DNA of 64,000 nt from Acidobacteriota bacterium (GTDB lineage: Bacteria > Acidobacteriota > Thermoanaerobaculia > Multivoradales > J023). Both the position numbers and the translations under genes were made by a program. Under the pieces are notes generated by a model. That model was not told the origin of the DNA. It did not search any database and worked only from the letters and a program-made list of their open reading frames with translations. The number at the start of each line of letters is the position of its first letter. Position 1 is the stretch's first letter. Location: the NCBI GenBank assembly GCA_029263395.1, contig JAJCXO010000257.1:1-64000 (forward strand), in the 5' to 3' direction. Shown here piece after piece: positions 1-64,000 of this stretch.

Positions 1-1647
1 GTCTTGGGGGGCTGGGGTTCCGTGTGTGGCGCCGGCGGCGCCCCCGGCGCGAGCCATCTGGGCAAAATCGACCTGCGGGAAATCGACTCCGTCACCGGAC
101 AGGCCGAGGGCACCATGGCCATCGCGACACATGCCGTAGCCGGCGTCGTTGAGCACAACCCAAACCGCCGGCGCCTGGTATTGCGCCGCGGTCGAAAGCT
201 CGGAATTCATCAACATCGAGCCGTCGCCGACCACCGCTACCGCTTTTTCGCCGGTGGCGAGGGCTGCACCCACTACACCGGTGGCAGTGTGGCCCATCGA
301 ACCGAACAGCGTGCTGACCCGATAGCGGCCCGGCGCCGGGAAACGCAGGTAGTGGTTGCACCAGGCAAAAGAATTGCCGCACTCGGCCAACACCAAGGCT
401 TCGGTGGCCTTGACGACCCGCCGCTGTAGCGCATTCATCAGCACCCGCGGTCGAACCGGCGCGTGACCCTGCGTCGGTAGCGGCACCGGCTCGTCGCGAC
501 GGATCACGGGAAACGAGGCACGGGCTGGCTTTTCTGGAAAGTGCTCGATGAGGGCTTTGAGAAAATGGCTGATCTCTGCTTGGATACCAATCGTCGGACT
601 CTCCGGGTAGGCGGTTCCTGGAACCTCCGGATCGATGTCGACGTGGATGAAGCCATTCTGCGGCACCAAATCCGTATCCCAGAAAGACGTCGCCTCGCCG
701 AGCTTGGTACCGAGTACCAGCGTGCGCTCGGGGCGTTCGTGGGTCATGAAATCTGCAACCGAGTCGTGGCCGCCGAGGCCGGTAACCCCAACGTAGAGGG
801 GGTGATTCTCCGGCACGATGCCTTTGCCGCGGGGTGAGCACAACACCTTGGCACCCGAACGTTCCGCCAACTCTTGCACCAACGGCGCCGCTTCGGTGGC
901 CCCGAAGCCTGCCCAAATGGCAAACCGGTCTTGCTTGAGCAGCGCGGCGACTTCGACGATGTCTTCTTCCGCCACCGACGGTGCTCTCATACCCAATCGG
1001 AGACTCTCTTGCGACACCTCAAGGCGCTTCGACTGCAGGCCCATCGGCAGGCAGATGTGGGCGACGAAGCCGCCCGGTCGCGACAAACCTTGGCTCAGGC
1101 GACGCAACACTTCGGGCAGCTCCGAGGCTTGCTCCATGCGGACCGCAAAGTCGAAAATCGGGCCCTTGGTATACAGCACGTCTTGCGGCATGGTGTAGGA
1201 GCTGGTCTCTTGGGTCGCCCAGCGGCCGCGTTGTGGAGAGCTCGTGGCGCCGGAGATCAAGACCACCTTGGCACCATCCCAACGCGCCGCCGACATACCG
1301 GTGATCGCATTGAGTACTCCCGGACCGGTGGTAGCAAACACCGCCGTCGGTTGACCGGTAGCAAAATACGCCTCAGCCGCGGCGAAGGCGGCGCCTGTTT
1401 CGTGCCGAAAGTGGTTCAGTTCGATGTCGCTTTCGACCAGTGCATCAAACAGCAGTGCAATCGCACCACCTGAGACACCAAAGGCCCTCTCGACACCAAG
1501 CGCTGAAAGCTGTTGAGCGAACGCCCCGACCAGGGACACCTCACGTCGACTTTCCGGGCTGTGCTCAGGGGCCGGAGCTGTCTGCTCGGCCAGGTTGCCC
1601 ATGGTCGCCATCGACGTCACTTTCCTCTTCTCAGCCAGCTTCAACAT
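1..1647 (-). CDS. Thiamine-diphosphate-dependent enzyme, acetolactate synthase/pyruvate oxidase-like (C-terminus cut by window edge)
   Basis: An open frame of 549 codons runs off the left edge. The ATG at 1647 follows a GAGG ribosome site nine bases upstream. The N-terminal pyrimidine-binding domain carries the FRHETGAAFAAAEAYF segment with the cofactor-activating Glu, followed by TGPGVLNAITG. A central Rossmann-like domain (about residues 200-340) contains AIWAGFGATEAAP and LVLGTKLGEATSFW. The C-terminal ThDP domain has VVGDGSMLMNSELSTAA followed by VVLNDAGYGMCRDG, the usual GDG...N cofactor motif with the final N-N changed to N-D. This layout is that of the acetolactate synthase / benzoylformate decarboxylase / pyruvate oxidase family, which acts on 2-keto acids. 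No small regulatory subunit lies beside it, so a housekeeping IlvB role is not favoured. The substrate is unknown. Confidence 0.85.
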   Translation of the reverse strand, partial: MLKLAEKRKVTSMATMGNLAEQTAPAPEHSPESRREVSLVGAFAQQLSALGVERAFGVSGGAIALLFDALVESDIELNHFRHETGAAFAAAEAYFATGQPTAVFATTGPGVLNAITGMSAARWDGAKVVLISGATSSPQRGRWATQETSSYTMPQDVLYTKGPIFDFAVRMEQASELPEVLRRLSQGLSRPGGFVAHICLPMGLQSKRLEVSQESLRLGMRAPSVAEEDIVEVAALLKQDRFAIWAGFGATEAAPLVQELAERSGAKVLCSPRGKGIVPENHPLYVGVTGLGGHDSVADFMTHERPERTLVLGTKLGEATSFWDTDLVPQNGFIHVDIDPEVPGTAYPESPTIGIQAEISHFLKALIEHFPEKPARASFPVIRRDEPVPLPTQGHAPVRPRVLMNALQRRVVKATEALVLAECGNSFAWCNHYLRFPAPGRYRVSTLFGSMGHTATGVVGAALATGEKAVAVVGDGSMLMNSELSTAAQYQAPAVWVVLNDAGYGMCRDGHGALGLSGDGVDFPQVDFAQMARAGGAAGATHGTPAPQD

Positions 1648-1995
1648 AGTGTCTTGCCTCGCACTGCTTGTCTAAATCGCCTTCACTCAGTTTTCGACCG
1701 AACGGTCGGTAGAGTACGAACTAAACATTACGACGTACATTACGAACCAGGGAATCCGAACACATTACGATGGAAATCAAGGTTTTCGACCACCTGGACG
1801 GTAACGCTACTGTCGCCGCTCGAGTGGGTCGCCTGCCGCGCCCTTGGTGCTTCACCGGTCATGTTCTCGCTCATTGAGGACAAGGATAGGGAGCCAAGAT
1901 TACGATCCCCATGAAGAGATCAAGTTTCTTCTCCGTTTAACTGCACACGCAATGGCTCGCTCGTAGCGAGGCTAGCCCGCTGCTAGGATCACAGG
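1648..1995. promoter_or_regulatory. Divergent intergenic region with TetR-type palindrome
   Basis: This 348-bp gap separates the divergent ThDP enzyme and RibD-like genes and holds no credible ORF. At 1696-1707 lies GACCGAACGGTC, an inverted repeat with GACCG/CGGTC arms and a 2-bp spacer, the form of operator often bound by TetR-family repressors. It sits about 50 bp upstream of the ThDP enzyme start. Three copies of CATTACGA follow at 1726, 1738 and 1763. No TetR gene is present in the window, so the regulator, if real, lies elsewhere. Confidence 0.4.
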
Positions 1996-2790
1996 ATGGG
2001 AATCCCGAGCGCTCAAGACGATATGGCGCCGCATTTGCGCACCGCCGACGATGTCGAGACACTGATCGCGCGTGTCTACGATGCTCCATTGCGGGCTACA
2101 GGATTGATCGAGGCGGTCGAGACCTGGCAAGGAGATCGTGGCCAATACCTGAAGCTCCGCAGTGACCGAGAGACACCCCGTTGCCACCATGGTCGTTTAG
2201 CCTCCAACTTGGCCCGTGCACGTGCCGACGCCATCCTCACCTCGCAGACCGTGCTGCGCCGGCACCCGACTCTCGACCACCGGCTGCAGGGCCCGGGTCG
2301 ATCCGGGGTCGCTCTGACCGAATGGCGGAGTGCCCGGTTGGGAAAGCCAGAACCGCCGGTAACCTTGGTGCTGGCCTCGGGGGACAACCTCGACCTCGAC
2401 CACCCGGTGTTACACCATTGGACACGGCCGGTTGTCTTCACAACCCGCCAGGCCCAGTGGCAGCTCGAGAGCCGGGCGGTCGATCTCGGAGTCGAAGTTG
2501 TGGGGGTCGACGAGCCCACCGTCCACAACGCCGTAGACTTTCTGCGGCGGGCGTTCGGCGCCGCGACTATCGCCCTCGAGTTAGAGGACTCTCGAGCACT
2601 CTACCGCGATCCGGTCATCGTCAACGAAGTGTTACTCACCACTTGTCAAACACCACAGGTTAATCCCGTCGCGGTCGATCCGCCGTTTCTGACCGCCGAA
2701 GAACTTGTGCGGCGTTTCCCGCGTCACGGCAAGCCTTATCGCATCCAGGCAGGGGATGACCCCTGGCGTTTGCAACGGTTCAGACGCTGA
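1996..2790 (+). CDS. RibD C-terminal / dihydrofolate-reductase-like family protein
   Basis: The 264-residue protein resembles the reductase half of RibD, which uses NADPH to reduce a ribosylamino-pyrimidine. Visible family features are SNLARARADAILTSQTVLRRHPTLDHR (RibD consensus: D-A-I-L-V-G-x-x-T-V-R-x-D-x-P-x-L), then PVTLVLASGDNLDLDHPVL and RPVVFTT. No deaminase domain (HAE, PCxxxGxTPPC) is present, so this is a stand-alone reductase-like protein and not full RibD. The rest of the riboflavin pathway is absent nearby. It ends one base before the HDAC-like gene begins, so the two are probably co-transcribed. A diverged reductase with an unknown substrate is as likely as a riboflavin enzyme. 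Confidence 0.65.
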   Translation: MGIPSAQDDMAPHLRTADDVETLIARVYDAPLRATGLIEAVETWQGDRGQYLKLRSDRETPRCHHGRLASNLARARADAILTSQTVLRRHPTLDHRLQGPGRSGVALTEWRSARLGKPEPPVTLVLASGDNLDLDHPVLHHWTRPVVFTTRQAQWQLESRAVDLGVEVVGVDEPTVHNAVDFLRRAFGAATIALELEDSRALYRDPVIVNEVLLTTCQTPQVNPVAVDPPFLTAEELVRRFPRHGKPYRIQAGDDPWRLQRFRR

Positions 2791-2791
2791 C

Positions 2792-4717
2792 ATGACCCGA
2801 CACCCACGACATCCGGCCTCGACCACTGCTTCCCATCAAGGTCAGCAACGGCAACCTCATGTACGGCGCCCCACCCTCGGGCGACCTACCCTGCGGCGCT
2901 CCTATCGCCGATTCTGGCGACTCTTGAGACGCCCGGCGTTTCGTTTGGTCTACCACGAGAAATACAACGCCTCCTTCCCAGAAATCCCCAACGATCCCTT
3001 GCGGGGCGAACGTATCCTGGTGTTTCTAGCTTCTGAAGGCCTGGTCTTACGGCGCTGCGTCAATCGTCCCGAACCGGTCTGGCTCAAGACGCTCGAACAG
3101 GTCCACACCACGGATTACCTCGACGCTATCCATCACACCACCACCTTGACCTCGATCATGGGTAGCGAAGTCACCAGCGATCAAGTCGATCGCATGATCG
3201 ACTTCCAGCGTCTGCAGACCGGCGGCACCTTGATGGCCACCCGGCGCGCTCGCAAATTCGGCATCGGCGTCAACCTGGGCGGCGGTTTTCATCACGCCAC
3301 CACCGACCAGGGCGGTGGTTACTGCATCTTCAACGACATCGCGGTGGCGATTGCCGACGAGCGTCGTAAGGGTTTCAACGGTCCGGTGTTGGTCGTCGAT
3401 CTGGATCTGCACGACGGTGACGGTACCCGCGACATCTTCCGCCGAGACCCCAGCGTCTTTACCTTCTCGATCCACGCTCGACACTGGGGCCCAACCGAGG
3501 CAGTGAGCTCGACCTCGATTGAGCTCGGTAGCAAAGTGGAGGACGTTCTTTATCTCGACACAATCCGCCAACATCTGCCGGCGGTGGTCCGTGAGGTCGA
3601 GCCCCAATTGGTGTTTTATGTCGCCGGCTGCGATCCAGCTCACGACGACCAGCTGGGCGACTGGAAGATCTCGTCAGCGGCGATGCTGGAGCGCGACCGG
3701 TTAGTCATGCGCCAAGTGCGCCACGGTCGACGCCGAACACCGACCGTGATCCTGCTGGCGGGCGGCTATAGCGCAGCCACCTGGCGTTATACCGCTCGCT
3801 TCTTGAGCGACATCCGCCGACCCGGGCGACCGATCGAGCCTCCCTCGACCGAAGAGATCACCCTCAAACGTTACCGCTACCTCTTCCGTCATCTCGATCC
3901 AGCGGAGCTCAGCGGCGCGGGGCCTGACGACAACTTTGGCCTCACCGAAGACGACCTCTACCTTCCGGGCTGGGGCGCCACGCCGGAAACCCGCTTTTTG
4001 GGATTCTTCACCAAACACGGCATCGAGCTGCTGTTCGAGCGTAGCGGCTTCTTGGACCGGCTGCGGGGTCTCGGTTTCTCGCATCCAACCATCGTCCTCC
4101 AGATCGAAGACCCCAATGATCAGACCTTGCGGATCTTTGGCGGACCTGATCGAACCGAGCTTTTGGTCGAGCTGCGTCTGCGCCGCGATCGTCGCACTCT
4201 GAGTGGTCTCGAGCTGCTCTCGATCGAGTGGCTACTGCTGCAGAATCCCCGGGCGCACTTCGCGGCAGTGCCTGATGATGCCAACCCCGAGACGGAGGAC
4301 CGTCAATACCCCAGCCGACCGCAGTTGCCCGGACAGGACCACCCCGGACTTGGCATGCTCAACGATATCGCGGCGATGCTGCAGGTCATCTGTGAGCAGA
4401 TTCGTCTCGACGGTATTGTTTTTATCCCCTCGCAGTTCCACGTTGCCGCCTACGGGCATGGTTATCTGACGTTTGTCGGGGCCGCAGCACGCGCCCGCTT
4501 CGCCGCCTTGCTCGAGCTGTTCCAACACACCCCCCTACCCGAAGCGACACGCCTGGTCGCCGAAGGCGGTGTCGTTGACGACACCACCGGCGAAGTCTTC
4601 AAATGGCAGCCCACACCCATGGTCCTGGCCATCAGCGAAAAACTCGAACAACGCCTGCGAGACGACGACAGCATCTCGATTCCGACGTTTCGCTTTCGGC
4701 TGCGCGATACCGTCTGA
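2792..4717 (+). CDS. Histone deacetylase-family (acetoin utilization / acetylpolyamine hydrolase-like) protein with long C-terminal extension
   Basis: The 641-residue protein starts at the ATG one base after the RibD-like stop; the upstream extension of the frame would overlap that gene. Residues about 45-400 form an HDAC-type arginase-fold hydrolase. The tandem His are H167/H168 in GGGFHHATTD. Zinc ligands are D205 and H207 in DLDLHDGDG and D281 in CDPAHDD. The transition-state Tyr is Y326 in LAGGYS. Position 208 is Asp where most relatives have a second His. Bacterial members hydrolyse acetyl-lysine, acetylpolyamines or similar amides. They are usually 300-380 residues, so the last roughly 250 residues (from about 400) are additional and contain no domain I recognise. 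Catalysis is likely; the substrate is unknown. Confidence 0.85.
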   Translation: MTRHPRHPASTTASHQGQQRQPHVRRPTLGRPTLRRSYRRFWRLLRRPAFRLVYHEKYNASFPEIPNDPLRGERILVFLASEGLVLRRCVNRPEPVWLKTLEQVHTTDYLDAIHHTTTLTSIMGSEVTSDQVDRMIDFQRLQTGGTLMATRRARKFGIGVNLGGGFHHATTDQGGGYCIFNDIAVAIADERRKGFNGPVLVVDLDLHDGDGTRDIFRRDPSVFTFSIHARHWGPTEAVSSTSIELGSKVEDVLYLDTIRQHLPAVVREVEPQLVFYVAGCDPAHDDQLGDWKISSAAMLERDRLVMRQVRHGRRRTPTVILLAGGYSAATWRYTARFLSDIRRPGRPIEPPSTEEITLKRYRYLFRHLDPAELSGAGPDDNFGLTEDDLYLPGWGATPETRFLGFFTKHGIELLFERSGFLDRLRGLGFSHPTIVLQIEDPNDQTLRIFGGPDRTELLVELRLRRDRRTLSGLELLSIEWLLLQNPRAHFAAVPDDANPETEDRQYPSRPQLPGQDHPGLGMLNDIAAMLQVICEQIRLDGIVFIPSQFHVAAYGHGYLTFVGAAARARFAALLELFQHTPLPEATRLVAEGGVVDDTTGEVFKWQPTPMVLAISEKLEQRLRDDDSISIPTFRFRLRDTV

Positions 4718-4761
4718 GCCGGAATTCTTCTAGCCGGAATTCTTCTGAGACGGAATTCGCC
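4717..4761. repeat. Three 15-bp tandem repeats at the 3' end of the HDAC-like gene
   Basis: AGCCGGAATTCTTCT occurs at 4717-4731 and 4732-4746, with a third diverged copy to 4761. The copies begin inside the stop codon of the HDAC-like gene. TCTGAG (4744-4749) and CTCAGA (4761-4766) could form a weak hairpin between the two convergent genes. Confidence 0.7.
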
Positions 4762-4789
4762 TCAGACTGAACTCTGTCTCAGACCACCT

Positions 4790-5863
4790 TCAGCTCTCGA
4801 AACGTACACTGAGGTTGCGGTAGACCGGCACCGCCGCACCATGACGGGTTGCCGGTGCAAATCGCCAACGCCGCATCGCCTCGACAGCCGCATCGGTCAT
4901 GCCATAGGGCAACCCACGCAAGACATTGATGTCCGAAACCTTCCCTTCCTCGTCGATGATCGCCCGCACCAGCACGTCGCCGGTAATGCCTTGGGCCCAG
5001 GCAGCATCTGGATACTTGGGCAGCGGAGCGACCAATCGACGGGGCGGTTTGACAGCCCCCCCAACCTCGTACGGTCCTTGTTCGATGGCCGGTGAGGCAC
5101 TTGCCTCCGACAGGGCGGAGGCAGGAGAAGGAGGCTTCACGGATCGAGCTGCCGGCGGCCCAGCCAGCCTTTGACCGGACCTAGCGCTCGAACTCCGAAT
5201 CGACTCAGACCCAAGCGACGTGGCGGTCAGCGGAACAGACATCTCGGTTGTCGCCATCGCCGCCAAGTCTTGAACGCCAACCAGCTCAACACCAACCAGC
5301 TCAACGCCAACCAGCTCGTCACCCACTGGCACCGCAGCCTCAGCCAACACTTCCTGATTCGCAATGGCATCGGTGGGTCGACCGCCGGTAGCCACCGGGG
5401 GTCTCGAGACACTGTCGGCAACCCTGGTCTGGGCATCCGCCACTTCTGGAACAACTACCAACTTTGGAACAGCTACCGACTCTGGGACAACTATCGCCTC
5501 TGGGACAACTTCCGCCACTGGGACGACCACCGGCTCTTGGACGACCGCCGCTTCTGGGACGACCACCGGCTCTGGGGCGACCACCAGCTCTGGGACGGGC
5601 ACCGTCTCTGGGATGCCCACCGCCGCACGCCCCACCACCTCCGGCTCCGGCGTCGAGGTCCACCCCCGAATGATGTCCGGGCGCGAAGCGATCACCAGGC
5701 AGCCGACCCCGGCCAACCCGACGAACATCAGTAGCCATGGGGTCAACGATCGGCGCCGAGGTTCTGGCTCGGCTGGCCGGCCGGCCTCGGGAGCAAGATC
5801 TGGATACTTGGCCTTGAGCAGATCGAAGTAGCTACCGTGAAGTGACGCGCTGGAAGATTTCAT
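4790..5863 (-). CDS. TonB-family energy transducer with repeat-rich periplasmic linker
   Basis: The 357-residue protein has a short cytoplasmic N-terminus, one membrane segment (about residues 41-60, TPWLLMFVGLAGVGCLVIAS), a long Val/Pro/Glu linker and a C-terminal TonB domain (about residues 275-357). The last contains KYPDAAWAQGITGDVLVRA, GKVSDINVLRG and AVEAMRRWRFAPA. Such proteins pass proton-motive energy from ExbBD to outer-membrane receptors. Residues 81-140 are ten six-residue repeats of the form xVVVPE (18-bp units at 5444-5623), and a second short repeat spells ELVGV three times (15-bp units near 5273-5322). Rigid Pro/Glu linkers are typical of TonB, but this one has clearly grown by slippage. 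No exbB, exbD or receptor gene is nearby. It is convergent with the HDAC-like gene. Confidence 0.85.
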   Translation of the reverse strand: MKSSSASLHGSYFDLLKAKYPDLAPEAGRPAEPEPRRRSLTPWLLMFVGLAGVGCLVIASRPDIIRGWTSTPEPEVVGRAAVGIPETVPVPELVVAPEPVVVPEAAVVQEPVVVPVAEVVPEAIVVPESVAVPKLVVVPEVADAQTRVADSVSRPPVATGGRPTDAIANQEVLAEAAVPVGDELVGVELVGVELVGVQDLAAMATTEMSVPLTATSLGSESIRSSSARSGQRLAGPPAARSVKPPSPASALSEASASPAIEQGPYEVGGAVKPPRRLVAPLPKYPDAAWAQGITGDVLVRAIIDEEGKVSDINVLRGLPYGMTDAAVEAMRRWRFAPATRHGAAVPVYRNLSVRFES

Positions 5864-6028
5864 GATGTAGACCTTTCAACCGATATCCGAAGCCGAAGTT
5901 GCAACCACGACCACGGTGGGCTGATGGTGCAAATATCGAACCAGCTATATCTCCGGGTTTCCTGGCGGATTCATGCCGGAATCAGCTGTACGACGTCCAC
6001 CGACGGGGACACGCCCGTCATCCCTCAT

Positions 6029-6104
6029 CTTGTGGCGCTCCGACACTCGTCTTGTGGCGCCGCGGCGCGCATCTTGTGGCGCCCCGGCGCTCGTCTTGTG
6101 GCAA
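6029..6104. repeat. 22-bp tandem repeat, four copies, upstream of hydrolase
   Basis: CTTGTGGCG recurs at 6029, 6051, 6073 and 6095, an exact 22-bp period. The unit reads roughly CTTGTGGCGCCCCGGCGCTCGT on average. The array ends 12 bp before the hydrolase ATG (6117), inside the divergent promoter region shared with the TonB gene, so copy number could alter expression. The 5864-6028 part of this gap shows nothing else that I can support. Confidence 0.75.
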
Positions 6105-6116
6105 ACTCGACCCGTC

Positions 6117-7172
6117 ATGCACTCTTCAGCAACCCGAGACTCTGCGGTCGAGTCGGCAATCGAAACCTTCGCTCGGGGCTACTGCAACCCCAGCGAAGGC
6201 AGGCGGCTCGTACCTTTGCCGGCTTTCGACGGAGCTCCTGAAGGCCAAGTCATCGCCGTTCGATGTGACAACTTCCGATCCGAACCCGGCAACTGGCCCA
6301 AGATCATCCACCATGGAACGCCAACGGATCGCGCCATCGTCCTGACCCATGGCTTCAAAGATTCCCCCGCCTTTCAGCACGACATTGCCACCCGCTTTGC
6401 AGCGCGAGGATTCAGCGTGGTCTTACCTCTGCTCCCAGCCCATGGCCGGCAAGACCCGGTTGCAGCGATGCGCCGGGCGGACTATCGGGCGTGGCGGGCG
6501 ACGGTCCGCCAGGCGGTAGACGTCGCGGGAATGCTGGGAAACGAGGTCTCGATCGGCGGGTTATCGACCGGTGGCCTGCTAGCCCTCGACGTATACCTCC
6601 GGAACAACCTCCGGAACAACCTTCGGCAGCTCGAAGAAACCCCAACTTCGAACATTACCGGCAAAGTTTTCCTGTTCTCAGCCGCCCTGGGACTCACGAC
6701 CATCCAACGCTGGGTATTGTCGACCCCCATCTTGCCCCGCTGGCGGGACCGCTGGAAGGCGCGGTCAGCCAATCGTGGCATCGGTGGCAGTCCCCACAAA
6801 TACTCACGATCGTTTTTGACCGGCGCTCGTCAAGTGCATCGCATCCTCGAAACCTTGGGAGACCGAGGTCTGCCGCCGCACCAACTTCTCACCCAAATCG
6901 CGGCTGACGAGCGCCACCACAACCGAATTTTCATCGCCCACTCCGAAGCCGACACCACCATCCGTTTCGACGCGGTCAAGCCGCTGGTGCGGCCGGACGA
7001 TCCTGGCCAGCACCACATCCTGGCCGCAGCTAAAGCGGTCCGCCACGCTGAATTAGTGTTGGCCCACGACCAGAGCTACCAACCACTGTGGCCAGACGAG
7101 CCGCCGCCAGCGCGGGCCAACCCGGAGTTCGAACCGATGATGGCCAAGGCGCTGGCGTTTCTAGATCGTTGA
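6117..7172 (+). CDS. Alpha/beta hydrolase (serine aminopeptidase S33 / lysophospholipase-like)
   Basis: The start chosen is the ATG at 6117, because the longer frame upstream only translates the 22-bp repeats. The 351-residue protein shows a strand-turn LTHGFKDSP (oxyanion region, residues 77-84). It also has GLLS-type elbow GGLSTGG with nucleophile S150, then HSEADTTI supplying the likely acid and AHDQSYQPLW a candidate His. A GTDR-like core places it with monoacylglycerol lipase/esterase-type hydrolases acting on acyl esters in the cytoplasm. Residues near 160-175 contain a duplicated RNNL segment, another sign of small-repeat expansion. The upstream neighbour is divergent, so it is probably monocistronic. 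The substrate cannot be inferred. Confidence 0.75.
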   Translation: MHSSATRDSAVESAIETFARGYCNPSEGRRLVPLPAFDGAPEGQVIAVRCDNFRSEPGNWPKIIHHGTPTDRAIVLTHGFKDSPAFQHDIATRFAARGFSVVLPLLPAHGRQDPVAAMRRADYRAWRATVRQAVDVAGMLGNEVSIGGLSTGGLLALDVYLRNNLRNNLRQLEETPTSNITGKVFLFSAALGLTTIQRWVLSTPILPRWRDRWKARSANRGIGGSPHKYSRSFLTGARQVHRILETLGDRGLPPHQLLTQIAADERHHNRIFIAHSEADTTIRFDAVKPLVRPDDPGQHHILAAAKAVRHAELVLAHDQSYQPLWPDEPPPARANPEFEPMMAKALAFLDR

Positions 7173-7283
7173 GCTGCTTAGATCGTTGAACCCGCACGAG
7201 GGGTTGAAAACCCCTCGCTCAGCCATAACGTCCCTGACGGGACGAAGACAAGAGAGGTTGGTATTAATCTTGTTCCTTGGAAT
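7173..7283. other. 3' region of hydrolase
   Basis: The gap contains AACCCGCACGAGGGGTTGAAAACCCCTCGC near 7188-7217. GAGGGGTT/AACCCCTC can pair as an 8-bp stem (7198-7205 with 7209-7216). It may act as a terminator although no T-run follows. The dispersed 200-bp repeat begins at 7284. Confidence 0.35.
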
Positions 7284-7483
7284 AAACCCGTTTTTCGCCT
7301 CCCAGGGAGCCCCTGTGGAGCGAGCACGCGGCGAGTATGTATGAGCAAGAGAACAGACCCTAGCTCTCCAAACTGTTGTAACCAATAGGGTGGGCGGACA
7401 CTAGGGCGCCGAGGCGAGTTACGCAGCTGCGCGCGCAGTCCACAGGGGGCGACCGGACTACCGGCGTGCTTGGACTGGATCTA
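7284..7483. repeat. Dispersed 200-bp repeat, copy A
   Basis: This segment is about 85% identical to 29127-29327. Shared blocks include CGCCTCCCAGGGA, CCCCTGTGGAGCGAGCACGC, GCGAGTATGTATGAGCAAGAG, TAACCAATAGG and GCGCAGTCCACA. Near its left end CTCCCAGGG can pair with CCCTG(T)GGAG. It fills the gap between the convergent hydrolase and SDR genes and stops two bases before the SDR stop codon. The second copy has the same kind of location. Confidence 0.9.
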
Positions 7484-7484
7484 C

Positions 7485-8231
7485 CTAAGACGGCGCCATG
7501 CCAGCGATGCGTTTGGCGGTTGCCTTGGCGTTCTGCTGCAGCCCGGCGCTGATTTGCGCCGCCATCGCATCTGGAAATACATCCTGCGTGCCGTCACCCA
7601 CCGCTGCCAACGCCGCTTCGGCCACCGCCGACGGTGGCGCCTTGGGCATTTCGACGTCCTCCGCCATGTCGGTGTCGATCGGTCCCGGATACACGCCCAC
7701 CACCTCTGTCCCCTGGCCCGCCAGGTCAGCTCGCAACCCTTGGGTCATGGAGTGTGCCGCGGCCTTTGATGCGCTGTAGGAACCAATCATCGGAAAATTC
7801 ACCAGGCCCGAGATCGACAACACGTTGACGATTGCACCGCCGTCATTAGCTCCGAGCACTGGCGCAAAAGCCCGGGCCATCGCCAACGTACCGAAGTAGT
7901 TGGTGTCCATCTCCGCCCGTGCACCCTCCAACGATTCGGCTTTGGTCAGGCTACCGCCTCGGGCGATACCAGCATTGTTGACCAACAGGTTGACGTCGCC
8001 CGCCTGCTCAACGGCAGCAGCAATCTGCGCATCATCGGTGATGTCGAGCGCAATCGGCACCAGCCGATCCGGGTCACTCGCCACCATTTCCTCGACCGAC
8101 GAGGTCTTGCGCGCTGCGCAATAGATTCGTCGCGCCCCAGCTTTCTGCAACGCTTCGACAAACGCCCGTCCGATGCCACGGTTCGATCCGGTCACGAGGG
8201 CCGTGCAGCCTGAAACATCCATATCCGCCAT
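7485..8231 (-). CDS. Short-chain dehydrogenase/reductase (SDR)
   Basis: The 248-residue protein is a classical SDR. The cofactor motif TGSNRGIG is at residues 14-21, NNAG at 85-88 and the structural N111 in DTNYFG. The active site is S139/S141 with Y152 and K156 in SYSASKAAAH. It would catalyse NAD(P)-linked oxidation or reduction of an alcohol/ketone in the cytoplasm. It lies 73 bp downstream of the TRAP dctP gene on the same strand and may belong to that operon, converting the imported acid; this is inference. The end is marked by TAG at 7485-7487. Confidence 0.85.
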   Translation of the reverse strand: MADMDVSGCTALVTGSNRGIGRAFVEALQKAGARRIYCAARKTSSVEEMVASDPDRLVPIALDITDDAQIAAAVEQAGDVNLLVNNAGIARGGSLTKAESLEGARAEMDTNYFGTLAMARAFAPVLGANDGGAIVNVLSISGLVNFPMIGSYSASKAAAHSMTQGLRADLAGQGTEVVGVYPGPIDTDMAEDVEMPKAPPSAVAEAALAAVGDGTQDVFPDAMAAQISAGLQQNAKATAKRIAGMAPS

Positions 8232-8304
8232 CCTTTCGTGGAATTGAGAGCAACGAGATCAACGTCGGCAGTTTATACGTCTACCAGCGCTCAACCGATG
8301 CGAT

Positions 8305-9375
8305 CTACTCGACAGCTCGAATGCGGGTCACCAAGTCACCGTAGCGCTCACCATATTTTGTATACAGCGGTTGCACCGCCTGTTGAAACGCCGAGATGTC
8401 CTCCACCTCATTGATCTCTACTCCCGCCTCGCGCACTGCAACCAACGCCTCGTCGACATAGTCACGCCAGAAGCCACGTTGGGCAATGGACGACTGTTTT
8501 GCCGCGCTGCGGAGTGCCGTCTGCTCCTCGGGCAGCAGCCGCTTCCACACGTCCAGGTTGATCAGCAGCAGATCGGGAATGGTCGAATGGCGATCATAAG
8601 AGTAGTAACCGGCCACTTCGAAGTGACGTTCGGAGCGGTAGCTCGGCACGTTGTTTTCAGCGCCGTCGATGCTGCCGGTGTGGAGATTGGTGTAAACCTC
8701 TTTGAAGCCGAGGGACACCGGCGAGGCGCCGAGGGCTTCCACCATCTCGCGCATGACCTCTGACTTCTGCACCCGAATCTTGAGCCCTTCGAGATCCGCC
8801 AACCGACGCACGGGACGCTCACGATTGTAGAACGAACGGGAGCCAGCGTCGTACCACGCCAACCCCATCAGTCCACTCGCTGCCAACGAACCCAACAGCT
8901 CGTCACCGATCTCGCCGTCCAACACCTTCCACAGATGTTCTGGATCGCGGAACAGATAAGGCAAAGTCAAGACGCCGATCGTCGACGAAAACTCCGCCAA
9001 CGGCGCCACCGACGTACACGCCATCTGAATACCGCCAAAGCCGAGCTTCTCGAGCGCTTCCTTCTCGTTGCCCAACACCCCGCCGAGTTGCAGATCCGGC
9101 TGCAACCGCGTACCGAGCAACACATCCTCCTGCACCAACTTCTCAAAGTGCCGCAGGCCACGGGCGGTGGGATAACCCTCGACATGGACATTGGAGAGGA
9201 TCAGCCGCTGGGTTGCGGGTTCAGCGGTTTCGTCACTGCTGCCACAGCCAGCCAACATAAACGGTATGAGGCTGATCAGAATCGAATGACGCAACCGACC
9301 GAATTGCTGTGTCGCCGCCATCCTGGTCATCGTGATGTTGGTCATCGTGATCTTGGTTATTAGGATCTTGGTCAT
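8305..9375 (-). CDS. dctP: TRAP transporter substrate-binding lipoprotein, DctP family
   Basis: The mature protein matches DctP: a periplasmic solute receptor that hands organic acids to the DctQM permease. A lipoprotein signal (ILISLIPFMLAGC) precedes LILSNVHVEGYPTARGLRHFEKLVQE, and family segments LRIQ-like LEGLKIRVQKSEVMREMVEALGASP and GSIDGAENN are clear. The last contains the region that normally binds the carboxylate. The start is ambiguous because the first 60 bases are four 15-bp repeats (ATGACCAAGATC-type) that create ATGs at 9375, 9345, 9330 and 9321. 9375 is the longest that does not overlap dctM. The gene is third in dctQ-dctM-dctP order, 20 bp after dctM. Confidence 0.85.
   Translation of the reverse strand: MTKILITKITMTNITMTRMAATQQFGRLRHSILISLIPFMLAGCGSSDETAEPATQRLILSNVHVEGYPTARGLRHFEKLVQEDVLLGTRLQPDLQLGGVLGNEKEALEKLGFGGIQMACTSVAPLAEFSSTIGVLTLPYLFRDPEHLWKVLDGEIGDELLGSLAASGLMGLAWYDAGSRSFYNRERPVRRLADLEGLKIRVQKSEVMREMVEALGASPVSLGFKEVYTNLHTGSIDGAENNVPSYRSERHFEVAGYYSYDRHSTIPDLLLINLDVWKRLLPEEQTALRSAAKQSSIAQRGFWRDYVDEALVAVREAGVEINEVEDISAFQQAVQPLYTKYGERYGDLVTRIRAVE
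9316..9375 (-). repeat. Four 15-bp repeats at the dctP start giving a ladder of start codons
   Basis: Read on the minus strand, the units begin at 9375, 9360, 9345 and 9330. They translate as MTKIL, ITKIT, MTNIT and MTRMA ahead of the signal peptide. Three of the four begin with ATG. Confidence 0.85.
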
Positions 9376-9395
9376 AGGCCAAGATCCTAGCGCAG

Positions 9396-10694
9396 CTAGC
9401 GACTCGCGACCCAGCCTGGCAACCACAGCGAGACACTGGGCACAAAGGTGACCAGCAACAAAATCGCCACCATCGCCAAGTAAAACGGCCACAAGGCGCG
9501 GGTGGCCTCCTCGATCGAGATACCGCCGATTGCACAGCCGACGAACAGCGTGCTGCCGACCGGTGGCGTACACAGACCAATCGCCAGGTTGAGCAATAGG
9601 ATGATGCCGAAGTGCACCGGGTCGACCCCGAGCTGGATCATCACTGGCAGCAAAATCGGGGTGGTGATAACGATCAACGGCGCCATATCCATGAACGCAC
9701 CGAGGGCCAACAGCATGAGGTTGATCAACAACATCAACAGCACCTTGCTGGCCGACAGCGACAGCAACCAAGCGGTCAACTGCGCTGGCACATGGAGATA
9801 GGTCATGACCTCGCCAAACGCCGCCGCGGCACCGATCAGGATCAGCACCATGCCCGAGGTCTTGGCGGCTCGTAACAACAACGGACCATACCCTCGCCAA
9901 CTCAACGACCGATACCCAAAGGTCGACACCAGCGCCGCCCACACCACCGCCACCACCGCCGCCTGATGCGCCGGCACCCAGCCCAATGAGATCGGCACGA
10001 TGATGATCAACGGCGTCACCAGCGCCGGCAAGGCACCCACCAGAATCGACGCCGCTCGCCGCAACGGCACCGGTGCCTCAGATGGATAACCGCGCCGACG
10101 TGCGGTCAGATAAGCCAGGCTCATCAAGGCCAACCCGATCAACAGGCCCGGCATATAACCGGCGAGAAACAACGCCTGGATCGAGACCGTGCCGCCGGCC
10201 GCCAACGAATAGATAATGGCGTTGTGGGACGGCGGAATGATGATGCCTTGGGTCGACGAGGTGACAGTGACCGCTACCGAAAAATCGCGGTGGTAGCCCT
10301 TACGCACCATCGTCGGGATCAGCAGCGAGCCGATCGACGATGTATCGGCAACACTCGAGCCTGAGATCCCGCCAAAAAACATCGACGCGACGATATTCAC
10401 CATCGCCAAGCCGCCACGGATCATGCCGACGAACACCCCGGCGGCATCGATCAAGCGATTCGCCATGCCCCCACCCGACATGATCTCGCCGCACAGAATA
10501 AAAAAGGGGATCGCCGCCAACGTCGTGTCGGACATCTGCACCGCAATCTTCTGCACCACCACCAAGGCCGGCAGGCCAGCCGCGAAGCAGTACGCAAAGG
10601 ACGACAGCCCGAGGCAAAACGCCACCGGCACCCGCAACAGCAACAGCACCGTGAAGACGCCAAACACCAGGCCGAGCAAGGTGCCGTCAGTCAT
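9396..10694 (-). CDS. dctM: TRAP transporter large permease, DctM
   Basis: The 432-residue, highly hydrophobic protein has the DctM pattern of about 12 membrane segments. It opens LLGLVFGVFTVLLLLRVPVAFCLGLSSF and includes the diagnostic SGSSVADTSSIGSLLIPTMVRKGYHRDF and TPPVGSTLFVGCAIG loops. It forms the ion-coupled core of a tripartite transporter for organic acids, working with the DctQ subunit and the DctP receptor. The start at 10694 overlaps the end of dctQ by 8 bp, so the two are probably translationally coupled. The longer upstream frame lies inside dctQ and was rejected. Confidence 0.92.
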   Translation of the reverse strand: MTDGTLLGLVFGVFTVLLLLRVPVAFCLGLSSFAYCFAAGLPALVVVQKIAVQMSDTTLAAIPFFILCGEIMSGGGMANRLIDAAGVFVGMIRGGLAMVNIVASMFFGGISGSSVADTSSIGSLLIPTMVRKGYHRDFSVAVTVTSSTQGIIIPPSHNAIIYSLAAGGTVSIQALFLAGYMPGLLIGLALMSLAYLTARRRGYPSEAPVPLRRAASILVGALPALVTPLIIIVPISLGWVPAHQAAVVAVVWAALVSTFGYRSLSWRGYGPLLLRAAKTSGMVLILIGAAAAFGEVMTYLHVPAQLTAWLLSLSASKVLLMLLINLMLLALGAFMDMAPLIVITTPILLPVMIQLGVDPVHFGIILLLNLAIGLCTPPVGSTLFVGCAIGGISIEEATRALWPFYLAMVAILLLVTFVPSVSLWLPGWVASR

Positions 10695-11196
10695 CGTCAG
10701 ACCCCGCGTCGCCCTCACTCTGGGGCTCGCCCAACGCGGCGGCCGGGGCTCCGTGCATCGCTTCGTGGAGTGCAAAAAAGACCATCAGCCCACCCGCGAT
10801 CACCGCCGGGAAATACTGGACCGACGCGCTCATCCCGGTGGCCGGTAGGGTGTTGGTCACCCGCGCCGCCAGCTTGGCTCCGTAAACCGCCAGCAAGCCA
10901 CCAAACACCGCCACCAGCAGCGCCGCCAGCCGTGCGACCACCGACTGCCACGCGGCCGGCAACCGACGGGTGACAATCTCGACCCCGAGGTGGACGCGAC
11001 CATGGATACCATGAGCGGCGCCGAGGAGGCCAAACCACACCAACAACAGGCCCGAGATCTCAGAGGTTTCAGGCCACGAAACTTCGAACAAAGCCCAGGC
11101 CGCGGTCTCGACCGCCGCCAAAGCCACCAGGGATGCCAGCAACACCGCCAGCAGGACGCCAACGGCTCGCGAGAGATAAGATGCCACGGCTCGCAT
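10687..11196 (-). CDS. dctQ: TRAP transporter small permease, DctQ
   Basis: The 169-residue membrane protein has four hydrophobic segments and the DctQ-type stretch LLVWFGLLGAAHGIHGRVHLGVEIV after the second. The ATG at 11196 gives a signal-like first helix (RAVASYLSRAVGVLLAVLLASLVALAAVETAAW). A longer frame upstream has no family similarity. It begins a dctQ-dctM-dctP(-SDR) operon and is divergent from the CstB-like gene 135 bp away. Confidence 0.88.
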   Translation of the reverse strand: MRAVASYLSRAVGVLLAVLLASLVALAAVETAAWALFEVSWPETSEISGLLLVWFGLLGAAHGIHGRVHLGVEIVTRRLPAAWQSVVARLAALLVAVFGGLLAVYGAKLAARVTNTLPATGMSASVQYFPAVIAGGLMVFFALHEAMHGAPAAALGEPQSEGDAGSDDD

Positions 11197-11331
11197 GAAG
11201 ATCGATAGTCTATAGGTCACGCTGCACCCGTTGAATTCGGTCCTCGTGGGTCGGGAAACCACCTGGGCCGAGCACCTACCCGCATCGTCCTTGGGCGTCG
11301 ACCCCAGACACCCAGCAGAGGAGCTTGCCGC

Positions 11332-12747
11332 ATGTTGTTTCGCCAACTCACCGACCCGCACCTGGCCCAGAACGCCTATCTGGTCGGCTGCCAGAGAACC
11401 GGCGATGCGCTGATCATCGATCCGGAACGCGACATCGATCGTTACCTCGACATCGCCGCCACCGAAGATCTGAAGATCGTCGCCGCCACCGAAACCCACA
11501 TCCATGCCGACTTCCTCTCCGGCGTGCGGGAGTTTGCCGAGCGCGATGGCGTCAAGGCCTACCTGTCGGACGAAGGTGGCGAGGATTGGCGGTACCAGTG
11601 GGCCATCAACGGTGACTACAATGCGCAGCTCTTGAAGCACAACGACAGCTTCCGGATCGGTAACATCGAGTTCAAGGCACTCCATACCCCGGGTCACACC
11701 CCGGAGCACATGAGTTTCCTGATCATCGACCACGGCAGCGGGATCGACGAGCCGATGGGACTGGCATCAGGCGACTTCGTCTTCGTCGGTGACCTCGGTC
11801 GACCAGACTTGCTGGAGTCGGCCGCAGGTCTTGTCGGAGCCCGCGACCCCTCGGCACGGGCCCTCTATCGCTCGGTGCAGGATTTCCTCGAGCTTCCCGA
11901 CTTTCTCCAGGTGTGGCCAGGTCACGGTGCCGGCAGCGCCTGCGGTAAAGCCCTAGGCGCCATCCCCAGCAGCACGGTGGGTTATGAGAAACGGTTCAAC
12001 GTCGCCATCGGCAATGCCCGGATCAGTGAACAGACCTTTGTCGACGCCATCCTCCACGGCCAACCCGAGCCGCCGATGTACTTCGCCCGCATGAAGCAGC
12101 TCAACCGCAGCGGTCCGGCGATCCTCGGCAAGCTGCCGCAACCCAGCTCGTTGGCCGTTGATGTCGACCGGCTACGGACCGTACTCAGCAACCCCAATGC
12201 CGTCCTAGTCGACACCCGGCCGAACCGCACCGACTTCATGAACGGCCACCTGCCGGGCTCGCTCTACGCGCCGCTCGGTAAAACCTTCCCCACCGTCACC
12301 GGTTCCTACATCGAACCCGAGCAAGAGATCTATCTGATCATCGACGACCACCGCGTGGACGAAGCGGTGCGTGATCTGGTGCGTATCGGTCTCGACGGTG
12401 TCGTAGGGACCTTCTCACCCGACATCCTCGATGCCTATGCCTCCCAAGGCGGCACGTTGCAACAGATCGAGATCCTCGACTTCGAAGCCACCTACCAAGC
12501 TAGCCAGGACGACGCCAACCTGATGCTCGACGTCCGCGGCATCACCGAATACGAAGCGCGCCACCTCCCCGGCGCCCTCAACATCGCCCACACTCGCCTC
12601 GCGGTTCGCGCCGACGAAATCCCCGGCGGCAAACGCCTCCTCGTCCACTGTCGCACCGGCGAACGCGCCTCGTTCGCCTCGGCCTACTTGCGGCGCATCG
12701 GCTACGATGTGGCCTACATTGACGATACGATCGAGAAATGGACTTGA
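11332..12747 (+). CDS. Persulfide dioxygenase-rhodanese fusion, CstB-like
   Basis: The 471-residue protein starts after a GAGGAG site. Residues 1-240 are a metallo-beta-lactamase-fold persulfide dioxygenase with THIHAD (55-60), HTPGHTPEHMSF and the metal-binding WPGHGAG loop. Two rhodanese domains follow. The first (about 280-365) has the fold motif VDTRPNRTDFMNGHLPGS but Asp in place of the catalytic Cys. The second (about 375-471) has LDVRGITEYEARHLPGA and the active loop HCRTGERAS with Cys440. This order matches Staphylococcus CstB, which oxidises low-molecular-weight persulfides to thiosulfate during sulfide detoxification. The role here is therefore likely to be cytoplasmic sulfane-sulfur clearance. 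A 57-residue protein follows 3 bp after its stop. Confidence 0.88.
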   Translation: MLFRQLTDPHLAQNAYLVGCQRTGDALIIDPERDIDRYLDIAATEDLKIVAATETHIHADFLSGVREFAERDGVKAYLSDEGGEDWRYQWAINGDYNAQLLKHNDSFRIGNIEFKALHTPGHTPEHMSFLIIDHGSGIDEPMGLASGDFVFVGDLGRPDLLESAAGLVGARDPSARALYRSVQDFLELPDFLQVWPGHGAGSACGKALGAIPSSTVGYEKRFNVAIGNARISEQTFVDAILHGQPEPPMYFARMKQLNRSGPAILGKLPQPSSLAVDVDRLRTVLSNPNAVLVDTRPNRTDFMNGHLPGSLYAPLGKTFPTVTGSYIEPEQEIYLIIDDHRVDEAVRDLVRIGLDGVVGTFSPDILDAYASQGGTLQQIEILDFEATYQASQDDANLMLDVRGITEYEARHLPGALNIAHTRLAVRADEIPGGKRLLVHCRTGERASFASAYLRRIGYDVAYIDDTIEKWT

Positions 12748-12750
12748 ACC

Positions 12751-12924
12751 ATGAGCCCTGATGACGAAGATCGCCTCACCCAGCTCATCGCCAGTGACGA
12801 CAGTCCGGTTGGCATCGACGCCAAAAAAACCCACGTCTTGATCCTCCACAAGCTGGAGAAGATCGAAGCTCGCCTCGCTCGGCTGGAGGCGGCGGCTCGC
12901 TTGGAGCTGCGTTCCGAGTCGTAG
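12751..12924 (+). CDS. Small 57-residue protein, function unknown
   Basis: The ATG lies three bases after the CstB-like stop, so the pair is probably one transcript. The product begins MSPDDEDRLTQLIA, is hydrophilic, and its second half (VLILHKLEKIEARLARLEAAARLELR) is a leucine/alanine/arginine heptad pattern suggesting a short coiled coil. I recognise no family. Position and codon use support a real gene even though it is short. A partner or assembly role for the upstream enzyme is a guess from spacing only. Confidence 0.55.
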   Translation: MSPDDEDRLTQLIASDDSPVGIDAKKTHVLILHKLEKIEARLARLEAAARLELRSES

Positions 12925-12947
12925 CCCTGCCGGAAGGACGGGTCCTA

Positions 12948-13200
12948 TCTAACGGGTTTTTCGCGATGAAATCCGTTACCTGCGACTGTATCTAACGGGT
13001 TTCGCACGATGAAACCCGTTACTTACCAACGCATCTAACGGGTTTTGTAAGAGGAAATCCGTTAGATACAGCTGCGTCTAACGGGTTTTGCACGAGGAAA
13101 TCCATTAGATAGAACTGCGTCTAGCGGGTTTTGCACGAGGAAATCCGTTAGATAGAACTCCATCTAACGGATTTACTGGCCAGAAATCCGTTAGATACAG
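12948..13200. repeat. Tandem array of six 43-bp hairpin units
   Basis: TCTAACGGG-type units begin at 12948, 12991, 13034, 13077, 13120 and 13163, exactly 43 bp apart. Each contains an imperfect inverted repeat, TCTAACGGGTTT ... AAATCCGTTAGA, with a loop of about 9 bases. Unit 2 pairs GGGTTT with AAACCC, unit 6 pairs GGATTT with AAATCC, and others use G-T wobbles, so most changes keep the stem. Unit 4 has one C-A mismatch. The remaining gap to 13312 contains nothing else I can support. Confidence 0.92.
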
Positions 13201-13312
13201 CTCGTCTTCCGCTCTGAGCCTGATGATCTCGAGGCTTCCAAGGGAGCCTTTCTAGTGGACCTGCTCGAGATGACTTGCCCCGTCGTCGGATAGAGCTCGA
13301 CTGTGTCTACAC

Positions 13313-13362
13313 TTGACTAGCTGTGCATATTATATATACTCAGCATATGGATATACACAGCT
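13313..13362 (+). promoter_or_regulatory. Sigma70-type promoter within an inverted-repeat operator, leaderless start
   Basis: TTGACT (13313-13318), a 16-bp spacer and TATACT (13335-13340) form a near-consensus promoter. Transcription should begin about 13347, the A of the ATG. AGCTGTGCATAT (13319-13330) and ATATACACAGCT (13351-13362) are inverted repeats matching at 11 of 12 positions. One arm lies between -35 and -10 and the other just after the start codon. YtrA-type repressors are known to autoregulate, and this palindrome is a good candidate for their operator. Confidence 0.7.
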
Positions 13363-13757
13363 CAGACTTGGACCGTGAGCTGTCGGTCTCCCGTGCGGAC
13401 GGCCGACCGATGTATCTCCAGATCATGGAGCAGATCCGGCGGCGGATCGCGTCGGGGGATTGGCCTCCCGGCACCGAGATGCCGTCGATTCGCCAACTTG
13501 CGGTGACGCTCAGCGTCAGCGTCATCACCGTCAAACGGGCTTACCGGGACCTGGAACAGGAAGGAGTCATCGTGACACGCCATGGCAAAGGCTCGATGGT
13601 GGCTCTGGATGCGGAGGCGGGCGCCCAGCTCTTCGAGCAGGATCTGCAACGCGTCCTCGACCAAGCCGTAGAGCTGGGCAGAGTGCTCGGTTATTCACCC
13701 CAGGAGCTCGCCACTCGCCTGCTGGCGGCAGCGGACGAACCGGAGGATGGCGCATGA
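13347..13757 (+). CDS. GntR-family transcriptional regulator, YtrA subfamily
   Basis: The 136-residue protein has a GntR winged helix (about residues 16-85): PMYLQIMEQIRRRIASGDWPPGTEMPSIRQLA, then VSVITVKRAYRDLEQEGVIVTRHGKGSMV. A short C-terminal helical tail typical of the YtrA subfamily replaces a large effector domain. I chose the ATG at 13347, not the GTG at 13323, because the GTG lies between the predicted -35 and -10. No Shine-Dalgarno precedes the ATG, which fits a leaderless mRNA. Its TGA overlaps the ABC ATPase ATG (ATGA). YtrA regulators usually repress their own operon plus the adjacent ABC exporter and respond to cell-envelope stress; this is family knowledge. Confidence 0.85.
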   Translation: MDIHSSDLDRELSVSRADGRPMYLQIMEQIRRRIASGDWPPGTEMPSIRQLAVTLSVSVITVKRAYRDLEQEGVIVTRHGKGSMVALDAEAGAQLFEQDLQRVLDQAVELGRVLGYSPQELATRLLAAADEPEDGA

Positions 13758-14650
13758 CCGACCTTGCCGTACAACTCCAGGGGGTTGGCAAAACCTATCC
13801 GTTCTTCACCCTGGACGGCATTGATCTCGATGTCCCGACCGGCACGATTGCAGGGCTGATCGGGGCCAACGGCGCCGGGAAGTCGACGACGATCCGCATG
13901 TTGGTTGGACTCGTGCAGCAGGACCGTGGATCGGTGCGGGTGTTGGGCCACGACCTCCCGGAACACCAAGTGGCTGCCAAACAAGACGTCGGGTTTGTTT
14001 CCGAAGACATCAAACTCTACAAGTCGGCAACCCTGGCTTGGCATATCCACTTCATCCGTTCCATTTTTGGCCATTGGGACGACGCCTACGCCCAATCTCT
14101 GTTGGGCCGCTTCGACCTGAACCTGAACCAGAAGATCCGGGGCCTCTCTCATGGCCAGCGGGTCAAAGCTGCGTTGCTGCTGGCCCTCGCTCGACGCCCC
14201 CGGCTGCTGGTGCTCGACGAGCCCACCGCAGGACTCGATCCGATCGCTCGCCTCGAAGTGCTGGGGGCCCTCACCGAAGTCCTCACCGACGAAAACCGCA
14301 CCGTCTTGCTGTCGTCGCAGAACACCCTCGACATCGAGCAGATCTCCGACCAAATCACGTTCATCGATCGCGGACGCGTCCTCCACTCCGCCGATAAAGA
14401 AACCCTGCTCGACGGCTGGCGCTCGATCCGCCTGCGGGTACCGCCAGCAACCCTGCTCCCAGACCTCCCCGGCATCACCCGCGATGGCGGCACCGATCGC
14501 GTCCCGATCCTCAAGGCCCACCCCTTTGAGCCCGCGATGATCGAAGCTTTACAAGCGACCGGCGCCACCATCGAAACGGTCGAGCGGATGACCCTCGAAG
14601 AAATTTTTGTGGCGTCTGTCATGCGCCAACGAGCGAGGGCTGACCGATGA
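13754..14650 (+). CDS. ABC transporter ATP-binding protein (YtrB/CcmA-like exporter)
   Basis: The 298-residue protein starts with an ATG that overlaps the regulator stop; the longer frame upstream lies inside the regulator. It has Walker A GANGAGKST, Q-loop QDVGFVSEDIKLYKS, signature LSHGQRVKAALLLALA and Walker B RLLVLDEPTAGLD. The H-loop position reads LLSSQNTLDIEQ, so the usual switch His is Gln. This is seen in some exporter ATPases but may slow hydrolysis. A C-terminal domain of about 80 residues follows. It partners the downstream ABC-2 permease (ATGA overlap) and is presumably regulated by the YtrA-type protein. The substrate is unknown. Confidence 0.88.
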   Translation: MTDLAVQLQGVGKTYPFFTLDGIDLDVPTGTIAGLIGANGAGKSTTIRMLVGLVQQDRGSVRVLGHDLPEHQVAAKQDVGFVSEDIKLYKSATLAWHIHFIRSIFGHWDDAYAQSLLGRFDLNLNQKIRGLSHGQRVKAALLLALARRPRLLVLDEPTAGLDPIARLEVLGALTEVLTDENRTVLLSSQNTLDIEQISDQITFIDRGRVLHSADKETLLDGWRSIRLRVPPATLLPDLPGITRDGGTDRVPILKAHPFEPAMIEALQATGATIETVERMTLEEIFVASVMRQRARADR

Positions 14651-15327
14651 GCAGCTCCCGACGCATTGTCCAGCAACTGGTCCTCAAAGACCTGGGCTTC
14701 CTGCGCTGGGCCAACATCGGCTCGCTGGTAGCCGGCCTTGCCGCCCTTGGTCTGCTCGCCCATGGCAGCGCTGCTGGTTTTTACGCCGGGCAGGTTCTGC
14801 TGGTGACCGTCTTGATCGTCCTCGGTGCGCTGGCGGCCAGCCTCACCGTCATCGATGAACGCAAGGAAAAGACCCTGCCATTCATCATGAGCCTGCCGGT
14901 GTCTCCCCGACAGTTCGCGGTGGCCAAAATCCTCGCCAACGCGTTGATCTTCGGCTCCACCTGGGTCGTCCTCGTCGTGGGGACTCTGGCCGTGATTCAG
15001 GTCAGTGACCATCTGCCGAACGGTATGACCGCCTACGCGGTGTTGATCTTGACCGAAATCGCCATGAGCACCTGCTTGATCCTGATGGTCGCGATGATCA
15101 CGGAGTCCCTGCCTTGGACGATCGCAACCATGATCGTCGGCAACCTCTTCATCAACGCTTTCTTCTATATCGTGGCCAGTCTGCCGTCCTTTGCCGTGAC
15201 CGCCGAGAGCCACACCATCGTCTGGCCGCGGGACGCCCTCGGGCTGCTGTGGGTCGAGCTGGTCGCCATCGTCCTGCTGCTCGCCACTACGTATCTCGTT
15301 TCGAGTCGCAGAAAAGACGTCTTGTAG
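14647..15327 (+). CDS. ABC-2 type membrane permease
   Basis: The 226-residue protein has six hydrophobic helices and the ABC-2 layout. The N-terminal IVQQLVLKDLGFLR and the cytosolic loop IDERKEKTLPFIMSLPVSPRQFAVAKILANAL are typical of this exporter class. It is coupled to the ATPase by an ATGA overlap. Together they form a half-size exporter, probably a dimer of each subunit, in the inner membrane. The operon appears to end here; 151 bp separate it from the acyltransferase. Confidence 0.85.
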   Translation: MSSSRRIVQQLVLKDLGFLRWANIGSLVAGLAALGLLAHGSAAGFYAGQVLLVTVLIVLGALAASLTVIDERKEKTLPFIMSLPVSPRQFAVAKILANALIFGSTWVVLVVGTLAVIQVSDHLPNGMTAYAVLILTEIAMSTCLILMVAMITESLPWTIATMIVGNLFINAFFYIVASLPSFAVTAESHTIVWPRDALGLLWVELVAIVLLLATTYLVSSRRKDVL

Positions 15328-15407
15328 ACGTTCCCAACCCACTACCCATGCCCATCCTGCGATCCAACTGACGACCTCCACCTAGGGAGAGTCCACCCGG
15401 GTCGCTG

Positions 15408-15459
15408 CCTCGAAGCAAGTCTTCGACGACATTCAGTCTTCGAAGCCATCCCTTCGAGG
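15408..15459 (+). promoter_or_regulatory. Structured leader upstream of acyltransferase
   Basis: CCTCGAAG (15408-15415) pairs perfectly with CTTCGAGG (15452-15459). Between them TCGAAG and CTTCGA motifs recur, allowing alternative hairpins (for example TCGAAG with CTTCGA around 15410-15425). The structure ends 19 bp before the ATG at 15479, close enough to overlap the ribosome site. It could be a regulatory fold or simply a decayed repeat. Confidence 0.45.
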
Positions 15460-15478
15460 ACCTACCAAGGAGTCCATC

Positions 15479-16690
15479 ATGACGACACTGCCTATGGGCG
15501 CAAGCCCAGGGAAAGGGAGAGCCTTACCCATCGATCACCTCCGCGCCACCTTGATTCTGCTGGTCATCGCACACCATTCGGTACTGGCCTATGCGTCATA
15601 TGCTCCCGCGGTGGCGGCCGATTGGGGGGCGGCGCCCATGATCTGGCGCGCCTTTCCAATCGTCGACACCGTACGGGCGCCGGCCCTCGATCTGTTGGTG
15701 GCTTTCAATGACGCGGTGTTGATGGCGCTGTTGTTTTTCCTCGCCGGTCTTTTCACCTGGTCGGCCCTAACCAAAAAGGGTGCGGGTGGATTCCTCCGCG
15801 ATCGAGCTCGACGCCTCGGCCTACCCTTCATCATCTCCGCTGGTGTGCTGGCGCCGCTGGCCTACTATCCAGCCTACCTGCAACACGGCGGCGAGCCCGG
15901 CTTCGGACCTTACGCCGACGCCTGGCTCGGCCTCGCCGTGTGGCCAGCCGGACCGGCGTGGTTCCTGTGGGTGCTGCTCGCGTTCTCCGCCCTGACCGCC
16001 GCGAGCCATCGCCTCGCGCCGACCTGGGGAGAACGATTGGGCGAACGCCTCGGCCCGATCGGAGAAAAGCCCTGGACGTTCTTCGGCTTAATGGTGGCTG
16101 CTTCGGCATTGCTCTATGTGCCGATCGCTCAACTCGTCAACCCAATGATCTGGTTCGAGCTCGGCCCATTCACCGTCCAGACCGCCCGCATCTTGTTTTA
16201 TGCCCTCTACTTCGCAATTGGCATCGCGATCGGTGCCTATGGTGTCGACAAAGGACTCCTCGCACCCCGCGGTCGACTGGCCCGCCAGTGGTTCATCTGG
16301 CAGGGTATGGCGCCGGTTTGCCTGACGGTGCTGCTAGTCTGTGTCATCTCGTTGTTCATCCAGCTCGAAAAAGGCACCCTCCACCCCGCCCTACCGGTAG
16401 CCACCGGCTTCGCCTTCGTCTTGTCTTCCGCGGCGTCGAGCTTGATGATGCTGTCGCTCTTCGTCCGCTTCGGTCATTGGACCAGCGGCTGGTGGCGCAG
16501 TCTGGATCGCAACGCTTACGGCATCTACCTGGTGCACTACGTTTTCGTGAACTGGCTGCTGTTGGCTGCGCTTGAACTCGACTGGCCCGCCGGGCCCAAA
16601 GCGGCGGCCGTCTTCGTCGGTGCGGCGGGCCTCAGCTGGCTGACTTCAAGCTTGTTGCGTCGGATTCCGGGCGTGGCCCGGATGATTTGA
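15479..16690 (+). CDS. Membrane acyltransferase, acyltransferase family 3
   Basis: The 403-residue polytopic protein has about ten membrane helices. It opens with the family signature IDHLRATLILLVIAHHSVLAY, including the His in the first helix thought to be catalytic. RDRARRLGLPFIISAGVLAPLAY is the RxxR-type cytosolic loop. Near the end LDRNAYGIYLVHYVFVNWLLLAAL is the conserved last-helix segment. Relatives O-acylate sugars, glucans or other envelope molecules using acyl groups from the cytoplasm. The acceptor here is unknown. A 39-bp segment at 22040-22078 closely matches its 3' end. Confidence 0.82.
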   Translation: MTTLPMGASPGKGRALPIDHLRATLILLVIAHHSVLAYASYAPAVAADWGAAPMIWRAFPIVDTVRAPALDLLVAFNDAVLMALLFFLAGLFTWSALTKKGAGGFLRDRARRLGLPFIISAGVLAPLAYYPAYLQHGGEPGFGPYADAWLGLAVWPAGPAWFLWVLLAFSALTAASHRLAPTWGERLGERLGPIGEKPWTFFGLMVAASALLYVPIAQLVNPMIWFELGPFTVQTARILFYALYFAIGIAIGAYGVDKGLLAPRGRLARQWFIWQGMAPVCLTVLLVCVISLFIQLEKGTLHPALPVATGFAFVLSSAASSLMMLSLFVRFGHWTSGWWRSLDRNAYGIYLVHYVFVNWLLLAALELDWPAGPKAAAVFVGAAGLSWLTSSLLRRIPGVARMI

Positions 16691-16750
16691 TACCGAGGCT
16701 CCCGCCGTCCTCAACAGCGTCGCCAGCCGCTTCGCACTAGCCAACTCCGG

Positions 16751-16833
16751 GCGGCAAGCCTGCCGCTCGGGCCTGTCCGTGACTCACCGCGTAGCAGACT
16801 CGGCTACTCAGCGTAGATAACGAGCTGAGCCCC
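16751..16833. repeat. 83-bp duplicated segment, copy 1 (3' end of HicB-like ORF)
   Basis: This segment is closely similar to 17199-17281. Shared stretches include CCTGCCGCTCGGG and CAGACTCGGCTACTCAGC. It covers the last nine codons of the minus-strand ORF ending at 16804 and its 3' flank. Confidence 0.85.
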
Positions 16834-17094
16834 TTCGATTTCAGCAACGTAATCCTGAAAGTCGGGATCATCAGCCGACCGACCGGAGGTCTCGAGCCAG
16901 GGGTTGCCCTCCGATTCCATTGGGATATCGAGCTGTATCAACTTGGCTGACGCAAGCCATTTTCGTAGCGACCTGGTCAGCATACGCAAGGCCTCTGCTT
17001 CGGATTCGGCTTCGACTCTCAGCTCAGACTTGCCAAGCGGCTCGGCTGAATAAAGATTCTGGCCTCGAGGCTGGATGATCACAGGTACTTGCAT
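16804..17094 (-). CDS. HicB-like/antitoxin-type protein with a SymE-derived C-terminus (probable chimera)
   Basis: The ATG at 17094 follows a GGAG site; the longer frame lacks one. The 96-residue protein has a HicB-like beginning (MQVPVIIQPRGQNLYSAEPLGKSEL, then AESEAEALRMLTRSLRKWL) and a NPWLETSGRSADDPDFQDYVAEIE segment. Such segments occur in small antitoxin-like proteins paired with PIN toxins. Its last residues GAQLVIYAE match GEGQLVICAE of the SymE-like gene next door, and the DNA similarity continues into the 3' flank. The end therefore appears to have been replaced by a SymE 3' end through recombination. No cognate toxin is adjacent. Whether the chimera is functional is open. Confidence 0.55.
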   Translation of the reverse strand: MQVPVIIQPRGQNLYSAEPLGKSELRVEAESEAEALRMLTRSLRKWLASAKLIQLDIPMESEGNPWLETSGRSADDPDFQDYVAEIEGAQLVIYAE

Positions 17095-17198
17095 ATTGGC
17101 TCCAGAAAAATAGCCCTTGAGAGCATACCATGAGGCGTGGTCAGAGCCAGGTGAAGAGCGTGGCATCACGGCTTGCGAAAGGAGCCCACGGTCCCGAG

Positions 17199-17281
17199 CG
17201 ACAGGCCTGCCGCTCGGGTCTGTCTGTGACTCAATGCGTGGCAGACTCGGCTACTCAGCACAGATGACGAGCTGCCCCTCG
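17199..17281. repeat. 83-bp duplicated segment, copy 2 (3' end of SymE gene)
   Basis: This is the counterpart of 16751-16833. It includes the last ten codons of the SymE-like gene and its downstream flank. Because the encoded residues fit the SymE fold, this copy is probably the donor. Confidence 0.85.
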
Positions 17282-17682
17282 CCGACCTGGACTTGGACCT
17301 TCTGCCCCAACTCGAAGCCAGCGTTTCGCAACCATTTGCCGGATAGCCGCAGGTCCGGCACTCGAGTTTGGTGTTGGTAGCGTCCGCACACGGTCATGCG
17401 ACGCAGGTCCAGCGAGGCCGAGAGCCCTGATCCGTCAGATGGCGCGGGCGCGTCCTGTTCCAGGCGGGCGGCGGCTTCCTCCAACTGCGTCACCGCTTGG
17501 CGAAGACTGGCGATGGTCGCCCTCATGCTGGCGGCACCGGAAGCGCGTAGCCCCATCTCGGTGATGCACCAGCGACCCACTGGGGTGAAGGGGACAGCGT
17601 CGAGGGCGGTGATGTCGAGGGAGCTGGTGTCTACCGGAGCGGGGTCGAGGGGAGTGTTAGAGTCGAGGGTACGGTTGCGCAT
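17251..17682 (-). CDS. SymE family type I toxin-like protein
   Basis: The start at 17682 has an AAGGAG site. Residues about 93-143 form the SymE domain: RRMTVCGRYQHQTRVPDLRLSGKWLRNAGFELGQKVQVQVGEGQLVICAE-type layout, an AbrB-like swapped-hairpin fold. E. coli SymE is an SOS-induced RNA/nucleoid-associated toxin kept low by the antisense RNA SymR. The N-terminal half here is longer than in E. coli and contains a predicted helix (ASMRATIASLRQAVTQLEEAAARLE) of coiled-coil type. An antisense RNA over the 5' region is possible but cannot be confirmed by eye. No SOS box was recognised. Confidence 0.75.
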   Translation of the reverse strand: MRNRTLDSNTPLDPAPVDTSSLDITALDAVPFTPVGRWCITEMGLRASGAASMRATIASLRQAVTQLEEAAARLEQDAPAPSDGSGLSASLDLRRMTVCGRYQHQTRVPDLRLSGKWLRNAGFELGQKVQVQVGEGQLVICAE

Positions 17683-18423
17683 GGACTTGTACTCCTTGCG
17701 TGGTCGAGGGCGCGGTGGGGGTTGGCGCCCCCGTCGTGCCCGTTTTAAGGACGTGCGACCCGAAGCGTTCAGGCCGCGAGCGATTACGCTCTGTTACCGC
17801 TATTTTAGAGGGATCGAGGTTTGGTGGTCAACCTTGGCAGCTGCTGGAGCCGTCGTTGTCCCGTGGCTTCGGTTCGCCCGTGGCTCCAACCAGGGGATCG
17901 GCCCTCCAGCAAGCTGTCGTGGTAAACTCCGTGCGAGTTATACGGACCCATCGTTGTGCGAACGAACCAAAGCGCAGCATCGACTATGTTGGGATGACGA
18001 TTGTGTTCAGAGCTAGTTCCATCAGATCCAATCAGGGGAGCGATGCGTTTACACGGACGTCGCGTTGGTTGTGTTGGGAGTTCGCAGGGGCTCCACCACA
18101 AAGTTGATCGCATTATGTGGACCTGTGAAGTCGCAAATAACGTCGAGGCGAGGAAGTGGTAAGGCTGCTCGGAAGCTGCTCTTTGGGGCTGCAGGGTAAT
18201 TTGATGGCTACGGGAACGATTGTGTTACACGGACCCGTAGAATAAGTATTTGGCGTTGAACTGTACTGTTCGCCGGCATCTGACATGTCAGGCTCTTGAA
18301 ACGAAGGGGCGCGTCGTTGGACTGTAGTCGCATAACAGTGCGCCCCAGTGGATGCAACACCGCGGCGCGGTATTCCACCACTGTGAGCTTGATTGTTATG
18401 TGCTCGAAGAACGAAGAGCGGAA
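17683..18423. other. Gene-poor region between SymE and the IS3 element
   Basis: No ORF here has a recognisable product or ribosome site. The region is visibly more AT-rich than its surroundings. A motif close to TTAYACGGAC recurs near 17938, 18051 and 18225, and GACGATTGTGTT/AACGATTGTGTT appears twice (17998, 18210). It looks like eroded foreign DNA. Confidence 0.5.
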
Positions 18424-18505
18424 TGTGTCAATGACTTTGAGACACGTCGTCTCGACATTTAGTGCGCAATCTCGGTTCAGGATGGCTCAGAGCTGGGCGG
18501 CCTTC

Positions 18506-19591
18506 TTACCGGCAGAGGCCGCTGGAACCAGGCAACGCCCGTGGTTCCTCTTCGCGGCCGAGCAACTGCTCGGGGCCCGGAGTTTCAGGTAGTGAACGAA
18601 ATGGCTCTTCCTCCGGTTTCGGCGGATTGATCCATACTTCCTGGGGCAAGGTCCCGGTTTTGGGGACTCGGCCCTTGAAGCGTCTGGGATGATTCCCATA
18701 GGCCTCGAGAAGCGTCACCGATCTCCTCTCTAGGATTGCAGAGCCTCGCCCATAGTGGACATCCGCTGGGGTCAGCAGCGCCAAGTGCCCGTGGCGATGC
18801 TCGGTGTTGTACCATCGGATGAAACCGCCAATAAAGGCACCGGCATCCTGCAACGAACCGAAACGCTCGGGATAGCTCGGGTGGTATTTCAGCGTCTTGA
18901 ATTGAGACTCCGAATACGGATTGTCGTTGCTCGTGTACGGCCGGCTATGGGATTGGCTCACCCCAAGATTCGACAACAGGCGAGCCACCGACTTCGACTT
19001 CATGCTCGACCCGCGGTCGGCATGAAGCGTCAGTTGATCCTGATCGATACCCTGTTTCTTGAGCGACGCAGCGATCAATTCCTTAGCCAGCACAGCTTCT
19101 TCGCGATTCGCCACCAGCCAGCCGACGACGCACCGGCTGAACACATCCAGGATCAGATACAAGTAGTACCAGAAACCGTTCTCTGGCCCCTTGAGCTTCG
19201 TGATGTCCCAACTCCAAATTTCATTGGGACCCGTCGCCAGCAACTCGGGCTTCTCGTACTTCGGATGGCGAAGTTGGTTGCGGCGCTCCTTCACTTCACC
19301 GTGCGCTGCCAGCAGCCGATACATCGTACGCACCGAGCAGAGGTAGCGTCGGTCATCATCGAGCAACGTCGCCCACATCTGACGAGGCGAGCTGTCGACA
19401 AAGCGTGGCGAGTGCAACAGCTCCAGGACCGCCTTGCTCTCCTCAGGCCGCAGTTTCAACGGCGGCGTGCGCTCACATCGCACAGCCAAGGATGGCTGAA
19501 GGCCCCGGTAGTACGTCGCTCGGGACACACCAAGAGCCGCGCAAGCCGGCTGGACGCCGACTTGCTTGGCCAGAGACCGGGCCGCCATCAT
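18506..19591 (-). CDS. IS3-family transposase OrfB (DDE integrase core)
   Basis: The 361-residue protein has an HTH_21-like N-terminus (PRQMWATLLDDDRRYLCSVRTMYRLLAAHGEVKERR) and an rve catalytic core with D129 (WSWDITK), D192 (HADRGSSM) and E228 (DNPYSESQFKTLK). This is the intact DDE triad. It cuts and joins IS ends. Its ATG overlaps the orfA stop (ATGA), but the main product is probably made by frameshift fusion to OrfA. The C-terminal Pro/Glu-rich tail extends beyond the family core. Confidence 0.92.
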   Translation of the reverse strand: MMAARSLAKQVGVQPACAALGVSRATYYRGLQPSLAVRCERTPPLKLRPEESKAVLELLHSPRFVDSSPRQMWATLLDDDRRYLCSVRTMYRLLAAHGEVKERRNQLRHPKYEKPELLATGPNEIWSWDITKLKGPENGFWYYLYLILDVFSRCVVGWLVANREEAVLAKELIAASLKKQGIDQDQLTLHADRGSSMKSKSVARLLSNLGVSQSHSRPYTSNDNPYSESQFKTLKYHPSYPERFGSLQDAGAFIGGFIRWYNTEHRHGHLALLTPADVHYGRGSAILERRSVTLLEAYGNHPRRFKGRVPKTGTLPQEVWINPPKPEEEPFRSLPETPGPEQLLGREEEPRALPGSSGLCR

Positions 19592-20004
19592 GACCTCGTC
19601 TCCTCGTCGCTGCTCAGCAGCTGGGAAAGTTTTTTTTGGACCGCGATGATCGTCTCGGCTTGCTCCAGCTTCTTGCGCAGGCGAACCGTCTCTCGCTCCA
19701 ACTCTGCAATACGTTTAGCCTGAGGATCCACCGGACGGGCCTTGCGGCCACGCTTCTTCGGCTCCAGCGCCGACGCGGCTCCTGAGGCTCGCTGCTGGCG
19801 CCATTTCGACAGCAACGAGGAATACAGACCCTCGCGACGCAACAAGGCGCCTATCTCTCCGGGGGCCGAACAACGATCAGCAGCTTCCAGGATCCGCTTC
19901 TTGTACGCCGCCGAGTACTGGCGGCGGCGAGCTTTCGCTGGCACCTCCGGATCCGGATCCAACGCCGAGCGTGCAGCGCTCGACGCTTCAGGCACACGGC
20001 TCAT
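19588..20004 (-). CDS. IS3-family transposase OrfA (helix-turn-helix)
   Basis: The 138-residue protein holds the HTH_Tnp_1 domain (RRQYSAAYKKRILEAADRC ... LLRREGLYSSLLSKWRQQR). A leucine-zipper-like helix follows (RIAELERETVRLRKKLEQAETIIAVQKKLSQLL), as expected for IS3 OrfA, which binds the terminal repeats and multimerises. Its ATG overlaps the TGA of the upstream 111-residue ORF. A run of eight A residues near its end (19637-19630) is a likely -1 frameshift site. Confidence 0.9.
   Translation of the reverse strand: MSRVPEASSAARSALDPDPEVPAKARRRQYSAAYKKRILEAADRCSAPGEIGALLRREGLYSSLLSKWRQQRASGAASALEPKKRGRKARPVDPQAKRIAELERETVRLRKKLEQAETIIAVQKKLSQLLSSDEETRS
19630..19637 (-). other. Probable programmed -1 frameshift site (A8) in IS3 orfA
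   Basis: On the minus strand the codons are CAA AAA AAA CTT, giving an A-AAA-AAA slippery heptamer. Slipping back one base enters the orfB frame and reads ACT TTC CCA GCT with no stop before the orfB ATG at 19591. A fused OrfAB transposase, standard for IS3, would result. Confidence 0.75.
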
Positions 20005-20336
20005 GCTCCACCTCCATGCAGCTCGAAGAACTCTTCGCGCAACTCTTCCTCCGTGATCTCAGACACACGCAGCAGGTGGCTGATGGCCTCCTGGAGATAC
20101 TCGCGCTTCACCAACTCCACGATGCCGTGGATCTCCGCCAGCACCGTCCGTGGAACGCGCTCCTCACGCATTTTTCCGACATCGAACGGCAGACTCAACG
20201 AGTCCAAAACTTCGAACAGGCGGTGGTCTAGACGCTGAAGTTCCAAGGCGACGTCCAGAACCGCCAAGCGCGGCGAATGTAGCGGATTCAGCATATGTAG
20301 GACGGCCTCCAGAAGGCTGATCAAGAAGGATCTCAT
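20001..20336 (-). CDS. Unknown 111-residue ORF within the IS3 element
   Basis: The ATG at 20336 follows an AGGA site, whereas the longer frame to 20390 runs towards the terminal repeat. The product is a mostly helical, acidic protein (MRSFLISLLEAVLHMLNPLH at the start, SEITEEELREEFFELHGGGA at the end). It overlaps orfA by ATGA, so all three ORFs appear coupled. I recognise no family. Lying inside the terminal repeats, it is either an accessory transposition/regulatory factor or a captured gene. Repeated occurrence in other copies would separate these. Confidence 0.6.
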   Translation of the reverse strand: MRSFLISLLEAVLHMLNPLHSPRLAVLDVALELQRLDHRLFEVLDSLSLPFDVGKMREERVPRTVLAEIHGIVELVKREYLQEAISHLLRVSEITEEELREEFFELHGGGA

Positions 20337-20549
20337 CGATCGTTTCCTATTCTCCGCCCTCACTAATTTCAACGGCCTCGAGTGTCTCACCTACATTGGC
20401 ACAGAGGGGAGACCGAGACCCAACGATGACCATGATCTGCATGCACAGACCCGCAGGGTCTGTTCCCAAACGCAAAGGAACTCGGTTACCAGATCATCCC
20501 TGAAGCGGAGGTGGCCTGACATTCGTTACTGAGAAGGGTTGGGGAATGT

Positions 20550-20619
20550 GGATACCGCCTACCCAGGGTCGCGCTTCGCTTACCCTGAGCGTTCAATATA
20601 GAACGCCCTTGGCGTTCAA
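20550..20619. repeat. REP-like double palindrome
   Basis: CAGGGT...ACCCTG (20563-20586) and GAACGCC...GGCGTTC (20601-20617) are two adjacent hairpins in a 70-bp segment. Elements with CCCAGGGTCGCGCTTCGC-type sequence recur in many environmental genomes, often as remnants of REP/IS200-like families; that comparison is from memory. Confidence 0.6.
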
Positions 20620-20784
20620 GATCAAAACCATGCAGTAATTCGGAGATGAACGAACGGGTGCATTGCATGGCCATGCAGGGGACGTCGACGTCGTATCAAC
20701 CGTCTGTGGTGCCGACAACGACGTTGCCTTCGTCGAACATCTCGAGATGGCTGAAGGAGCACCCTTGATGGCTGGGCCGTCGTC

Positions 20785-20903
20785 GGGCGATCGATATGCC
20801 GAATCGAGTCGGCGTGATTCTGATCGGTTTCGGGTACCTACACATCGGCGGCCTCGGACTGTTCTTGTCGCTGAGACGGCGGTGATCAGCTGGCTCACGG
20901 CCA
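20785..20903. repeat. Dispersed repeat, copy 1
   Basis: Similar to 21932-22037. Shared blocks are ATTCTGATCGGTT, CTACACATCGGCGGC and TCGGACTGTT, ending in CTCACGGCCA. The segment has no coding capacity and probably marks an old mobile element boundary. Confidence 0.75.
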
Positions 20904-21092
20904 GGCCGCTGGACTAGCTCTGGACTAGCCCTGCCAGGCACCTATTTTGGGGCACACCGGGACTAGCCGTGCTAGGCACTTATTTCGGTGGTTCTCCAGG
21001 GGCAACACCGGCCAACTTCTCCCGAGACCTGACCACTGTCGCCAACACTATCGCGGTCACGGCTCGACGACTACTTGGATCGTCGCTCTGGT

Positions 21093-21275
21093 TCAGGCGG
21101 AACGCCTGGATGGCAGGTTCTCGGCCTTTCTTGGCTCAGGATCAACAAGTTCCCGGTTGCCGCACTTCTCCTTCTTGCGGAGGTCTCCAGCGATCGCATG
21201 CAAGTCATAATCGAAACGCTTCGAGTAGGCATCCCGAATTGCTCGAACTTCCTCAACAACTGGATCGCGCCACAT
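21093..21275 (-). CDS. Probable antitoxin partner of VapC (60 residues)
   Basis: The ATG lies two bases after the VapC stop. The product starts MWRDPVVEEVRAIRDAY and continues with FDYDLHAIAGDLRKKEK, a pattern I recall in small partners encoded immediately downstream of this VapC type. The usual VapBC order is antitoxin first, so this is the reversed arrangement. It presumably neutralises the PIN toxin and may bind the operator. The last 15 residues (PEPRKAENLPSRRSA) are low-complexity and may be a shifted or extended end. Confidence 0.6.
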   Translation of the reverse strand: MWRDPVVEEVRAIRDAYSKRFDYDLHAIAGDLRKKEKCGNRELVDPEPRKAENLPSRRSA

Positions 21276-21277
21276 AA

Positions 21278-21748
21278 CTATGCCTCCATTAACTCTACCG
21301 GTGTACAAATCACTGGCGGCTCGTAGCCACCGGTTCGACACACCGTCTCGATTCTGTGCCGTATTGCTGCGTTGGCAATGTGCTTACAATTCCACGTCAG
21401 CAGGTAGTCCACGCCGCCGACAACCGCAGTGGCTATGTGAAGAGCGTCCGCTGCCGCCTTGTCCGGTAACGGCACCCCTGCAACCAAGTGGCCGGCCAGT
21501 TCGATCGCCTCCTCAGAGATCCTCAGAATGGGTACGCCCTCCATGGTTTCCAGACGCTCCTTCGCAGCCTGTTGATCGCCACCGCTAGCCTCTTCGATCA
21601 CCAACTGCGAGACAAGGAGATCGAAACGGTCGCGCATTCCCCACCATTCTCTGGTGATCTGCTGCTGGGCTGCCTTGATGAGGTCACGGCTTGGCCGGGC
21701 GGTAAGGTAGCTCGGAATCGTCGTTTCGATGTAGACCTTGAACTTCAT
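21278..21748 (-). CDS. VapC-type PIN-domain toxin
   Basis: The 156-residue protein starts at 21748 with MKFKVYIETTIPSYLTARPSRD, the typical start of this VapC subgroup, in which Glu replaces the first Asp. Other acidic residues likely to bind Mg are E52/E53 and D101 in AADALHIA, with TWNCKH near the end. PIN toxins cleave RNA, commonly tRNA or rRNA. The longer upstream frame has no similarity and was dropped. The cognate antitoxin follows two bases later. Confidence 0.82.
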   Translation of the reverse strand: MKFKVYIETTIPSYLTARPSRDLIKAAQQQITREWWGMRDRFDLLVSQLVIEEASGGDQQAAKERLETMEGVPILRISEEAIELAGHLVAGVPLPDKAAADALHIATAVVGGVDYLLTWNCKHIANAAIRHRIETVCRTGGYEPPVICTPVELMEA

Positions 21749-21931
21749 GGCGTTGGTCTCGACGCCAGCCGAGCGCCGATGACCTAAAGATATGATAGCG
21801 CACCATCGGGCGTCACAAGACCATCCTCCCGCGCGGCTGCCGGCGATAGAGGGTCTCAATACCGCAGTCGGCTCAGCGGTCGACCCGGCACTCTCGAGCC
21901 CGTTACCTTAGCGGCACCAGTCGCGAGTGTT

Positions 21932-22037
21932 GGGCAATCGGTATCCGAATCGATCGGTGCGATTCTGATCGGTTCCGGGTATCTACACATCGGCGGCTTC
22001 GGACTGTTTTATCAAAACTGCAGCTGACTCACGGCCA
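21932..22037. repeat. Dispersed repeat, copy 2
   Basis: Counterpart of 20785-20903, with the same order of conserved blocks but about 13 bp shorter. Flanked on its right by a fragment resembling the acyltransferase 3' end. Confidence 0.75.
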
Positions 22038-22039
22038 TT

Positions 22040-22078
22040 CTGCTGCGTCGGAATTCCGGGGCGGCCCGGATCGTTTGA
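22040..22078 (+). pseudogene. Remnant of an acyltransferase-3 gene 3' end
   Basis: The 39 bases closely match 16651-16690, the last codons of the membrane acyltransferase. They share TGCGTCGG, ATTCCGGG, GGCCCGGAT and the final TTTGA. An added base after GCGTCGG breaks the frame. Nothing of the rest of the gene remains. Confidence 0.55.
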
Positions 22079-22087
22079 TGACAACCG

Positions 22088-23284
22088 CTACAACACCGAC
22101 CAGCTGTAGACCATCACGCCTCGCCTGCGCACGTTTTGATCTCCGCCATAAACCAAGGCGGCGGGAGCCGCTGGATCACCCATGAGCCCTCGCCAGTGGT
22201 CGAGCCCTTTGAAGAAGTCTTTCGCGATCGTCTGCCCAGATTTGATCTCGACCGCCACAAGATCTTGGCCGTCTTCGATCACCACATCCACTTCATGGCC
22301 CGCTGAATCGCGCCAGAAAAAGAGGTCCGGTTCCTCCCCGCGATGGGTTGCGTTCTTGATCAACTCGGACACCACCAGACTCTCGAAGATACCTCCACGC
22401 AACCCGTGATGCCTCAGATCTTCGGGCGTCCGGATGCGCAACAGGTAACACAGCAGGCCGGTGTCGAAAAAGTACAGCTTGGGGGATTTGATCAGCCGCT
22501 TGTTGAAGTTGCGATGGTGAGGTTGCAGCAGCTTGACTAGAAAACTAGTCTCGAGAATCGACACCCAACGCCGAGCCGTGGCGTGGGTAATGCCGCAATC
22601 ATTGCCAACGGAGGACAGGTTTAACAATTGACCGTTGCGGCCGGCACACAGCCGGACGAAACGACCGAAAGCCACCAAGTCACCCACGTTGGTCACTTCG
22701 CGCACGTCCCGTTCGACGTAAGTATGGAAGTAGTCCCGCAGCCAACGGCCGGGATCGAGGCCTTTGTCATGGATCCGAGGATAGAAACCACGGAACATCG
22801 CGGTCATGAGATCCTCTTCGGTACCCTTGCGGTCTCCGGGCAACTCGCGACCGATCGAAGCCTGCGACAGCGACTCGCGTCCGGCCAGCTCGCTCAGGGA
22901 CAGTGGCAACAAATACAAAATCGCACAGCGACCGGCCAAGGATTGGCTGATCGAGCGCAGTAGGAGGAAGTTCTGCGAGCCGATGAGGATGAAACGCCCG
23001 GGTGTGTCGTCTTCGTCGACCGAGGTCTGGATGTAGGAGAACAGATCCGGAACCCGTTGGGCTTCGTCGAGAATCGCCGCGCCAGCAAATTGATCCAGGA
23101 AACCTCGCGGATCCTCGAGGGCAAAGGCCCGCTGATCGGGATCTTCCAACGAGACATAGTTGTGGTCAGGAAAAGCCGCTCGGACCAACGTCGTTTTGCC
23201 CGACTGGCGCGGGCCGGTGAGGGTGACGACCGGATATTGGCTGGCGGCCTGTTCGAGAGCCGGCTGGAGGTGACGTTGGATCAT
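22088..23284 (-). CDS. AAA-type ATPase with DUF4143 domain
   Basis: The 398-residue protein (ATG 23284; a TTG 12 bp upstream is the alternative) has an AAA_14 domain with Walker A GPRQSGKTT (K30) and Walker B AAILDEAQR. It then has the DUF4143 C-terminal domain with LYFFDTGLLCYLLRI, GGIFESLVVSELIKN and FFWRDSAGHEVDVVIEDG...AVEIKSG, a PD-(D/E)XK nuclease-like segment. These proteins are common in genomic islands and are suspected to act in toxin-antitoxin-like or defence functions, but none is firmly assigned. A near-perfect 35-bp palindrome overlaps its start region. Confidence 0.85.
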   Translation of the reverse strand: MIQRHLQPALEQAASQYPVVTLTGPRQSGKTTLVRAAFPDHNYVSLEDPDQRAFALEDPRGFLDQFAGAAILDEAQRVPDLFSYIQTSVDEDDTPGRFILIGSQNFLLLRSISQSLAGRCAILYLLPLSLSELAGRESLSQASIGRELPGDRKGTEEDLMTAMFRGFYPRIHDKGLDPGRWLRDYFHTYVERDVREVTNVGDLVAFGRFVRLCAGRNGQLLNLSSVGNDCGITHATARRWVSILETSFLVKLLQPHHRNFNKRLIKSPKLYFFDTGLLCYLLRIRTPEDLRHHGLRGGIFESLVVSELIKNATHRGEEPDLFFWRDSAGHEVDVVIEDGQDLVAVEIKSGQTIAKDFFKGLDHWRGLMGDPAAPAALVYGGDQNVRRRGVMVYSWSVL

Positions 23285-23289
23285 GGGGT

Positions 23290-23324
23290 CTTGCAAATTG
23301 AATATTGGATATTCAATTTACAAG
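23290..23324. promoter_or_regulatory. 35-bp palindrome at the DUF4143 ATPase start
   Basis: CTTGCAAATTGAATAT and ATATTCAATTTACAAG flank a 3-bp spacer (TGG) and match at 15 of 16 positions. It is strikingly AT-rich against the local background and sits 6 bp upstream of the ATG. It is probably an operator for self-repression or a promoter element. Confidence 0.65.
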
Positions 23325-23360
23325 ACTGAGAAGGTCGCGTCAAAGCGTCCGGTCCCCTGA

Positions 23361-23490
23361 GTCAGCAGACCAAACCGGGCGGACACAAGGCCCGCCCCTA
23401 CGGCCGTCTGCCCATACAGCCCAGGGTCAGCAGACCAAACCGGGCGGACACAAGGCCCGCCCCTACGTCCGTCTGCCCCTACGCCCCAGG
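23361..23490. repeat. Two 65-bp direct repeats with GGGCGGACACAAGGCCCGCCC palindromes
   Basis: GTCAGCAGACCAAACCGGGCGG begins at 23361 and again at 23426. Each unit contains GGGCGG...CCGCCC, a palindromic core that I associate with dispersed REP-like elements in many environmental genomes. The gap 23325-23654 holds only this element and the promoter of the molybdoenzyme operon. Confidence 0.8.
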
Positions 23491-23654
23491 GGAATCGACC
23501 GTGCTCGGCTGGAATCCCCTCGACCCTCCGAGCCCTCCCACAACCAACGAGCCCTCCCCCACACCCGGTTGACAGCGCCAGCAGCCCCCACCTAGTCTTG
23601 CCGCTGATCAAGACAACACGGGACCGATCACAACCGGCCAACCAGGGAGGCGGG

Positions 23655-25223
23655 ATGTCGGATTTGAGCCAGGTTGCAGCGGACGCGCCGATGCCCAAGT
23701 GGGCAAAAGTCATCGACCACGAAAGCTGTATCGGCTGCCACGCCTGCACCACGGCGTGTAAGTCTGAAAACGAGGTGCCGCTGGGGGTGACGCGAACCTA
23801 TGTGAAGTCGGTGGACGTGGGGATCTTCCCCCAGGCCCGGCGAGCCTTCCAGGTGACGCGTTGCAACCAATGTGACGATGCCCCTTGCACCACCGCCTGC
23901 CCAACCACCGCGATGTATCGCCGTGACGACGGCATCGTCGACTTCGACAAGTCGATCTGCATCGGCTGCAAAGCGTGTATCGCCGCCTGCCCGTATGATG
24001 CGATCTTCATCAACCCCGACGATCACTCGGCCGAGAAGTGCAACTTCTGCGCTCACCGGATCGACGTTGGGCTGGAGCCCGCCTGCGTCACGGTCTGCCC
24101 CACCCAGGCGATCATGGTCGGCGATATGAACGACCCAACCTCCCGCGTCGCCGAGATGGTCAACCGCGAAGCGGTGACGGTGCGACGGCCGGAGAAGGAA
24201 ACGCGGCCCAAGCTGTTCTACCGCGGCGCCCACCAGGCGACCCTTGATCCGCTCGCTGCCGAACGTCCCGAAGGTGACCTGTTCATGTGGAGCCAGCAAA
24301 CCACCGGCACCGACTATGTCGTCTCCGGCTGCCCCAGTACGGGAGGCAATACCGACTCGCCGCAGCAGTCCAACAACTCGTCCGCCGCTGCCGTCCTGTC
24401 GTACGACATCCCCCATAAGATGCCGTGGGATTGGCGGGTGAGTCTCTACACCCTCACTAAAGGGATCGCCGCCGGTGCCTACCTGGTACCTCTCTTGCTC
24501 GTGCTCACCGGCCAGATCTCCGAAACCAGCCCACTATGGGTGTGGGCAGCGCCGGTCCTCGGCGGGATCTTTCTGGCCATCACCGGCGCGCTGCTGATTT
24601 GGGATCTCGAACATCCCAAACGCTTCTACCTCATCTTCACACGACCGCAGTGGCGCAGTTGGCTGGTGAAAGGTGCCTTCATCATCGCCGGCTACTCGCT
24701 GGTGCTCGCCGGCCACTTCGCCGCCAGCTTGATGGACTGGAACGCTGGCCATCGTCTATTGATGTGGGCCGGTCTGCCGCTGGCGACCATGACCGCCATC
24801 TACACCGCCTGGCTATTCGCCCAATCCAAAGCCCGCGACCTGTGGCAAAGTCCACTGCTGCCGCCGCACCTCTTCGTGCAGACCTTACTCGCCGGCTCCG
24901 CCGCTCTGATGCCGATCAGCGCTCTCGAAGACCCCTTCACCCTACCGCCGATGATGTGGATGCTGGCCTTCTCCAGTCTCGCGCATCTGCTGTGTGTGTG
25001 GGGCGAAGCGACGTTGCCCCACGTCACCGCCCATGCCCGCCTCGCCAACCACGAGATGGTGAGCGGTCGTTACGGTCGGTACTTCTGGGCCGGCATTGTC
25101 CTGGTTGCCTTCGGCCTGGCCGCGCCCTGGATCCACGGCTTGACCGCACCGTTGGCGCTGCTTGGCTTGCTCGCCTTTGAGCACGCTTATGTGCAGGCCG
25201 GCCAGAGCGTGCCGCTGGCCTAG
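23655..25223 (+). CDS. Fused 4Fe-4S ferredoxin / NrfD-type membrane subunit of a CISM oxidoreductase
   Basis: The 522-residue protein starts at an ATG behind GGGAGGCGGG. Residues 1-200 form a DmsB/PsrB-type electron-transfer unit with sixteen Cys in four clusters: C25/28/31/35, C70/73/78/82, C102/105/108/112 and C129/132/144/148. A linker rich in Ser/Gln/Asn (about 225-260) leads to an NrfD/PsrC-like membrane domain of about eight helices (about 270-520) that exchanges electrons with quinone. In most operons these are two separate genes. Catalytic subunit and chaperone follow in the same direction 66 bp and further downstream. No twin-arginine signal is present, so the iron-sulfur domain should face the cytoplasm. 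Confidence 0.88.
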   Translation: MSDLSQVAADAPMPKWAKVIDHESCIGCHACTTACKSENEVPLGVTRTYVKSVDVGIFPQARRAFQVTRCNQCDDAPCTTACPTTAMYRRDDGIVDFDKSICIGCKACIAACPYDAIFINPDDHSAEKCNFCAHRIDVGLEPACVTVCPTQAIMVGDMNDPTSRVAEMVNREAVTVRRPEKETRPKLFYRGAHQATLDPLAAERPEGDLFMWSQQTTGTDYVVSGCPSTGGNTDSPQQSNNSSAAAVLSYDIPHKMPWDWRVSLYTLTKGIAAGAYLVPLLLVLTGQISETSPLWVWAAPVLGGIFLAITGALLIWDLEHPKRFYLIFTRPQWRSWLVKGAFIIAGYSLVLAGHFAASLMDWNAGHRLLMWAGLPLATMTAIYTAWLFAQSKARDLWQSPLLPPHLFVQTLLAGSAALMPISALEDPFTLPPMMWMLAFSSLAHLLCVWGEATLPHVTAHARLANHEMVSGRYGRYFWAGIVLVAFGLAAPWIHGLTAPLALLGLLAFEHAYVQAGQSVPLA

Positions 25224-25289
25224 AGGATCGGCCCTGCTTCGACCTGCATCCGCAAACGACTTGCATCCGCGAAGACGAGACCTAAAGCC

Positions 25290-28190
25290 ATGGCCATCAA
25301 AGATCTCAATCAACGCGTCAGCGCCGCCAAAGCCGCTACCGAAGCCCGCGGCGAGACCTTCTACCCCGGAGCCAGCCGCGTCCATCTCGCCGCTTTTCCG
25401 CCTAAAGAGCGCTGGGACGATTGGGTGGAGCTCGATTCCAAGGCCTGGCCGGAACGCGTCGAGCGGCGCTACATGTTGGTGCCGACGACGTGCTTCAACT
25501 GCGAGTCGGCCTGCGGTCTCTTGGCCTACATCGACCGTGACACGATGCAGGTGCAGAAGTTCGAGGGCAACCCAGAACACCCCGGCTCGCGCGGACGCAA
25601 CTGTGCCAAAGGTCCGGCAACCCTCAACCAGATCACCGATCCAGACCGCATCCTGCACCCCCTCAAACGAGTTGGCGAACGCGGCGGTGGCGAGTGGCAG
25701 CAGGTGAGCTGGGACGAAGCGCTCGACACGATCGGCGGACGTATCCGTAAGGCGATGCAGGAGAAGCGCCACAACGAGATCATGTACCACGTCGGTCGCC
25801 CCGGCGAGGACGGATTCACCGAACGTATGCTGGCGGCCTGGGGCGTCGACGGCCACAATTCGCACACCAACATCTGCTCAGCCGGTGCCCGCGCCGGTTA
25901 TCAGTTGTGGTGCGGTATCGACCGTCCGAGCCCAGACCATGCCAACGCCGACGTCATCCTGCTGATTAGCTCGCACCTCGAAACTGGGCACTACTTCAAT
26001 CCCCACGCTCAACGCATCATCGAGGCCAAACATCGCGGCGCCAAGCTGATTGTGCTCGACACCCGGCTCTCCAACACCGCCACCCACGCCGACTTCTGGC
26101 TCGCCACTCAACCGGGCTCAGAAGCCGCCATGATGCTGGCGATTGCCAGCCACTTGATCCGCCACCGGCTCTACGATGCCGAATTCATGCGGCGCTGGTG
26201 GAATTGGCAGGAGTATCTCGCCGCAGTGCACCCCGGCCTGGAGTCGACGTTCGAGAACTTCCAGACCATGCTCGAAGCGGAGTACGAGGATTACACCTTC
26301 GAGTTTGCCGCCGCTGAAACCGGCGTCGACGCCGACACGATCCGCCAGGTGGCGGAGGTGGTGGCAACCGCTGGTAGTCGACTCTCGACCCACAACTGGC
26401 GGTCGGCGGCAGCTGGCAACGAAGGCGGCTGGCAGGTGGCGCGGACGTTGTTTTTCCTCAACTGCCTGACCGGCTCGGTGGCGACGCCTGGGGGCACCTA
26501 CCCCAACGCCTGGAACAAGTTTGTCGCTCGTCCGATCCATCTGCCGAGCCACCCCGACACCTGGAACGAGGTCAACTGGCCGGGTGAGTTCCCGCTCTCG
26601 ATGTACGAGTTGTCGTTCCTGTTGCCTCACCTGGTGAAAGACGGTCGCGGTCGTCTCGACACCTATTTCACTCGCGTCTACAACCCAGTGTGGACCAATC
26701 CCGACGGCTTCTCTTGGATCGAGATGTTGACCAACGAGGACAAAGTTGGCCTGCATGTGTCACTGACTCCAACCTGGAACGAGACCGCCTATTTCGCGGA
26801 CTTCATCCTGCCGATGGGGGTTGGCTCCGAGCGTCACGACATTCACTCCTACGAAACCCACGACGCGCAGTGGATCGGTTTTCGCCAACCCGTGATGCGG
26901 GCCGCCCGCGAACGCCTCGGCGAATCCATGACCGATACTCGCGAGACCAATCCTGGTGAGGTGTGGGAGGAGAACGAGTTCTGGATGGAGCTGACCTGGC
27001 GGATCGATCCAGACGGTGAGCTCGGCATCCGCAAATTCTTCGAGTCAAAGGAGCGACCCGGCGAACAGCTGACGGTGGACGAGTATTACGGCTGGCTGTT
27101 TGAAAGCTCGGTGCCGGGGCTGCCTGAGAAAGCGGCAGCCGAAGATCTTTCACCGCTCGACTATATGCGACGTTACGGCTCGTTCGAGGTCGCCCGCGGC
27201 ATCGGCGCGGTATATGCAACCGAGGTTGCGGACGACGAACTGGAAGACCTCGGCGAAACCGCCTTCGGTCGCGTCTACACCCGGACCAAAGCGCCGGCAC
27301 CGCTCAACATGGCACCCACCGGCGCGCCTGATCCCGACGCCGAAGGCCGACGACCGGTTGGCGTGCGGGTGGACGGTAAAGTCCTGCGCGGCTTCCCAAC
27401 CCCCTCCGGCAAGCTCGAGTTCTACTCTCCAACCCTGGCTACCTGGGGCTGGAAAGAGGTGGCGATCCCGACCTACATGAAGAGTCACGTCCATCCCCAG
27501 AACATGGACGCCGATCAAAAGGTTTTGATCTCGACCTTCCGCATCCCGACCCAAATCCACACTCGCAGCGCCAATGCCAAATGGCTCGACGAGATCTCCC
27601 ACACCAACCCGCTGTGGCTGCATCCCAAAGACGCCCGACCCCTCGGCGTCAAAACCGGCGATCTGCTGCGGGTAGAAACCGAGATCGGCTACTTTGTGGT
27701 CAAAGCCTGGGTCACCGAAGGTATCAAGCCGGGGACGGTTGCCTGCTCCCATCACATGGGACGCTGGAAGCTACACGACCATGGCCAGCGTCAGATGATG
27801 GCCACCGCGGCGCTGGAACAGGACGGTGGCAATTGGGCTTTACGTCAAAAGAAGGCCGTCGGTCCCTACGAGTCATCCGACCCGGACACGCAGCGCATCT
27901 GGTGGACCGATGTCGGTGTGCATCAGAACCTCACCTTCCCGGTCCATCCCGACCCGGTCTCCGGCATGCACTGCTGGCACCAGGCGGTACGGGTAGTAAA
28001 AGCCCAGCCGGACGATCGGTACGGCGAGATCTTTGTCGACATCGACAAGTCGCACCAGGTGTTCAAGAATTGGCTGGCCAAAACTCGCTCCGCCGTCGAC
28101 CATTCTCCCGATGGCACGCGCCGACCGCACTGGCTGATCCGTCCCGTCAAGCCGACGGCCGCGGCCTACAAGCTGCCGGTCAAGGGTTGA
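25290..28190 (+). CDS. Molybdopterin oxidoreductase catalytic subunit (DMSO reductase superfamily)
   Basis: The 966-residue protein has an N-terminal 4Fe-4S site C68-x2-C71-x3-C75...C105 and Mo-bisPGD domains. C196 in SHTNICSAGARAGYQLW is a candidate Mo ligand. Further family segments are GAKLIVLDTRLSNTATHADFW and FPTPSGKLEFYSPTL, with C-terminal HTRSANAKWLDEISHTNPLWLHPKDARPLGVKTGD. No twin-arginine signal or membrane segment is seen, so it probably works in the cytoplasm. Cytoplasmic relatives with NrfD partners include the sulfite dehydrogenase SoeABC, but the motifs differ and the substrate is uncertain. It lies between the FeS/NrfD fusion and a TorD-like chaperone. Confidence 0.88.
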   Translation: MAIKDLNQRVSAAKAATEARGETFYPGASRVHLAAFPPKERWDDWVELDSKAWPERVERRYMLVPTTCFNCESACGLLAYIDRDTMQVQKFEGNPEHPGSRGRNCAKGPATLNQITDPDRILHPLKRVGERGGGEWQQVSWDEALDTIGGRIRKAMQEKRHNEIMYHVGRPGEDGFTERMLAAWGVDGHNSHTNICSAGARAGYQLWCGIDRPSPDHANADVILLISSHLETGHYFNPHAQRIIEAKHRGAKLIVLDTRLSNTATHADFWLATQPGSEAAMMLAIASHLIRHRLYDAEFMRRWWNWQEYLAAVHPGLESTFENFQTMLEAEYEDYTFEFAAAETGVDADTIRQVAEVVATAGSRLSTHNWRSAAAGNEGGWQVARTLFFLNCLTGSVATPGGTYPNAWNKFVARPIHLPSHPDTWNEVNWPGEFPLSMYELSFLLPHLVKDGRGRLDTYFTRVYNPVWTNPDGFSWIEMLTNEDKVGLHVSLTPTWNETAYFADFILPMGVGSERHDIHSYETHDAQWIGFRQPVMRAARERLGESMTDTRETNPGEVWEENEFWMELTWRIDPDGELGIRKFFESKERPGEQLTVDEYYGWLFESSVPGLPEKAAAEDLSPLDYMRRYGSFEVARGIGAVYATEVADDELEDLGETAFGRVYTRTKAPAPLNMAPTGAPDPDAEGRRPVGVRVDGKVLRGFPTPSGKLEFYSPTLATWGWKEVAIPTYMKSHVHPQNMDADQKVLISTFRIPTQIHTRSANAKWLDEISHTNPLWLHPKDARPLGVKTGDLLRVETEIGYFVVKAWVTEGIKPGTVACSHHMGRWKLHDHGQRQMMATAALEQDGGNWALRQKKAVGPYESSDPDTQRIWWTDVGVHQNLTFPVHPDPVSGMHCWHQAVRVVKAQPDDRYGEIFVDIDKSHQVFKNWLAKTRSAVDHSPDGTRRPHWLIRPVKPTAAAYKLPVKG

Positions 28191-28205
28191 ACCACAAAGC
28201 TTTTT

Positions 28206-28229
28206 GTAGTGGCGCACGGCCGTGCGCCC
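28206..28229. repeat. Perfect 18-bp palindrome in a REP-like element
   Basis: GGCGCACGGCCGTGCGCC (28211-28228) is a perfect inverted repeat with no loop, preceded by GTAGT. It lies between the catalytic subunit stop and the chaperone start and contains the alternative GTG start of the chaperone at 28222. Confidence 0.8.
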
Positions 28230-28254
28230 ATCTGGCGAGCAAAGACGGCTCCTG

Positions 28255-29112
28255 ATGGAAATCTTCCGCAGCTTAGGGGCCCTGATTGAGCCGCCCCGGC
28301 CCGACCTCGCCGCGTTGGCCGACCTGCTCGAGCTCGGACCACTACCGCCTGAAGCCGAATACACCGACCTCTTCCTGTTCCAGCTTTACCCCTATGCCTC
28401 GGTTTACCTCGGACCGGAAGGCATGCTCGGCGGCGAGGCCCGCGACCGCATTGCTGGGTTCTGGCGCGCCCTCGATCAGGCCCCGCCAGCCGAGCCCGAC
28501 CACCTCACCGTCATGCTCGCCTTTTACGCCGAGCTCTGCGATCACGAGGCCCGCGATGTTGCCCATTCCGAACGCTGGCGCCAAGCCCGGAAGGCCTATC
28601 TGTGGGAGCATTTGTTGAGCTGGCTACCAGCCTACCTGGCCAAGCTGGATGCGATCGCCCCGGCGTTCTATCGCAACTGGAGCACGCTCCTGCTAGAAGC
28701 GCTGGCGAGCGAAACTACAAAGGTCGGCCCGCAAGATCGCTTGCCGTTACATTTGCGCTCAGCTCCCGCCATCGCCGACCCGCGCGACGAGGGTCTCGAC
28801 ACGTTTCTAGGTAGCCTGCTCAGCCCCGCCCGCAGCGGTGTCCTCTGGGTCCGCGATGACCTGAGTCGTGCTGCCCGCGAGTTAGAGCTCGGTTCCCGTA
28901 TCGGCGAACGGCGCTACGTACTGAAGGCATTGCTCGGCCAGGACTCGACTGCGATCCTCAAATGGCTGGCGGATGATTCGTCGGCATGGGCGGAACGATT
29001 AGGGGGCCGAGAGGAAGCCTGGGGGCCGGTCCTGCAACACTGGACAGCACGAGCTCATACGACGTCGAAATTCCTAACTGAGCTGAGTCAGACGAGCAAA
29101 CTTGGTGACTAA
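28255..29112 (+). CDS. TorD/DmsD-family molybdoenzyme maturation chaperone
   Basis: The 285-residue, helix-rich protein includes YTDLFLFQLYPYASVYLGPEGMLGGEARDRIAGFWRAL, characteristic of TorD/NarJ-type chaperones, and DHLTVMLAFYAELCDHE. These bind the apo-catalytic subunit and assist molybdenum cofactor insertion. TorD proteins are typically about 200-220 residues, so the C-terminal 75 residues (SARSGVLWVRDDLSRAARELELGSRIGERRYVLKALL-type helix region) are additional. I chose ATG 28255; GTG 28222 would place the first codons inside the palindrome. It is third in the operon. Confidence 0.75.
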   Translation: MEIFRSLGALIEPPRPDLAALADLLELGPLPPEAEYTDLFLFQLYPYASVYLGPEGMLGGEARDRIAGFWRALDQAPPAEPDHLTVMLAFYAELCDHEARDVAHSERWRQARKAYLWEHLLSWLPAYLAKLDAIAPAFYRNWSTLLLEALASETTKVGPQDRLPLHLRSAPAIADPRDEGLDTFLGSLLSPARSGVLWVRDDLSRAARELELGSRIGERRYVLKALLGQDSTAILKWLADDSSAWAERLGGREEAWGPVLQHWTARAHTTSKFLTELSQTSKLGD

Positions 29113-29126
29113 CTCGATTTCGTCCG

Positions 29127-29327
29127 AAACCCGTTTCTCGCCTCCCAGGGAAGCCCCTGTGGAGCGAGCACGCAGCGAGTATGTATGAGCAAGAGGATAG
29201 ACTCGAGCTCTCCAAACTATTGTAACCAATAGGTTTGGCGGACACTAAGGCGCCCAGGCGAGTCACCCACCAGGGCGCGCAGTCCACAAGGAGCGACCGG
29301 ACAGCCGGCGTTGTCGGACGAGATCTA
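29127..29327. repeat. Dispersed 200-bp repeat, copy B
   Basis: Counterpart of 7284-7483. It lies between the convergent chaperone and HlyD-like genes, and its right end includes the HlyD stop codon (29325-29327). Conserved blocks and spacing are kept along its whole length, including the CTCCCAGGG / CCCTGTGGAG hairpin. Confidence 0.9.
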
Positions 29328-30356
29328 ACTCGACGCCCGCAATCCAACCTGCACCATTTCACCGGGAGCCAACGAGCCTTCGGTCAACTCGATGCGCGCC
29401 AGGTAACCCCATTCCGGAGCGCCGGCACGTTGCCATAGCTCTTCCGGCAATTGCAGCCGCTCGACTCCAACGCTCGTAACAACTCCGACCAACCGTTCAC
29501 CGGTGGCGCGACGGATCTCGGCTTCGGTACCCACGGCGACACTTGGAACGCCCCGTGAACCGAGCCAAGCGCGGACTTCGTGGGCGACCTTCGGGCTAAT
29601 ACGCAGGACTGGCGAACCCTCCCTGAGCCAGCCGCCAGTCGAGCTATAAATCTGGGTGACCTGCCCTGGTGAAACGCTGCGCAAGACAAGACGCTCGAGT
29701 CGACTGTCGAGCTCGGCGAGACGGCGTCTAGCCATCACGATCGGCCACTGATTTGGCCCTTCCGCCGTTTGGGCTCGGACTCCCGAACGATCGGCGCTGA
29801 GACGCCCGAGGCGATAACGATCGCGGTCTGCGGCAAGACGCGCCTCGACCACCGCCAAGTCACGTCGCACGTCCGCAGCACGTTCGCTCGGCGCCACCCC
29901 TTCGGCAACAAGCTTCTGGTCGACCGCTAGACGTTCACGCAGAGCCTGCGCCCGTGCCACTCCTTCGTCGACCGCGGCCGCCAGTTTGGCGAGTTCGAGC
30001 CCTGCTGCCTCACGGTCGAGCTCAAAACGGCGCGAACGCCCTTGTTGCGTCGAGCTTTCTTGCTGGTGCAACGATTCGAGCTCGGCATCCAACACAGCAC
30101 CGCGAGCGTTCAACGGTCCGGGGTCGAGACGTGCCAGGGTGTCGCCGGCTGCCACCGACTGATGCAGTGCAACCGTGAGCTCCAACAACCGACCATCTTC
30201 GGGAGCGGAAACCACCACCGGATCGGCCCACGCCAAGGCGGGGATTTGGTCCGTCGGTTGCCGGGCGAGGGCAATCACCGCAATCGCCAAACCAGCTAGC
30301 CAAACCAGAGTTGTCAGCCGGCGCCGCGTGGCCAGAGAGACGTTGAAAGCCATCAT
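29325..30356 (-). CDS. HlyD-family membrane-fusion (periplasmic adaptor) protein
   Basis: The 343-residue protein has one N-terminal membrane segment (about 15-31). Then comes a split lipoyl-type domain with VVVSAPEDGRLLELTVALHQSVAAGDTLARLDPGPL, a long helical hairpin (about 85-205, rich in Arg/Glu/Ala) and a beta-barrel ending SLAPGEMVQVGLR. Adaptors of this kind bridge an inner-membrane transporter and an outer-membrane channel, but neither is adjacent. Its ATG overlaps the DUF4956 stop (TGATG). Context with a VTC polymerase suggests an envelope or polymer export role; this is inference. Confidence 0.82.
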   Translation of the reverse strand: MMAFNVSLATRRRLTTLVWLAGLAIAVIALARQPTDQIPALAWADPVVVSAPEDGRLLELTVALHQSVAAGDTLARLDPGPLNARGAVLDAELESLHQQESSTQQGRSRRFELDREAAGLELAKLAAAVDEGVARAQALRERLAVDQKLVAEGVAPSERAADVRRDLAVVEARLAADRDRYRLGRLSADRSGVRAQTAEGPNQWPIVMARRRLAELDSRLERLVLRSVSPGQVTQIYSSTGGWLREGSPVLRISPKVAHEVRAWLGSRGVPSVAVGTEAEIRRATGERLVGVVTSVGVERLQLPEELWQRAGAPEWGYLARIELTEGSLAPGEMVQVGLRASS

Positions 30357-31045
30357 CAGCCCCCTTGTACGCGGGCAGCGGGCATTAGAGATACCGCAGT
30401 GACTCGCACCTGCTTGAGCTCACTCACCAACTCGGTGCCACTGCCGTCATTGCGCAGATCGAGATCGTAAACCAACTCGTCTTCGGCCTCGCTGACACTC
30501 CGCACCCCACTCAGCCGAAAGTTCGTGCAGTGACTGCGTAGGATCTTGGCGATCTGCAGGCGCTCCTGGCTGCTACCGCTAAACCTGAACCGAAGCAGTC
30601 CTTCGGCCCGAGTCGGTGCGCCGAACGAAGTCCATGACAGGAAAAGGGCCGCAGCGCCGATCGAACCCGCCGAGACCAGGGCGAGCATGCCGGCGCCAAC
30701 CCCGGCCGCCATACCCGCGGCGACGGCGAGGAACAGGAAGGCAGTGTCGAGAGCATCTTTGATTGGCGTCCGAAAGCGGACAATCGCCAACGCCGCGCCG
30801 AGACCAAAAGCCCGTGCCAGGCTGTCGCCAACGACACACATTATCACCGCCACCACCAGGCTGAGGAGCACCAACGCCTGGGTGAAATTCTGACTGTAGT
30901 TCAGGGTGCTGTGCGAGACGCGGTAGATCCAGGCCACTATAGAGCCGGCGAGAAACGCCACTAGCAGCCGCAACAGCAAGTCCTGTAAGCCAATGGCGGC
31001 GGGTCCAGAAGACCCTGCCAGGAAGGTGTTGAGCAACTCGTTCAT
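30356..31045 (-). CDS. DUF4956 membrane protein
   Basis: The 229-residue protein starts at ATG 31045, which overlaps the VTC gene stop. It has four to five membrane helices in the first 150 residues. They include LGAALAIVRFRTPIKDALDTAFLFLAVAAGMAAGVG, the conserved DUF4956 segment with an Arg-Phe-Arg motif. A cytoplasmic domain of about 80 residues follows (LLRFRFSGSSQERLQIAKIL...DELVYDLDLRNDG) with an ACT-like look. DUF4956 genes often sit next to VTC polyphosphate polymerases, where they may form a membrane platform. The exact role is unknown. Confidence 0.85.
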   Translation of the reverse strand: MNELLNTFLAGSSGPAAIGLQDLLLRLLVAFLAGSIVAWIYRVSHSTLNYSQNFTQALVLLSLVVAVIMCVVGDSLARAFGLGAALAIVRFRTPIKDALDTAFLFLAVAAGMAAGVGAGMLALVSAGSIGAAALFLSWTSFGAPTRAEGLLRFRFSGSSQERLQIAKILRSHCTNFRLSGVRSVSEAEDELVYDLDLRNDGSGTELVSELKQVRVTAVSLMPAARVQGG

Positions 31046-31779
31046 GACGCCTGAACCTGACCCGAAATCATGGGGCCGCTCTCGACTAGACAGAGGCTCA
31101 TACCGTACTTGGAGCACGAGGTGCGTTCGAGCTCGAAATCATACGCGAGGCTCTGCATCCAACGTGGAGCGGAACCGAAGAACTTGAGCTCGAGCACGGC
31201 TCGCGGATCGGACTCGGCAAACATCCAACCGCCGGCACCGAGTCCGGTGGTGGCGCAGTGTTCGAGCATCTGGGTTTCGACGGCACGGTCGATGGTCATC
31301 CGTGCACCATCCCCCCATGAACTGGTCCAGGCCCTGCGCTGGTATCTCACCCAAGCCCTTGGAGTCATCTGACGACGGTCAATGACTTCGCGGATGGAAT
31401 CGAGCTCTTGCCTGGCCGAAGACCGCTGATAGGTGGTCACCGGCGGCAGCCCACACGCCATTCGTTCGGCATCGTCGGGATCGAGCCGCACGCGCGTTTT
31501 GTAGATCGACGAACCGAAACGCTGCTTGAGCTCCAAGAAGAACGGCGGCTTTGGCTCGAGCGCGTAACATCGTAGCCGAACCTTCGATCGCATCACGATG
31601 CCATCGTCCGTCTCGCGAGCGTCATCATTGCCTGGGGTATCGAAGTACAGACTATTGACCGGGTAAGCTCCGCTCTGCGAATGCTTGTCGGTCTCGATAT
31701 GAAAACCAGCAACCCGCTCAATCTCCATAGCTACGTCTTCGTGAATCCTGTACTTGTTTTCGAAGCGTGGCATCGTCAT
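31042..31779 (-). CDS. VTC-domain polyphosphate polymerase
   Basis: The 245-residue protein, starting at ATG 31779 behind an AGGA site, is a tunnel-fold VTC domain. It shows RFENKYRI at the start, YPVNSLYFDTPGND, KVRLRCYALEPKPPFFLELKQRFGSSIYKTRVRL and RAVLELKFFGSAPRWM. The basic residues and E/K pairs on alternating strands are those that bind phosphate and Mn in yeast Vtc4. Bacterial members are thought to make polyphosphate from ATP. It is the first gene of an overlapping VTC-DUF4956-HlyD operon and is divergent from galactokinase. Confidence 0.85.
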   Translation of the reverse strand: MTMPRFENKYRIHEDVAMEIERVAGFHIETDKHSQSGAYPVNSLYFDTPGNDDARETDDGIVMRSKVRLRCYALEPKPPFFLELKQRFGSSIYKTRVRLDPDDAERMACGLPPVTTYQRSSARQELDSIREVIDRRQMTPRAWVRYQRRAWTSSWGDGARMTIDRAVETQMLEHCATTGLGAGGWMFAESDPRAVLELKFFGSAPRWMQSLAYDFELERTSCSKYGMSLCLVESGPMISGQVQAS

Positions 31780-31968
31780 AACTTGATTCCTGTAGTCGAG
31801 TTTGATCGCTCGGACGTACGGGCACTTCCGCACACTGGGAACAGCAGCACCCTTACCGTCTCTTCACACATTCTTTATTGATGCATCAGCCGCACGAATC
31901 CTTCGCCGACTCGCAACAAGCTTCTGCTTGACGCCTCAAATCTCGCTCGCGACAATCCCGATAGCACC

Positions 31969-33177
31969 ATGACTCAGTCACCACACCGACCCATCACCAG
32001 CTGTCGCGAGGACGTTGTCGCAGCCTTTACCCGCCGCTATCGACGGTCGCCGACGGTTGTCGTGCGGGCGCCGGGGCGGGTCAATCTGCTCGGCGCACAC
32101 GTCGACTACAACGAAGGCTGGGTGATTACTGGGGCAATCGACCGAGCGGTGTGGCTGGCCGCGGCACCCGCAGCGCAACGTGTCATGCGCGTCGAGGCTC
32201 TCGATTTCGACGAGCGAGTCAGCTTGGACCTCGAGCTGCTGCCGCCGCCGGTGCCCGAGCGTGATGGCGACGCGAGTTGGATCGACTATCCGGCCGGCGT
32301 TGCTTGGGCTCTGATCGAAGCCGGCCACCAGCCACCGGCAATGGACGTAACCTACGGCGGCGATATTCCGATTGGTGCCGGTGTCAGCTCGTCTGCAGCC
32401 GTCGAAATGGCATTCCTATTGGCTTGGGAGTCCATGTCCGGCCCCGATGGCTTCGGGCGCCGCGATGGGTCTGGCCGGGCAGGACTCGGTATGCGGGCAG
32501 AGAATGGTTACCTCGGCGTGCAATCGGGAATCATGGACCAATTCTCGAGCTTACATGGCGCTGCCCAGCGCTTGATATTTCTCGACTGCCGCCACTTGAC
32601 CTTCGAACATCTTCCACTGACGGAGCATGCTTGTGTGCTGGTCGCAGATTCAGGAGTGCGGCGTCGGCTAGTAGACTTTGACTACAACGACCGCCGGGCA
32701 CAATGCCGGGAGGCGGTGACCATCCTGCAACAACGTCTGCCAGGCATTCACACCCTACGCGATCTCTCAACGTTGGACTTCGAGCTGCACTCGCACCACC
32801 TTCCTATGGCTTTGCGGCGCCGAGCGCGTCATGTAGTGGAAGAGTGTGAACGCACGCGAGCCGGCGCTGAAGCTCTCGCCTGCGGCAACCTCGTCGAGTT
32901 CGGCGCACTCATGCGACGCTCCCACCTCGGGTCCCGTGACCTTTATGAAGTTTCGATCCCCGAGCTCGATGCACTGGCTGCTGCTGCCTGGAGTGCTGAA
33001 GGCTGTTATGGCGCCCGGCTCACCGGCGCTGGTTTCGGCGGCTGCGTCACGGTGCTGGCGGATAACCGGACAGTGGACGACGTTAAAAGCGCTATAACCG
33101 CTGCGTTCGAGCAGGCCTTCGAACGACAACCCACCATCCTCAACACTACTATCGCTGACGGCGCTGCGATCGTTTGA
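31969..33177 (+). CDS. galK: Galactokinase
   Basis: The 402-residue GHMP kinase carries the galactokinase signature in variant form, GRVNLLGAHVDYNEG, where Ala replaces the usual Glu/Asp before His. It also has the ATP loop PIGAGVSSSAAVEMAFLLA and the catalytic region GVQSGIMDQFSS, plus the third GHMP motif GARLTGAGFGGCVTVL. It would phosphorylate galactose at C1. The Leloir partners galT and galE are not nearby. The Glu-to-Ala change could alter sugar contacts, so a related sugar is possible. It is divergent from the VTC operon. Confidence 0.87.
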   Translation: MTQSPHRPITSCREDVVAAFTRRYRRSPTVVVRAPGRVNLLGAHVDYNEGWVITGAIDRAVWLAAAPAAQRVMRVEALDFDERVSLDLELLPPPVPERDGDASWIDYPAGVAWALIEAGHQPPAMDVTYGGDIPIGAGVSSSAAVEMAFLLAWESMSGPDGFGRRDGSGRAGLGMRAENGYLGVQSGIMDQFSSLHGAAQRLIFLDCRHLTFEHLPLTEHACVLVADSGVRRRLVDFDYNDRRAQCREAVTILQQRLPGIHTLRDLSTLDFELHSHHLPMALRRRARHVVEECERTRAGAEALACGNLVEFGALMRRSHLGSRDLYEVSIPELDALAAAAWSAEGCYGARLTGAGFGGCVTVLADNRTVDDVKSAITAAFEQAFERQPTILNTTIADGAAIV

Positions 33178-33237
33178 CCTACCTGGCAGTGAGCGACCCT
33201 TCGTCGATCACAGGCTAAGGGCCGAACCGCGTCGAAC

Positions 33238-33786
33238 TCAGACTGCGAGCGAGTGTAACGCCAGGTCGGGAAAACTCTGGTCACGGTCCGAGATCTCGGT
33301 GATCTCTAGGGGCCATTCGATGGCGAGTGCGGGATCGTTCCAACGCACGCCGCGCTCACATTCCGGGTACTGGAACTCCGACGTCTGAAAGAACACTTCG
33401 GTGTCGTCTTCCAGGGTCTGAAAGCCGTGGCCGACACCGGCCGGAACATAGAGCGAGTGCCGCTTGGCGGGACAGAGCTCGATCCCGACATGAAACCGAT
33501 AAGTCGAAGAGTTGCGACGTAAGTCGACGATCACGATGTAGACCGAGCCAGCGGTACAGCGGACCAACCGAATCGCCTCATAGGGTGCCCCCTGATAGTG
33601 GATACCCTGGACCGTACCGCTGAGCCGATTGACCGAGACCTCACATCGCACCAAGGTTGGGTCGAGGCCACGCTCTTCGAGCACATCGCGGCAGTAAGTG
33701 CGGGTGAAGAAGCCGTGACGTTCTTCGGTCCGCTCCGGTTCGAGGAAGTAGGCGCCAGGGATGTCGAGGGGTCGAATAATCATCAC
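33238..33786 (-). CDS. rfbC: dTDP-4-dehydrorhamnose 3,5-epimerase (RmlC-like)
   Basis: The 182-residue cupin has the RmlC order: GAYFLEPERTEERHGFFTRTYCRDVLEERGL, then VNRLSGTVQGIHYQ with the catalytic His, VYIVIVDLRRNSSTYRFHVGIEL, YVPAGVGHGFQTLEDDTEVFFQTSEFQYPECERGVRWNDPALAIEWP. It would epimerise the dTDP-4-keto-6-deoxyglucose intermediate at C3 and C5 in deoxysugar synthesis. Other rml genes are absent nearby. RmlC-like enzymes with slightly different stereochemistry exist, so the exact sugar is not assured. Convergent with galK. Confidence 0.85.
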   Translation of the reverse strand: MMIIRPLDIPGAYFLEPERTEERHGFFTRTYCRDVLEERGLDPTLVRCEVSVNRLSGTVQGIHYQGAPYEAIRLVRCTAGSVYIVIVDLRRNSSTYRFHVGIELCPAKRHSLYVPAGVGHGFQTLEDDTEVFFQTSEFQYPECERGVRWNDPALAIEWPLEITEISDRDQSFPDLALHSLAV

Positions 33787-33822
33787 GATTCTCTTCCGAG
33801 CACTCTCCGGCCCGGCTAGTGT

Positions 33823-33868
33823 CCTGTTTGACTAGAACGAGAATAGCGGCAGGGAATAGTCAAACAGG
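33823..33868. promoter_or_regulatory. 12-bp inverted repeat between divergent rfbC and ispA genes
   Basis: CCTGTTTGACTA (33823-33834) and TAGTCAAACAGG (33857-33868) are perfect inverted arms with a 22-bp loop. It lies in the shared promoter region of rfbC and the prenyl synthase. It could be an operator, a hairpin or the trace of a small mobile element. Confidence 0.6.
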
Positions 33869-33944
33869 GCTCTAGGGAGCGCGAATGCTAGCATGTGCCC
33901 CCCGTTGCAACGTTGCACACCCCAGAGTGAGAGATAATCCAGCG

Positions 33945-34838
33945 ATGGAAGAGTTCGTAACATTTCTGGCCGATGTCAGACCCGCGATCGAGAGCACTCT
34001 GGATCGCTTGTTGCCAACCCCGGAACAAGCCCCAACTCGCCTTCACCAGGCGGTACGCTACAGCACGCTAGCCGGTGGCAAACGGATTCGTCCTGGCTTG
34101 GCGGTCCTGACCGGCGACGTGCTCGGAGTGCCTCGCGCCACGGTTTTACCAGGGGGCGCGGCGCTCGAAATGATTCACACCTACAGCCTGATTCACGACG
34201 ACCTGCCGGCATTGGACAACGACGACCTGCGACGGGGACGTGCAACGGCGCACCGCCAATTCGACGAGGCCACGGCAATTCTGACCGGGGACGCACTGCT
34301 CACCCTAGGGCTGACGACCCTCGCTGCTGAGCCTGACACAGCGACCGGAGAACAACGGCGACAGGCGGTTGCCATGGTTGGGCGTGCGATCGGCTCGCTC
34401 GGTATGATCGGTGGCCAGGTGGATGACTTGGCTGCCGAGCGAGACTGGCCAGAAGATGCCCAAGCAGCTCTCGAAGCTATCCATCGTCGTAAGACCGGCG
34501 CTCTCCTGGTAGCGAGCCTGCGGCTGGCGGGTATCTACGCCAACGCCGACGCCGCAACCGATCGCCAACTCACCACCCTTGGCGAACACATCGGCCTGAT
34601 GTTCCAGATCGCAGACGATATCCTCGATGTCGAGGGCACCGACAGCACGCTCGGCAAAACTGCAGGTAAGGACGCGGCAGCACGCAAATTGACGTATCCT
34701 GGCTTGTTCGGACTTCCAGACAGCAAGCGGATGCTCGAGCAGACACGCAACGAAGCGTTGGAGATCGCCCGCGGGCTACCGCGCCAGGGCGGCCTATTCC
34801 CCTCTCTGATCCACTATTTGCAGGCTCGCGACCGCTGA
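33945..34838 (+). CDS. ispA: Polyprenyl synthetase, farnesyl-diphosphate synthase type
   Basis: The 297-residue protein starts at ATG 33945, because the frame upstream is out of family. It has GGKRIRPGL, the first Asp-rich motif DDLPALDNDDLRRG (DDx4D form typical of bacterial IspA) and the second DDILD. It condenses isopentenyl diphosphate with DMAPP/GPP, normally to the C15 product. It forms a tight operon with tlyA and nadK, a combination common near dxs in other bacteria; dxs is not seen here. Confidence 0.9.
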   Translation: MEEFVTFLADVRPAIESTLDRLLPTPEQAPTRLHQAVRYSTLAGGKRIRPGLAVLTGDVLGVPRATVLPGGAALEMIHTYSLIHDDLPALDNDDLRRGRATAHRQFDEATAILTGDALLTLGLTTLAAEPDTATGEQRRQAVAMVGRAIGSLGMIGGQVDDLAAERDWPEDAQAALEAIHRRKTGALLVASLRLAGIYANADAATDRQLTTLGEHIGLMFQIADDILDVEGTDSTLGKTAGKDAAARKLTYPGLFGLPDSKRMLEQTRNEALEIARGLPRQGGLFPSLIHYLQARDR

Positions 34839-34858
34839 CAGCTCACGAGGCATTATTC

Positions 34859-35596
34859 ATGCGTCTCGACCAACTGCTCTTCCAAAAGGGTTTGTTTCCT
34901 AGCCGCGAGAAGGCGCGACGGGCGGTGATGGCCGGGACCGTGAGAGTTGATGGCCGCCGGGTGGACAAACCCGGCACACCGACAGCGGACGACTCCGATT
35001 TGGTCGTGGACGGGCCACGCGAACCGTTCGTCTCCCGTGCCGGGCGCAAGTTGGCTGCCGCCCTCGACCACTTCGAGATCGACCCCCAAGGCAAAACATG
35101 TCTCGACGTCGGCGCCTCCACCGGTGGGTTTACCGACTGCCTGTTACAGCGTGGGGCAAGCCGCGTCTACGCCCTCGACGTTGGCTATGGACAACTCGAC
35201 TTCTCGCTGCGGAACGACCCAAGAGTTGTGGTCATGGAGCGCCAGAATGCTCGCCATCTGGCGTCCGATGCTCTGCCCGAAGCCTGCGACCTGATCACGG
35301 TTGATGTCTCGTTCATCTCATTGACCAAAGTGGTACCAGCTTTGCTTGCACATCTCGCATGCGATGGACAACTGTTACCTTTGATCAAACCTCAATTCGA
35401 AGCCGGCCGCAAACAAGTGGGCAAAGGAGGTATTGTTCGGGATCCGGCAATACGCCGCGAAGTGATCGATCGTCGGATCGCGGAGCTCCAGACGTTGGGT
35501 CTGCGATCCCTCGGGGCTCTCGATTCGCCGGTGCCCGGAGTCGGCGGCAATCGCGAGGCGCTGGCATTGTTCGAGCACGCGGGAGATGTGGTTTGA
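34859..35596 (+). CDS. tlyA: TlyA-family rRNA 2'-O-methyltransferase
   Basis: The 245-residue protein has an S4 RNA-binding domain at the N-terminus (MRLDQLLFQKGLFPSREKARRAVMAGTVRVDG). Next is the SAM site LDVGASTGGFTDCLLQRGA and the catalytic region ITVDVSFISLTKVVPALL, with LIKPQFEAGR. TlyA methylates cytidines in 16S and/or 23S rRNA and is often mislabelled hemolysin. The stop overlaps the TTG start of nadK (TTGA). Confidence 0.9.
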   Translation: MRLDQLLFQKGLFPSREKARRAVMAGTVRVDGRRVDKPGTPTADDSDLVVDGPREPFVSRAGRKLAAALDHFEIDPQGKTCLDVGASTGGFTDCLLQRGASRVYALDVGYGQLDFSLRNDPRVVVMERQNARHLASDALPEACDLITVDVSFISLTKVVPALLAHLACDGQLLPLIKPQFEAGRKQVGKGGIVRDPAIRREVIDRRIAELQTLGLRSLGALDSPVPGVGGNREALALFEHAGDVV

Positions 35597-36558
35597 GCAA
35601 GAAAACTCCAGACACCAACAAGGCGGCGGCAACGGTCCACACCGAGGCGAAACTCCACGACGAGGCGAAACACCGCGACGAAGAGGCAAAACGTGACGAG
35701 GTGAAGAACCCCAAAGAGGTGAAGCACGTCGGCATCGTGGCCCGCACAGCAAGCAGGAAAGCGGTACGCACAGCGGCTGAGCTAGCCGATTGGCTCAAAC
35801 GACGGGGCATCACCGTAGCGATCGACAAGACCTGCCTCCAGGCTCTCACCGCCACCGACATACCGACATTCGACGCCAGCACAGCCTACGATTTGGTAGT
35901 TGTCCTGGGCGGTGATGGCACGCTGCTGTCGGTAGCACGCTCGGTGGAGGTGCCGATCCTCGGGGTCAATCTCGGCCGCCTGGGGTTTCTCACCGAACTG
36001 GCACGCAACGAGCTTTATCCCCGGCTTGTGGGCATTTTGGCGGGCGACTTCGAAGTCGAGGAACGCTCGCTGTTCGATGTCACTCTGCGGCGCACCAACG
36101 GTGAAGTCGCCACCTATCGCGCCTTCAACGACGCTGTCATCGGTAAGAACGCACTCGCCAGCATCGTCGAGATCGAGGTCGAGGTCGGTGGCAAGCGGGT
36201 TGCTCTCTACCGCTGCGACGGCCTCATCGTCTCGACACCCAATGGCGCCACCGCCTACAACCTGTCGGCGGGCGGCCCGATTCTCTATCCGTCGCTGCCG
36301 GTGGCCGTGCTCACGCCGATTTGCCCACACACTTTGTCGTTGCGGCCCATCGTAGTCCCCGATACCGAGACCATCGAGATTACGCTCAGAACCGACCGCG
36401 AGGAGGTCTTTCTGACGGTTGATGGTCAGGAAGGTGCAATCATGGGTTACCGCGACACGGTATCGATACGACGGTCCCCATTGAACGCCAAACTGGTCCG
36501 CACCAACCAGCATACTTTCTACGACAGCTTGCGTGAAAAGCTCAAATGGGGCGGCTGA
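35593..36558 (+). CDS. nadK: NAD kinase with charged N-terminal extension
   Basis: The 321-residue protein is assigned a TTG start overlapping the tlyA stop. The kinase core begins near KHVGIVARTASRKA and contains VVLGGDGTLL, GVNLGRLGFLTEL, and DGLIVSTPNGATAYNLSAGGPIL. It makes NADP from NAD. The first 45 residues (EAKLHDEAKHRDEEAKRDEVK-like run) are a Lys/Glu/Asp repeat from 15-21 bp units at about 35645-35730 and are not part of the family core. A GTG close to the core could be the true start. Core length is normal. Confidence 0.88.
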   Translation: MSKKTPDTNKAAATVHTEAKLHDEAKHRDEEAKRDEVKNPKEVKHVGIVARTASRKAVRTAAELADWLKRRGITVAIDKTCLQALTATDIPTFDASTAYDLVVVLGGDGTLLSVARSVEVPILGVNLGRLGFLTELARNELYPRLVGILAGDFEVEERSLFDVTLRRTNGEVATYRAFNDAVIGKNALASIVEIEVEVGGKRVALYRCDGLIVSTPNGATAYNLSAGGPILYPSLPVAVLTPICPHTLSLRPIVVPDTETIEITLRTDREEVFLTVDGQEGAIMGYRDTVSIRRSPLNAKLVRTNQHTFYDSLREKLKWGG

Positions 36559-36559
36559 G

Positions 36560-39500
36560 TTGAGTGACGAGCACTCCGAAACCAACGCCGATAGCGACAA
36601 GAACCCCAGCCAACGTTTGACGCGGCGCCAGCGTCGGCGCGCCCGCCCCAAACGCCGTTATGGTCGATGGCGACGCTGGGTGCTGCGACCCATGTTGTGG
36701 GGGTTAGCGGCGCTGGCACTGCTGATCTTTGTGTTGCAGCAACTGCTCGACACCCGGTGGGCAAGAGATGGAGCCCGCGAGCTCATCGTCGAGCAGCTGG
36801 CGAAGGCGCTCGACCGCGAGATCGAATTGGTAGATCTTTCGTTCGAGTTGCTGCCGCTATCGGTCGAGATCTGGGGCTTTTCGATCGCCGGCCCGGATCC
36901 GGCAGGGCCACGCTTCCTCGAGATCCCGTGGGCCGCTGTTGACGCCGATCTCAGCGCTCTGCGCAACCGCCGCCTGCACCTGCGTGAAGTACGGGTACAA
37001 CGGCCGGTGGTCTATTTGGAGTTCTATCCGGACAAGTCTCACAACATGCTCGAGCGCCGTCAAAAGGGACCCAGGAAATCTCGACGGTTCGAAGTTTTTG
37101 TCGATCGCCTAGAGGTCGACCGTGCCGATTTTGGGCTCGATCAACAGACGGTCGAACTGTCGCTAGCCGCGGATTCGGTGAGAGCACGGATGCGCGGCGT
37201 CGGCAATATGCACCTCGAGGGCCAACTCGACGCCCACAACGTGCTGGTTCGGCTGCCGAATGCCAACCCGATGACGGTGGCGCTGTCGGCCCGCGGAACG
37301 CTCCAGCGCGGCTTGATCCAAGTCGATAGTGCTCGGATTTCTGGCCCTGACATCGCGATTGATGCCACCGGCGTTTGTGAGTATCCACAAAACGCCCGTG
37401 AACGCCGCAACTGTTTGTTTCAGGCCCGTGGCCGCACGCGAGGCGAAGCCTTGGCAGAAATTGGCTACTTTGATGATTTGCAAGGCGCCTTCACGTTCGC
37501 TGGCAGCCTCGCTTGGCGCCCCGACCTCACCGGCTGGCGCAGCCGCATCAACGCCGATGAAATCATCGTTTGGGATCGTAGAGTAGAGGACTTCAGCGGT
37601 AGTCTGGTGGCTGATCGCTTCGGTATGCGGATCGGAGTCGACGATGCCCGCTACGCTGGCGGCTCGATCCATGGCTCCTTGGACTGGCAGGCCAAGCTGG
37701 AGGGCAAGCCTTGGACCATTGACCTCGGCTTCAGCAACTTGGCGGCCGACACCGTGCTTGTCGACCAGAACATTCCCAGCAGCGGCTATGCATCGCGACT
37801 CGACGGCCAACTCGGCTATCGTTTCCTGTCGGAGCAGTCCGCACGCGGCGAGGGTCGCTGCGAACTCGAGCTACTTCCCGACAGTGAGCACAATGGAGTG
37901 CCTTTGACCGGCGCCTTCCCCCTGCGCATCGAAGCTGGCGTCATACGAACCGACTCTGCTCGCCTGCAGTCCGACCGCCAGAGTATTCTGGCCAGCGGTT
38001 GGTACGACCTGCTGACCCTTGAAGGCGACTTCGACTACAACATCAATTCTGCCGATCTTTCGGAGCTCACCCCCCTGTTACCTCTCGACCCGGCGCTCGA
38101 GACACCGCTGTGGTTGCCGACTCACGGCCGTGGTGAGCTTGCCGGGACGCTATACGTCCGTCCCGACTTGGTCTCTTCCGTTGTCGGACAGACCAACCCA
38201 GGCTCGACGAGCGTGGGTCAAACCTCTGCCGTGGAACCCTTGAAAGCACTTGGCACGTCGGCGGACCTCAGGCTGCGGCTCATAGACGTCGTCACCCCTG
38301 CACTGAGCGCCCAGACCGTCACCGGCGGCATGCACCTGACGTCCGCCAGCGCAGAATCGGTGCGCCTAGACATCGGTAACGGTGACGAGGCATTGCTGAT
38401 GTATGGAGAGATTCCATACGTCCCGACCGCCGAGCGCCGCATCGAGCTTGCTCTCGAAGCCTTCGCCTGGCCCCTTGCCAAAGTGCGACCGTGGCTCAAT
38501 TTTGAGCTACCGGTGGCTGGGCCAATCACCGGTCACCTCGATCTCCATGTTGACAACCGCAGCTCGAGCGGTGAACTCGAGGCCAAAGTGGCCCCCGCTA
38601 CCCTGAAACTGGTCCGTCTGCCAGTGGCCAACAGTTCAACTGACGACAGTTCAGCGGGTGGCAGTTCAGCGGCAGACGGTCCAGCGGCGGACAGTCAGCC
38701 GACGACGACTCACGAGGCGCCCCTACCCGCGCTGCTCGCTGACGTCGATTCGTTGGCCGGTACTTTGGAGTGGGACCACGATCAAATACGCTTCGGTCGC
38801 CTCGAAGCCTCGGCTCCAAGTGGCACCCTGACGGGTGCCGGCACCCTGGACTGGACCTCGGGCGCGCTTGATCTCGTTCTCGATTCGCCGTCCCTCCAAC
38901 TCTCGAAAGCACCCTTGGTAGCCTACTTGCCGCGCGCCGATATCGCTGGCGAAGTGGCCGTGAGAGGTCGCTTGGGAGGCTGGCTCAGAGAACCGGCACT
39001 CGACCTGATCATCGAGGCCGATGGCTTGGCCGTCGGACCCCGTATGCTGCAAGGCCGCCCGTCACGACTCGAGGTGGAGTGGAATGGCGGGCGTGTCGAC
39101 GTCGAAGGACGATTGTTGGATCTTGTGGAAGTAGACGGCGGGGGACTATTGAGTACGCAGCGGGCCGACCTCACGCTGGCAATCGTCGGCAACGATTTGC
39201 GAGGCCTGGCGAACCTGATGCTGGAGAATCCGCCCGCTGACCTCGAAGGTCGCTTCGACGGCGCCTTGAATATTCGCGGAGACCAGCACAACGCCGCCAC
39301 GGTCGACCTACAGCTCACCAAGCTCGAGATCGAGCTACGAGACCGCGCACTGGTCAACCTCGAACCAGTACGGGCTCGACTCGACGCGGAGCAAATGACA
39401 ATCGAATCACTCCATCTCGGCGAAGCCGAAACCGAAAGTGACTTTTATCTCGCTGGCACCGTCAGCACAACTCAGCCGACGACCCTCGACCTCGATCTCA

Positions 39501-40792
39501 AGAGTACAATGTCCGGTATCTGGCTGCGGTTGCTCGATCCCGGCTTTGATCTCGAGGGCACCCTCGACCTGATCGGTAAGGTGGGTGGCTCCTTCGAACA
39601 ACCGACCTTCGATGGCCAGGGGCAACTCGCCGACGGTCGCGTGTTGCTGAGCGAAGAATTCCCTCTCGAGTTGAGGGAACTCCACGGTCGGGTATTGTTC
39701 GATCCCGGCCACGTCGCGATCGAGAGACTCGAAGGGCAACTCGGTCGCGGCCGGGTCGCGGTCGACGGTCAAGCGACGCTAGCAACAGCAGATCAGCCGC
39801 TGATCTACCGGCTACAACTGACCGGCGACGAGATCGATCTGCCCTACATCGATGGTTGGTCGGTTCGCGGTGCGGCGCGCCTGTCGCTGAGCTCGGACGG
39901 CCAAGGGCATCTACTCGACGGCCGAGCACAACTCGATACGTTAGCCTTCAATGACGATATCAGAGCCGACTTCGCACAGCTGATGCGTGGCTTTCTCCAG
40001 CGGCAACGATTGGAGGTAGATCCGCGTGACAGCGTGTTGTCCAACATCGAGCTCAACATCGATGTCGAAGCTCCCGGTGCAGTTACGGTGCAAAACAATC
40101 TCGCGGATCTCACCGGCAGTGCCCAGCTGCTGGTTCGTGGCAACATGGCGCAGCCGGTGCTTTTCGGCGAAGTGGAAATTGATCCCGAGGGGACCTTGCT
40201 CTACAACAGTACGGACTACCAGATAGAACGTGGACGCATCATCTTCGCCAACCCGTATCAACTCGATCCCGAGCTTGACCTGGTCGCGGTGACCCGGGTG
40301 CGAGAATTCGACGTCACGCTCGCCGCTGGCGGCACCTTCGAACGTCTGGAGACTCGCTTTTCCTCCGAGCCCCCGCTACCCGATCTCGAAGTGTTTCGAC
40401 TCCTGGCATCGGGGGGCGATGCCACCACCGACAGCACTTTGCTCGCTCCCCAACGTACAAAAATCGAAGAGGATCCGAGTACCAGCGCCGCAACCTTTCT
40501 CTATGGCCAGGCGGCCTCGGTGATCGGACAACGTGTCAACAGCCTGTTCGGCTTCGACAAGTTCCGCATCGATCCCTTGACCGGCAGCGGCGACCAGCTT
40601 TCGAAGGCCCGGGTCACGGTTGGCAAGCGGCTCTCAAAGGACGTCTTTGTGACGTTCTCGACCGATCCGTCGTCGACCGAAGACCAACGGTTGCGGCTCG
40701 AATGGCAGGTCAGTCCTGGTCTGGCGCTGGTTCTGACCCAGAACGGTGACGACAGCTATTCTGCCGACGCACGCTGGGAATCGAGTTTCTGA
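36560..40792 (+). CDS. tamB: TamB-like translocation/assembly module protein (AsmA/DUF490)
   Basis: The product of about 1,410 residues has a basic cytoplasmic N-terminus and one membrane helix (RWVLRPMLWGLAALALLIFVLQQLL). An AsmA-like start follows (VEQLAKALDREIELVDLSFELLPLSVEIWGFSIAG), then a long periplasmic region of beta-taco type. The C-terminal TamB domain includes GEVEIDPEGTLLYNSTDYQIERGRIIFANP, DVTLAAGGTFERLETRFSSEPPLP and VFVTFSTDPSSTEDQRLRLEWQVSPGLALVL. TamB-type proteins bridge the two membranes for lipid or outer-membrane protein transport. A GTG at 36533 is an alternative start. A Ser/Ala linker near residue 700 grew from 15-bp repeats (38631-38702). The outer-membrane partner follows 25 bp downstream. 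Confidence 0.88.
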   Translation: MSDEHSETNADSDKNPSQRLTRRQRRRARPKRRYGRWRRWVLRPMLWGLAALALLIFVLQQLLDTRWARDGARELIVEQLAKALDREIELVDLSFELLPLSVEIWGFSIAGPDPAGPRFLEIPWAAVDADLSALRNRRLHLREVRVQRPVVYLEFYPDKSHNMLERRQKGPRKSRRFEVFVDRLEVDRADFGLDQQTVELSLAADSVRARMRGVGNMHLEGQLDAHNVLVRLPNANPMTVALSARGTLQRGLIQVDSARISGPDIAIDATGVCEYPQNARERRNCLFQARGRTRGEALAEIGYFDDLQGAFTFAGSLAWRPDLTGWRSRINADEIIVWDRRVEDFSGSLVADRFGMRIGVDDARYAGGSIHGSLDWQAKLEGKPWTIDLGFSNLAADTVLVDQNIPSSGYASRLDGQLGYRFLSEQSARGEGRCELELLPDSEHNGVPLTGAFPLRIEAGVIRTDSARLQSDRQSILASGWYDLLTLEGDFDYNINSADLSELTPLLPLDPALETPLWLPTHGRGELAGTLYVRPDLVSSVVGQTNPGSTSVGQTSAVEPLKALGTSADLRLRLIDVVTPALSAQTVTGGMHLTSASAESVRLDIGNGDEALLMYGEIPYVPTAERRIELALEAFAWPLAKVRPWLNFELPVAGPITGHLDLHVDNRSSSGELEAKVAPATLKLVRLPVANSSTDDSSAGGSSAADGPAADSQPTTTHEAPLPALLADVDSLAGTLEWDHDQIRFGRLEASAPSGTLTGAGTLDWTSGALDLVLDSPSLQLSKAPLVAYLPRADIAGEVAVRGRLGGWLREPALDLIIEADGLAVGPRMLQGRPSRLEVEWNGGRVDVEGRLLDLVEVDGGGLLSTQRADLTLAIVGNDLRGLANLMLENPPADLEGRFDGALNIRGDQHNAATVDLQLTKLEIELRDRALVNLEPVRARLDAEQMTIESLHLGEAETESDFYLAGTVSTTQPTTLDLDLKSTMSGIWLRLLDPGFDLEGTLDLIGKVGGSFEQPTFDGQGQLADGRVLLSEEFPLELRELHGRVLFDPGHVAIERLEGQLGRGRVAVDGQATLATADQPLIYRLQLTGDEIDLPYIDGWSVRGAARLSLSSDGQGHLLDGRAQLDTLAFNDDIRADFAQLMRGFLQRQRLEVDPRDSVLSNIELNIDVEAPGAVTVQNNLADLTGSAQLLVRGNMAQPVLFGEVEIDPEGTLLYNSTDYQIERGRIIFANPYQLDPELDLVAVTRVREFDVTLAAGGTFERLETRFSSEPPLPDLEVFRLLASGGDATTDSTLLAPQRTKIEEDPSTSAATFLYGQAASVIGQRVNSLFGFDKFRIDPLTGSGDQLSKARVTVGKRLSKDVFVTFSTDPSSTEDQRLRLEWQVSPGLALVLTQNGDDSYSADARWESSF

Positions 40793-40817
40793 GACGGTCG
40801 AGACGAGGACGTTCCTG

Positions 40818-43790
40818 ATGTCTAGGCATCACTATGGATCTTATGCTGGCCTACCACAGCTAGCCGGTCTGCGAATGATCGCTTGGCTTGCAGCGGTCTG
40901 CGCCGCAGTGTCCGGCGCTTTGGTTCCGATTGCGCTGGCCGAGCCTCACCAGACCGGGGTGCCCGATGTCGGGGCTCTGGTGAGCGCTGTTGAACTACGC
41001 CTCGACGCTCCCTTGGCTCGGCGATTACGGCTCGAGTCGTTGGTCACCATCCATCCAGGCCAGCGATTAACCGAACAGAACATTCGACGCACGCTGTCGA
41101 GTCTGCAGGCGACCGGTCTCTTCTCCCAGATCGAAGTCCTGACTCGTAAGGATCCACCGATCGCAAACTCGCCAGCCGCCGAGCGCCAAGACAACAGGTT
41201 ATCCGGCAGCTCTCCCATTGACGTCGCCGCAACGCCCACAGTCACTGTCATGATTGTGATGCGAACCCGCACCTGGGTCCGCTCCGTCGAGTTGCAAGGC
41301 GACGCTCGACTCGACAAACGACAATTGCAACGCGCGATTGTGCAGCGCGAAGCTAGCCCACTCGTCGAAGACCAGCTCTTGACCAGTGTTTACGCACTCC
41401 AAGACTTATATGCCGAGCGTGGATTTCGTGAAGCCGAAGTTCGAGCCGAGGTTGCAGCGCGGCCCGAAGGCGGTCAGGTAAATCTGATCTTCCATCTGTC
41501 TCCAGGGCCCCGTGCGACCATCGGCGCCGTACAGTTCGAAGGCAACATCAGCCCTTATCGGCACAGTGACCTGATGGCTGCGATGCGCCTGCAACCGGGG
41601 ACAACAAAATACGATCAAGAGCGGATCGCGGTGAGTGTTCGTCGGTTGCGTTCGTGGCTCGCTGAGCGCGGCCACCTGGAAGCGACAGTGGCCATGCCTC
41701 GGGAGAGGTACGACTCTGAAGCACACCGTATCGATCTCACCTATCCACTCACCCTCGGAACGACTCTTCGGTTCGAGGTCGCCGGCGCCTCCCGCAAAGC
41801 CCTCAAGCGTAAAGGACTGCTGCCACTCCTGGATGGAGGTAGCTTCGATGACCCAACACTGGATCAAACCTGCGAACGGATCAAGAACTACCTTCAACGC
41901 AAGGGCCATTACCACGCAGCTGTCGAATGGCAAGAGGAGGAGCTGGACGACGGACGTTCAATCTTCCTCGAGATCAGACCAGGTAAAAACTACACCCTCG
42001 CCGAAATGACCTTTGTCGGTAACAAACAGATCTCTGAAGAGCAGCTGTTGGCGTTGATGGCCACAGGCCCTCACCGTGTTTTGCGACCCGGAAGCGGGCG
42101 CCTGGTCAACGAAGATCTCGAGGAAGATCTCGACAATCTACGCTCGTACTATTTACTCCAGGGGTTTGGTGAGGTCGAAGTCGAAGCCCTTGTTGTCAGC
42201 GAGCATGGGGATCAGTTGGCCCTCGAGATCGAGATCCGGGAGGGCAACCGTCACCGCTTGGTCGACTTCACATTTTCCGGCATCGAAATGCTCGACCTCG
42301 ACCGGGTCCGGGACGCACTCCCGCTGCAGCCCGGGGGGCCTTTTCACCCGGTACTACTCGACGACAGCATCAACATCGTACGCGCCCTGTACGAGGACGA
42401 AGGGTTTCCCAACACCACTGCAACGCCACAGCTCGACTGGAACGAAGACCAAACCCTGGTCGATGTCAACTTGGCGATCGACGAAGGCCCCCAAGCGGTA
42501 GTCGACCGCGTGATCTTGCGCGGCCAGCGACATAGTAAGGATGACGTCATCCGCCGCTTCGTCAAACTCGAGCCCGGGGACCCGATCAGTCGCCGACGAC
42601 TGCTCGAAATCGAGCGCGATCTCTACCGACTTGGCATCTTCTCCAAGGTCGACGTCGAACAGCGTTCGGTAGCAGAAAGTAGTGAACGGCACGACGTCGT
42701 TGTGCGGCTCGAGGAAGGGCGGCGTTATCGTCTCGCCTACGGCTTCAGCTACCACTCCGACGACGGCCCAGGCGGACTACTCAGCGTCACCCGGGCCAAC
42801 ATCGGTGGACGCGGCGATCGCCTGCAATTCGAACTGCGAGGCACCGAGCTGGACAGCGTTTTCCGGGTGCTCTACGACCAACCTCGCCTTGGACATTGGA
42901 ATATACCGATCACCTACAGTGTGTTTGGACAGACCGAAGATCGCGACGCGTTCCTGGTAAGAAATCTCGGTGCTCAGGTCGCTGTCACCAAAGATTTACC
43001 CTCGGTCCGACTCCGCGGTGTGGTGGAGTATCGATCCGTGACCATCTCGGAACAAACGGCTGCGTTTCTCGACCTCGACCCCAACGACATTCTGCGTGAC
43101 GACCGCGAAGTCGAAATTTTCAGCCTAATCCCGATTTTCTATGCTGACCGACGAGACGACCCCCTCGATCCCGAAGCCGGATGGTCAACAGCTCTGCAAC
43201 TCGAACATGCGCTGCCGCTGGGCAACGCAGACACCCATTTTCTCAAGCTTTTCTGGCAACAAACCCACTACGTTCCCTTCGGCCGTTTCGGTGGACTGGC
43301 GGCTAGCTGGCGGCTCGGCGCCATTGAGCCCTTGGACCTGGGCGCAACGCTCGACCCATTGGCTCTAGCGGGGTTGTTGCCGCCGGATCTACCGAGCGCC
43401 TTGGTACCGGCTTCCGAACGTTTCTTCGCTGGTGGCCGGACCTCGCACCGGGCCTATGATCGCGATCAGCTAGGCATTCAGGGCCAGACCTTGTTCATCG
43501 CTGGCGATGAGCTGATCGAAGTCGGCGGCAATGGACTGGCAGTGCTCAACCTGGACTACCGTTTCCCGATCTCTGGACCCGTGGGTGGCGTTGTATTCTT
43601 CGACTACGGCAACGTATGGGCCGACTGGACCGACATCGATCTTGCGGATTTCAAACCTGGCGCCGGCATCGGGCTCCGTTATGCTTCTCCGATTGGACCG
43701 GTCCGTCTGGAGATCGGGTGGAAACTCGACCCCGAACCTATGGATGCCACCAATCCAGTGTTCTTTTTGAGCTTCGGCAATCCATTCTAG
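40818..43790 (+). CDS. BamA/TamA-family outer-membrane assembly factor (Omp85)
   Basis: The 990-residue protein starts at ATG 40818 after a GAGGA site. It has a signal peptide (IAWLAAVCAAVSGALVPIALAEP). A run of POTRA domains follows (for example LSSLQATGLFSQIEVL and LLEIERDLYRLGIFSKVDVEQR). The C-terminal 16-strand Omp85 barrel has GSRTSHRAYDRDQLG-like GGRTSHRAYDRD, LNLDYRFPISGPVGGVVFFDYGNVW, GIGLRYASPIGPVRLEIGWKL and a terminal Phe. The VRGF motif appears as SHRAYDRD, diverged from the canonical form. Five or more POTRAs fit BamA, whereas placement after TamB suggests a TamA/TamL role. Confidence 0.9.
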   Translation: MSRHHYGSYAGLPQLAGLRMIAWLAAVCAAVSGALVPIALAEPHQTGVPDVGALVSAVELRLDAPLARRLRLESLVTIHPGQRLTEQNIRRTLSSLQATGLFSQIEVLTRKDPPIANSPAAERQDNRLSGSSPIDVAATPTVTVMIVMRTRTWVRSVELQGDARLDKRQLQRAIVQREASPLVEDQLLTSVYALQDLYAERGFREAEVRAEVAARPEGGQVNLIFHLSPGPRATIGAVQFEGNISPYRHSDLMAAMRLQPGTTKYDQERIAVSVRRLRSWLAERGHLEATVAMPRERYDSEAHRIDLTYPLTLGTTLRFEVAGASRKALKRKGLLPLLDGGSFDDPTLDQTCERIKNYLQRKGHYHAAVEWQEEELDDGRSIFLEIRPGKNYTLAEMTFVGNKQISEEQLLALMATGPHRVLRPGSGRLVNEDLEEDLDNLRSYYLLQGFGEVEVEALVVSEHGDQLALEIEIREGNRHRLVDFTFSGIEMLDLDRVRDALPLQPGGPFHPVLLDDSINIVRALYEDEGFPNTTATPQLDWNEDQTLVDVNLAIDEGPQAVVDRVILRGQRHSKDDVIRRFVKLEPGDPISRRRLLEIERDLYRLGIFSKVDVEQRSVAESSERHDVVVRLEEGRRYRLAYGFSYHSDDGPGGLLSVTRANIGGRGDRLQFELRGTELDSVFRVLYDQPRLGHWNIPITYSVFGQTEDRDAFLVRNLGAQVAVTKDLPSVRLRGVVEYRSVTISEQTAAFLDLDPNDILRDDREVEIFSLIPIFYADRRDDPLDPEAGWSTALQLEHALPLGNADTHFLKLFWQQTHYVPFGRFGGLAASWRLGAIEPLDLGATLDPLALAGLLPPDLPSALVPASERFFAGGRTSHRAYDRDQLGIQGQTLFIAGDELIEVGGNGLAVLNLDYRFPISGPVGGVVFFDYGNVWADWTDIDLADFKPGAGIGLRYASPIGPVRLEIGWKLDPEPMDATNPVFFLSFGNPF

Positions 43791-43990
43791 TGCGGTAACG
43801 GTAGATCCTGATAACCTACATTTTCGAGCTACGCTCCCCCGCTCCGGGCTGCCCGGAAGTGGTCCCTTATCGCATCTAGGCTCCGTTGGCGATTCAACAT
43901 TACTTGCCACGTCAGGGGCCCGGAAACAAACTTTTTCTGCGGATTCGAGTTCCGCAGCTGAATCCTTCAGCTCGCGTAAAGGAGGTTGAA

Positions 43991-45094
43991 GTGTCCAAGG
44001 TCTTCGACGAATTCGCGGACGAGTACGGTCCCGAGAAGATTGTCTACATTTACGAACCGCGCTGCGGCCTCAAAGGCATTGTCGTTATCGACAACATCTC
44101 AGCGGGCCCCGGCATTGGCGGCATCCGCATGGCGCCCGATGTTTCGACCGCCGAAGTGTTCCGCCTAGCCCGCGCTATGACTTGGAAGAATTCCCTCGCT
44201 GGAATTCCTCATGGCGGCGCCAAGTCTGCCATCCTGGCTGATCCCGCGGCCCCTAACAAAGAGACCCTGATCAGGCAGTTCGCACGTGCCATTGAAAACA
44301 TGGAGGGCTACATCCCGGGTCCGGACATGGGTACCGACGAAGTCTCGATGGCATGGGTACGCGACGAGATCGGTCGGTCCGTAGGCCTGTCCAAGGTCCT
44401 GGGCGGCATTCCACTCGATCAGATCGGAGCCACCGGTTACGGTCTCGCGGTCTGTGCTGAGGTAGCACAAGACTACGCCGGCCTGAAACTCGACGGCGCC
44501 AGAGTTGTCGTTCAGGGATTCGGCAACGTCGGCTCACACGCAGCCCGTTATCTACAGGATCGTGGCGCTATCCTGGTGGCCGCCAGTGATCTCGACGGCA
44601 CGGTATATGACCCCAAGGGTATCGACGTCGACAAGCTGGCTGCGATCAAACAAGAGACCGGACGCGTCACCACCTACGAGGGCGGGGAGAAACTGCTCTT
44701 GGACGCCTGGATCGACCTCCCTTGCGACATCATCGTACCTGCAGCGCGTCCTGACGTGATCGATGAGAGTAATGCGGCCCGCCTGAAATGTAAGCTGGTG
44801 CTTCAAGGTGCCAACATTCCGGTGACCGCACGAGCTGACCGCATTCTGCATGATGCGGGGATCGTCTCGGTGCCTGATTTTGTCGCCAACGCCGGTGGGG
44901 TAATCTGTGCGTCGGTCGAATACCGTGGCGGTACACAGAAGCAAGCGTTCGAAACGATCGAAGAGAAAATCAAAGAGAACACCCGTGCCGTACTGGAACT
45001 GGCAAAGAGCCACAGTCAGATACCGGCAGAGGCGGCGCTGACGCTAGCTAAACAACGGGTCTCAGAGGCAATGGCCTACAGACGATCGAGCTGA
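43991..45094 (+). CDS. Glu/Leu/Phe/Val dehydrogenase
   Basis: The GTG at 43991 follows an excellent AAAGGAGGT site at 43978-43986, so I take it over the longer frame. The 367-residue enzyme has the ELFV signature PGIGGIRMAPDVSTAEVFRLARAMTWKNSLAGIPHGGAKSAI with K66 and K78 in the active site and D112 in PGPDMGTDE. The Rossmann motif is VVVQGFGNVGSHAARYL and a NAGGVICASVEY segment closes the active site. It oxidatively deaminates an amino acid to its 2-keto acid with NAD(P). Its length is nearer Leu/Phe/Val enzymes than hexameric glutamate dehydrogenase, so the substrate is left open. Confidence 0.9.
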   Translation: MSKVFDEFADEYGPEKIVYIYEPRCGLKGIVVIDNISAGPGIGGIRMAPDVSTAEVFRLARAMTWKNSLAGIPHGGAKSAILADPAAPNKETLIRQFARAIENMEGYIPGPDMGTDEVSMAWVRDEIGRSVGLSKVLGGIPLDQIGATGYGLAVCAEVAQDYAGLKLDGARVVVQGFGNVGSHAARYLQDRGAILVAASDLDGTVYDPKGIDVDKLAAIKQETGRVTTYEGGEKLLLDAWIDLPCDIIVPAARPDVIDESNAARLKCKLVLQGANIPVTARADRILHDAGIVSVPDFVANAGGVICASVEYRGGTQKQAFETIEEKIKENTRAVLELAKSHSQIPAEAALTLAKQRVSEAMAYRRSS

Positions 45095-45253
45095 CGTATA
45101 GCTCCGGAGCCTCGACCGCGGATACAATGCAGGGCTTAATCGTAGCTATCCCGGCCCGAGGCTGCCGTTGCCATCGGTGGATCGGTTGCCCGGTCGCGGT
45201 GCAGAAAGGGGTTCGGAGAGGGGTGAGACGCATTCCGTCCGCCTCAGCGACGC

Positions 45254-48200
45254 ATGATCTTCAGCCGCGACCACGTTCGTAGAGGTGATCAGGAGTACCA
45301 GAAGGGCAACCTTCAGCGTGCCGCAGAGCTGTATCTGAAAGCCAAGCGGTACCGTCAAGCGGCAAGCGTCTACGCCGAGCTTGGCGAAGTCCAAAAGGCG
45401 GTCGAGGTTTACCTCGACGCCGGCCAGCCACGGATGGCCGCCGAACTGCTGGCCGCAGAAGGTCACCACAAAGAGGCGATCACGAAATACGAAGAGGCCG
45501 GTGCTTATGCTCGTGCTGCAGAAATCTGCTTGAAGCTCCAGCAGCTGGTTCGTGCGGGCCGCTTGTTCGAGCAAGCAAAGATGTATCGGCGGGCGGCTGA
45601 AGCGTTCACCAAGGCGGGCGAGATCGAACGCGCACTGAGTGCCTGGGAAGCGGCCAGCAACATGCTGCGCGATCAAAGGCTCGAGGCCAAGGATCTAGCG
45701 CTAGAGAAAAAGATCCGAGAGCTCGATTCCCATCGCGCCGAGGTCCTGTCGAATGTTGGCCGCCACTTGGAGGCAGCCGAGCTGATGGCGGAACATCGCC
45801 AACCTGGTCGTGCGGCGTCACTTTATGAGCGAGCTGGCCATTTCACCAAAGCCGCGGAGGCATTTCTCGGCGCCGGCCGTGTCACCGAGGCACTGGCAGC
45901 GATCGAGCGCGACCCCAAGGCTGACGAAGCGCTTCGCGCGGAGATCTACCTCAACTGTGCCCGGCACCAGGAAGCTGGGGAAATCTTCGAACGAATGGGC
46001 CGTTTTGATGCTGCGGCCTCGGCCTATGAAGGCTCCGAGTCTTGGGCAGAAGCGGCCAGGCTTTGGGAGAAAGCAGAATCATTCACCCGGGCGGCGGAGT
46101 TCTTTTCGCGCATCGAGCGTTATGAAGACGCCGGAAGATGTTACGCCAAAGCTGACCGCCACGAGAATGCAGCACAAGCCTTCGGCAAGGCAGGCGACGA
46201 TCAATTTGCTGCGGATGCCTATATGGCTGCCGGAAATCTCCTCAAGGCAGGCGAACACTATGTCGCAGCCGGCCTCCAGACCGCTGCCCGCGACGCGCTG
46301 CAGTCGATCAGTGCTTCCAGCTCAGACTACAGCGAGGCGTCCTGTTTTCTGGTTCCAGTACTGATCGATGAAGGTCTCTTGAAGGCCGCTGAACAGCGCT
46401 TCGAGATCATTCACGAGTCCAACATCGAACCTGGAGAACCGACATTCGTTTATTGCAAGGGGCGCCTGGAAGAAGCTCGAGGCCAGTATCCAGCTGCGGA
46501 ACTCAGTTATCAGAAGATCCTCGCCAAACACCATGATTTCCGCGATGTCAGTGAACGGCTGCGGGATATCCGCGGCAAGGTAGGCAGTGCCTCTGGAGTC
46601 TTCGCCGGCTCCGAGAAGACTTCTGGGACTCTGAGCCGCTTCGAGCCCAGCCCTGCGCCTACACCCAAGCCCGCTCTCAGGAATACCGCACCGATCGACT
46701 TCGAGGACGTCACCCAGAGATCGAAGGCCACTGGTGGCCATCAGCCACAATCTTCACCCACACCTACAATCTCAACCTCTGCCATGAACTCGGCCCTGCC
46801 CTTCGATCTCGAAGATCGAGTCGACCCGTGGTGGAGTGGTGCAGAATTCTTCCGTGCGGTCGACCACCGCTCGGGTAAGTCGATACTCCTGGTGTCGTTC
46901 CCGTTGGCGGAGGTCGCGAGTCGAGTAGAGAAGTTCCGCCGGGTGATGCGCGAGGTTGTGGCGCTCGATCATCCCACGATCCTCAAGCTCAACGAAGTGA
47001 TCATGGCGAGCGATAAAGTACTGCTCCTCTATGAACCCTTCGATGGGACCCCGCTCGGTGGCTTGCTGGCGACCCGACGCTTACCACCTTTGACCAACTT
47101 GAACTTTATCGTCCAGTTGACCGAGGCCCTCTCGACAGCCCACAAACTGGGAGTCACCCACCAATGGCTGTCACCGCAAACGATCCTGATCGATGAACGC
47201 AATCGCCTCAGGTTAGTTGGCATCGGTCTTCGCGAGGTGCTGGCGGATCGCGATGCGACCAGCCAAGCCTATCTCAGTCCCGAGATTCTGGAGGATGGTG
47301 TTGTTGGCCCGGCGAGCGATGTCTACAGCTTGGGTCTGCTAGCGGTAGAACTACTGCAGGCACAGATGCCAGTGGGCTGGGGCGATCAGCCAGAGGTCGA
47401 TCCCAAGACGGTGGTTTGGCCAGACGAAGTCCGCGATGCGGTGCCTCAAATGGCACGCGATGTTTTGGTTCGCGCCCTCGCTCGCCAGCCATTGACTCGC
47501 CCGTCGACTCTGGAGCTGTCCTCTGCGCTGTCATCGATCGGCCTGGTTCAAGGACAACTTCTCGTAAATCGCTACGAGATTCTCGGCGAGCTGGGCCAGG
47601 GTGGCATGAGCCGAGTCTACCGAGCCCGTGATCGGGAGCTCGATGACGAAGTAGCGATCAAGACGGTCTTGACGCCCGCTCTCGGCCAATCAGAGAACGA
47701 GGAACGTTTGCTGCGCGAAGTGCAGATCTGTCGCAAGATATCGCACCCAAACGTAGTTCGAGTCCACGACTTCGGCCGGTTCCCTGGTGGCATCTTCATC
47801 ATCATGGAGATTCTGGACGGCCCGGGACTCGATGTGGTGATCGCGAACGAAGCCCCGCTGTCGATCAAGCGTGTCAAGGGGTTGCTCCAAGGGATCACCG
47901 GAGCCCTTGCCGAGGCCCACCGACTGAAAATTATCCATCGTGATTTGAAGCCATCCAACGTGATTCTGGTCGACGACCGGGTCAAGGTACTCGACTTTGG
48001 TATCGCCCGCATGGGCGATGGGCCGGAGAGCGTCAACCTAACCCGAACCGGAGAAGTGATCGGCTCACCCATGTACATGGCTCCAGAGCAGATCCAGGGT
48101 CAGACCCTGACGGGATCCTGCGACCTCTATGCTCTTGGGGTGATCGCCTACACCCTGCTGGCAGGACATGAGCCATTCATCGCTGACACAACAACGGCGG

Positions 48201-48367
48201 TGGTGTTGAAGCATCTCCATGATGCCCCTCCCGATGTTCGGGAAGCTCGTCCTGAACTTCCTGAGGTATGGGTTGAGCTACTGACCAAGCTACTCGCCAA
48301 GAAGCCCGCCGATCGCTGCAAGAACGCCGACCAGCTTCTGGAAATCGTGTCGGCACTGCCGGTTTAG
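45254..48367 (+). CDS. TPR-like repeat / pseudokinase / serine-threonine protein kinase
   Basis: The 1,037-residue cytoplasmic protein has three parts. Residues 1 to about 440 are helical repeats of about 20 residues (AAELYLKAKRYRQAASVYAELGEVQKAVEVY...). Residues about 516-757 are a degenerate kinase-like domain. It keeps DVYSLGLLAVELL, but the catalytic loop reads HQWLSPQTILI, the DFG position is VGIGL, and no glycine loop is visible. Residues about 772-1037 are a complete kinase: GELGQGGMSRVY, VAIK, HRDLKPSNV, DFGIAR and GSPMYMAPEQ. The tandem pseudokinase-kinase layout suggests internal control, as in Janus kinases, while the repeats may bind partners. No membrane helix or PASTA domain is seen. 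It lies between the dehydrogenase and HtrA. Confidence 0.88.
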   Translation: MIFSRDHVRRGDQEYQKGNLQRAAELYLKAKRYRQAASVYAELGEVQKAVEVYLDAGQPRMAAELLAAEGHHKEAITKYEEAGAYARAAEICLKLQQLVRAGRLFEQAKMYRRAAEAFTKAGEIERALSAWEAASNMLRDQRLEAKDLALEKKIRELDSHRAEVLSNVGRHLEAAELMAEHRQPGRAASLYERAGHFTKAAEAFLGAGRVTEALAAIERDPKADEALRAEIYLNCARHQEAGEIFERMGRFDAAASAYEGSESWAEAARLWEKAESFTRAAEFFSRIERYEDAGRCYAKADRHENAAQAFGKAGDDQFAADAYMAAGNLLKAGEHYVAAGLQTAARDALQSISASSSDYSEASCFLVPVLIDEGLLKAAEQRFEIIHESNIEPGEPTFVYCKGRLEEARGQYPAAELSYQKILAKHHDFRDVSERLRDIRGKVGSASGVFAGSEKTSGTLSRFEPSPAPTPKPALRNTAPIDFEDVTQRSKATGGHQPQSSPTPTISTSAMNSALPFDLEDRVDPWWSGAEFFRAVDHRSGKSILLVSFPLAEVASRVEKFRRVMREVVALDHPTILKLNEVIMASDKVLLLYEPFDGTPLGGLLATRRLPPLTNLNFIVQLTEALSTAHKLGVTHQWLSPQTILIDERNRLRLVGIGLREVLADRDATSQAYLSPEILEDGVVGPASDVYSLGLLAVELLQAQMPVGWGDQPEVDPKTVVWPDEVRDAVPQMARDVLVRALARQPLTRPSTLELSSALSSIGLVQGQLLVNRYEILGELGQGGMSRVYRARDRELDDEVAIKTVLTPALGQSENEERLLREVQICRKISHPNVVRVHDFGRFPGGIFIIMEILDGPGLDVVIANEAPLSIKRVKGLLQGITGALAEAHRLKIIHRDLKPSNVILVDDRVKVLDFGIARMGDGPESVNLTRTGEVIGSPMYMAPEQIQGQTLTGSCDLYALGVIAYTLLAGHEPFIADTTTAVVLKHLHDAPPDVREARPELPEVWVELLTKLLAKKPADRCKNADQLLEIVSALPV

Positions 48368-48478
48368 CAGGCTGTGGTGAAAGTGCTCCGCGTCACGAGT
48401 TTCAGCTAGACCGATATTCACTAGATCTCACAGCTCTAATTTCTTGCGTTTTTCGACGATCTACGGTAGCAATTCACT

Positions 48479-49624
48479 ATGAGACTTTGGTCAGCACTCC
48501 CGACTTTGATCCTGGTTTTTAGTCTCGGCAACCTCACCGGTTATCTGTTTTCGCGGTCCAGCCGATCCCTGAGTGCTGAACCTGGACCGGCGGCAGCAAT
48601 TCCTGCGAACGCCGCCGACGTTGCGTCCGTGTTGGCAGCCGCGCCGACGTCGCTGAGTTCTCTGACTCAGCAGGAACAACGCGATATCAACGTCTTTCGA
48701 GAGCGCAGCCCGTCGGTGGCCTACATCTCCAACATCGCACTGCGCCGAGCTTACTTCTCGCTCGATGTGTTCGAGATTCCCCAGGGCACGGGTACCGGTT
48801 TCGTATGGGACGACCAAGGCCATATCGTCACCAACTTCCACGTCATCCAGGACGGTGATCGATTCAAAGTCACCCTCGGCGATGAAGAATTCGATGCACG
48901 GCGGGTCGGCGTTGCGCCTCGTAAGGACCTCGCGGTGCTCCGGATCGACGCCCCCGGCCGCGACTTGCGCCCAATTCCTCTCGGGCTCTCCGCGAGCCTG
49001 GTCGTCGGCCAACGGGTGTTGGCAATCGGCAACCCTTTCGGCCTCGACCAATCTCTCACCGTTGGTGTAGTCAGCGCCTTGGGGCGAGAGCTCAACTCTC
49101 CTGCAGGTTTTCCGATCCGTGATGTCATCCAGACCGACGCGGCGATCAACCCCGGCAACTCAGGTGGCCCACTGCTCGACTCGGCAGGTCGGCTGATTGG
49201 CGTCAACACCGCGATCTACAGTCCTAGCGGCACCTCCGCTGGTATCGGCTTCGCTGTGCCCGTCGACACCATCACTAAGCTGGTGCCTCAGCTTATCGAG
49301 CACGGTCGTCCAGTACAGCCTGGTATCGGCGTCGAACTGGTCGAAGACCGATTGGCGGCTCGAGTCGGCGTCCAGGGCGTTATCGTCCGGCAGGTTTCGC
49401 GCGGTGGGCCAGCTGATCGTGCCGGCATCGTCGGCTTGCAGCAATCGCGACGCGGAGTGACCCTCGGTGACGTCATCGTTGCTGTCAACGACCAGCCAGT
49501 CAGCTCACTGCAGGATCTAGTCTTGGCTTTCGAAGATATTGGCGTCGGCGGCGAGGCCCGGTTGATGCTCGAAAGATCTCGCCAGCAGCGGGTAGCCACC
49601 CTACGGTTGGTCGCGGTCGAGTAA
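48479..49624 (+). CDS. HtrA/DegP-family trypsin-like protease with PDZ domain
   Basis: The 381-residue protein has an N-terminal anchor (LPTLILVFSLGNLTGYLF), placing it in the periplasm. The protease domain has triad H121 (TNFHVI), D150 (RKDLAVL) and S228 (GNSGGPL). One PDZ domain (about 280-381) follows with GVIVRQVSRGGPADRAGI and DVIVAVNDQPVSSLQDLV. HtrA proteases degrade or refold damaged envelope proteins. One PDZ rather than two and a membrane anchor make it DegS-like in layout. The promoter region overlaps an AT-rich 110-bp gap after the kinase gene. Confidence 0.92.
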   Translation: MRLWSALPTLILVFSLGNLTGYLFSRSSRSLSAEPGPAAAIPANAADVASVLAAAPTSLSSLTQQEQRDINVFRERSPSVAYISNIALRRAYFSLDVFEIPQGTGTGFVWDDQGHIVTNFHVIQDGDRFKVTLGDEEFDARRVGVAPRKDLAVLRIDAPGRDLRPIPLGLSASLVVGQRVLAIGNPFGLDQSLTVGVVSALGRELNSPAGFPIRDVIQTDAAINPGNSGGPLLDSAGRLIGVNTAIYSPSGTSAGIGFAVPVDTITKLVPQLIEHGRPVQPGIGVELVEDRLAARVGVQGVIVRQVSRGGPADRAGIVGLQQSRRGVTLGDVIVAVNDQPVSSLQDLVLAFEDIGVGGEARLMLERSRQQRVATLRLVAVE

Positions 49625-49950
49625 ACGAATCGATAAGCTGACGCGGCATCCTGTAAGTGAGATAGACTCAAACTTTACGGCAGTAGATCAGAATAAGTGG
49701 CTGATTTGAAGAGTCTAACTAATCTAGACGGCTAATCAGCTAGGTCCTCGATGGAAGGAAGTCTGTATAGCGACAAATCGCTACCTATACAGACTTCCAA
49801 TTAGAGCGGGTTGCCCGCCTGGAATCGCTTCTCGACAAAAGCCGCACTTCATCAGAATGAGTCGAGAAAAACCGCTCTATCCAAGAAATCTGAGCCTACA
49901 GAAGGCAGATTCCGCGACCGTAAGTATTTTCTGACTGCAAACCTCACTCG
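49625..49950. promoter_or_regulatory. Intergenic region with long hairpin
   Basis: The 326-bp gap between HtrA and the GGDEF/EAL gene contains a strong hairpin at 49757-49798. GGAAGTCTGTA pairs with TACAGACTTCC, with an inner TAGCGA/TCGCTA stem, a CAAA loop and a CCTA bulge. A smaller GCGGG TTG CCCGC hairpin is at 49806-49818. No T-run follows either stem, so a simple intrinsic terminator is not certain. The rest is AT-richer and featureless. Confidence 0.6.
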
Positions 49951-51651
49951 ATGCCTGAACACCGAATATCAGATGACGCGACCTCACTTTCGCGCGACAT
50001 GGAGTTGGCTCAGGTCACACTCGCTTCGATTGGCGATGGCGTTATTCGGACGGATTCGGAAGGCCGCATCGACTATATGAATCCGGTCGCCGAGCGGCTC
50101 ACTGGCTGGCGCCTCGACGAGGCAATGCACCGTGATGTAGGCGAGGCTTACCAGGTCATCCACGAATCGACCCGACGACCGCGGCGCAATCCGGTGGATG
50201 TCTGCTTGATGGAGAAGCGCACCATCGTAACCCCGGGGTTGTTCACACTGCACAGCCGAGGCGGTGAGGAATACATCATTCGTGACTCGGTGGCACCTAT
50301 CTTGGAGTCGGAAGGCGAAATTGTTGGCACAGTGGTGGTGTTCAGAGATCTCACACGAGTGCGTGGGCTCGAACGCCAAATGGTCTATCTGGAGAGCCAT
50401 GACGCACTGACCGGCCTGCTGCATCGACAGGAATTCGAGATCTATCTCGAGGCTGCCCTCGAGAGTGCCCGGGACCAGGGCCTCGAACATGTGCTGCTCT
50501 ATCTTGATCTGTGGGAGTTCAAGCTGATCAACGATGGCTTCGGCCATGTCGCCGGTGATGAGCTACTCCGTCGAGTCGCCGAGCAGTTACAGACCAAACT
50601 TGGTCAACGAGGCATGCTCGGCCGAGTCGGTGGAGACGATTTCAGCCTGTTACTCGAAGGGCATACCCCTATCGAAGCACAGGCCGCAGCCCGCGCCCTC
50701 CATCGCTCATTCCGAGATTTTCGTTTCCACTGGGGAGGCCAATATTTCGAAGTTGGGCTCAACATCGGCTTAGTCCCGATCACCGCGTCCAGCGAGAGTG
50801 TGACTCAGATTTTCAAGGCTGCTGACGCGGCATGTTATCTAGCCCGTCAAAGCGGGCGCAACCGGGTCCACAGCTATGTCCTCGACGATGCCGCCGTGTC
50901 CGAGCGTCATGGTCGCCTGCATTGGGTGCAACGGATCCGCCACTCGCTGGCTGAAGACCGTCTATGCCTTTACCACCAAGAGATCCGTCCATTAAAAAGC
51001 ACCGGCAAGGGGTTGCAAGAAATCCTGGTACGGATGGTCGACCCATCCGGCCAACATCTCGCTCCCAGCAATTTCATCCCCATCGCTGAACACCACGATC
51101 TGGTCTCGTCCATCGATCGCTGGGTGGTTCGACGAAGCCTGAATCAGTTGGCTCAGAACGGCCAGCAACTTCTTGATGGAAGCCGAGTCAGCATCAACCT
51201 GTCAGGGCAGTCTTTGGGAGACGAGGGGTTTCTAGAAGACATCTTGGCCTACCTCGAGGCCAGTGAGGTCACTACAGATCGTATTTTCTTCGAGATAACC
51301 GAAACCACTGCGGTGGCCAACTTGAGTCGCGCACTGCACTTCATCGGAGAACTCCGAGAGATGGGCTGTCGATTTATTCTCGATGATTTCGGTAGTGGCT
51401 TCAGCTCGTTCGCCTATCTACGGAACTTGCCGGTCGACATCCTGAAGATCGACGGTGAGTTCGTACGCTCGATGGAGAACGACCCCATCCGCTACGCGAT
51501 GGTGAAGGCCATCAACCAAGTTGCCCAGGTGATGGGTATCGAAACGATTGCCGAATGGGTCGAGACCGAGGCAACCTACAACATGTTACGCGATCTCGGC
51601 GTCGATTACGTGCAAGGCTATTGGCTCCATCGTCCAGAAGAGCTCAAATAG
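49951..51651 (+). CDS. PAS-GGDEF-EAL protein (cyclic di-GMP metabolism)
   Basis: The 566-residue protein has a PAS domain (about 16-130: TLASIGDGVIRTDSEGRIDYMNPVAERLTG). A GGDEF domain (about 145-300) has the active loop as GGDDF and the preceding LTGLLHRQEF. An EAL domain (about 310-560) has the motif as EILVRM. In the EAL part the metal and substrate residues NLSGQSL, FEITET, ILDDFGSG, LKID and ETIAEWVET are present. Either activity is therefore possible; the GGDDF and EIL variants make net direction uncertain. No membrane segment is present, so a cytoplasmic sensor is expected. Confidence 0.9.
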   Translation: MPEHRISDDATSLSRDMELAQVTLASIGDGVIRTDSEGRIDYMNPVAERLTGWRLDEAMHRDVGEAYQVIHESTRRPRRNPVDVCLMEKRTIVTPGLFTLHSRGGEEYIIRDSVAPILESEGEIVGTVVVFRDLTRVRGLERQMVYLESHDALTGLLHRQEFEIYLEAALESARDQGLEHVLLYLDLWEFKLINDGFGHVAGDELLRRVAEQLQTKLGQRGMLGRVGGDDFSLLLEGHTPIEAQAAARALHRSFRDFRFHWGGQYFEVGLNIGLVPITASSESVTQIFKAADAACYLARQSGRNRVHSYVLDDAAVSERHGRLHWVQRIRHSLAEDRLCLYHQEIRPLKSTGKGLQEILVRMVDPSGQHLAPSNFIPIAEHHDLVSSIDRWVVRRSLNQLAQNGQQLLDGSRVSINLSGQSLGDEGFLEDILAYLEASEVTTDRIFFEITETTAVANLSRALHFIGELREMGCRFILDDFGSGFSSFAYLRNLPVDILKIDGEFVRSMENDPIRYAMVKAINQVAQVMGIETIAEWVETEATYNMLRDLGVDYVQGYWLHRPEELK

Positions 51652-51693
51652 CCCACTTGCTCGGAAATCCATCGCAAGTGGGCCCAAAGTGCG

Positions 51694-52968
51694 TTAGATA
51701 CTTCTGCCGCTGACGACCCACTCAGGCAAAGGTTCGGCCTTCCCGAGCCAATCTCTGATCTGGCGCCAGGTCTGGAGCGACCCTACAATCGTCTGATAAT
51801 GCTGCATGAAGTGGATGAACAAAGCTTCCTTAATAATATGATCCTTGGATATCCCTACCTTCGCCGCTTGTCCAAGCGTAACCAGATTGAGAAATCTAAC
51901 GGTTGGCAAGATTGGATCGAACGTTAGGTTAGAGAAGGGCAATTGCGTCCAAGCTTTTTGTAAGGGCTGCAGAACCTCGGGAACTTCCCCGCCGAGAGCT
52001 TTGGTGAACTGAAAACCCCACGCCAACGGATCAACCGACAGGTTGAGAACAGCCGTGGGTTCTTGAGCAACAAAGGCCGCCTTTACTCGGACCTCTCCAG
52101 AATTGCGCACCTCCCACACCAATTGCTCGAAAGCAGGCTCTAACTCGCCAGGCCCGTAGCCGTAGACGCTCGGCTCCGGATCGTTGACAAAAGCGTAGCC
52201 AAAACCGTATCTGGCACGCACAGCATCGGGATCCTTCGGATCCGTTGCATACTCTTCATTGACAACAAAGTCTTTTGAGATGACCAGGTAGTTGAAGACA
52301 GCTGCTGGGATCTTGACCTCAGGCCCGCTGACACCGATCAGCTTATCGAGAATTTTTCCGAACGGTTTGAAATCGAAACCAAAACCGTAAATTGGATTCT
52401 TCAGGATGATCCACTCGTAAGGCGCTTCACCATCTCGCCCTGTTTCGAACTCGGTGAGCTCGACAATGGCATCCTCTTCAGACTCGTCGAACCGTCCGAT
52501 CTCATCGCTTCCAACACGCTTATAGAACAACTGCGAAAATCCGAAGCCGGTGATCTCACCGGTGTCCTTCTTATCTTCTTCAACCAATTCTGGTTGTCGG
52601 AAATCACTCACTCGCATGAAGTACTTGAGAATAAACTCCCGAATCTGCTCGTGCATCAAATCTGCCGCTACCTGTTCGAGCTCTTCGCCTGGTGGCGACT
52701 TGGGATCGTCGTAAAACATCTCCTGGACATTGCCATTGATCGGGACGGTGATCGGCTGCGCGCGCGACGTCAGCGGGACGTCATCGTAAAAACCGTAGCT
52801 CAGATCGCCCGGTCGATGAGGAGTCTCGGTTTCAGGATATTGGTATTTGTAGCTCCTGCTTGCATCTGCCTTTTGCCACCACTGGAGTAAATCCACGGCA
52901 TCTCGCAGGGCGCCCGGGGTTGCTTCTAGGAGCTGGCGTTCGGTCTCGGTCAAGGTTTTGGTACTCAT
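51694..52968 (-). CDS. Orphan 424-residue protein, function unknown
   Basis: The ATG at 52968 lies eight bases after GAGG; a GTG at 52977 is the alternative. The product has no signal peptide or membrane helix and matches no family that I know. It starts with a helical segment (TETERQLLEATPGALRDAVDLLQWWQKAD), then has aromatic, acidic, beta-like stretches. Three Tyr/Phe-Gly-Phe/Tyr-rich motifs recur (LSYGFYDD, ITGFGFSQ, IYGFGFDFKPFG, ARYGFGYAF). The C-terminus is helical (IIKEALFIHFMQHYQTIVGSLQTWRQIRDWL). Base composition is visibly more AT-rich than that of its neighbours, which hints at transfer. It is flanked by unrelated signalling genes, so it is probably monocistronic. Confidence 0.7.
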   Translation of the reverse strand: MSTKTLTETERQLLEATPGALRDAVDLLQWWQKADASRSYKYQYPETETPHRPGDLSYGFYDDVPLTSRAQPITVPINGNVQEMFYDDPKSPPGEELEQVAADLMHEQIREFILKYFMRVSDFRQPELVEEDKKDTGEITGFGFSQLFYKRVGSDEIGRFDESEEDAIVELTEFETGRDGEAPYEWIILKNPIYGFGFDFKPFGKILDKLIGVSGPEVKIPAAVFNYLVISKDFVVNEEYATDPKDPDAVRARYGFGYAFVNDPEPSVYGYGPGELEPAFEQLVWEVRNSGEVRVKAAFVAQEPTAVLNLSVDPLAWGFQFTKALGGEVPEVLQPLQKAWTQLPFSNLTFDPILPTVRFLNLVTLGQAAKVGISKDHIIKEALFIHFMQHYQTIVGSLQTWRQIRDWLGKAEPLPEWVVSGRSI

Positions 52969-53309
52969 GTCTGCCACCTCATTCTCGAACCCTCCTCACG
53001 TTGGTTTCCCACCGACTGATCCCCATTACCGTTCTTTGGTACGACTATAGTACGCACCAGCGGTCATCGACAACAAAACCATACACTGTGGCACGCGATT
53101 TCGAGCCACTGCGATCACACCGTACTTCCTTGGGGATTGGTAAAGTTCGTGATCCTTGATCCCGATTGCTTGGAGATGAGTGAGAGCTCCTCAATTCGAA
53201 AGTATTAGTTCAACTCGATGAGGTCCGAGTGAACGTCACAAGCTAGCAGGCCATTGGGGTTGTCCGCCGAGCGATAGCGCGCTACGGTACATAGCGTCAC
53301 CGTATGACC
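52969..53309. other. Intergenic region upstream of the histidine kinase
   Basis: The gap lies between the divergent orphan gene and the histidine kinase. I see no ORF and no clear operator. It is AT-richer on the left, and a TCCGCCGAGCGATA copy near 53260 resembles the 16-bp repeat unit further right. Confidence 0.4.
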
Positions 53310-53357
53310 TCCGAGCGATACGACATCCGAGCGATATGGCGTCCGAGCGATGAATAG
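53310..53357. repeat. Three 16-bp tandem repeats overlapping the kinase start codon
   Basis: TCCGAGCGA begins at 53310, 53326 and 53342. The third copy contains the ATG at 53350, so loss or gain of a unit would alter the distance between promoter and start. Confidence 0.75.
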
Positions 53358-54492
53358 CGCCCAACTACCTAGAGCCCCCGACAAGTCTCTACCCTTGAAG
53401 TGGATCTTACTGGCTACCTGCGGCGTCGCTTTCTTGGCTGCGCTGCTGGTATCGAGCCAGATCCAACTCTCGATGATCGATCATGGCCATGATTGGTGGC
53501 GGATTTTCGCTTGGCAACTTGTCGGCTGGGGTTTCTGGGTCCCGGTAGCCCCCTGGCTGATGCACGTTGGAGCACGTCTGTCTAGATCGCACCTACGGTC
53601 ATCACTATGGTGGCTACGTGAAGTCACCACAGCTCTGGGACTGACGCTCCTTCACCTCCCGTTGGCCGCAGGTGCCTTCACTTTGCTGCAGCCTTACCTA
53701 CCGGTCGATCGCTACACCTTCTTCGAAAGCCTCTTCAGATCTTTCATCTCGTGGTTTCACATCGATCTACTGATGTATTGCATGGGACTGGCCGTCGGGT
53801 ATGGTTTGGGGGGCTATCGTCGGGCACGGGCCTCCGAGTTGCGGGAGTCTCAGCTCGAAACCGAGCTTGCGAGAGCCCAACTCGAGACCCTGAGGCTTCA
53901 GATCCAGCCTCATTTTCTGTTCAACACCCTCCATTCGATCGCCGCGTTGGTGCGACGTAAAAGCAATGATCGAGCGCTCGATATGGTGATCGGCCTCAGT
54001 GAGCTGCTGCGGTCGACGCTAGATCGCTCCGAGCGATCACGGGTACCGCTATCTGAAGATCTCGACTTTGTTCGACGTTATATCGAACTGCAACGAGCGC
54101 GTTTCGCCGATCGCCTGTCGGTCAGCTACGACGTGGCCGAAAACTGCCTCGATCTACCGGTACCAAATTTCCTTCTGCAACCACTGGTCGAGAATGCGAT
54201 CCGCCACGGTATTGCCCGCCGCGCTGCGCCGGGACACTTGGCAATCCGTGCTCGCCTCGAAGGGGACTATTTGCGGATCGAAGTCACCGACAACGGCGTC
54301 GGCTTGCCCGAAACGTTCGAGTCGACCGAACACCAAGGACTTGGACTGAACAACACCCGGTCTCGCCTCCTTCAACTTTACGGCGAAAGAGCGTCGCTGG
54401 CCGTGCGCAGCCGATCGGCCGGAGGGGTTGCAGCCATCGTCACGATACCAACAGAGCACCGGCCAACGACACAGCGGGTCGCGGTTGGATGA
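53350..54492 (+). CDS. LytS/YpdA-type sensor histidine kinase
   Basis: The 380-residue protein has four membrane helices in its first 155 residues and no large periplasmic domain. A short coiled coil leads to the His_kinase domain with H188 in LRLQIQPHFLFNTLHSIAALVRRK. The HATPase domain carries N-box LLQPLVENAIRHGIARR and G-box DNGVGLPETF. It autophosphorylates and passes phosphate to the LytTR regulator encoded by the overlapping next gene (ATGA). The signal is unknown. Confidence 0.9.
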   Translation: MNSAQLPRAPDKSLPLKWILLATCGVAFLAALLVSSQIQLSMIDHGHDWWRIFAWQLVGWGFWVPVAPWLMHVGARLSRSHLRSSLWWLREVTTALGLTLLHLPLAAGAFTLLQPYLPVDRYTFFESLFRSFISWFHIDLLMYCMGLAVGYGLGGYRRARASELRESQLETELARAQLETLRLQIQPHFLFNTLHSIAALVRRKSNDRALDMVIGLSELLRSTLDRSERSRVPLSEDLDFVRRYIELQRARFADRLSVSYDVAENCLDLPVPNFLLQPLVENAIRHGIARRAAPGHLAIRARLEGDYLRIEVTDNGVGLPETFESTEHQGLGLNNTRSRLLQLYGERASLAVRSRSAGGVAAIVTIPTEHRPTTQRVAVG

Positions 54493-55394
54493 CGCACTTC
54501 CGGGCCCTGATCGTCGACGATGAGCCGCTGGCTCGCGAAACCCTGCGCGACCTCCTGACCCAAGACCCGGAAATCGAGTTAACTGGAGAGTACGGTGACG
54601 GTGTCAGCGCCCTGCAAGCGATTCGAGACCAACGCCCCGATCTGGTTTTTCTCGATATCGAAATGCCGGAGCTCGGTGGGCTCGAAGTGGCAGCAGCACT
54701 GGCACCGACCGAACTGCCGACCCTCATATTCGTCACCGCTTTTAGTCAACACGCAGTCAGCGCCTTCGATGTCGAGGCGCTGGACTACCTTGTCAAGCCG
54801 TTTTCGGATCGTCGTTTGTTCGCAGCGCTGGAGCGTGCCAAACGCAGGCTACGCGAGCAACGCATGGGACAGCTCGCCGAACAAATCGCCACGTTGACGG
54901 CAGAGCTGGGTGACGCCCAAGAGCCCGCCAAGGCTGTGGCCACCGAGGCTGTGCCCACCGAGGCAGTGCCCACCGAGGCAGTGCCCACCAAAAATCCGTC
55001 AGCTTCCAAACGTCCGGCAAACTCTTCGCAGCACGACGGCGCAGCGCCATACCTGAGCCGGATCCGAGTGACCACCGGCGGCCGCACACTGATCGTCAAA
55101 GCGAGTGATGTCGACTGGATTGAGAGCGACGACTGCTACGCACGCTTGCATACTCAGCGTGGCAATCACTTGGTCCGCGCCTCCTTGAGTTCTTTCGAAG
55201 AGCGACTCGATCCTCGTCGATTCATCCGCGTCCACCGAGGGGCAATCATCAATCTCGATCGAGTCGTAGAGATCGAGCACTTGTTCAAGGGTGCACGCAA
55301 CGTTGTTCTCAATGACGGCAGCCGCCTGCGTGTCAGCCGCTCGCGGCAACGCCTGGTCGACGAAGTCCTAGCCCCAAAGCTCGGGCGCATCTGA
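54489..55394 (+). CDS. LytTR-family response regulator
   Basis: The 301-residue protein has a receiver domain (residues 5-120) with D10/D11, phospho-acceptor D56 in FLDIEMP and K103 in LVKPF. A flexible linker follows (about 130-190), containing four copies of a TEAVP-like pentapeptide (15-bp units at 54933-54992). The LytTR DNA-binding domain (about 195-300) has VDWIESDDCYARLHT and FIRVHRGAIINLDRVVEIE. It probably regulates genes for envelope or adhesion functions with the adjacent kinase. The linker repeat is expected to vary between strains. Confidence 0.92.
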   Translation: MTHFRALIVDDEPLARETLRDLLTQDPEIELTGEYGDGVSALQAIRDQRPDLVFLDIEMPELGGLEVAAALAPTELPTLIFVTAFSQHAVSAFDVEALDYLVKPFSDRRLFAALERAKRRLREQRMGQLAEQIATLTAELGDAQEPAKAVATEAVPTEAVPTEAVPTKNPSASKRPANSSQHDGAAPYLSRIRVTTGGRTLIVKASDVDWIESDDCYARLHTQRGNHLVRASLSSFEERLDPRRFIRVHRGAIINLDRVVEIEHLFKGARNVVLNDGSRLRVSRSRQRLVDEVLAPKLGRI

Positions 55395-55454
55395 CTCGTA
55401 AACCGCGAGCGGGAACTTTTCCCGTGATTATCAGTCCAAGAGAAAGGTGCCCGA

Positions 55455-55479
55455 GCTGTCGCCGGAACCCGGCGACAGC
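55455..55479 (+). terminator. Hairpin between the response regulator and lipoprotein genes
   Basis: GCTGTCGCCGG and CCGGCGACAGC form a perfect 11-bp stem with an AAC loop. It lies 61 bp after the response-regulator stop and 19 bp before the lipoprotein ATG. No T-run follows, so it could terminate or shield the downstream ribosome site. Confidence 0.5.
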
Positions 55480-55498
55480 GGTGTGCCGGAGGACCACC

Positions 55499-56707
55499 AT
55501 GACAGCACCGCGTACTACCAGATCTCGAGCTTGGATAGCATCTGCCAGGGCGACATCGTCTGCCCGAGCAACATCCGCCAGCCTACTGGTGGCAGTCACG
55601 TTACTCAGCAGCGGCTGTCGGTCTGCCCAGCTTTCTTCATCAGTAAAGTGCTCGCGGGTCGGTCTCGATCCAGCACCACCCTGGACAGCGTCCGCTGCAT
55701 GGAGTTCTGACGGTGATGAGCTCGTGCTGATTGACCCTGGCCACCGAGGTCTCGCCACTTACGGCCGCGACGGCAAGCGGACTGGAGCAGTAGCTCTCGA
55801 GGCGACGGTTGACCTCGACTACTCCGAACCGATGCGTCTCGAACGCACTGCCGAAGGCTTCACTGTGATCGACAAGACCAGAGTCTTGAGGTTCGACAAC
55901 CACCTGGCCCTCGATCATCGAGAGCATCCCTTTGCAACCCTCGAAGCTCATGACCTCGCCGATGCCTCGTTCAACGACGTCTTGTCCCATCGCGGGCGGC
56001 TTTATGGCTACGCAGATTTTGTTGAAATCGGAGCTGTCACGGCTGATGAACCCAAAGGCGCCAGCACCTGGCGCCGTGGCTTTGTTCGCCTCGACCCCAG
56101 CCGGGGCGAGCTTGACCTATTGCACGAGCTGCCCATTGAGTCGGCCGACGGCGAGTACGCCAACTACTATTTCTACGACCGCCGTCCTTATGTTGCGCAA
56201 CTCGGTCGCAACGTCTACATCTTGCGTTTCACCGAACCATGGAGTGTGCACCGCGTGACACGTCGCCAGCTGCGCACTGTCATGACGGGTCCTATCGAGG
56301 GTGACCAGGCCCACGCGCTCCACACCTGGAACAATCGCCTCTACGTCTTGACCAGTCGAGTGCTGCCCAACCCAGAGCTGGAGACCCTTCAGCCAACTCC
56401 GGCACAACTGGAGCAAGCCGGCTCACGAGCTCGAGTGGAGTTGCAGCAGGCGATCCCCTCGCTGCATCACGGTGGCCGACGTTGGACGCTCCACGAGATC
56501 GATCCCCGGAACGGACAAACGACCCGGCGCCTTCACTTACCGTCCGCCGCTGAGCGTCTCCACCTGATCCCAGGCCCATCTTTTTGGACTGCGATCGAAG
56601 AGACCTCGGGCCCTAACCTCGAAGGATCCGGTAGGCCTACGACCCTCCTCTACCTGCCCGCAACCGAGGTCGTATCCGGAACGTTCGGCTGCGAGCAGAG
56701 TCCGTAG
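55499..56707 (+). CDS. Predicted lipoprotein of unknown function, beta-propeller-like
   Basis: The start at 55499 follows GGAGG. The 402-residue protein has a signal with lipobox LSSGC (C40). The mature part shows repeated strand-rich motifs such as DELVLIDPGHRGLATYGRDGKRTG and GFTVIDKTRVLRFDNHLALD, which suggest a propeller. The family is not recognised. Regulation by the upstream two-component system is possible from position alone. Confidence 0.7.
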   Translation: MTAPRTTRSRAWIASARATSSARATSASLLVAVTLLSSGCRSAQLSSSVKCSRVGLDPAPPWTASAAWSSDGDELVLIDPGHRGLATYGRDGKRTGAVALEATVDLDYSEPMRLERTAEGFTVIDKTRVLRFDNHLALDHREHPFATLEAHDLADASFNDVLSHRGRLYGYADFVEIGAVTADEPKGASTWRRGFVRLDPSRGELDLLHELPIESADGEYANYYFYDRRPYVAQLGRNVYILRFTEPWSVHRVTRRQLRTVMTGPIEGDQAHALHTWNNRLYVLTSRVLPNPELETLQPTPAQLEQAGSRARVELQQAIPSLHHGGRRWTLHEIDPRNGQTTRRLHLPSAAERLHLIPGPSFWTAIEETSGPNLEGSGRPTTLLYLPATEVVSGTFGCEQSP

Positions 56708-56712
56708 GACAA

Positions 56713-57080
56713 CCCGTTTCGGCACTTGACGAATCGACTCGAAGAGCCGCGTCAACCCGTTTCGGCACTTGACGAATCGACTCGAAGAGCCGCGTCAACC
56801 CGTTTCGGCACTTGACGAATCGACTCGACGAGCCGTGTCAGCCCGCTTCGGCACTTGACGAATCGACTCGAAGAGCCGCGTCAACCCGTTTCGGCACTTG
56901 ACGAATCGACTCGACGAGCCGTGTCAACCCGTTTCGGCACTTGACGAATCGACTCGACGAGCCGCGTCAGCCCGTTTCGGCATTTGACGAATCGACAGTG
57001 CGCCTCAGCCAAACCGATTCGGCATCCGCAAACCCCAAACAAGGACTTCGCCAACTAGTTTCGGCATCTGCCGAAGTACT
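56713..57080. repeat. Tandem array of 43-bp hairpin units (seven plus two decayed)
   Basis: CCCGTTTCGG-type units start at 56713, 56756, 56799, 56842, 56885, 56928 and 56971, exactly 43 bp apart; two decayed copies follow near 57013 and 57055 at about 42 bp. Each unit can fold as TTGACG-AAT-CGACTC-GAA/GAC-GAGCCG-CGTCAA. Changes in the outer arm (CGTCAA, TGTCAA, CGTCAG, TGTCAG) all keep pairing through wobbles. It begins 6 bp after the lipoprotein stop and is followed by the PilZ gene end. Confidence 0.92.
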
Positions 57081-57095
57081 GTTGGACAGGGTTCG

Positions 57096-57512
57096 TTAGT
57101 CACCGAGCAGGTAACGCAACAGATTGAGCCGATCACCTTCCGGCCAGGACTCGAACCGCACCGCCCCGGTGCCCTCTTGCTGACGTTTGACCACCGCGGG
57201 AACCCGGTTCAGATGGGTTTCTTTGTCGAGGCCGAAGGTCAGAAAGATCTCGACCTCGGGGCCAAGCTCCGGGGGCAGAGTCAACGCCATGCCGTCACCG
57301 TTGATGTCGATCAACTTCGACGACCAGCAGAAATCTTCCGACACCGACGGCGCCTCGATAGCCACAAAGGTGCCATAAGCATCTCGACGCCGGGAACGAC
57401 GACGCTCAACTGCCTTGGCTTCGAGTGGACTCATCCCCGATCCGTCAGCCGCAAACGGATCGCCTTCTGCGTCCTCAGCTCCATCAACCGAGGGTATGTT
57501 CTTTGAGCGCAT
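57096..57512 (-). CDS. PilZ-domain protein
   Basis: The 138-residue protein has an RRRSRRR stretch (residues about 37-43) and LIDINGDGMALTLP, matching the PilZ RxxxR and D/NxSxxG cyclic-di-GMP motifs with Asn in place of Ser. The barrel continues to VPAVVKRQQEGTGAVRFESW. PilZ proteins bind cyclic di-GMP and act on motility, adhesion or export partners. The N-terminal 35 residues are acidic and disordered. The changed Ser makes ligand binding uncertain. Confidence 0.8.
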   Translation of the reverse strand: MRSKNIPSVDGAEDAEGDPFAADGSGMSPLEAKAVERRRSRRRDAYGTFVAIEAPSVSEDFCWSSKLIDINGDGMALTLPPELGPEVEIFLTFGLDKETHLNRVPAVVKRQQEGTGAVRFESWPEGDRLNLLRYLLGD

Positions 57513-57592
57513 GAGGATTCTCTCCAGGCCTGTCGCGGTGGGCGTATTGTAGCAACTGAGGCGCCTTTCGGTCCTGCTAAACTGCCGAAATC

Positions 57593-60136
57593 ATGAGCTC
57601 CAAGAACACCACCGACACGGCTACTCCACCCTCACCGAGACGTCTTGGCCAGCGGATACTCCGCGCATTGGCGATCGTCATCGCTCTCGTCGCCGCGCTC
57701 GTCCTTCTGGGCGCACTCGGTTTCCGTTGGCACCTCGGGCGCAGCCTGGCAACCCTCGACGGCGACGTCACGATCCCCGGCCTGGCGGCGCCGGTCACGA
57801 TCGAGCGCGATACGCTGGGTGTGCCAACCATCCGCGGCCAGAACCGAATCGATGTTGCACGTGGCCTAGGCTTCCTACACGGGCAGGAGCGATTTTTCCA
57901 GATGGATCTGATTCGCAGACAGGCAGCTGGCGAGCTTTCAGAGCTTGTTGGGGCGGCAGCGATGAACATCGATCGCCGCATTCGCCAGCATCGTTTTCGC
58001 AGCCGTGCTCAGGACATCATCGCCGCGCTCGACCGGCAGGATCGCCAGCTGTTCGACGCTTACGTCGAAGGCGTCAACAGCGGCCTCGAGGCACTCGACG
58101 CACCACCTTTCGAGTACATGGCGCTTCGAACCGACCCGGTTCCCTGGCGGGCGGAGGATTGTATGTTGGCGGTGTTCTCGATGTATCTCGATCTGCAGGG
58201 CAACGGTGGTCAACGAGAACGCGACTATGGCATCGCGCACGACGTGTTGCCGCCAGCTCTCTATACATTCTTGACCCCACCAGGCACCTCATGGGACGCA
58301 CCGATCGATGGCGAGCTGTTCGAGACATTGCCCATCCCGACCCCGGAAGATCTCGATTCCACCATCCAACAGGTTGAAGAGCCCAAGGCGGCGAGTTTCA
58401 ACTTTGGAAGCGACTCGGAGGACATCAGGACGCATGATGTTGCCTCCGATGATGTGTTGGGACTTGCATCATTTTTCGGTGTCGGCGACCGCGCTACACA
58501 CCCCGCCGACATCCTTGCTGTCGGTAGCAACAACTGGGCGGTTGCGGGCACCCATACAGCGCACGGCGGCGCTCTGCTGGCGGATGATATGCACCTTGGC
58601 CATGACGTCCCCAACATCTGGTATCGAGCATCCTTTGTCTTCCCAGACCCTGACGGGTCAGGCCGAGAACGCAAGGTCACCGGGGTTACTCTACCTGGGG
58701 TCATGGTCATCGTCGCGGGCAGCAATGGCGAAGTCGCCTGGGGATTCACCAACAGCTATGGTGACTGGACCGACCTTGTTGAGCTCGAGATCGATCCACA
58801 GGATCCTGAGGTCTACTTCACCCCGGACGGCCCGCGCCGTTTCGAACGATTCCAGGAAGTGATCCGGGCTGGCGACGGGCCGGACGAGACCCTGGAGATC
58901 GTCGAGACGATCTGGGGCCCGGTATGGGATACCGACCACCAAGGTCAACAGCGCGCTCTGCGGTGGGTCGCCCATGACCAACGTGCCGCCAACCTCGTAT
59001 TACAGGAGCTGGAGACCGCCAGTGATGTCGATCAGGCGATCGAAATCGCCAACCGCATTGGCAGCCCGGCACAGAACTTCGTCGTCGCCGATCACACCGG
59101 CCGCATCGGCTGGACAATCATGGGACCGATGCCGAGACGGTATGGCCATGACGGCCGGCTGCCGAGTTCGTGGGCCGATGGTCAGCGTGGATGGAACGGA
59201 TGGCTCGAGCCCGATGAATACCCGCGGGTCGTCGATCCGGTGTCTGGTCGAATTTGGACTGCAAATTCCCGGGTGGTCGGTGGTGAGATGTACGCTCTGT
59301 TGGGGGATGGCGGTTACGATCTCGGGGCCAGAGCCCAGCAGATTCGTAACGGGCTACTGAAGCTCGAGCAAGCGACGGAAGAAGACCTGCTCGCCATTCA
59401 GCTCGACGATCGCGCGATTTTTCTCGAACGCTGGCAACGGCTGGTCCTCGAGGTCCTGACACCTGAAGCGATCGCCGAAGACTCTCGCCGTGGAGACTTT
59501 CGCCAGCAGGTCGAGGCTTGGGGTGGACACGCCAGTATCGACTCGGTCGCTTATCGCCTAGTCCGCGGATTCCGTGCCGTGCTCCATCAACAAGTCCTGG
59601 AAAGCCTCACCGCACCATGCCGGGAGGCGGATGACCGTTTCCGCTACTTCCGTCTCGGCCAATACGAAGCTCCGCTGTGGAGCCTGGTCCAGGAACAACC
59701 ACGTCATCTGCTGAACCCAGAATTCGGATCATGGCAGGAACAGTTCTTGGCGACGATCGATCGTTTGCTGGACGAGCTGTTGGCAAATGGAGGTGCTCTA
59801 GAGAGCAAAACCTGGGGAGACCGCAACCAGGTACGAATCCGACATCCGCTCAGTCGTTTTGCGCCATTCGCCAGCCGCTGGTTGGACATGCCCACCACCC
59901 CGCTGCCCGGTGATTCGCACATGCCGCGGGTCCAAGGGAACCGCAACGGTGCTTCAGAACGTTTGGTGGTGTCTCCCGGTCGCGAGTCCGAAGGCATCTT
60001 TCACATGCCGACCGGCCAGAGCGGGCACCCCTTGTCACCCTTTTATCGCAATGGCCATCAGGCATGGATGGAAGGCCAACCGACTAGCTTTCTGCCCGGA
60101 GAGACAACCTACACCTTGACGTTGTCACCGAATTAG
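57593..60136 (+). CDS. Penicillin acylase-family N-terminal nucleophile hydrolase
   Basis: The 847-residue protein has an N-terminal membrane anchor (about 22-46) and the acylase alpha/beta layout. The alpha-type region includes GLGFLHGQERFFQMDLIRRQAAGELSELVG. The autocleavage point is VGSNNWAVAG with S312 as the new N-terminal nucleophile, followed by GGALLADDMHLGHDVPNIWYRASF, AWGFTNSYGDWTDLV and, later, TANSRVVG. Such enzymes hydrolyse amide bonds in acyl-homoserine lactones, beta-lactams or N-acyl amino acids, mostly in the periplasm. Substrate is not predictable. The end overlaps the convergent unknown gene by 12 bp. Confidence 0.9.
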   Translation: MSSKNTTDTATPPSPRRLGQRILRALAIVIALVAALVLLGALGFRWHLGRSLATLDGDVTIPGLAAPVTIERDTLGVPTIRGQNRIDVARGLGFLHGQERFFQMDLIRRQAAGELSELVGAAAMNIDRRIRQHRFRSRAQDIIAALDRQDRQLFDAYVEGVNSGLEALDAPPFEYMALRTDPVPWRAEDCMLAVFSMYLDLQGNGGQRERDYGIAHDVLPPALYTFLTPPGTSWDAPIDGELFETLPIPTPEDLDSTIQQVEEPKAASFNFGSDSEDIRTHDVASDDVLGLASFFGVGDRATHPADILAVGSNNWAVAGTHTAHGGALLADDMHLGHDVPNIWYRASFVFPDPDGSGRERKVTGVTLPGVMVIVAGSNGEVAWGFTNSYGDWTDLVELEIDPQDPEVYFTPDGPRRFERFQEVIRAGDGPDETLEIVETIWGPVWDTDHQGQQRALRWVAHDQRAANLVLQELETASDVDQAIEIANRIGSPAQNFVVADHTGRIGWTIMGPMPRRYGHDGRLPSSWADGQRGWNGWLEPDEYPRVVDPVSGRIWTANSRVVGGEMYALLGDGGYDLGARAQQIRNGLLKLEQATEEDLLAIQLDDRAIFLERWQRLVLEVLTPEAIAEDSRRGDFRQQVEAWGGHASIDSVAYRLVRGFRAVLHQQVLESLTAPCREADDRFRYFRLGQYEAPLWSLVQEQPRHLLNPEFGSWQEQFLATIDRLLDELLANGGALESKTWGDRNQVRIRHPLSRFAPFASRWLDMPTTPLPGDSHMPRVQGNRNGASERLVVSPGRESEGIFHMPTGQSGHPLSPFYRNGHQAWMEGQPTSFLPGETTYTLTLSPN

Positions 60137-61288
60137 TTTTCGACGCAGCTTGGCAACTTCTTCACTGGCGGCAGGCCGCCAGACGGTCTTCTTTTTCTTC
60201 TCGATCGAGTCTGCCGGGTAACGGATCGACGTCACCAGCTTGCCTCGAGCATTGAACACATGCACCCGGCCTTTGTCACCGAGCACAACCAAGGTTTCCC
60301 GCCGCGCATCAAATAGGATGTTCTCATCGCTGGCCAGCGCCAGATCCTGGAGGGCCATCCGGGTTGGCCGATCACCCTCTTGATGGCGCTTCTGAGCATG
60401 TTCGGTCCGACGATCTCGCGACCTTCGGTGGTGCTCGAGGCGACGCACGATCCCCATCAGCACACCCTTGATGCGCTCCGGGGCGGGTGTTCCCGGTTTT
60501 CGACCTTGGGAACGTTCGATACTGGCCAACGCCTCCTGGCTCCATTGCACTGCGCCGCGCCAACGGATCGACTCCAGGCGTTCGTAAAGTTCGGCGAGGG
60601 GTTCACCATCCGGTCCGACACCCACAACATTGAGACTGTATCGTCGTCGACGCGCCGCCTTTTGCCGCCCCCCACGGGACGACGAGATGACTTGGAAGGA
60701 CAGGGCGAGAAGCTCCGGCACTCCACCTCGACCTGGAACCGGGAACCAGCCCGCCGTCACCTGGCCATGGATCCAGGTGTCGATCTCGCGCTCGCTGAAG
60801 GCTGGTAACAAGTCTTCGTGTAACTCGGCCCCCGAAACCACCTCTGTCACCAAATGCGGCGTTCGCTGATAGAGCCTCTCGATTTCGGGGTGTTGACGTT
60901 CCAACAACCACTGGCCGTAAGCCTGAAAACGCGGCAACCCGGTTGGTCCATAACCCGCGAAGATGTCACGGGAGTTGATCGGCACCGCATGTTCACAGTC
61001 AGCGGAAGAGCATCGCAAACAAAATATCCGCCCTGGTCGAAACGCTGACCGATGGGCCAACAAGGCCTCAACTTCGGTCTTCAGCGTCTCGCGAGCTTGA
61101 TCGACCGCCTCCTCCGGCACCCCGTCTGGAGGCTGAATCGGGATTCTGAGCGTCAGATTGAGGTGAGCTCGGCGCCCTTGGGCCAAATGCCCTTGTGGGT
61201 GTTTCGCGATCCGCTCACGGGCAGCGCGAGCCAGGGCCTCAATCGCTTGCTGGAGCGGATCGCCCGTGGGCCGCCGCGATTTGGACAT
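60125..61288 (-). CDS. Unknown protein with SWIM-like Cys/His motif
   Basis: The 387-residue protein has a Cys/His cluster, C90-x2-C93-x4-C98-x-H100 (FCLRCSSADCEHAVP), resembling a SWIM zinc finger (CxC...CxH) with different spacing. The rest is rich in Arg and Lys. A basic central region (SRGGRQKAARRRRYSLNVVG) and a C-terminal segment with strand-like VLGDKGRVHVFNARGKLVTSIRYP follow. The basic surface suggests nucleic-acid binding, but this is inference. It overlaps the convergent acylase end by 12 bp and sits 8 bp downstream of pepF on the same strand, so it may be in its operon. Confidence 0.65.
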   Translation of the reverse strand: MSKSRRPTGDPLQQAIEALARAARERIAKHPQGHLAQGRRAHLNLTLRIPIQPPDGVPEEAVDQARETLKTEVEALLAHRSAFRPGRIFCLRCSSADCEHAVPINSRDIFAGYGPTGLPRFQAYGQWLLERQHPEIERLYQRTPHLVTEVVSGAELHEDLLPAFSEREIDTWIHGQVTAGWFPVPGRGGVPELLALSFQVISSSRGGRQKAARRRRYSLNVVGVGPDGEPLAELYERLESIRWRGAVQWSQEALASIERSQGRKPGTPAPERIKGVLMGIVRRLEHHRRSRDRRTEHAQKRHQEGDRPTRMALQDLALASDENILFDARRETLVVLGDKGRVHVFNARGKLVTSIRYPADSIEKKKKTVWRPAASEEVAKLRRKLIR

Positions 61289-61295
61289 CGAGGCC

Positions 61296-63167
61296 TCAGG
61301 ACATTTCGATCGATCTGAGCTCTTCGATCATGCCGCGGACGACATCAAAACCACCCTGCCAGAATGCCGCATCGGTGATATCGATCCCCATCTCATTGAG
61401 GATCTCTTCGGGTCGAGCCGCGCCCCCGTAGGACAGTAACCGCAGGTATCCCGGTTTGAATGCGTCACCTTCTTGTTGGTAACGTCGGTAGAGAGCCAAC
61501 ACCAGCAACTGCCCGAAGCTGTACGCGTAACAATAGAACGGCGTGTTGAAGAGGTGCGGAATCGAGACCCACTCGTAGCGAAACTCGGGCGTGATCACCA
61601 TCGAGTCACCAAACTGTTCACTCAGGTTCTCGAGGTAGAGATCAAACAGATCGTCAGCGGATTTGTTAGCCAGGATAGCCTCGTGGGCCGCGAGCTCGAA
61701 GCGGACAAAATACGTCTGCCGCATCACGGTGGCATACACATCGTCGACGGCCGCAGCCAGCAGCTCTCGCCGCACCATGGGGTCCGTCTCTTCTGCCAAT
61801 AGGCGGTCGGTAATCAACATCTCCGAGAACACCGAGGCCGTTTCCGCCAGTGGCAACGACGGGTGTTGCGTCAGGTGGGAATGATGATCCGACAACATGC
61901 TGTGCACCGCGTGCCCCAATTCATGCGCCAGCGTCGCAACGTCCCTCACCTTATCGGTGTAATTGACCAGCACCCAGGGGGTGTACTCAGGCAAAACCGT
62001 GGCACAGAACGCACCGCTTCGTTTGCCCTTACGAATCTCACTGTCGAGATGATTTTCCTTCAGAACCCGCTCCGCCAACTCAGCGAAGCGCTCGTCGAAA
62101 CCTCTGAAGGTATCGAGCACCGTACGGACCGCCGCGTCGAACGGAATTGTCTGGTTCGAGGTCGCCAGCGGTGCGTAGAGGTCGTATCTCCGCAGCGGTT
62201 CGATCCCTAGCCACTTGGCCTTCAGCTTGAAGTAGTCCTGGAACATCGAAGCATTCTGGTGGACTACATCGAGCAAAGTCTCCACCGCTTCGTCCGGGAT
62301 ATCGTTGCGCATGTTGCGCACCGATATCGCCGAAGGCATGCCGCGTAACTCGACGTATTCGGTATGCCAATCCCGAACCCGGTTGGCATAAATCTGCGCC
62401 AGGATCTGGGCGTCAGGCTCGAAGACTCGAAAGAGTTCGCGATAGGTCGCTTCCCGTACTCCGGGATCGGACGAGAAGAACAAGCTCCTCATCTCCCCTT
62501 CAGTCAAGGTACGCCGCTCGCCCTCGAGCTCCATCTCATACTCTTGCCGATTGGTCAGCATCGAATAGAGCGTCATAACGGCACCGATGCCGTTGGCGTT
62601 CTTGGTGTTGATGATTTGCTCGGAGCGCTCGTCCAACGTGAAGGGCCTGAACCGCCGCAACTCCAACAGGTAGTGCCGCAAATCAGCCTCGGTGTCCGGC
62701 GGCATCAGCCGCTCAGCCTGCTCGTCCTCGAGGCCCTTCCACCACAGGTCGAAAAAGAGAATCCGATTTTGCAACTGAGTCAACATCTGTTGGATCCGGT
62801 TGCGGTGCCCCAGGGCAGCGGCGGACTGAGTATCCGACGAAAACCAGAGGCTGGAATGGGCGCCCAACACGTCGATCTTCGAGAGCAGCCTCTCGTTCTC
62901 GCGCATGATCGCCAAGAAGTCTTCGCGAGGCATGTCTGCATGCAGTTGATCGCGACGGCCTACAAATTCATCGGTTGCTTTTTCGATCAGATCCAGTCGC
63001 TCAGCAATGACCGCCTCGGAAGTATCGGGAAGCAGCTCGGACAAATCCCAGGCTGTTGGCTCGTACTCTGACGGCGTATCGACCTGGCCGCCCATCGCGG
63101 ACACCTCGAGTGCCACTGCTTTCGGCTCTGAAATACTATCGGCAGAAGAATCTTGAGTTAATGACAT
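61296..63167 (-). CDS. pepF: Oligoendopeptidase F-like M3 metallopeptidase
   Basis: The 623-residue cytoplasmic protein has the M3 zinc motif HELGH with H415, E416 and H419 in ATLAHELGHAVHSML. The downstream Glu region is ETASVFSEMLITDRLLAEE, and PFYCYAYSFGQLLVLALYRRYQQEG is the family's substrate-side helix. The N-terminal PepF half covers about 50-330. It would cut oligopeptides in peptide turnover. Its length is as expected for PepF. Confidence 0.92.
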   Translation of the reverse strand: MSLTQDSSADSISEPKAVALEVSAMGGQVDTPSEYEPTAWDLSELLPDTSEAVIAERLDLIEKATDEFVGRRDQLHADMPREDFLAIMRENERLLSKIDVLGAHSSLWFSSDTQSAAALGHRNRIQQMLTQLQNRILFFDLWWKGLEDEQAERLMPPDTEADLRHYLLELRRFRPFTLDERSEQIINTKNANGIGAVMTLYSMLTNRQEYEMELEGERRTLTEGEMRSLFFSSDPGVREATYRELFRVFEPDAQILAQIYANRVRDWHTEYVELRGMPSAISVRNMRNDIPDEAVETLLDVVHQNASMFQDYFKLKAKWLGIEPLRRYDLYAPLATSNQTIPFDAAVRTVLDTFRGFDERFAELAERVLKENHLDSEIRKGKRSGAFCATVLPEYTPWVLVNYTDKVRDVATLAHELGHAVHSMLSDHHSHLTQHPSLPLAETASVFSEMLITDRLLAEETDPMVRRELLAAAVDDVYATVMRQTYFVRFELAAHEAILANKSADDLFDLYLENLSEQFGDSMVITPEFRYEWVSIPHLFNTPFYCYAYSFGQLLVLALYRRYQQEGDAFKPGYLRLLSYGGAARPEEILNEMGIDITDAAFWQGGFDVVRGMIEELRSIEMS

Positions 63168-63365
63168 CTCTACGTCTCATGGCTAGTAAAAAGGAGCATG
63201 GGAGGAATCATGGGATCAGATTGTTTGATTGCAACCCGCGGACTATCAGGAGCCCGTAGGGCAGAGACAGCACAACATTGTAGCGGATATACCTCCTTCA
63301 GATACGAGATACGAGCGCCGATGGATGAAGGTTCGCACCTCCAGGTTCGCACGGATCACCAACAC

Positions 63366-64000
63366 TCAGCGACGACCGACACTGGCCGGCTGACTTCGTC
63401 GACGAGCACGCACCCAGCCACGGACCGAGTTGATCAAAAAAACTCGATCGGCTGATTCGAGGGCCGAGATAGGCAGCTCCGCTTCGTGGATGCGGCCACG
63501 CGCCAATAATTCGGCACGATAAGTCCCCGCCAGCAATCCACAGTCGATTACAGGAGTCCAACATTGACCCTCAATCTCGAGGACCAGATTGGCCCGAGTC
63601 GACTCCGTCAGTTGTCCCCGAGCATTCCACAACACCACCTCATCAACCTCGGGATGACGCTGCAGTGCGGTGTCATAAACCGTGCGCTGGGTTGTCTTGT
63701 GGAATAGGAACGGATCCGAGTCGTCGATCGGCCGATCGTCGAGGACGATGCTCCAAACCTCCCGGCCACTACAAGGCCAGGGTTTGGCGTCGATCTCCAG
63801 CCTGCCGTCACGATGCGCCAGCAGGCGCACTCGATGGCGTTCCGGTGTGAAGGTCAAGGCTTCGCGCTCGAGTTGCTCGCGGACGGTCGAGCACCGCACC
63901 GCATAATCAAAATGGCTTGCCGAAGCCTTCAGTCTCTCGAGGTGACGCTCCAATAAGGCAAACCCACTCCGGGGTCGCCACAGCAAGGTCTCCAGCAAGG
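63366..64000 (-). CDS. Class IV PLP enzyme, aminodeoxychorismate lyase-like (N-terminus beyond window)
   Basis: The frame continues past the right edge, and a TTG at 63998 is only the first in-window start-like codon. The visible 210 residues are fold-type IV: LLETLLWRPRSGFALLERHLERL, RVRLLAHRDGRLEID, the lysine segment FLFHKTTQR with the PLP Lys, LTESTRANLVLEIEG and GLLAGTYRAELLARGRI. The LLETLLWRP start is typical of the PabC half of PabB-PabC fusions, so the full gene may be a bifunctional para-aminobenzoate synthase. It is upstream of pepF on the same strand, 198 bp away, and nothing else is seen in that gap. Confidence 0.75.
   Translation of the reverse strand, partial: LLETLLWRPRSGFALLERHLERLKASASHFDYAVRCSTVREQLEREALTFTPERHRVRLLAHRDGRLEIDAKPWPCSGREVWSIVLDDRPIDDSDPFLFHKTTQRTVYDTALQRHPEVDEVVLWNARGQLTESTRANLVLEIEGQCWTPVIDCGLLAGTYRAELLARGRIHEAELPISALESADRVFLINSVRGWVRARRRSQPASVGRR

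Follow-up and report, generated by a model that had tools for sequence, protein, structure and literature searches.

A 43-bp tandem array in an Acidobacteriota genome as a candidate copy of a composite intergenic element, within a class of arrays of 41-43-bp period

The tandem array that starts at position 56710 of the window (the whole 64,000-nt stretch analysed, G000:C257:1-64000, from a 10.68-Mb draft genome of 291 contigs, G000) is best read as one copy of a composite element that is non-coding, intergenic and dispersed, and in which a variable number of 43-bp units is followed by a fixed, diverged tail ending in a hairpin. We put the probability of this reading, which includes a BOX-like build, spread of the element as a whole and a constraint on its length, at roughly 50%. 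Unit length would be kept either by a structural constraint or by descent from a shared ancestor, and ancestry with a retained period is the main rival.

Results

The array at 56710 and its neighbours

TRF placed the array (array 2) at 56710-56996, with a period of 43, 6.7 copies and 94% matches, and laying the units out in register carried it to about 57078, which bears out the array of 43-bp period described at about 56713-57080 in an earlier note made from the letters of this DNA. Units 1-6 are a few substitutions apart and are followed by three diverged units that keep the 43-bp register (Table 1). The genes of the neighbourhood encode a histidine kinase, a LytTR regulator, a PilZ protein, a penicillin amidase and a peptidase M3. 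Both this array and the one at 12947 (array 1) had been said to start right after a stop codon; this holds for array 2 but not for array 1, which begins 22 nt after a weakly predicted ORF, and it is not a general property of the class.

The window and five other sources gave no Rfam match above the gathering score, and searches against phage, plasmid and IMG/VR viral contig sequences gave no match either, so that Rfam, phage and plasmid origins are not supported. Elsewhere in the window, an imperfect 18-bp repeat (CTCTGGGACGACCACCGC) extends over 180 bp at 5445-5624 with one frame open, and is probably coding.

Table 1. Positions of the two arrays, their parts and the genes flanking array 2 (window coordinates)
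Feature	Position	Strand	Sequence or remark	Basis
Array 1, of another family: six units of 43 bp, a 35-bp imperfect palindrome in each	12947..13204	+	ATCTAACGGGTTT...AAATCCGTTAGAT	
Gene upstream of array 2, without Pfam hit	55724..56707	+	stop codon 2 nt before the array	
Array 2 head: six near-identical 43-bp units	56710..56967	+	consensus CAACCCGTTTCGGCACTTGACGAATCGACTCGA(A/C)GAGCCGCGT	TRF and units in register
Array 2, first diverged tail unit	56968..57010	+	CAGCCCGTTTCGGCATTTGACGAATCGACAGTGCGCCTCAGCC	counterpart at related loci, order kept
Array 2, second tail unit	57011..57053	+	AAACCGATTCGGCATCCGCAAACCCCAAACAAGGACTTCGCCA	counterpart at related loci, order kept
Array 2, terminal module with hairpin, right end of the element	57054..57078	+	TTTCGGCATCTGCCGAA	register layout and sequence
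PilZ-domain gene, convergent	57096..57512	-	array 2 fills the gap between two gene ends	

Periods concentrate at 41-43 bp across unrelated families

We searched 1.19 Mb of G000 including the window (11% of the genome), together with thinner samples of its relatives, and counted TRF arrays with a period of at least 27 bp and a score of at least 70. Twenty-two of the 31 G000 arrays had a period of 41-43 bp (42 in 14, 43 in seven and 41 in one), or about 18.5 per Mb, which extrapolates from this 1.19 Mb to roughly 200 per genome. Lag autocorrelation of intergenic DNA, calculated without TRF, peaked at 41, 42 and 43 (5, 14 and 7 gaps, respectively), with further peaks at 84, 86, 126 and 129 and a background mostly of 0-2 above lag 20, four gaps at lag 34 being the exception. 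Among 151 adjacent-unit spacings from ten family sets, 87 were of 42 bp, 57 of 43, four of 41 and three of 44. The agreement in period between the two arrays of the window, pointed out in the earlier note, is therefore far beyond chance, with the correction that the modal unit length is 42, not 43; and the broad spread of periods named there as contrary evidence did not appear in the 1.19 Mb, where the excess is sharp. Two arrays with periods of 82 and 83 bp (L048:10377-10961 and L052:5976-6237) may be doubled 41-bp units.

All-against-all comparison of the unit consensuses gave 15 groups, or about 13 families once two further similar pairs were merged, and some families (L061, L148, L152 and L153) grade into one another. 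The units of arrays 1 and 2 had no detectable similarity, as had been claimed, and their pair does not rank among the best 40, each of which has a z of at least 1.2. Since nearly all units in about 13 unrelated families are 41-43 bp long, it would appear, from these sequence comparisons, that something besides sequence sets the unit length in this class of arrays.

No array with a period of 40-44 bp was found in the samples of G002 (174 kb) and G047 (200 kb), an absence with a Fisher p of 0.0004. G001, from the same genus as G000, had four such arrays in 269 kb picked regardless of the array 2 family, and the G006 sample (184 kb) had two, with a different unit that is seen at 34-36 bp too. At L084 (contig C5) of G006, a same-family genome, AAGGTGCCACGTAGTTTCCGAGAC arrays have spacings of 34, 41 and 42 bp, so one unit may take different periods in that genome.

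Coincidence, in which the arrays are ordinary minisatellites produced by neutral slippage and the period shared within the window is fortuitous, would suffice for two arrays in a single window and would suit the array 2 unit, which is not significantly palindromic. It is contradicted by the genome-wide excess over so many families, by the empty G002 and G047 samples and by the fixed, dispersed tails described below, and we consider it very improbable. A different origin for the shared period would be the descent of all families from one ancestral 42-bp array, whose sequences diverged and whose indels were purged by homogenisation, leaving a period that survives without present constraint. The intergrading of the four families named above, the clustering of periods at 42 in one-base steps and the behaviour of tail units, which drift yet stay in register, all speak for such descent; the merged families, however, show no similarity above that of shuffled units, and dyads recur in unrelated sequences, and we regard common ancestry as rather doubtful.

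The array 2 family is dispersed and carries a fixed tail

Array 2 does not stand alone as a second array. A search of its own genome found about 12 dispersed copies of its family, with relatives at 67-80% identity, amid the roughly 200 arrays genome-wide. Splitting the loci into units revealed a variable count of near-identical 43-bp units and then diverged tail units whose order is constant, and one locus (L012) is essentially the tail alone. Units are more alike within loci (identity 0.87) than between loci (0.82), which indicates that the heads are homogenised locally.

The family was matched five times in G001 and in none of 57 further relatives at the family and order level, and a pattern scan of genome contigs returned one hit, from an unrelated phylum, which was judged to be chance. 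Between the two species the letters of the family's stem differ and pairing is kept (TTCGGCACTTGACGAA vs TTGTGCGTTTGCACAA). The G001 relative of the window's PilZ gene (44% identity) has a different gene context, which makes the synteny of array 2 uninformative there.

Dispersal and sharing between the two species extend to other families. Every one of ten families tested is multi-copy in G000 and nearly all are common to G001. A joint query of ten sampled arrays had 50 matches in G000, 26 in G001 and zero in G002, G003, G004, G007 and G008. Relatives of array 1 are dispersed on contigs C177 and C282, and the L155 family has a conserved terminal module (GGACGATATGGTCC) at aligned loci. Several G000 contigs (C199, C217, C220, C31, C84 and C284) have their first bases within or beside arrays, and thus the arrays probably break the assembly.

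Arrays lie between genes

With genes called by a simple codon-usage model (84% coding), 29 of the 30 sampled arrays had no gene overlap, the remaining one overlapping by 17%, and the same was true of 37 of the 39 loci fetched by similarity, the other two overlapping by 11%; some loci are in both sets. Convergent gaps are enriched (13/36 for arrays vs 30/193, p = 0.002), tandem and divergent gaps hold arrays too, and the distance from array relatives to genes ranges from 14 bp to more than 600 bp.

In coding DNA, G000 and G001 orthologues often share close to 78-80% identity. The L061 array is present, at 75% identity, in the orthologous convergent gap of G001, and much of the adjoining intergenic DNA is unalignable. 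One orthologous operon is preceded by a 42-bp array of the L155 family in G000 (L155:4705-5054) and by a 43-bp array of the array 2 family in G001 (L100:4598-4934); given some 200 arrays per genome, this pairing of unrelated arrays may be chance, and it could also be the mark of a preferred site.

No cluster stood out when protein families recurring beside arrays were sought, and a protein family conserved with the arrays, which the earlier note had proposed to look for, was not found. Inspection of the element ends showed neither inverted repeats at the termini nor target-site duplications, nor a related insertion sequence; there was no empty site to compare, and no mobilising enzyme was found.

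Dyad symmetry is in excess across the class and not significant in array 2

Folds were compared with controls in which the unit columns were permuted, so that repetition is kept and the dyad destroyed. Over 30 arrays, folding exceeded these controls with a mean z of -1.6 and a Stouffer z of -8.8, the latter being overstated as related arrays are not independent. The hairpin that the earlier note had ascribed to each unit is well founded for array 1, which folds strongly (z -5.3/-5.8), but not for array 2, where z was +0.29 on the plus strand and -1.13 on the minus strand, neither of them significant, and where the best fold has units pairing with one another. Against dinucleotide shuffles, array 2 reached z -1.25 (plus) and -2.96 (minus). 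Dyads are also not significant in about half of the other arrays. A second dyad, half a unit off, is trivial in any tandem array and was not counted.

Wobble pairs had been said to preserve the outer stem, and this proved unspecific: the best stem of the array 2 family has eight G.T and seven A.C mismatches plus 53 others. Compensatory changes inside stems are few. With G.T and A.C about equally frequent overall, the mismatches do not tell which strand folds. Matched arms could also be maintained without selection, by quasipalindrome-templated mutation.

These folds bear on a role of the arrays as structured RNA or terminators, in which they would be transcribed from the adjacent gene and serial hairpins would end transcripts or make them more stable where genes end. 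Enrichment between convergent genes, the class-wide excess of folding and a minus strand of array 2 that folds better than shuffles fit this role, but the stem mismatches have no consistent strand asymmetry, tandem and divergent gaps are used as well, no Rfam family is matched and the plus strand of array 2 does not exceed its controls; we think such a role quite unlikely.

The balance of G.T and A.C is what would be expected without single-strand selection, as in arrays bound by protein in double-stranded form, with palindromic sites that recur on one face at intervals of four helical turns. The very tight spacing (42 = 4 x 10.5 bp) and the presence of dyads agree with this, and so does the geometry of sopC, the F-plasmid centromere, with its twelve 43-bp repeats that hold inverted repeats in most units (PMC6238139). 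The likeness lies in 43-bp tandem repeats with an inverted repeat; sopC, however, is a single plasmid locus bound by SopB, whereas here there are many chromosomal arrays with unrelated units, dispersed in gene gaps in a manner unlike a centromere. One sequence-specific protein cannot fit about 13 unrelated dyad sequences, some arrays are without a significant dyad, 34-bp arrays exist too, and no parAB/sopAB genes are among the neighbours of array 2. Protein binding, suggested by analogy with sopC, would thus be an unlikely explanation.

Comparison with known repeat systems

The boxB unit of BOX elements is about 45 bp long. The preferred reading, a composite element spread whole, has its closest parallel in these elements, which share with the arrays an intergenic, dispersed and composite nature, variable tandem units beside fixed terminal modules (as found in the array 2 family), predicted stem-loops, enrichment in convergent gaps and, sometimes, conserved sites. 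Pneumococcal BOX elements have the structure boxA-(boxB)n-boxC and are enriched between convergent genes (PMC3049150). They differ from the arrays described here, where about 13 unrelated families have one unit length and no fixed left module was found. The comparison concerns build only, and a relation in sequence would not be expected between these organisms.

REP, REPIN and BIME repeats are palindromic, lie between genes and fall into families, at times as regular tandem arrays (PMC3116915). The arrays resemble REPINs as palindromic intergenic families, and RAYT-type Y1 transposases exist in G000, but REPINs are inverted doublets whereas the 42-bp units here are direct and head-to-tail. The repeats that flank the RAYT genes (L124, L129 and L135) are of another kind, CCCAGGGT...ACCCTGGG, and recur in tandem with periods of 64-110 bp; a 42-bp array does occur some 0.8 kb past one RAYT gene (L129:2923), but it is not the REP that flanks this gene. 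G002 has 17 Y1 hits, yet no 42-bp arrays in its sample. The Y1 transposases are tied to another repeat and are uncorrelated with the arrays, which led us to reject a RAYT/REP origin. Repeats of this RAYT-flanking kind also occur at L043:3867-4049 and L047:11260-11480, and a 65-bp repeat at 23354-23491 of the window is similar to the RAYT-flanking one.

A CRISPR was rejected as well, as there is no unique-spacer block and, across 47 units from ten loci, conservation reaches 60% or more in nearly all of the 43 columns, with a minimum of about 40%.

The units of the array 1 family (ATCTAAC...GTTAGAT) fit the integron attC pattern RYYYAAC...GTTRRRY, and integron integrases occur in both species: in G000 one that was matched in two overlapping pieces and is apparently broken (L215, G000:C272:1240-2101), in G001 two that are full-length (L213, G001:C673). 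No attC-like pair or 42-bp array was found beside the integrase genes read. Array 2 units do not fit the pattern, the match in array 1 is partial and no cassettes lie between units; integron attC sites were accordingly set aside.

Discussion

The earlier suggestion of a common mechanism or structural requirement behind the two arrays is reasonable given the 41-43-bp excess across about 13 unrelated families; the hairpins, wobble pairs and stop codons on which it drew argue for it weakly or do not hold generally. In the composite-element reading, each element would spread whole through a putative trans-acting activity, after which unit number would shift, with homogenisation within loci by unequal crossing-over or slippage. 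The unit length would be constrained through shape or spacing and not through sequence, the module being a paired-arm stretch of about 42 bp, or four helical turns. Four helical turns would be a fitting length for recognition of double-stranded DNA, and modules that form hairpins would fit a factor that recognises one strand in its folded state.

We put forward more tentatively a dedicated system of this genus that makes or needs intergenic modules of about 42 bp by their shape and spacing, in which one enzyme or binding factor would act on many unrelated hairpin units and new families would arise at a fixed length. The open-access literature searched for such repeats did not describe a unit of about 42 bp shared over unrelated bacterial families, and this speaks weakly for novelty.

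Sequence is the usual basis for defining families of intergenic repeats. Here, about 13 unrelated families with one unit length, and dyads that are kept as their letters change, suggest recognition or generation by shape or spacing. The target of a search would be a factor that occurs in the array-bearing genus and is missing from its array-free relatives, and the arrays themselves would serve as strain-typing loci.
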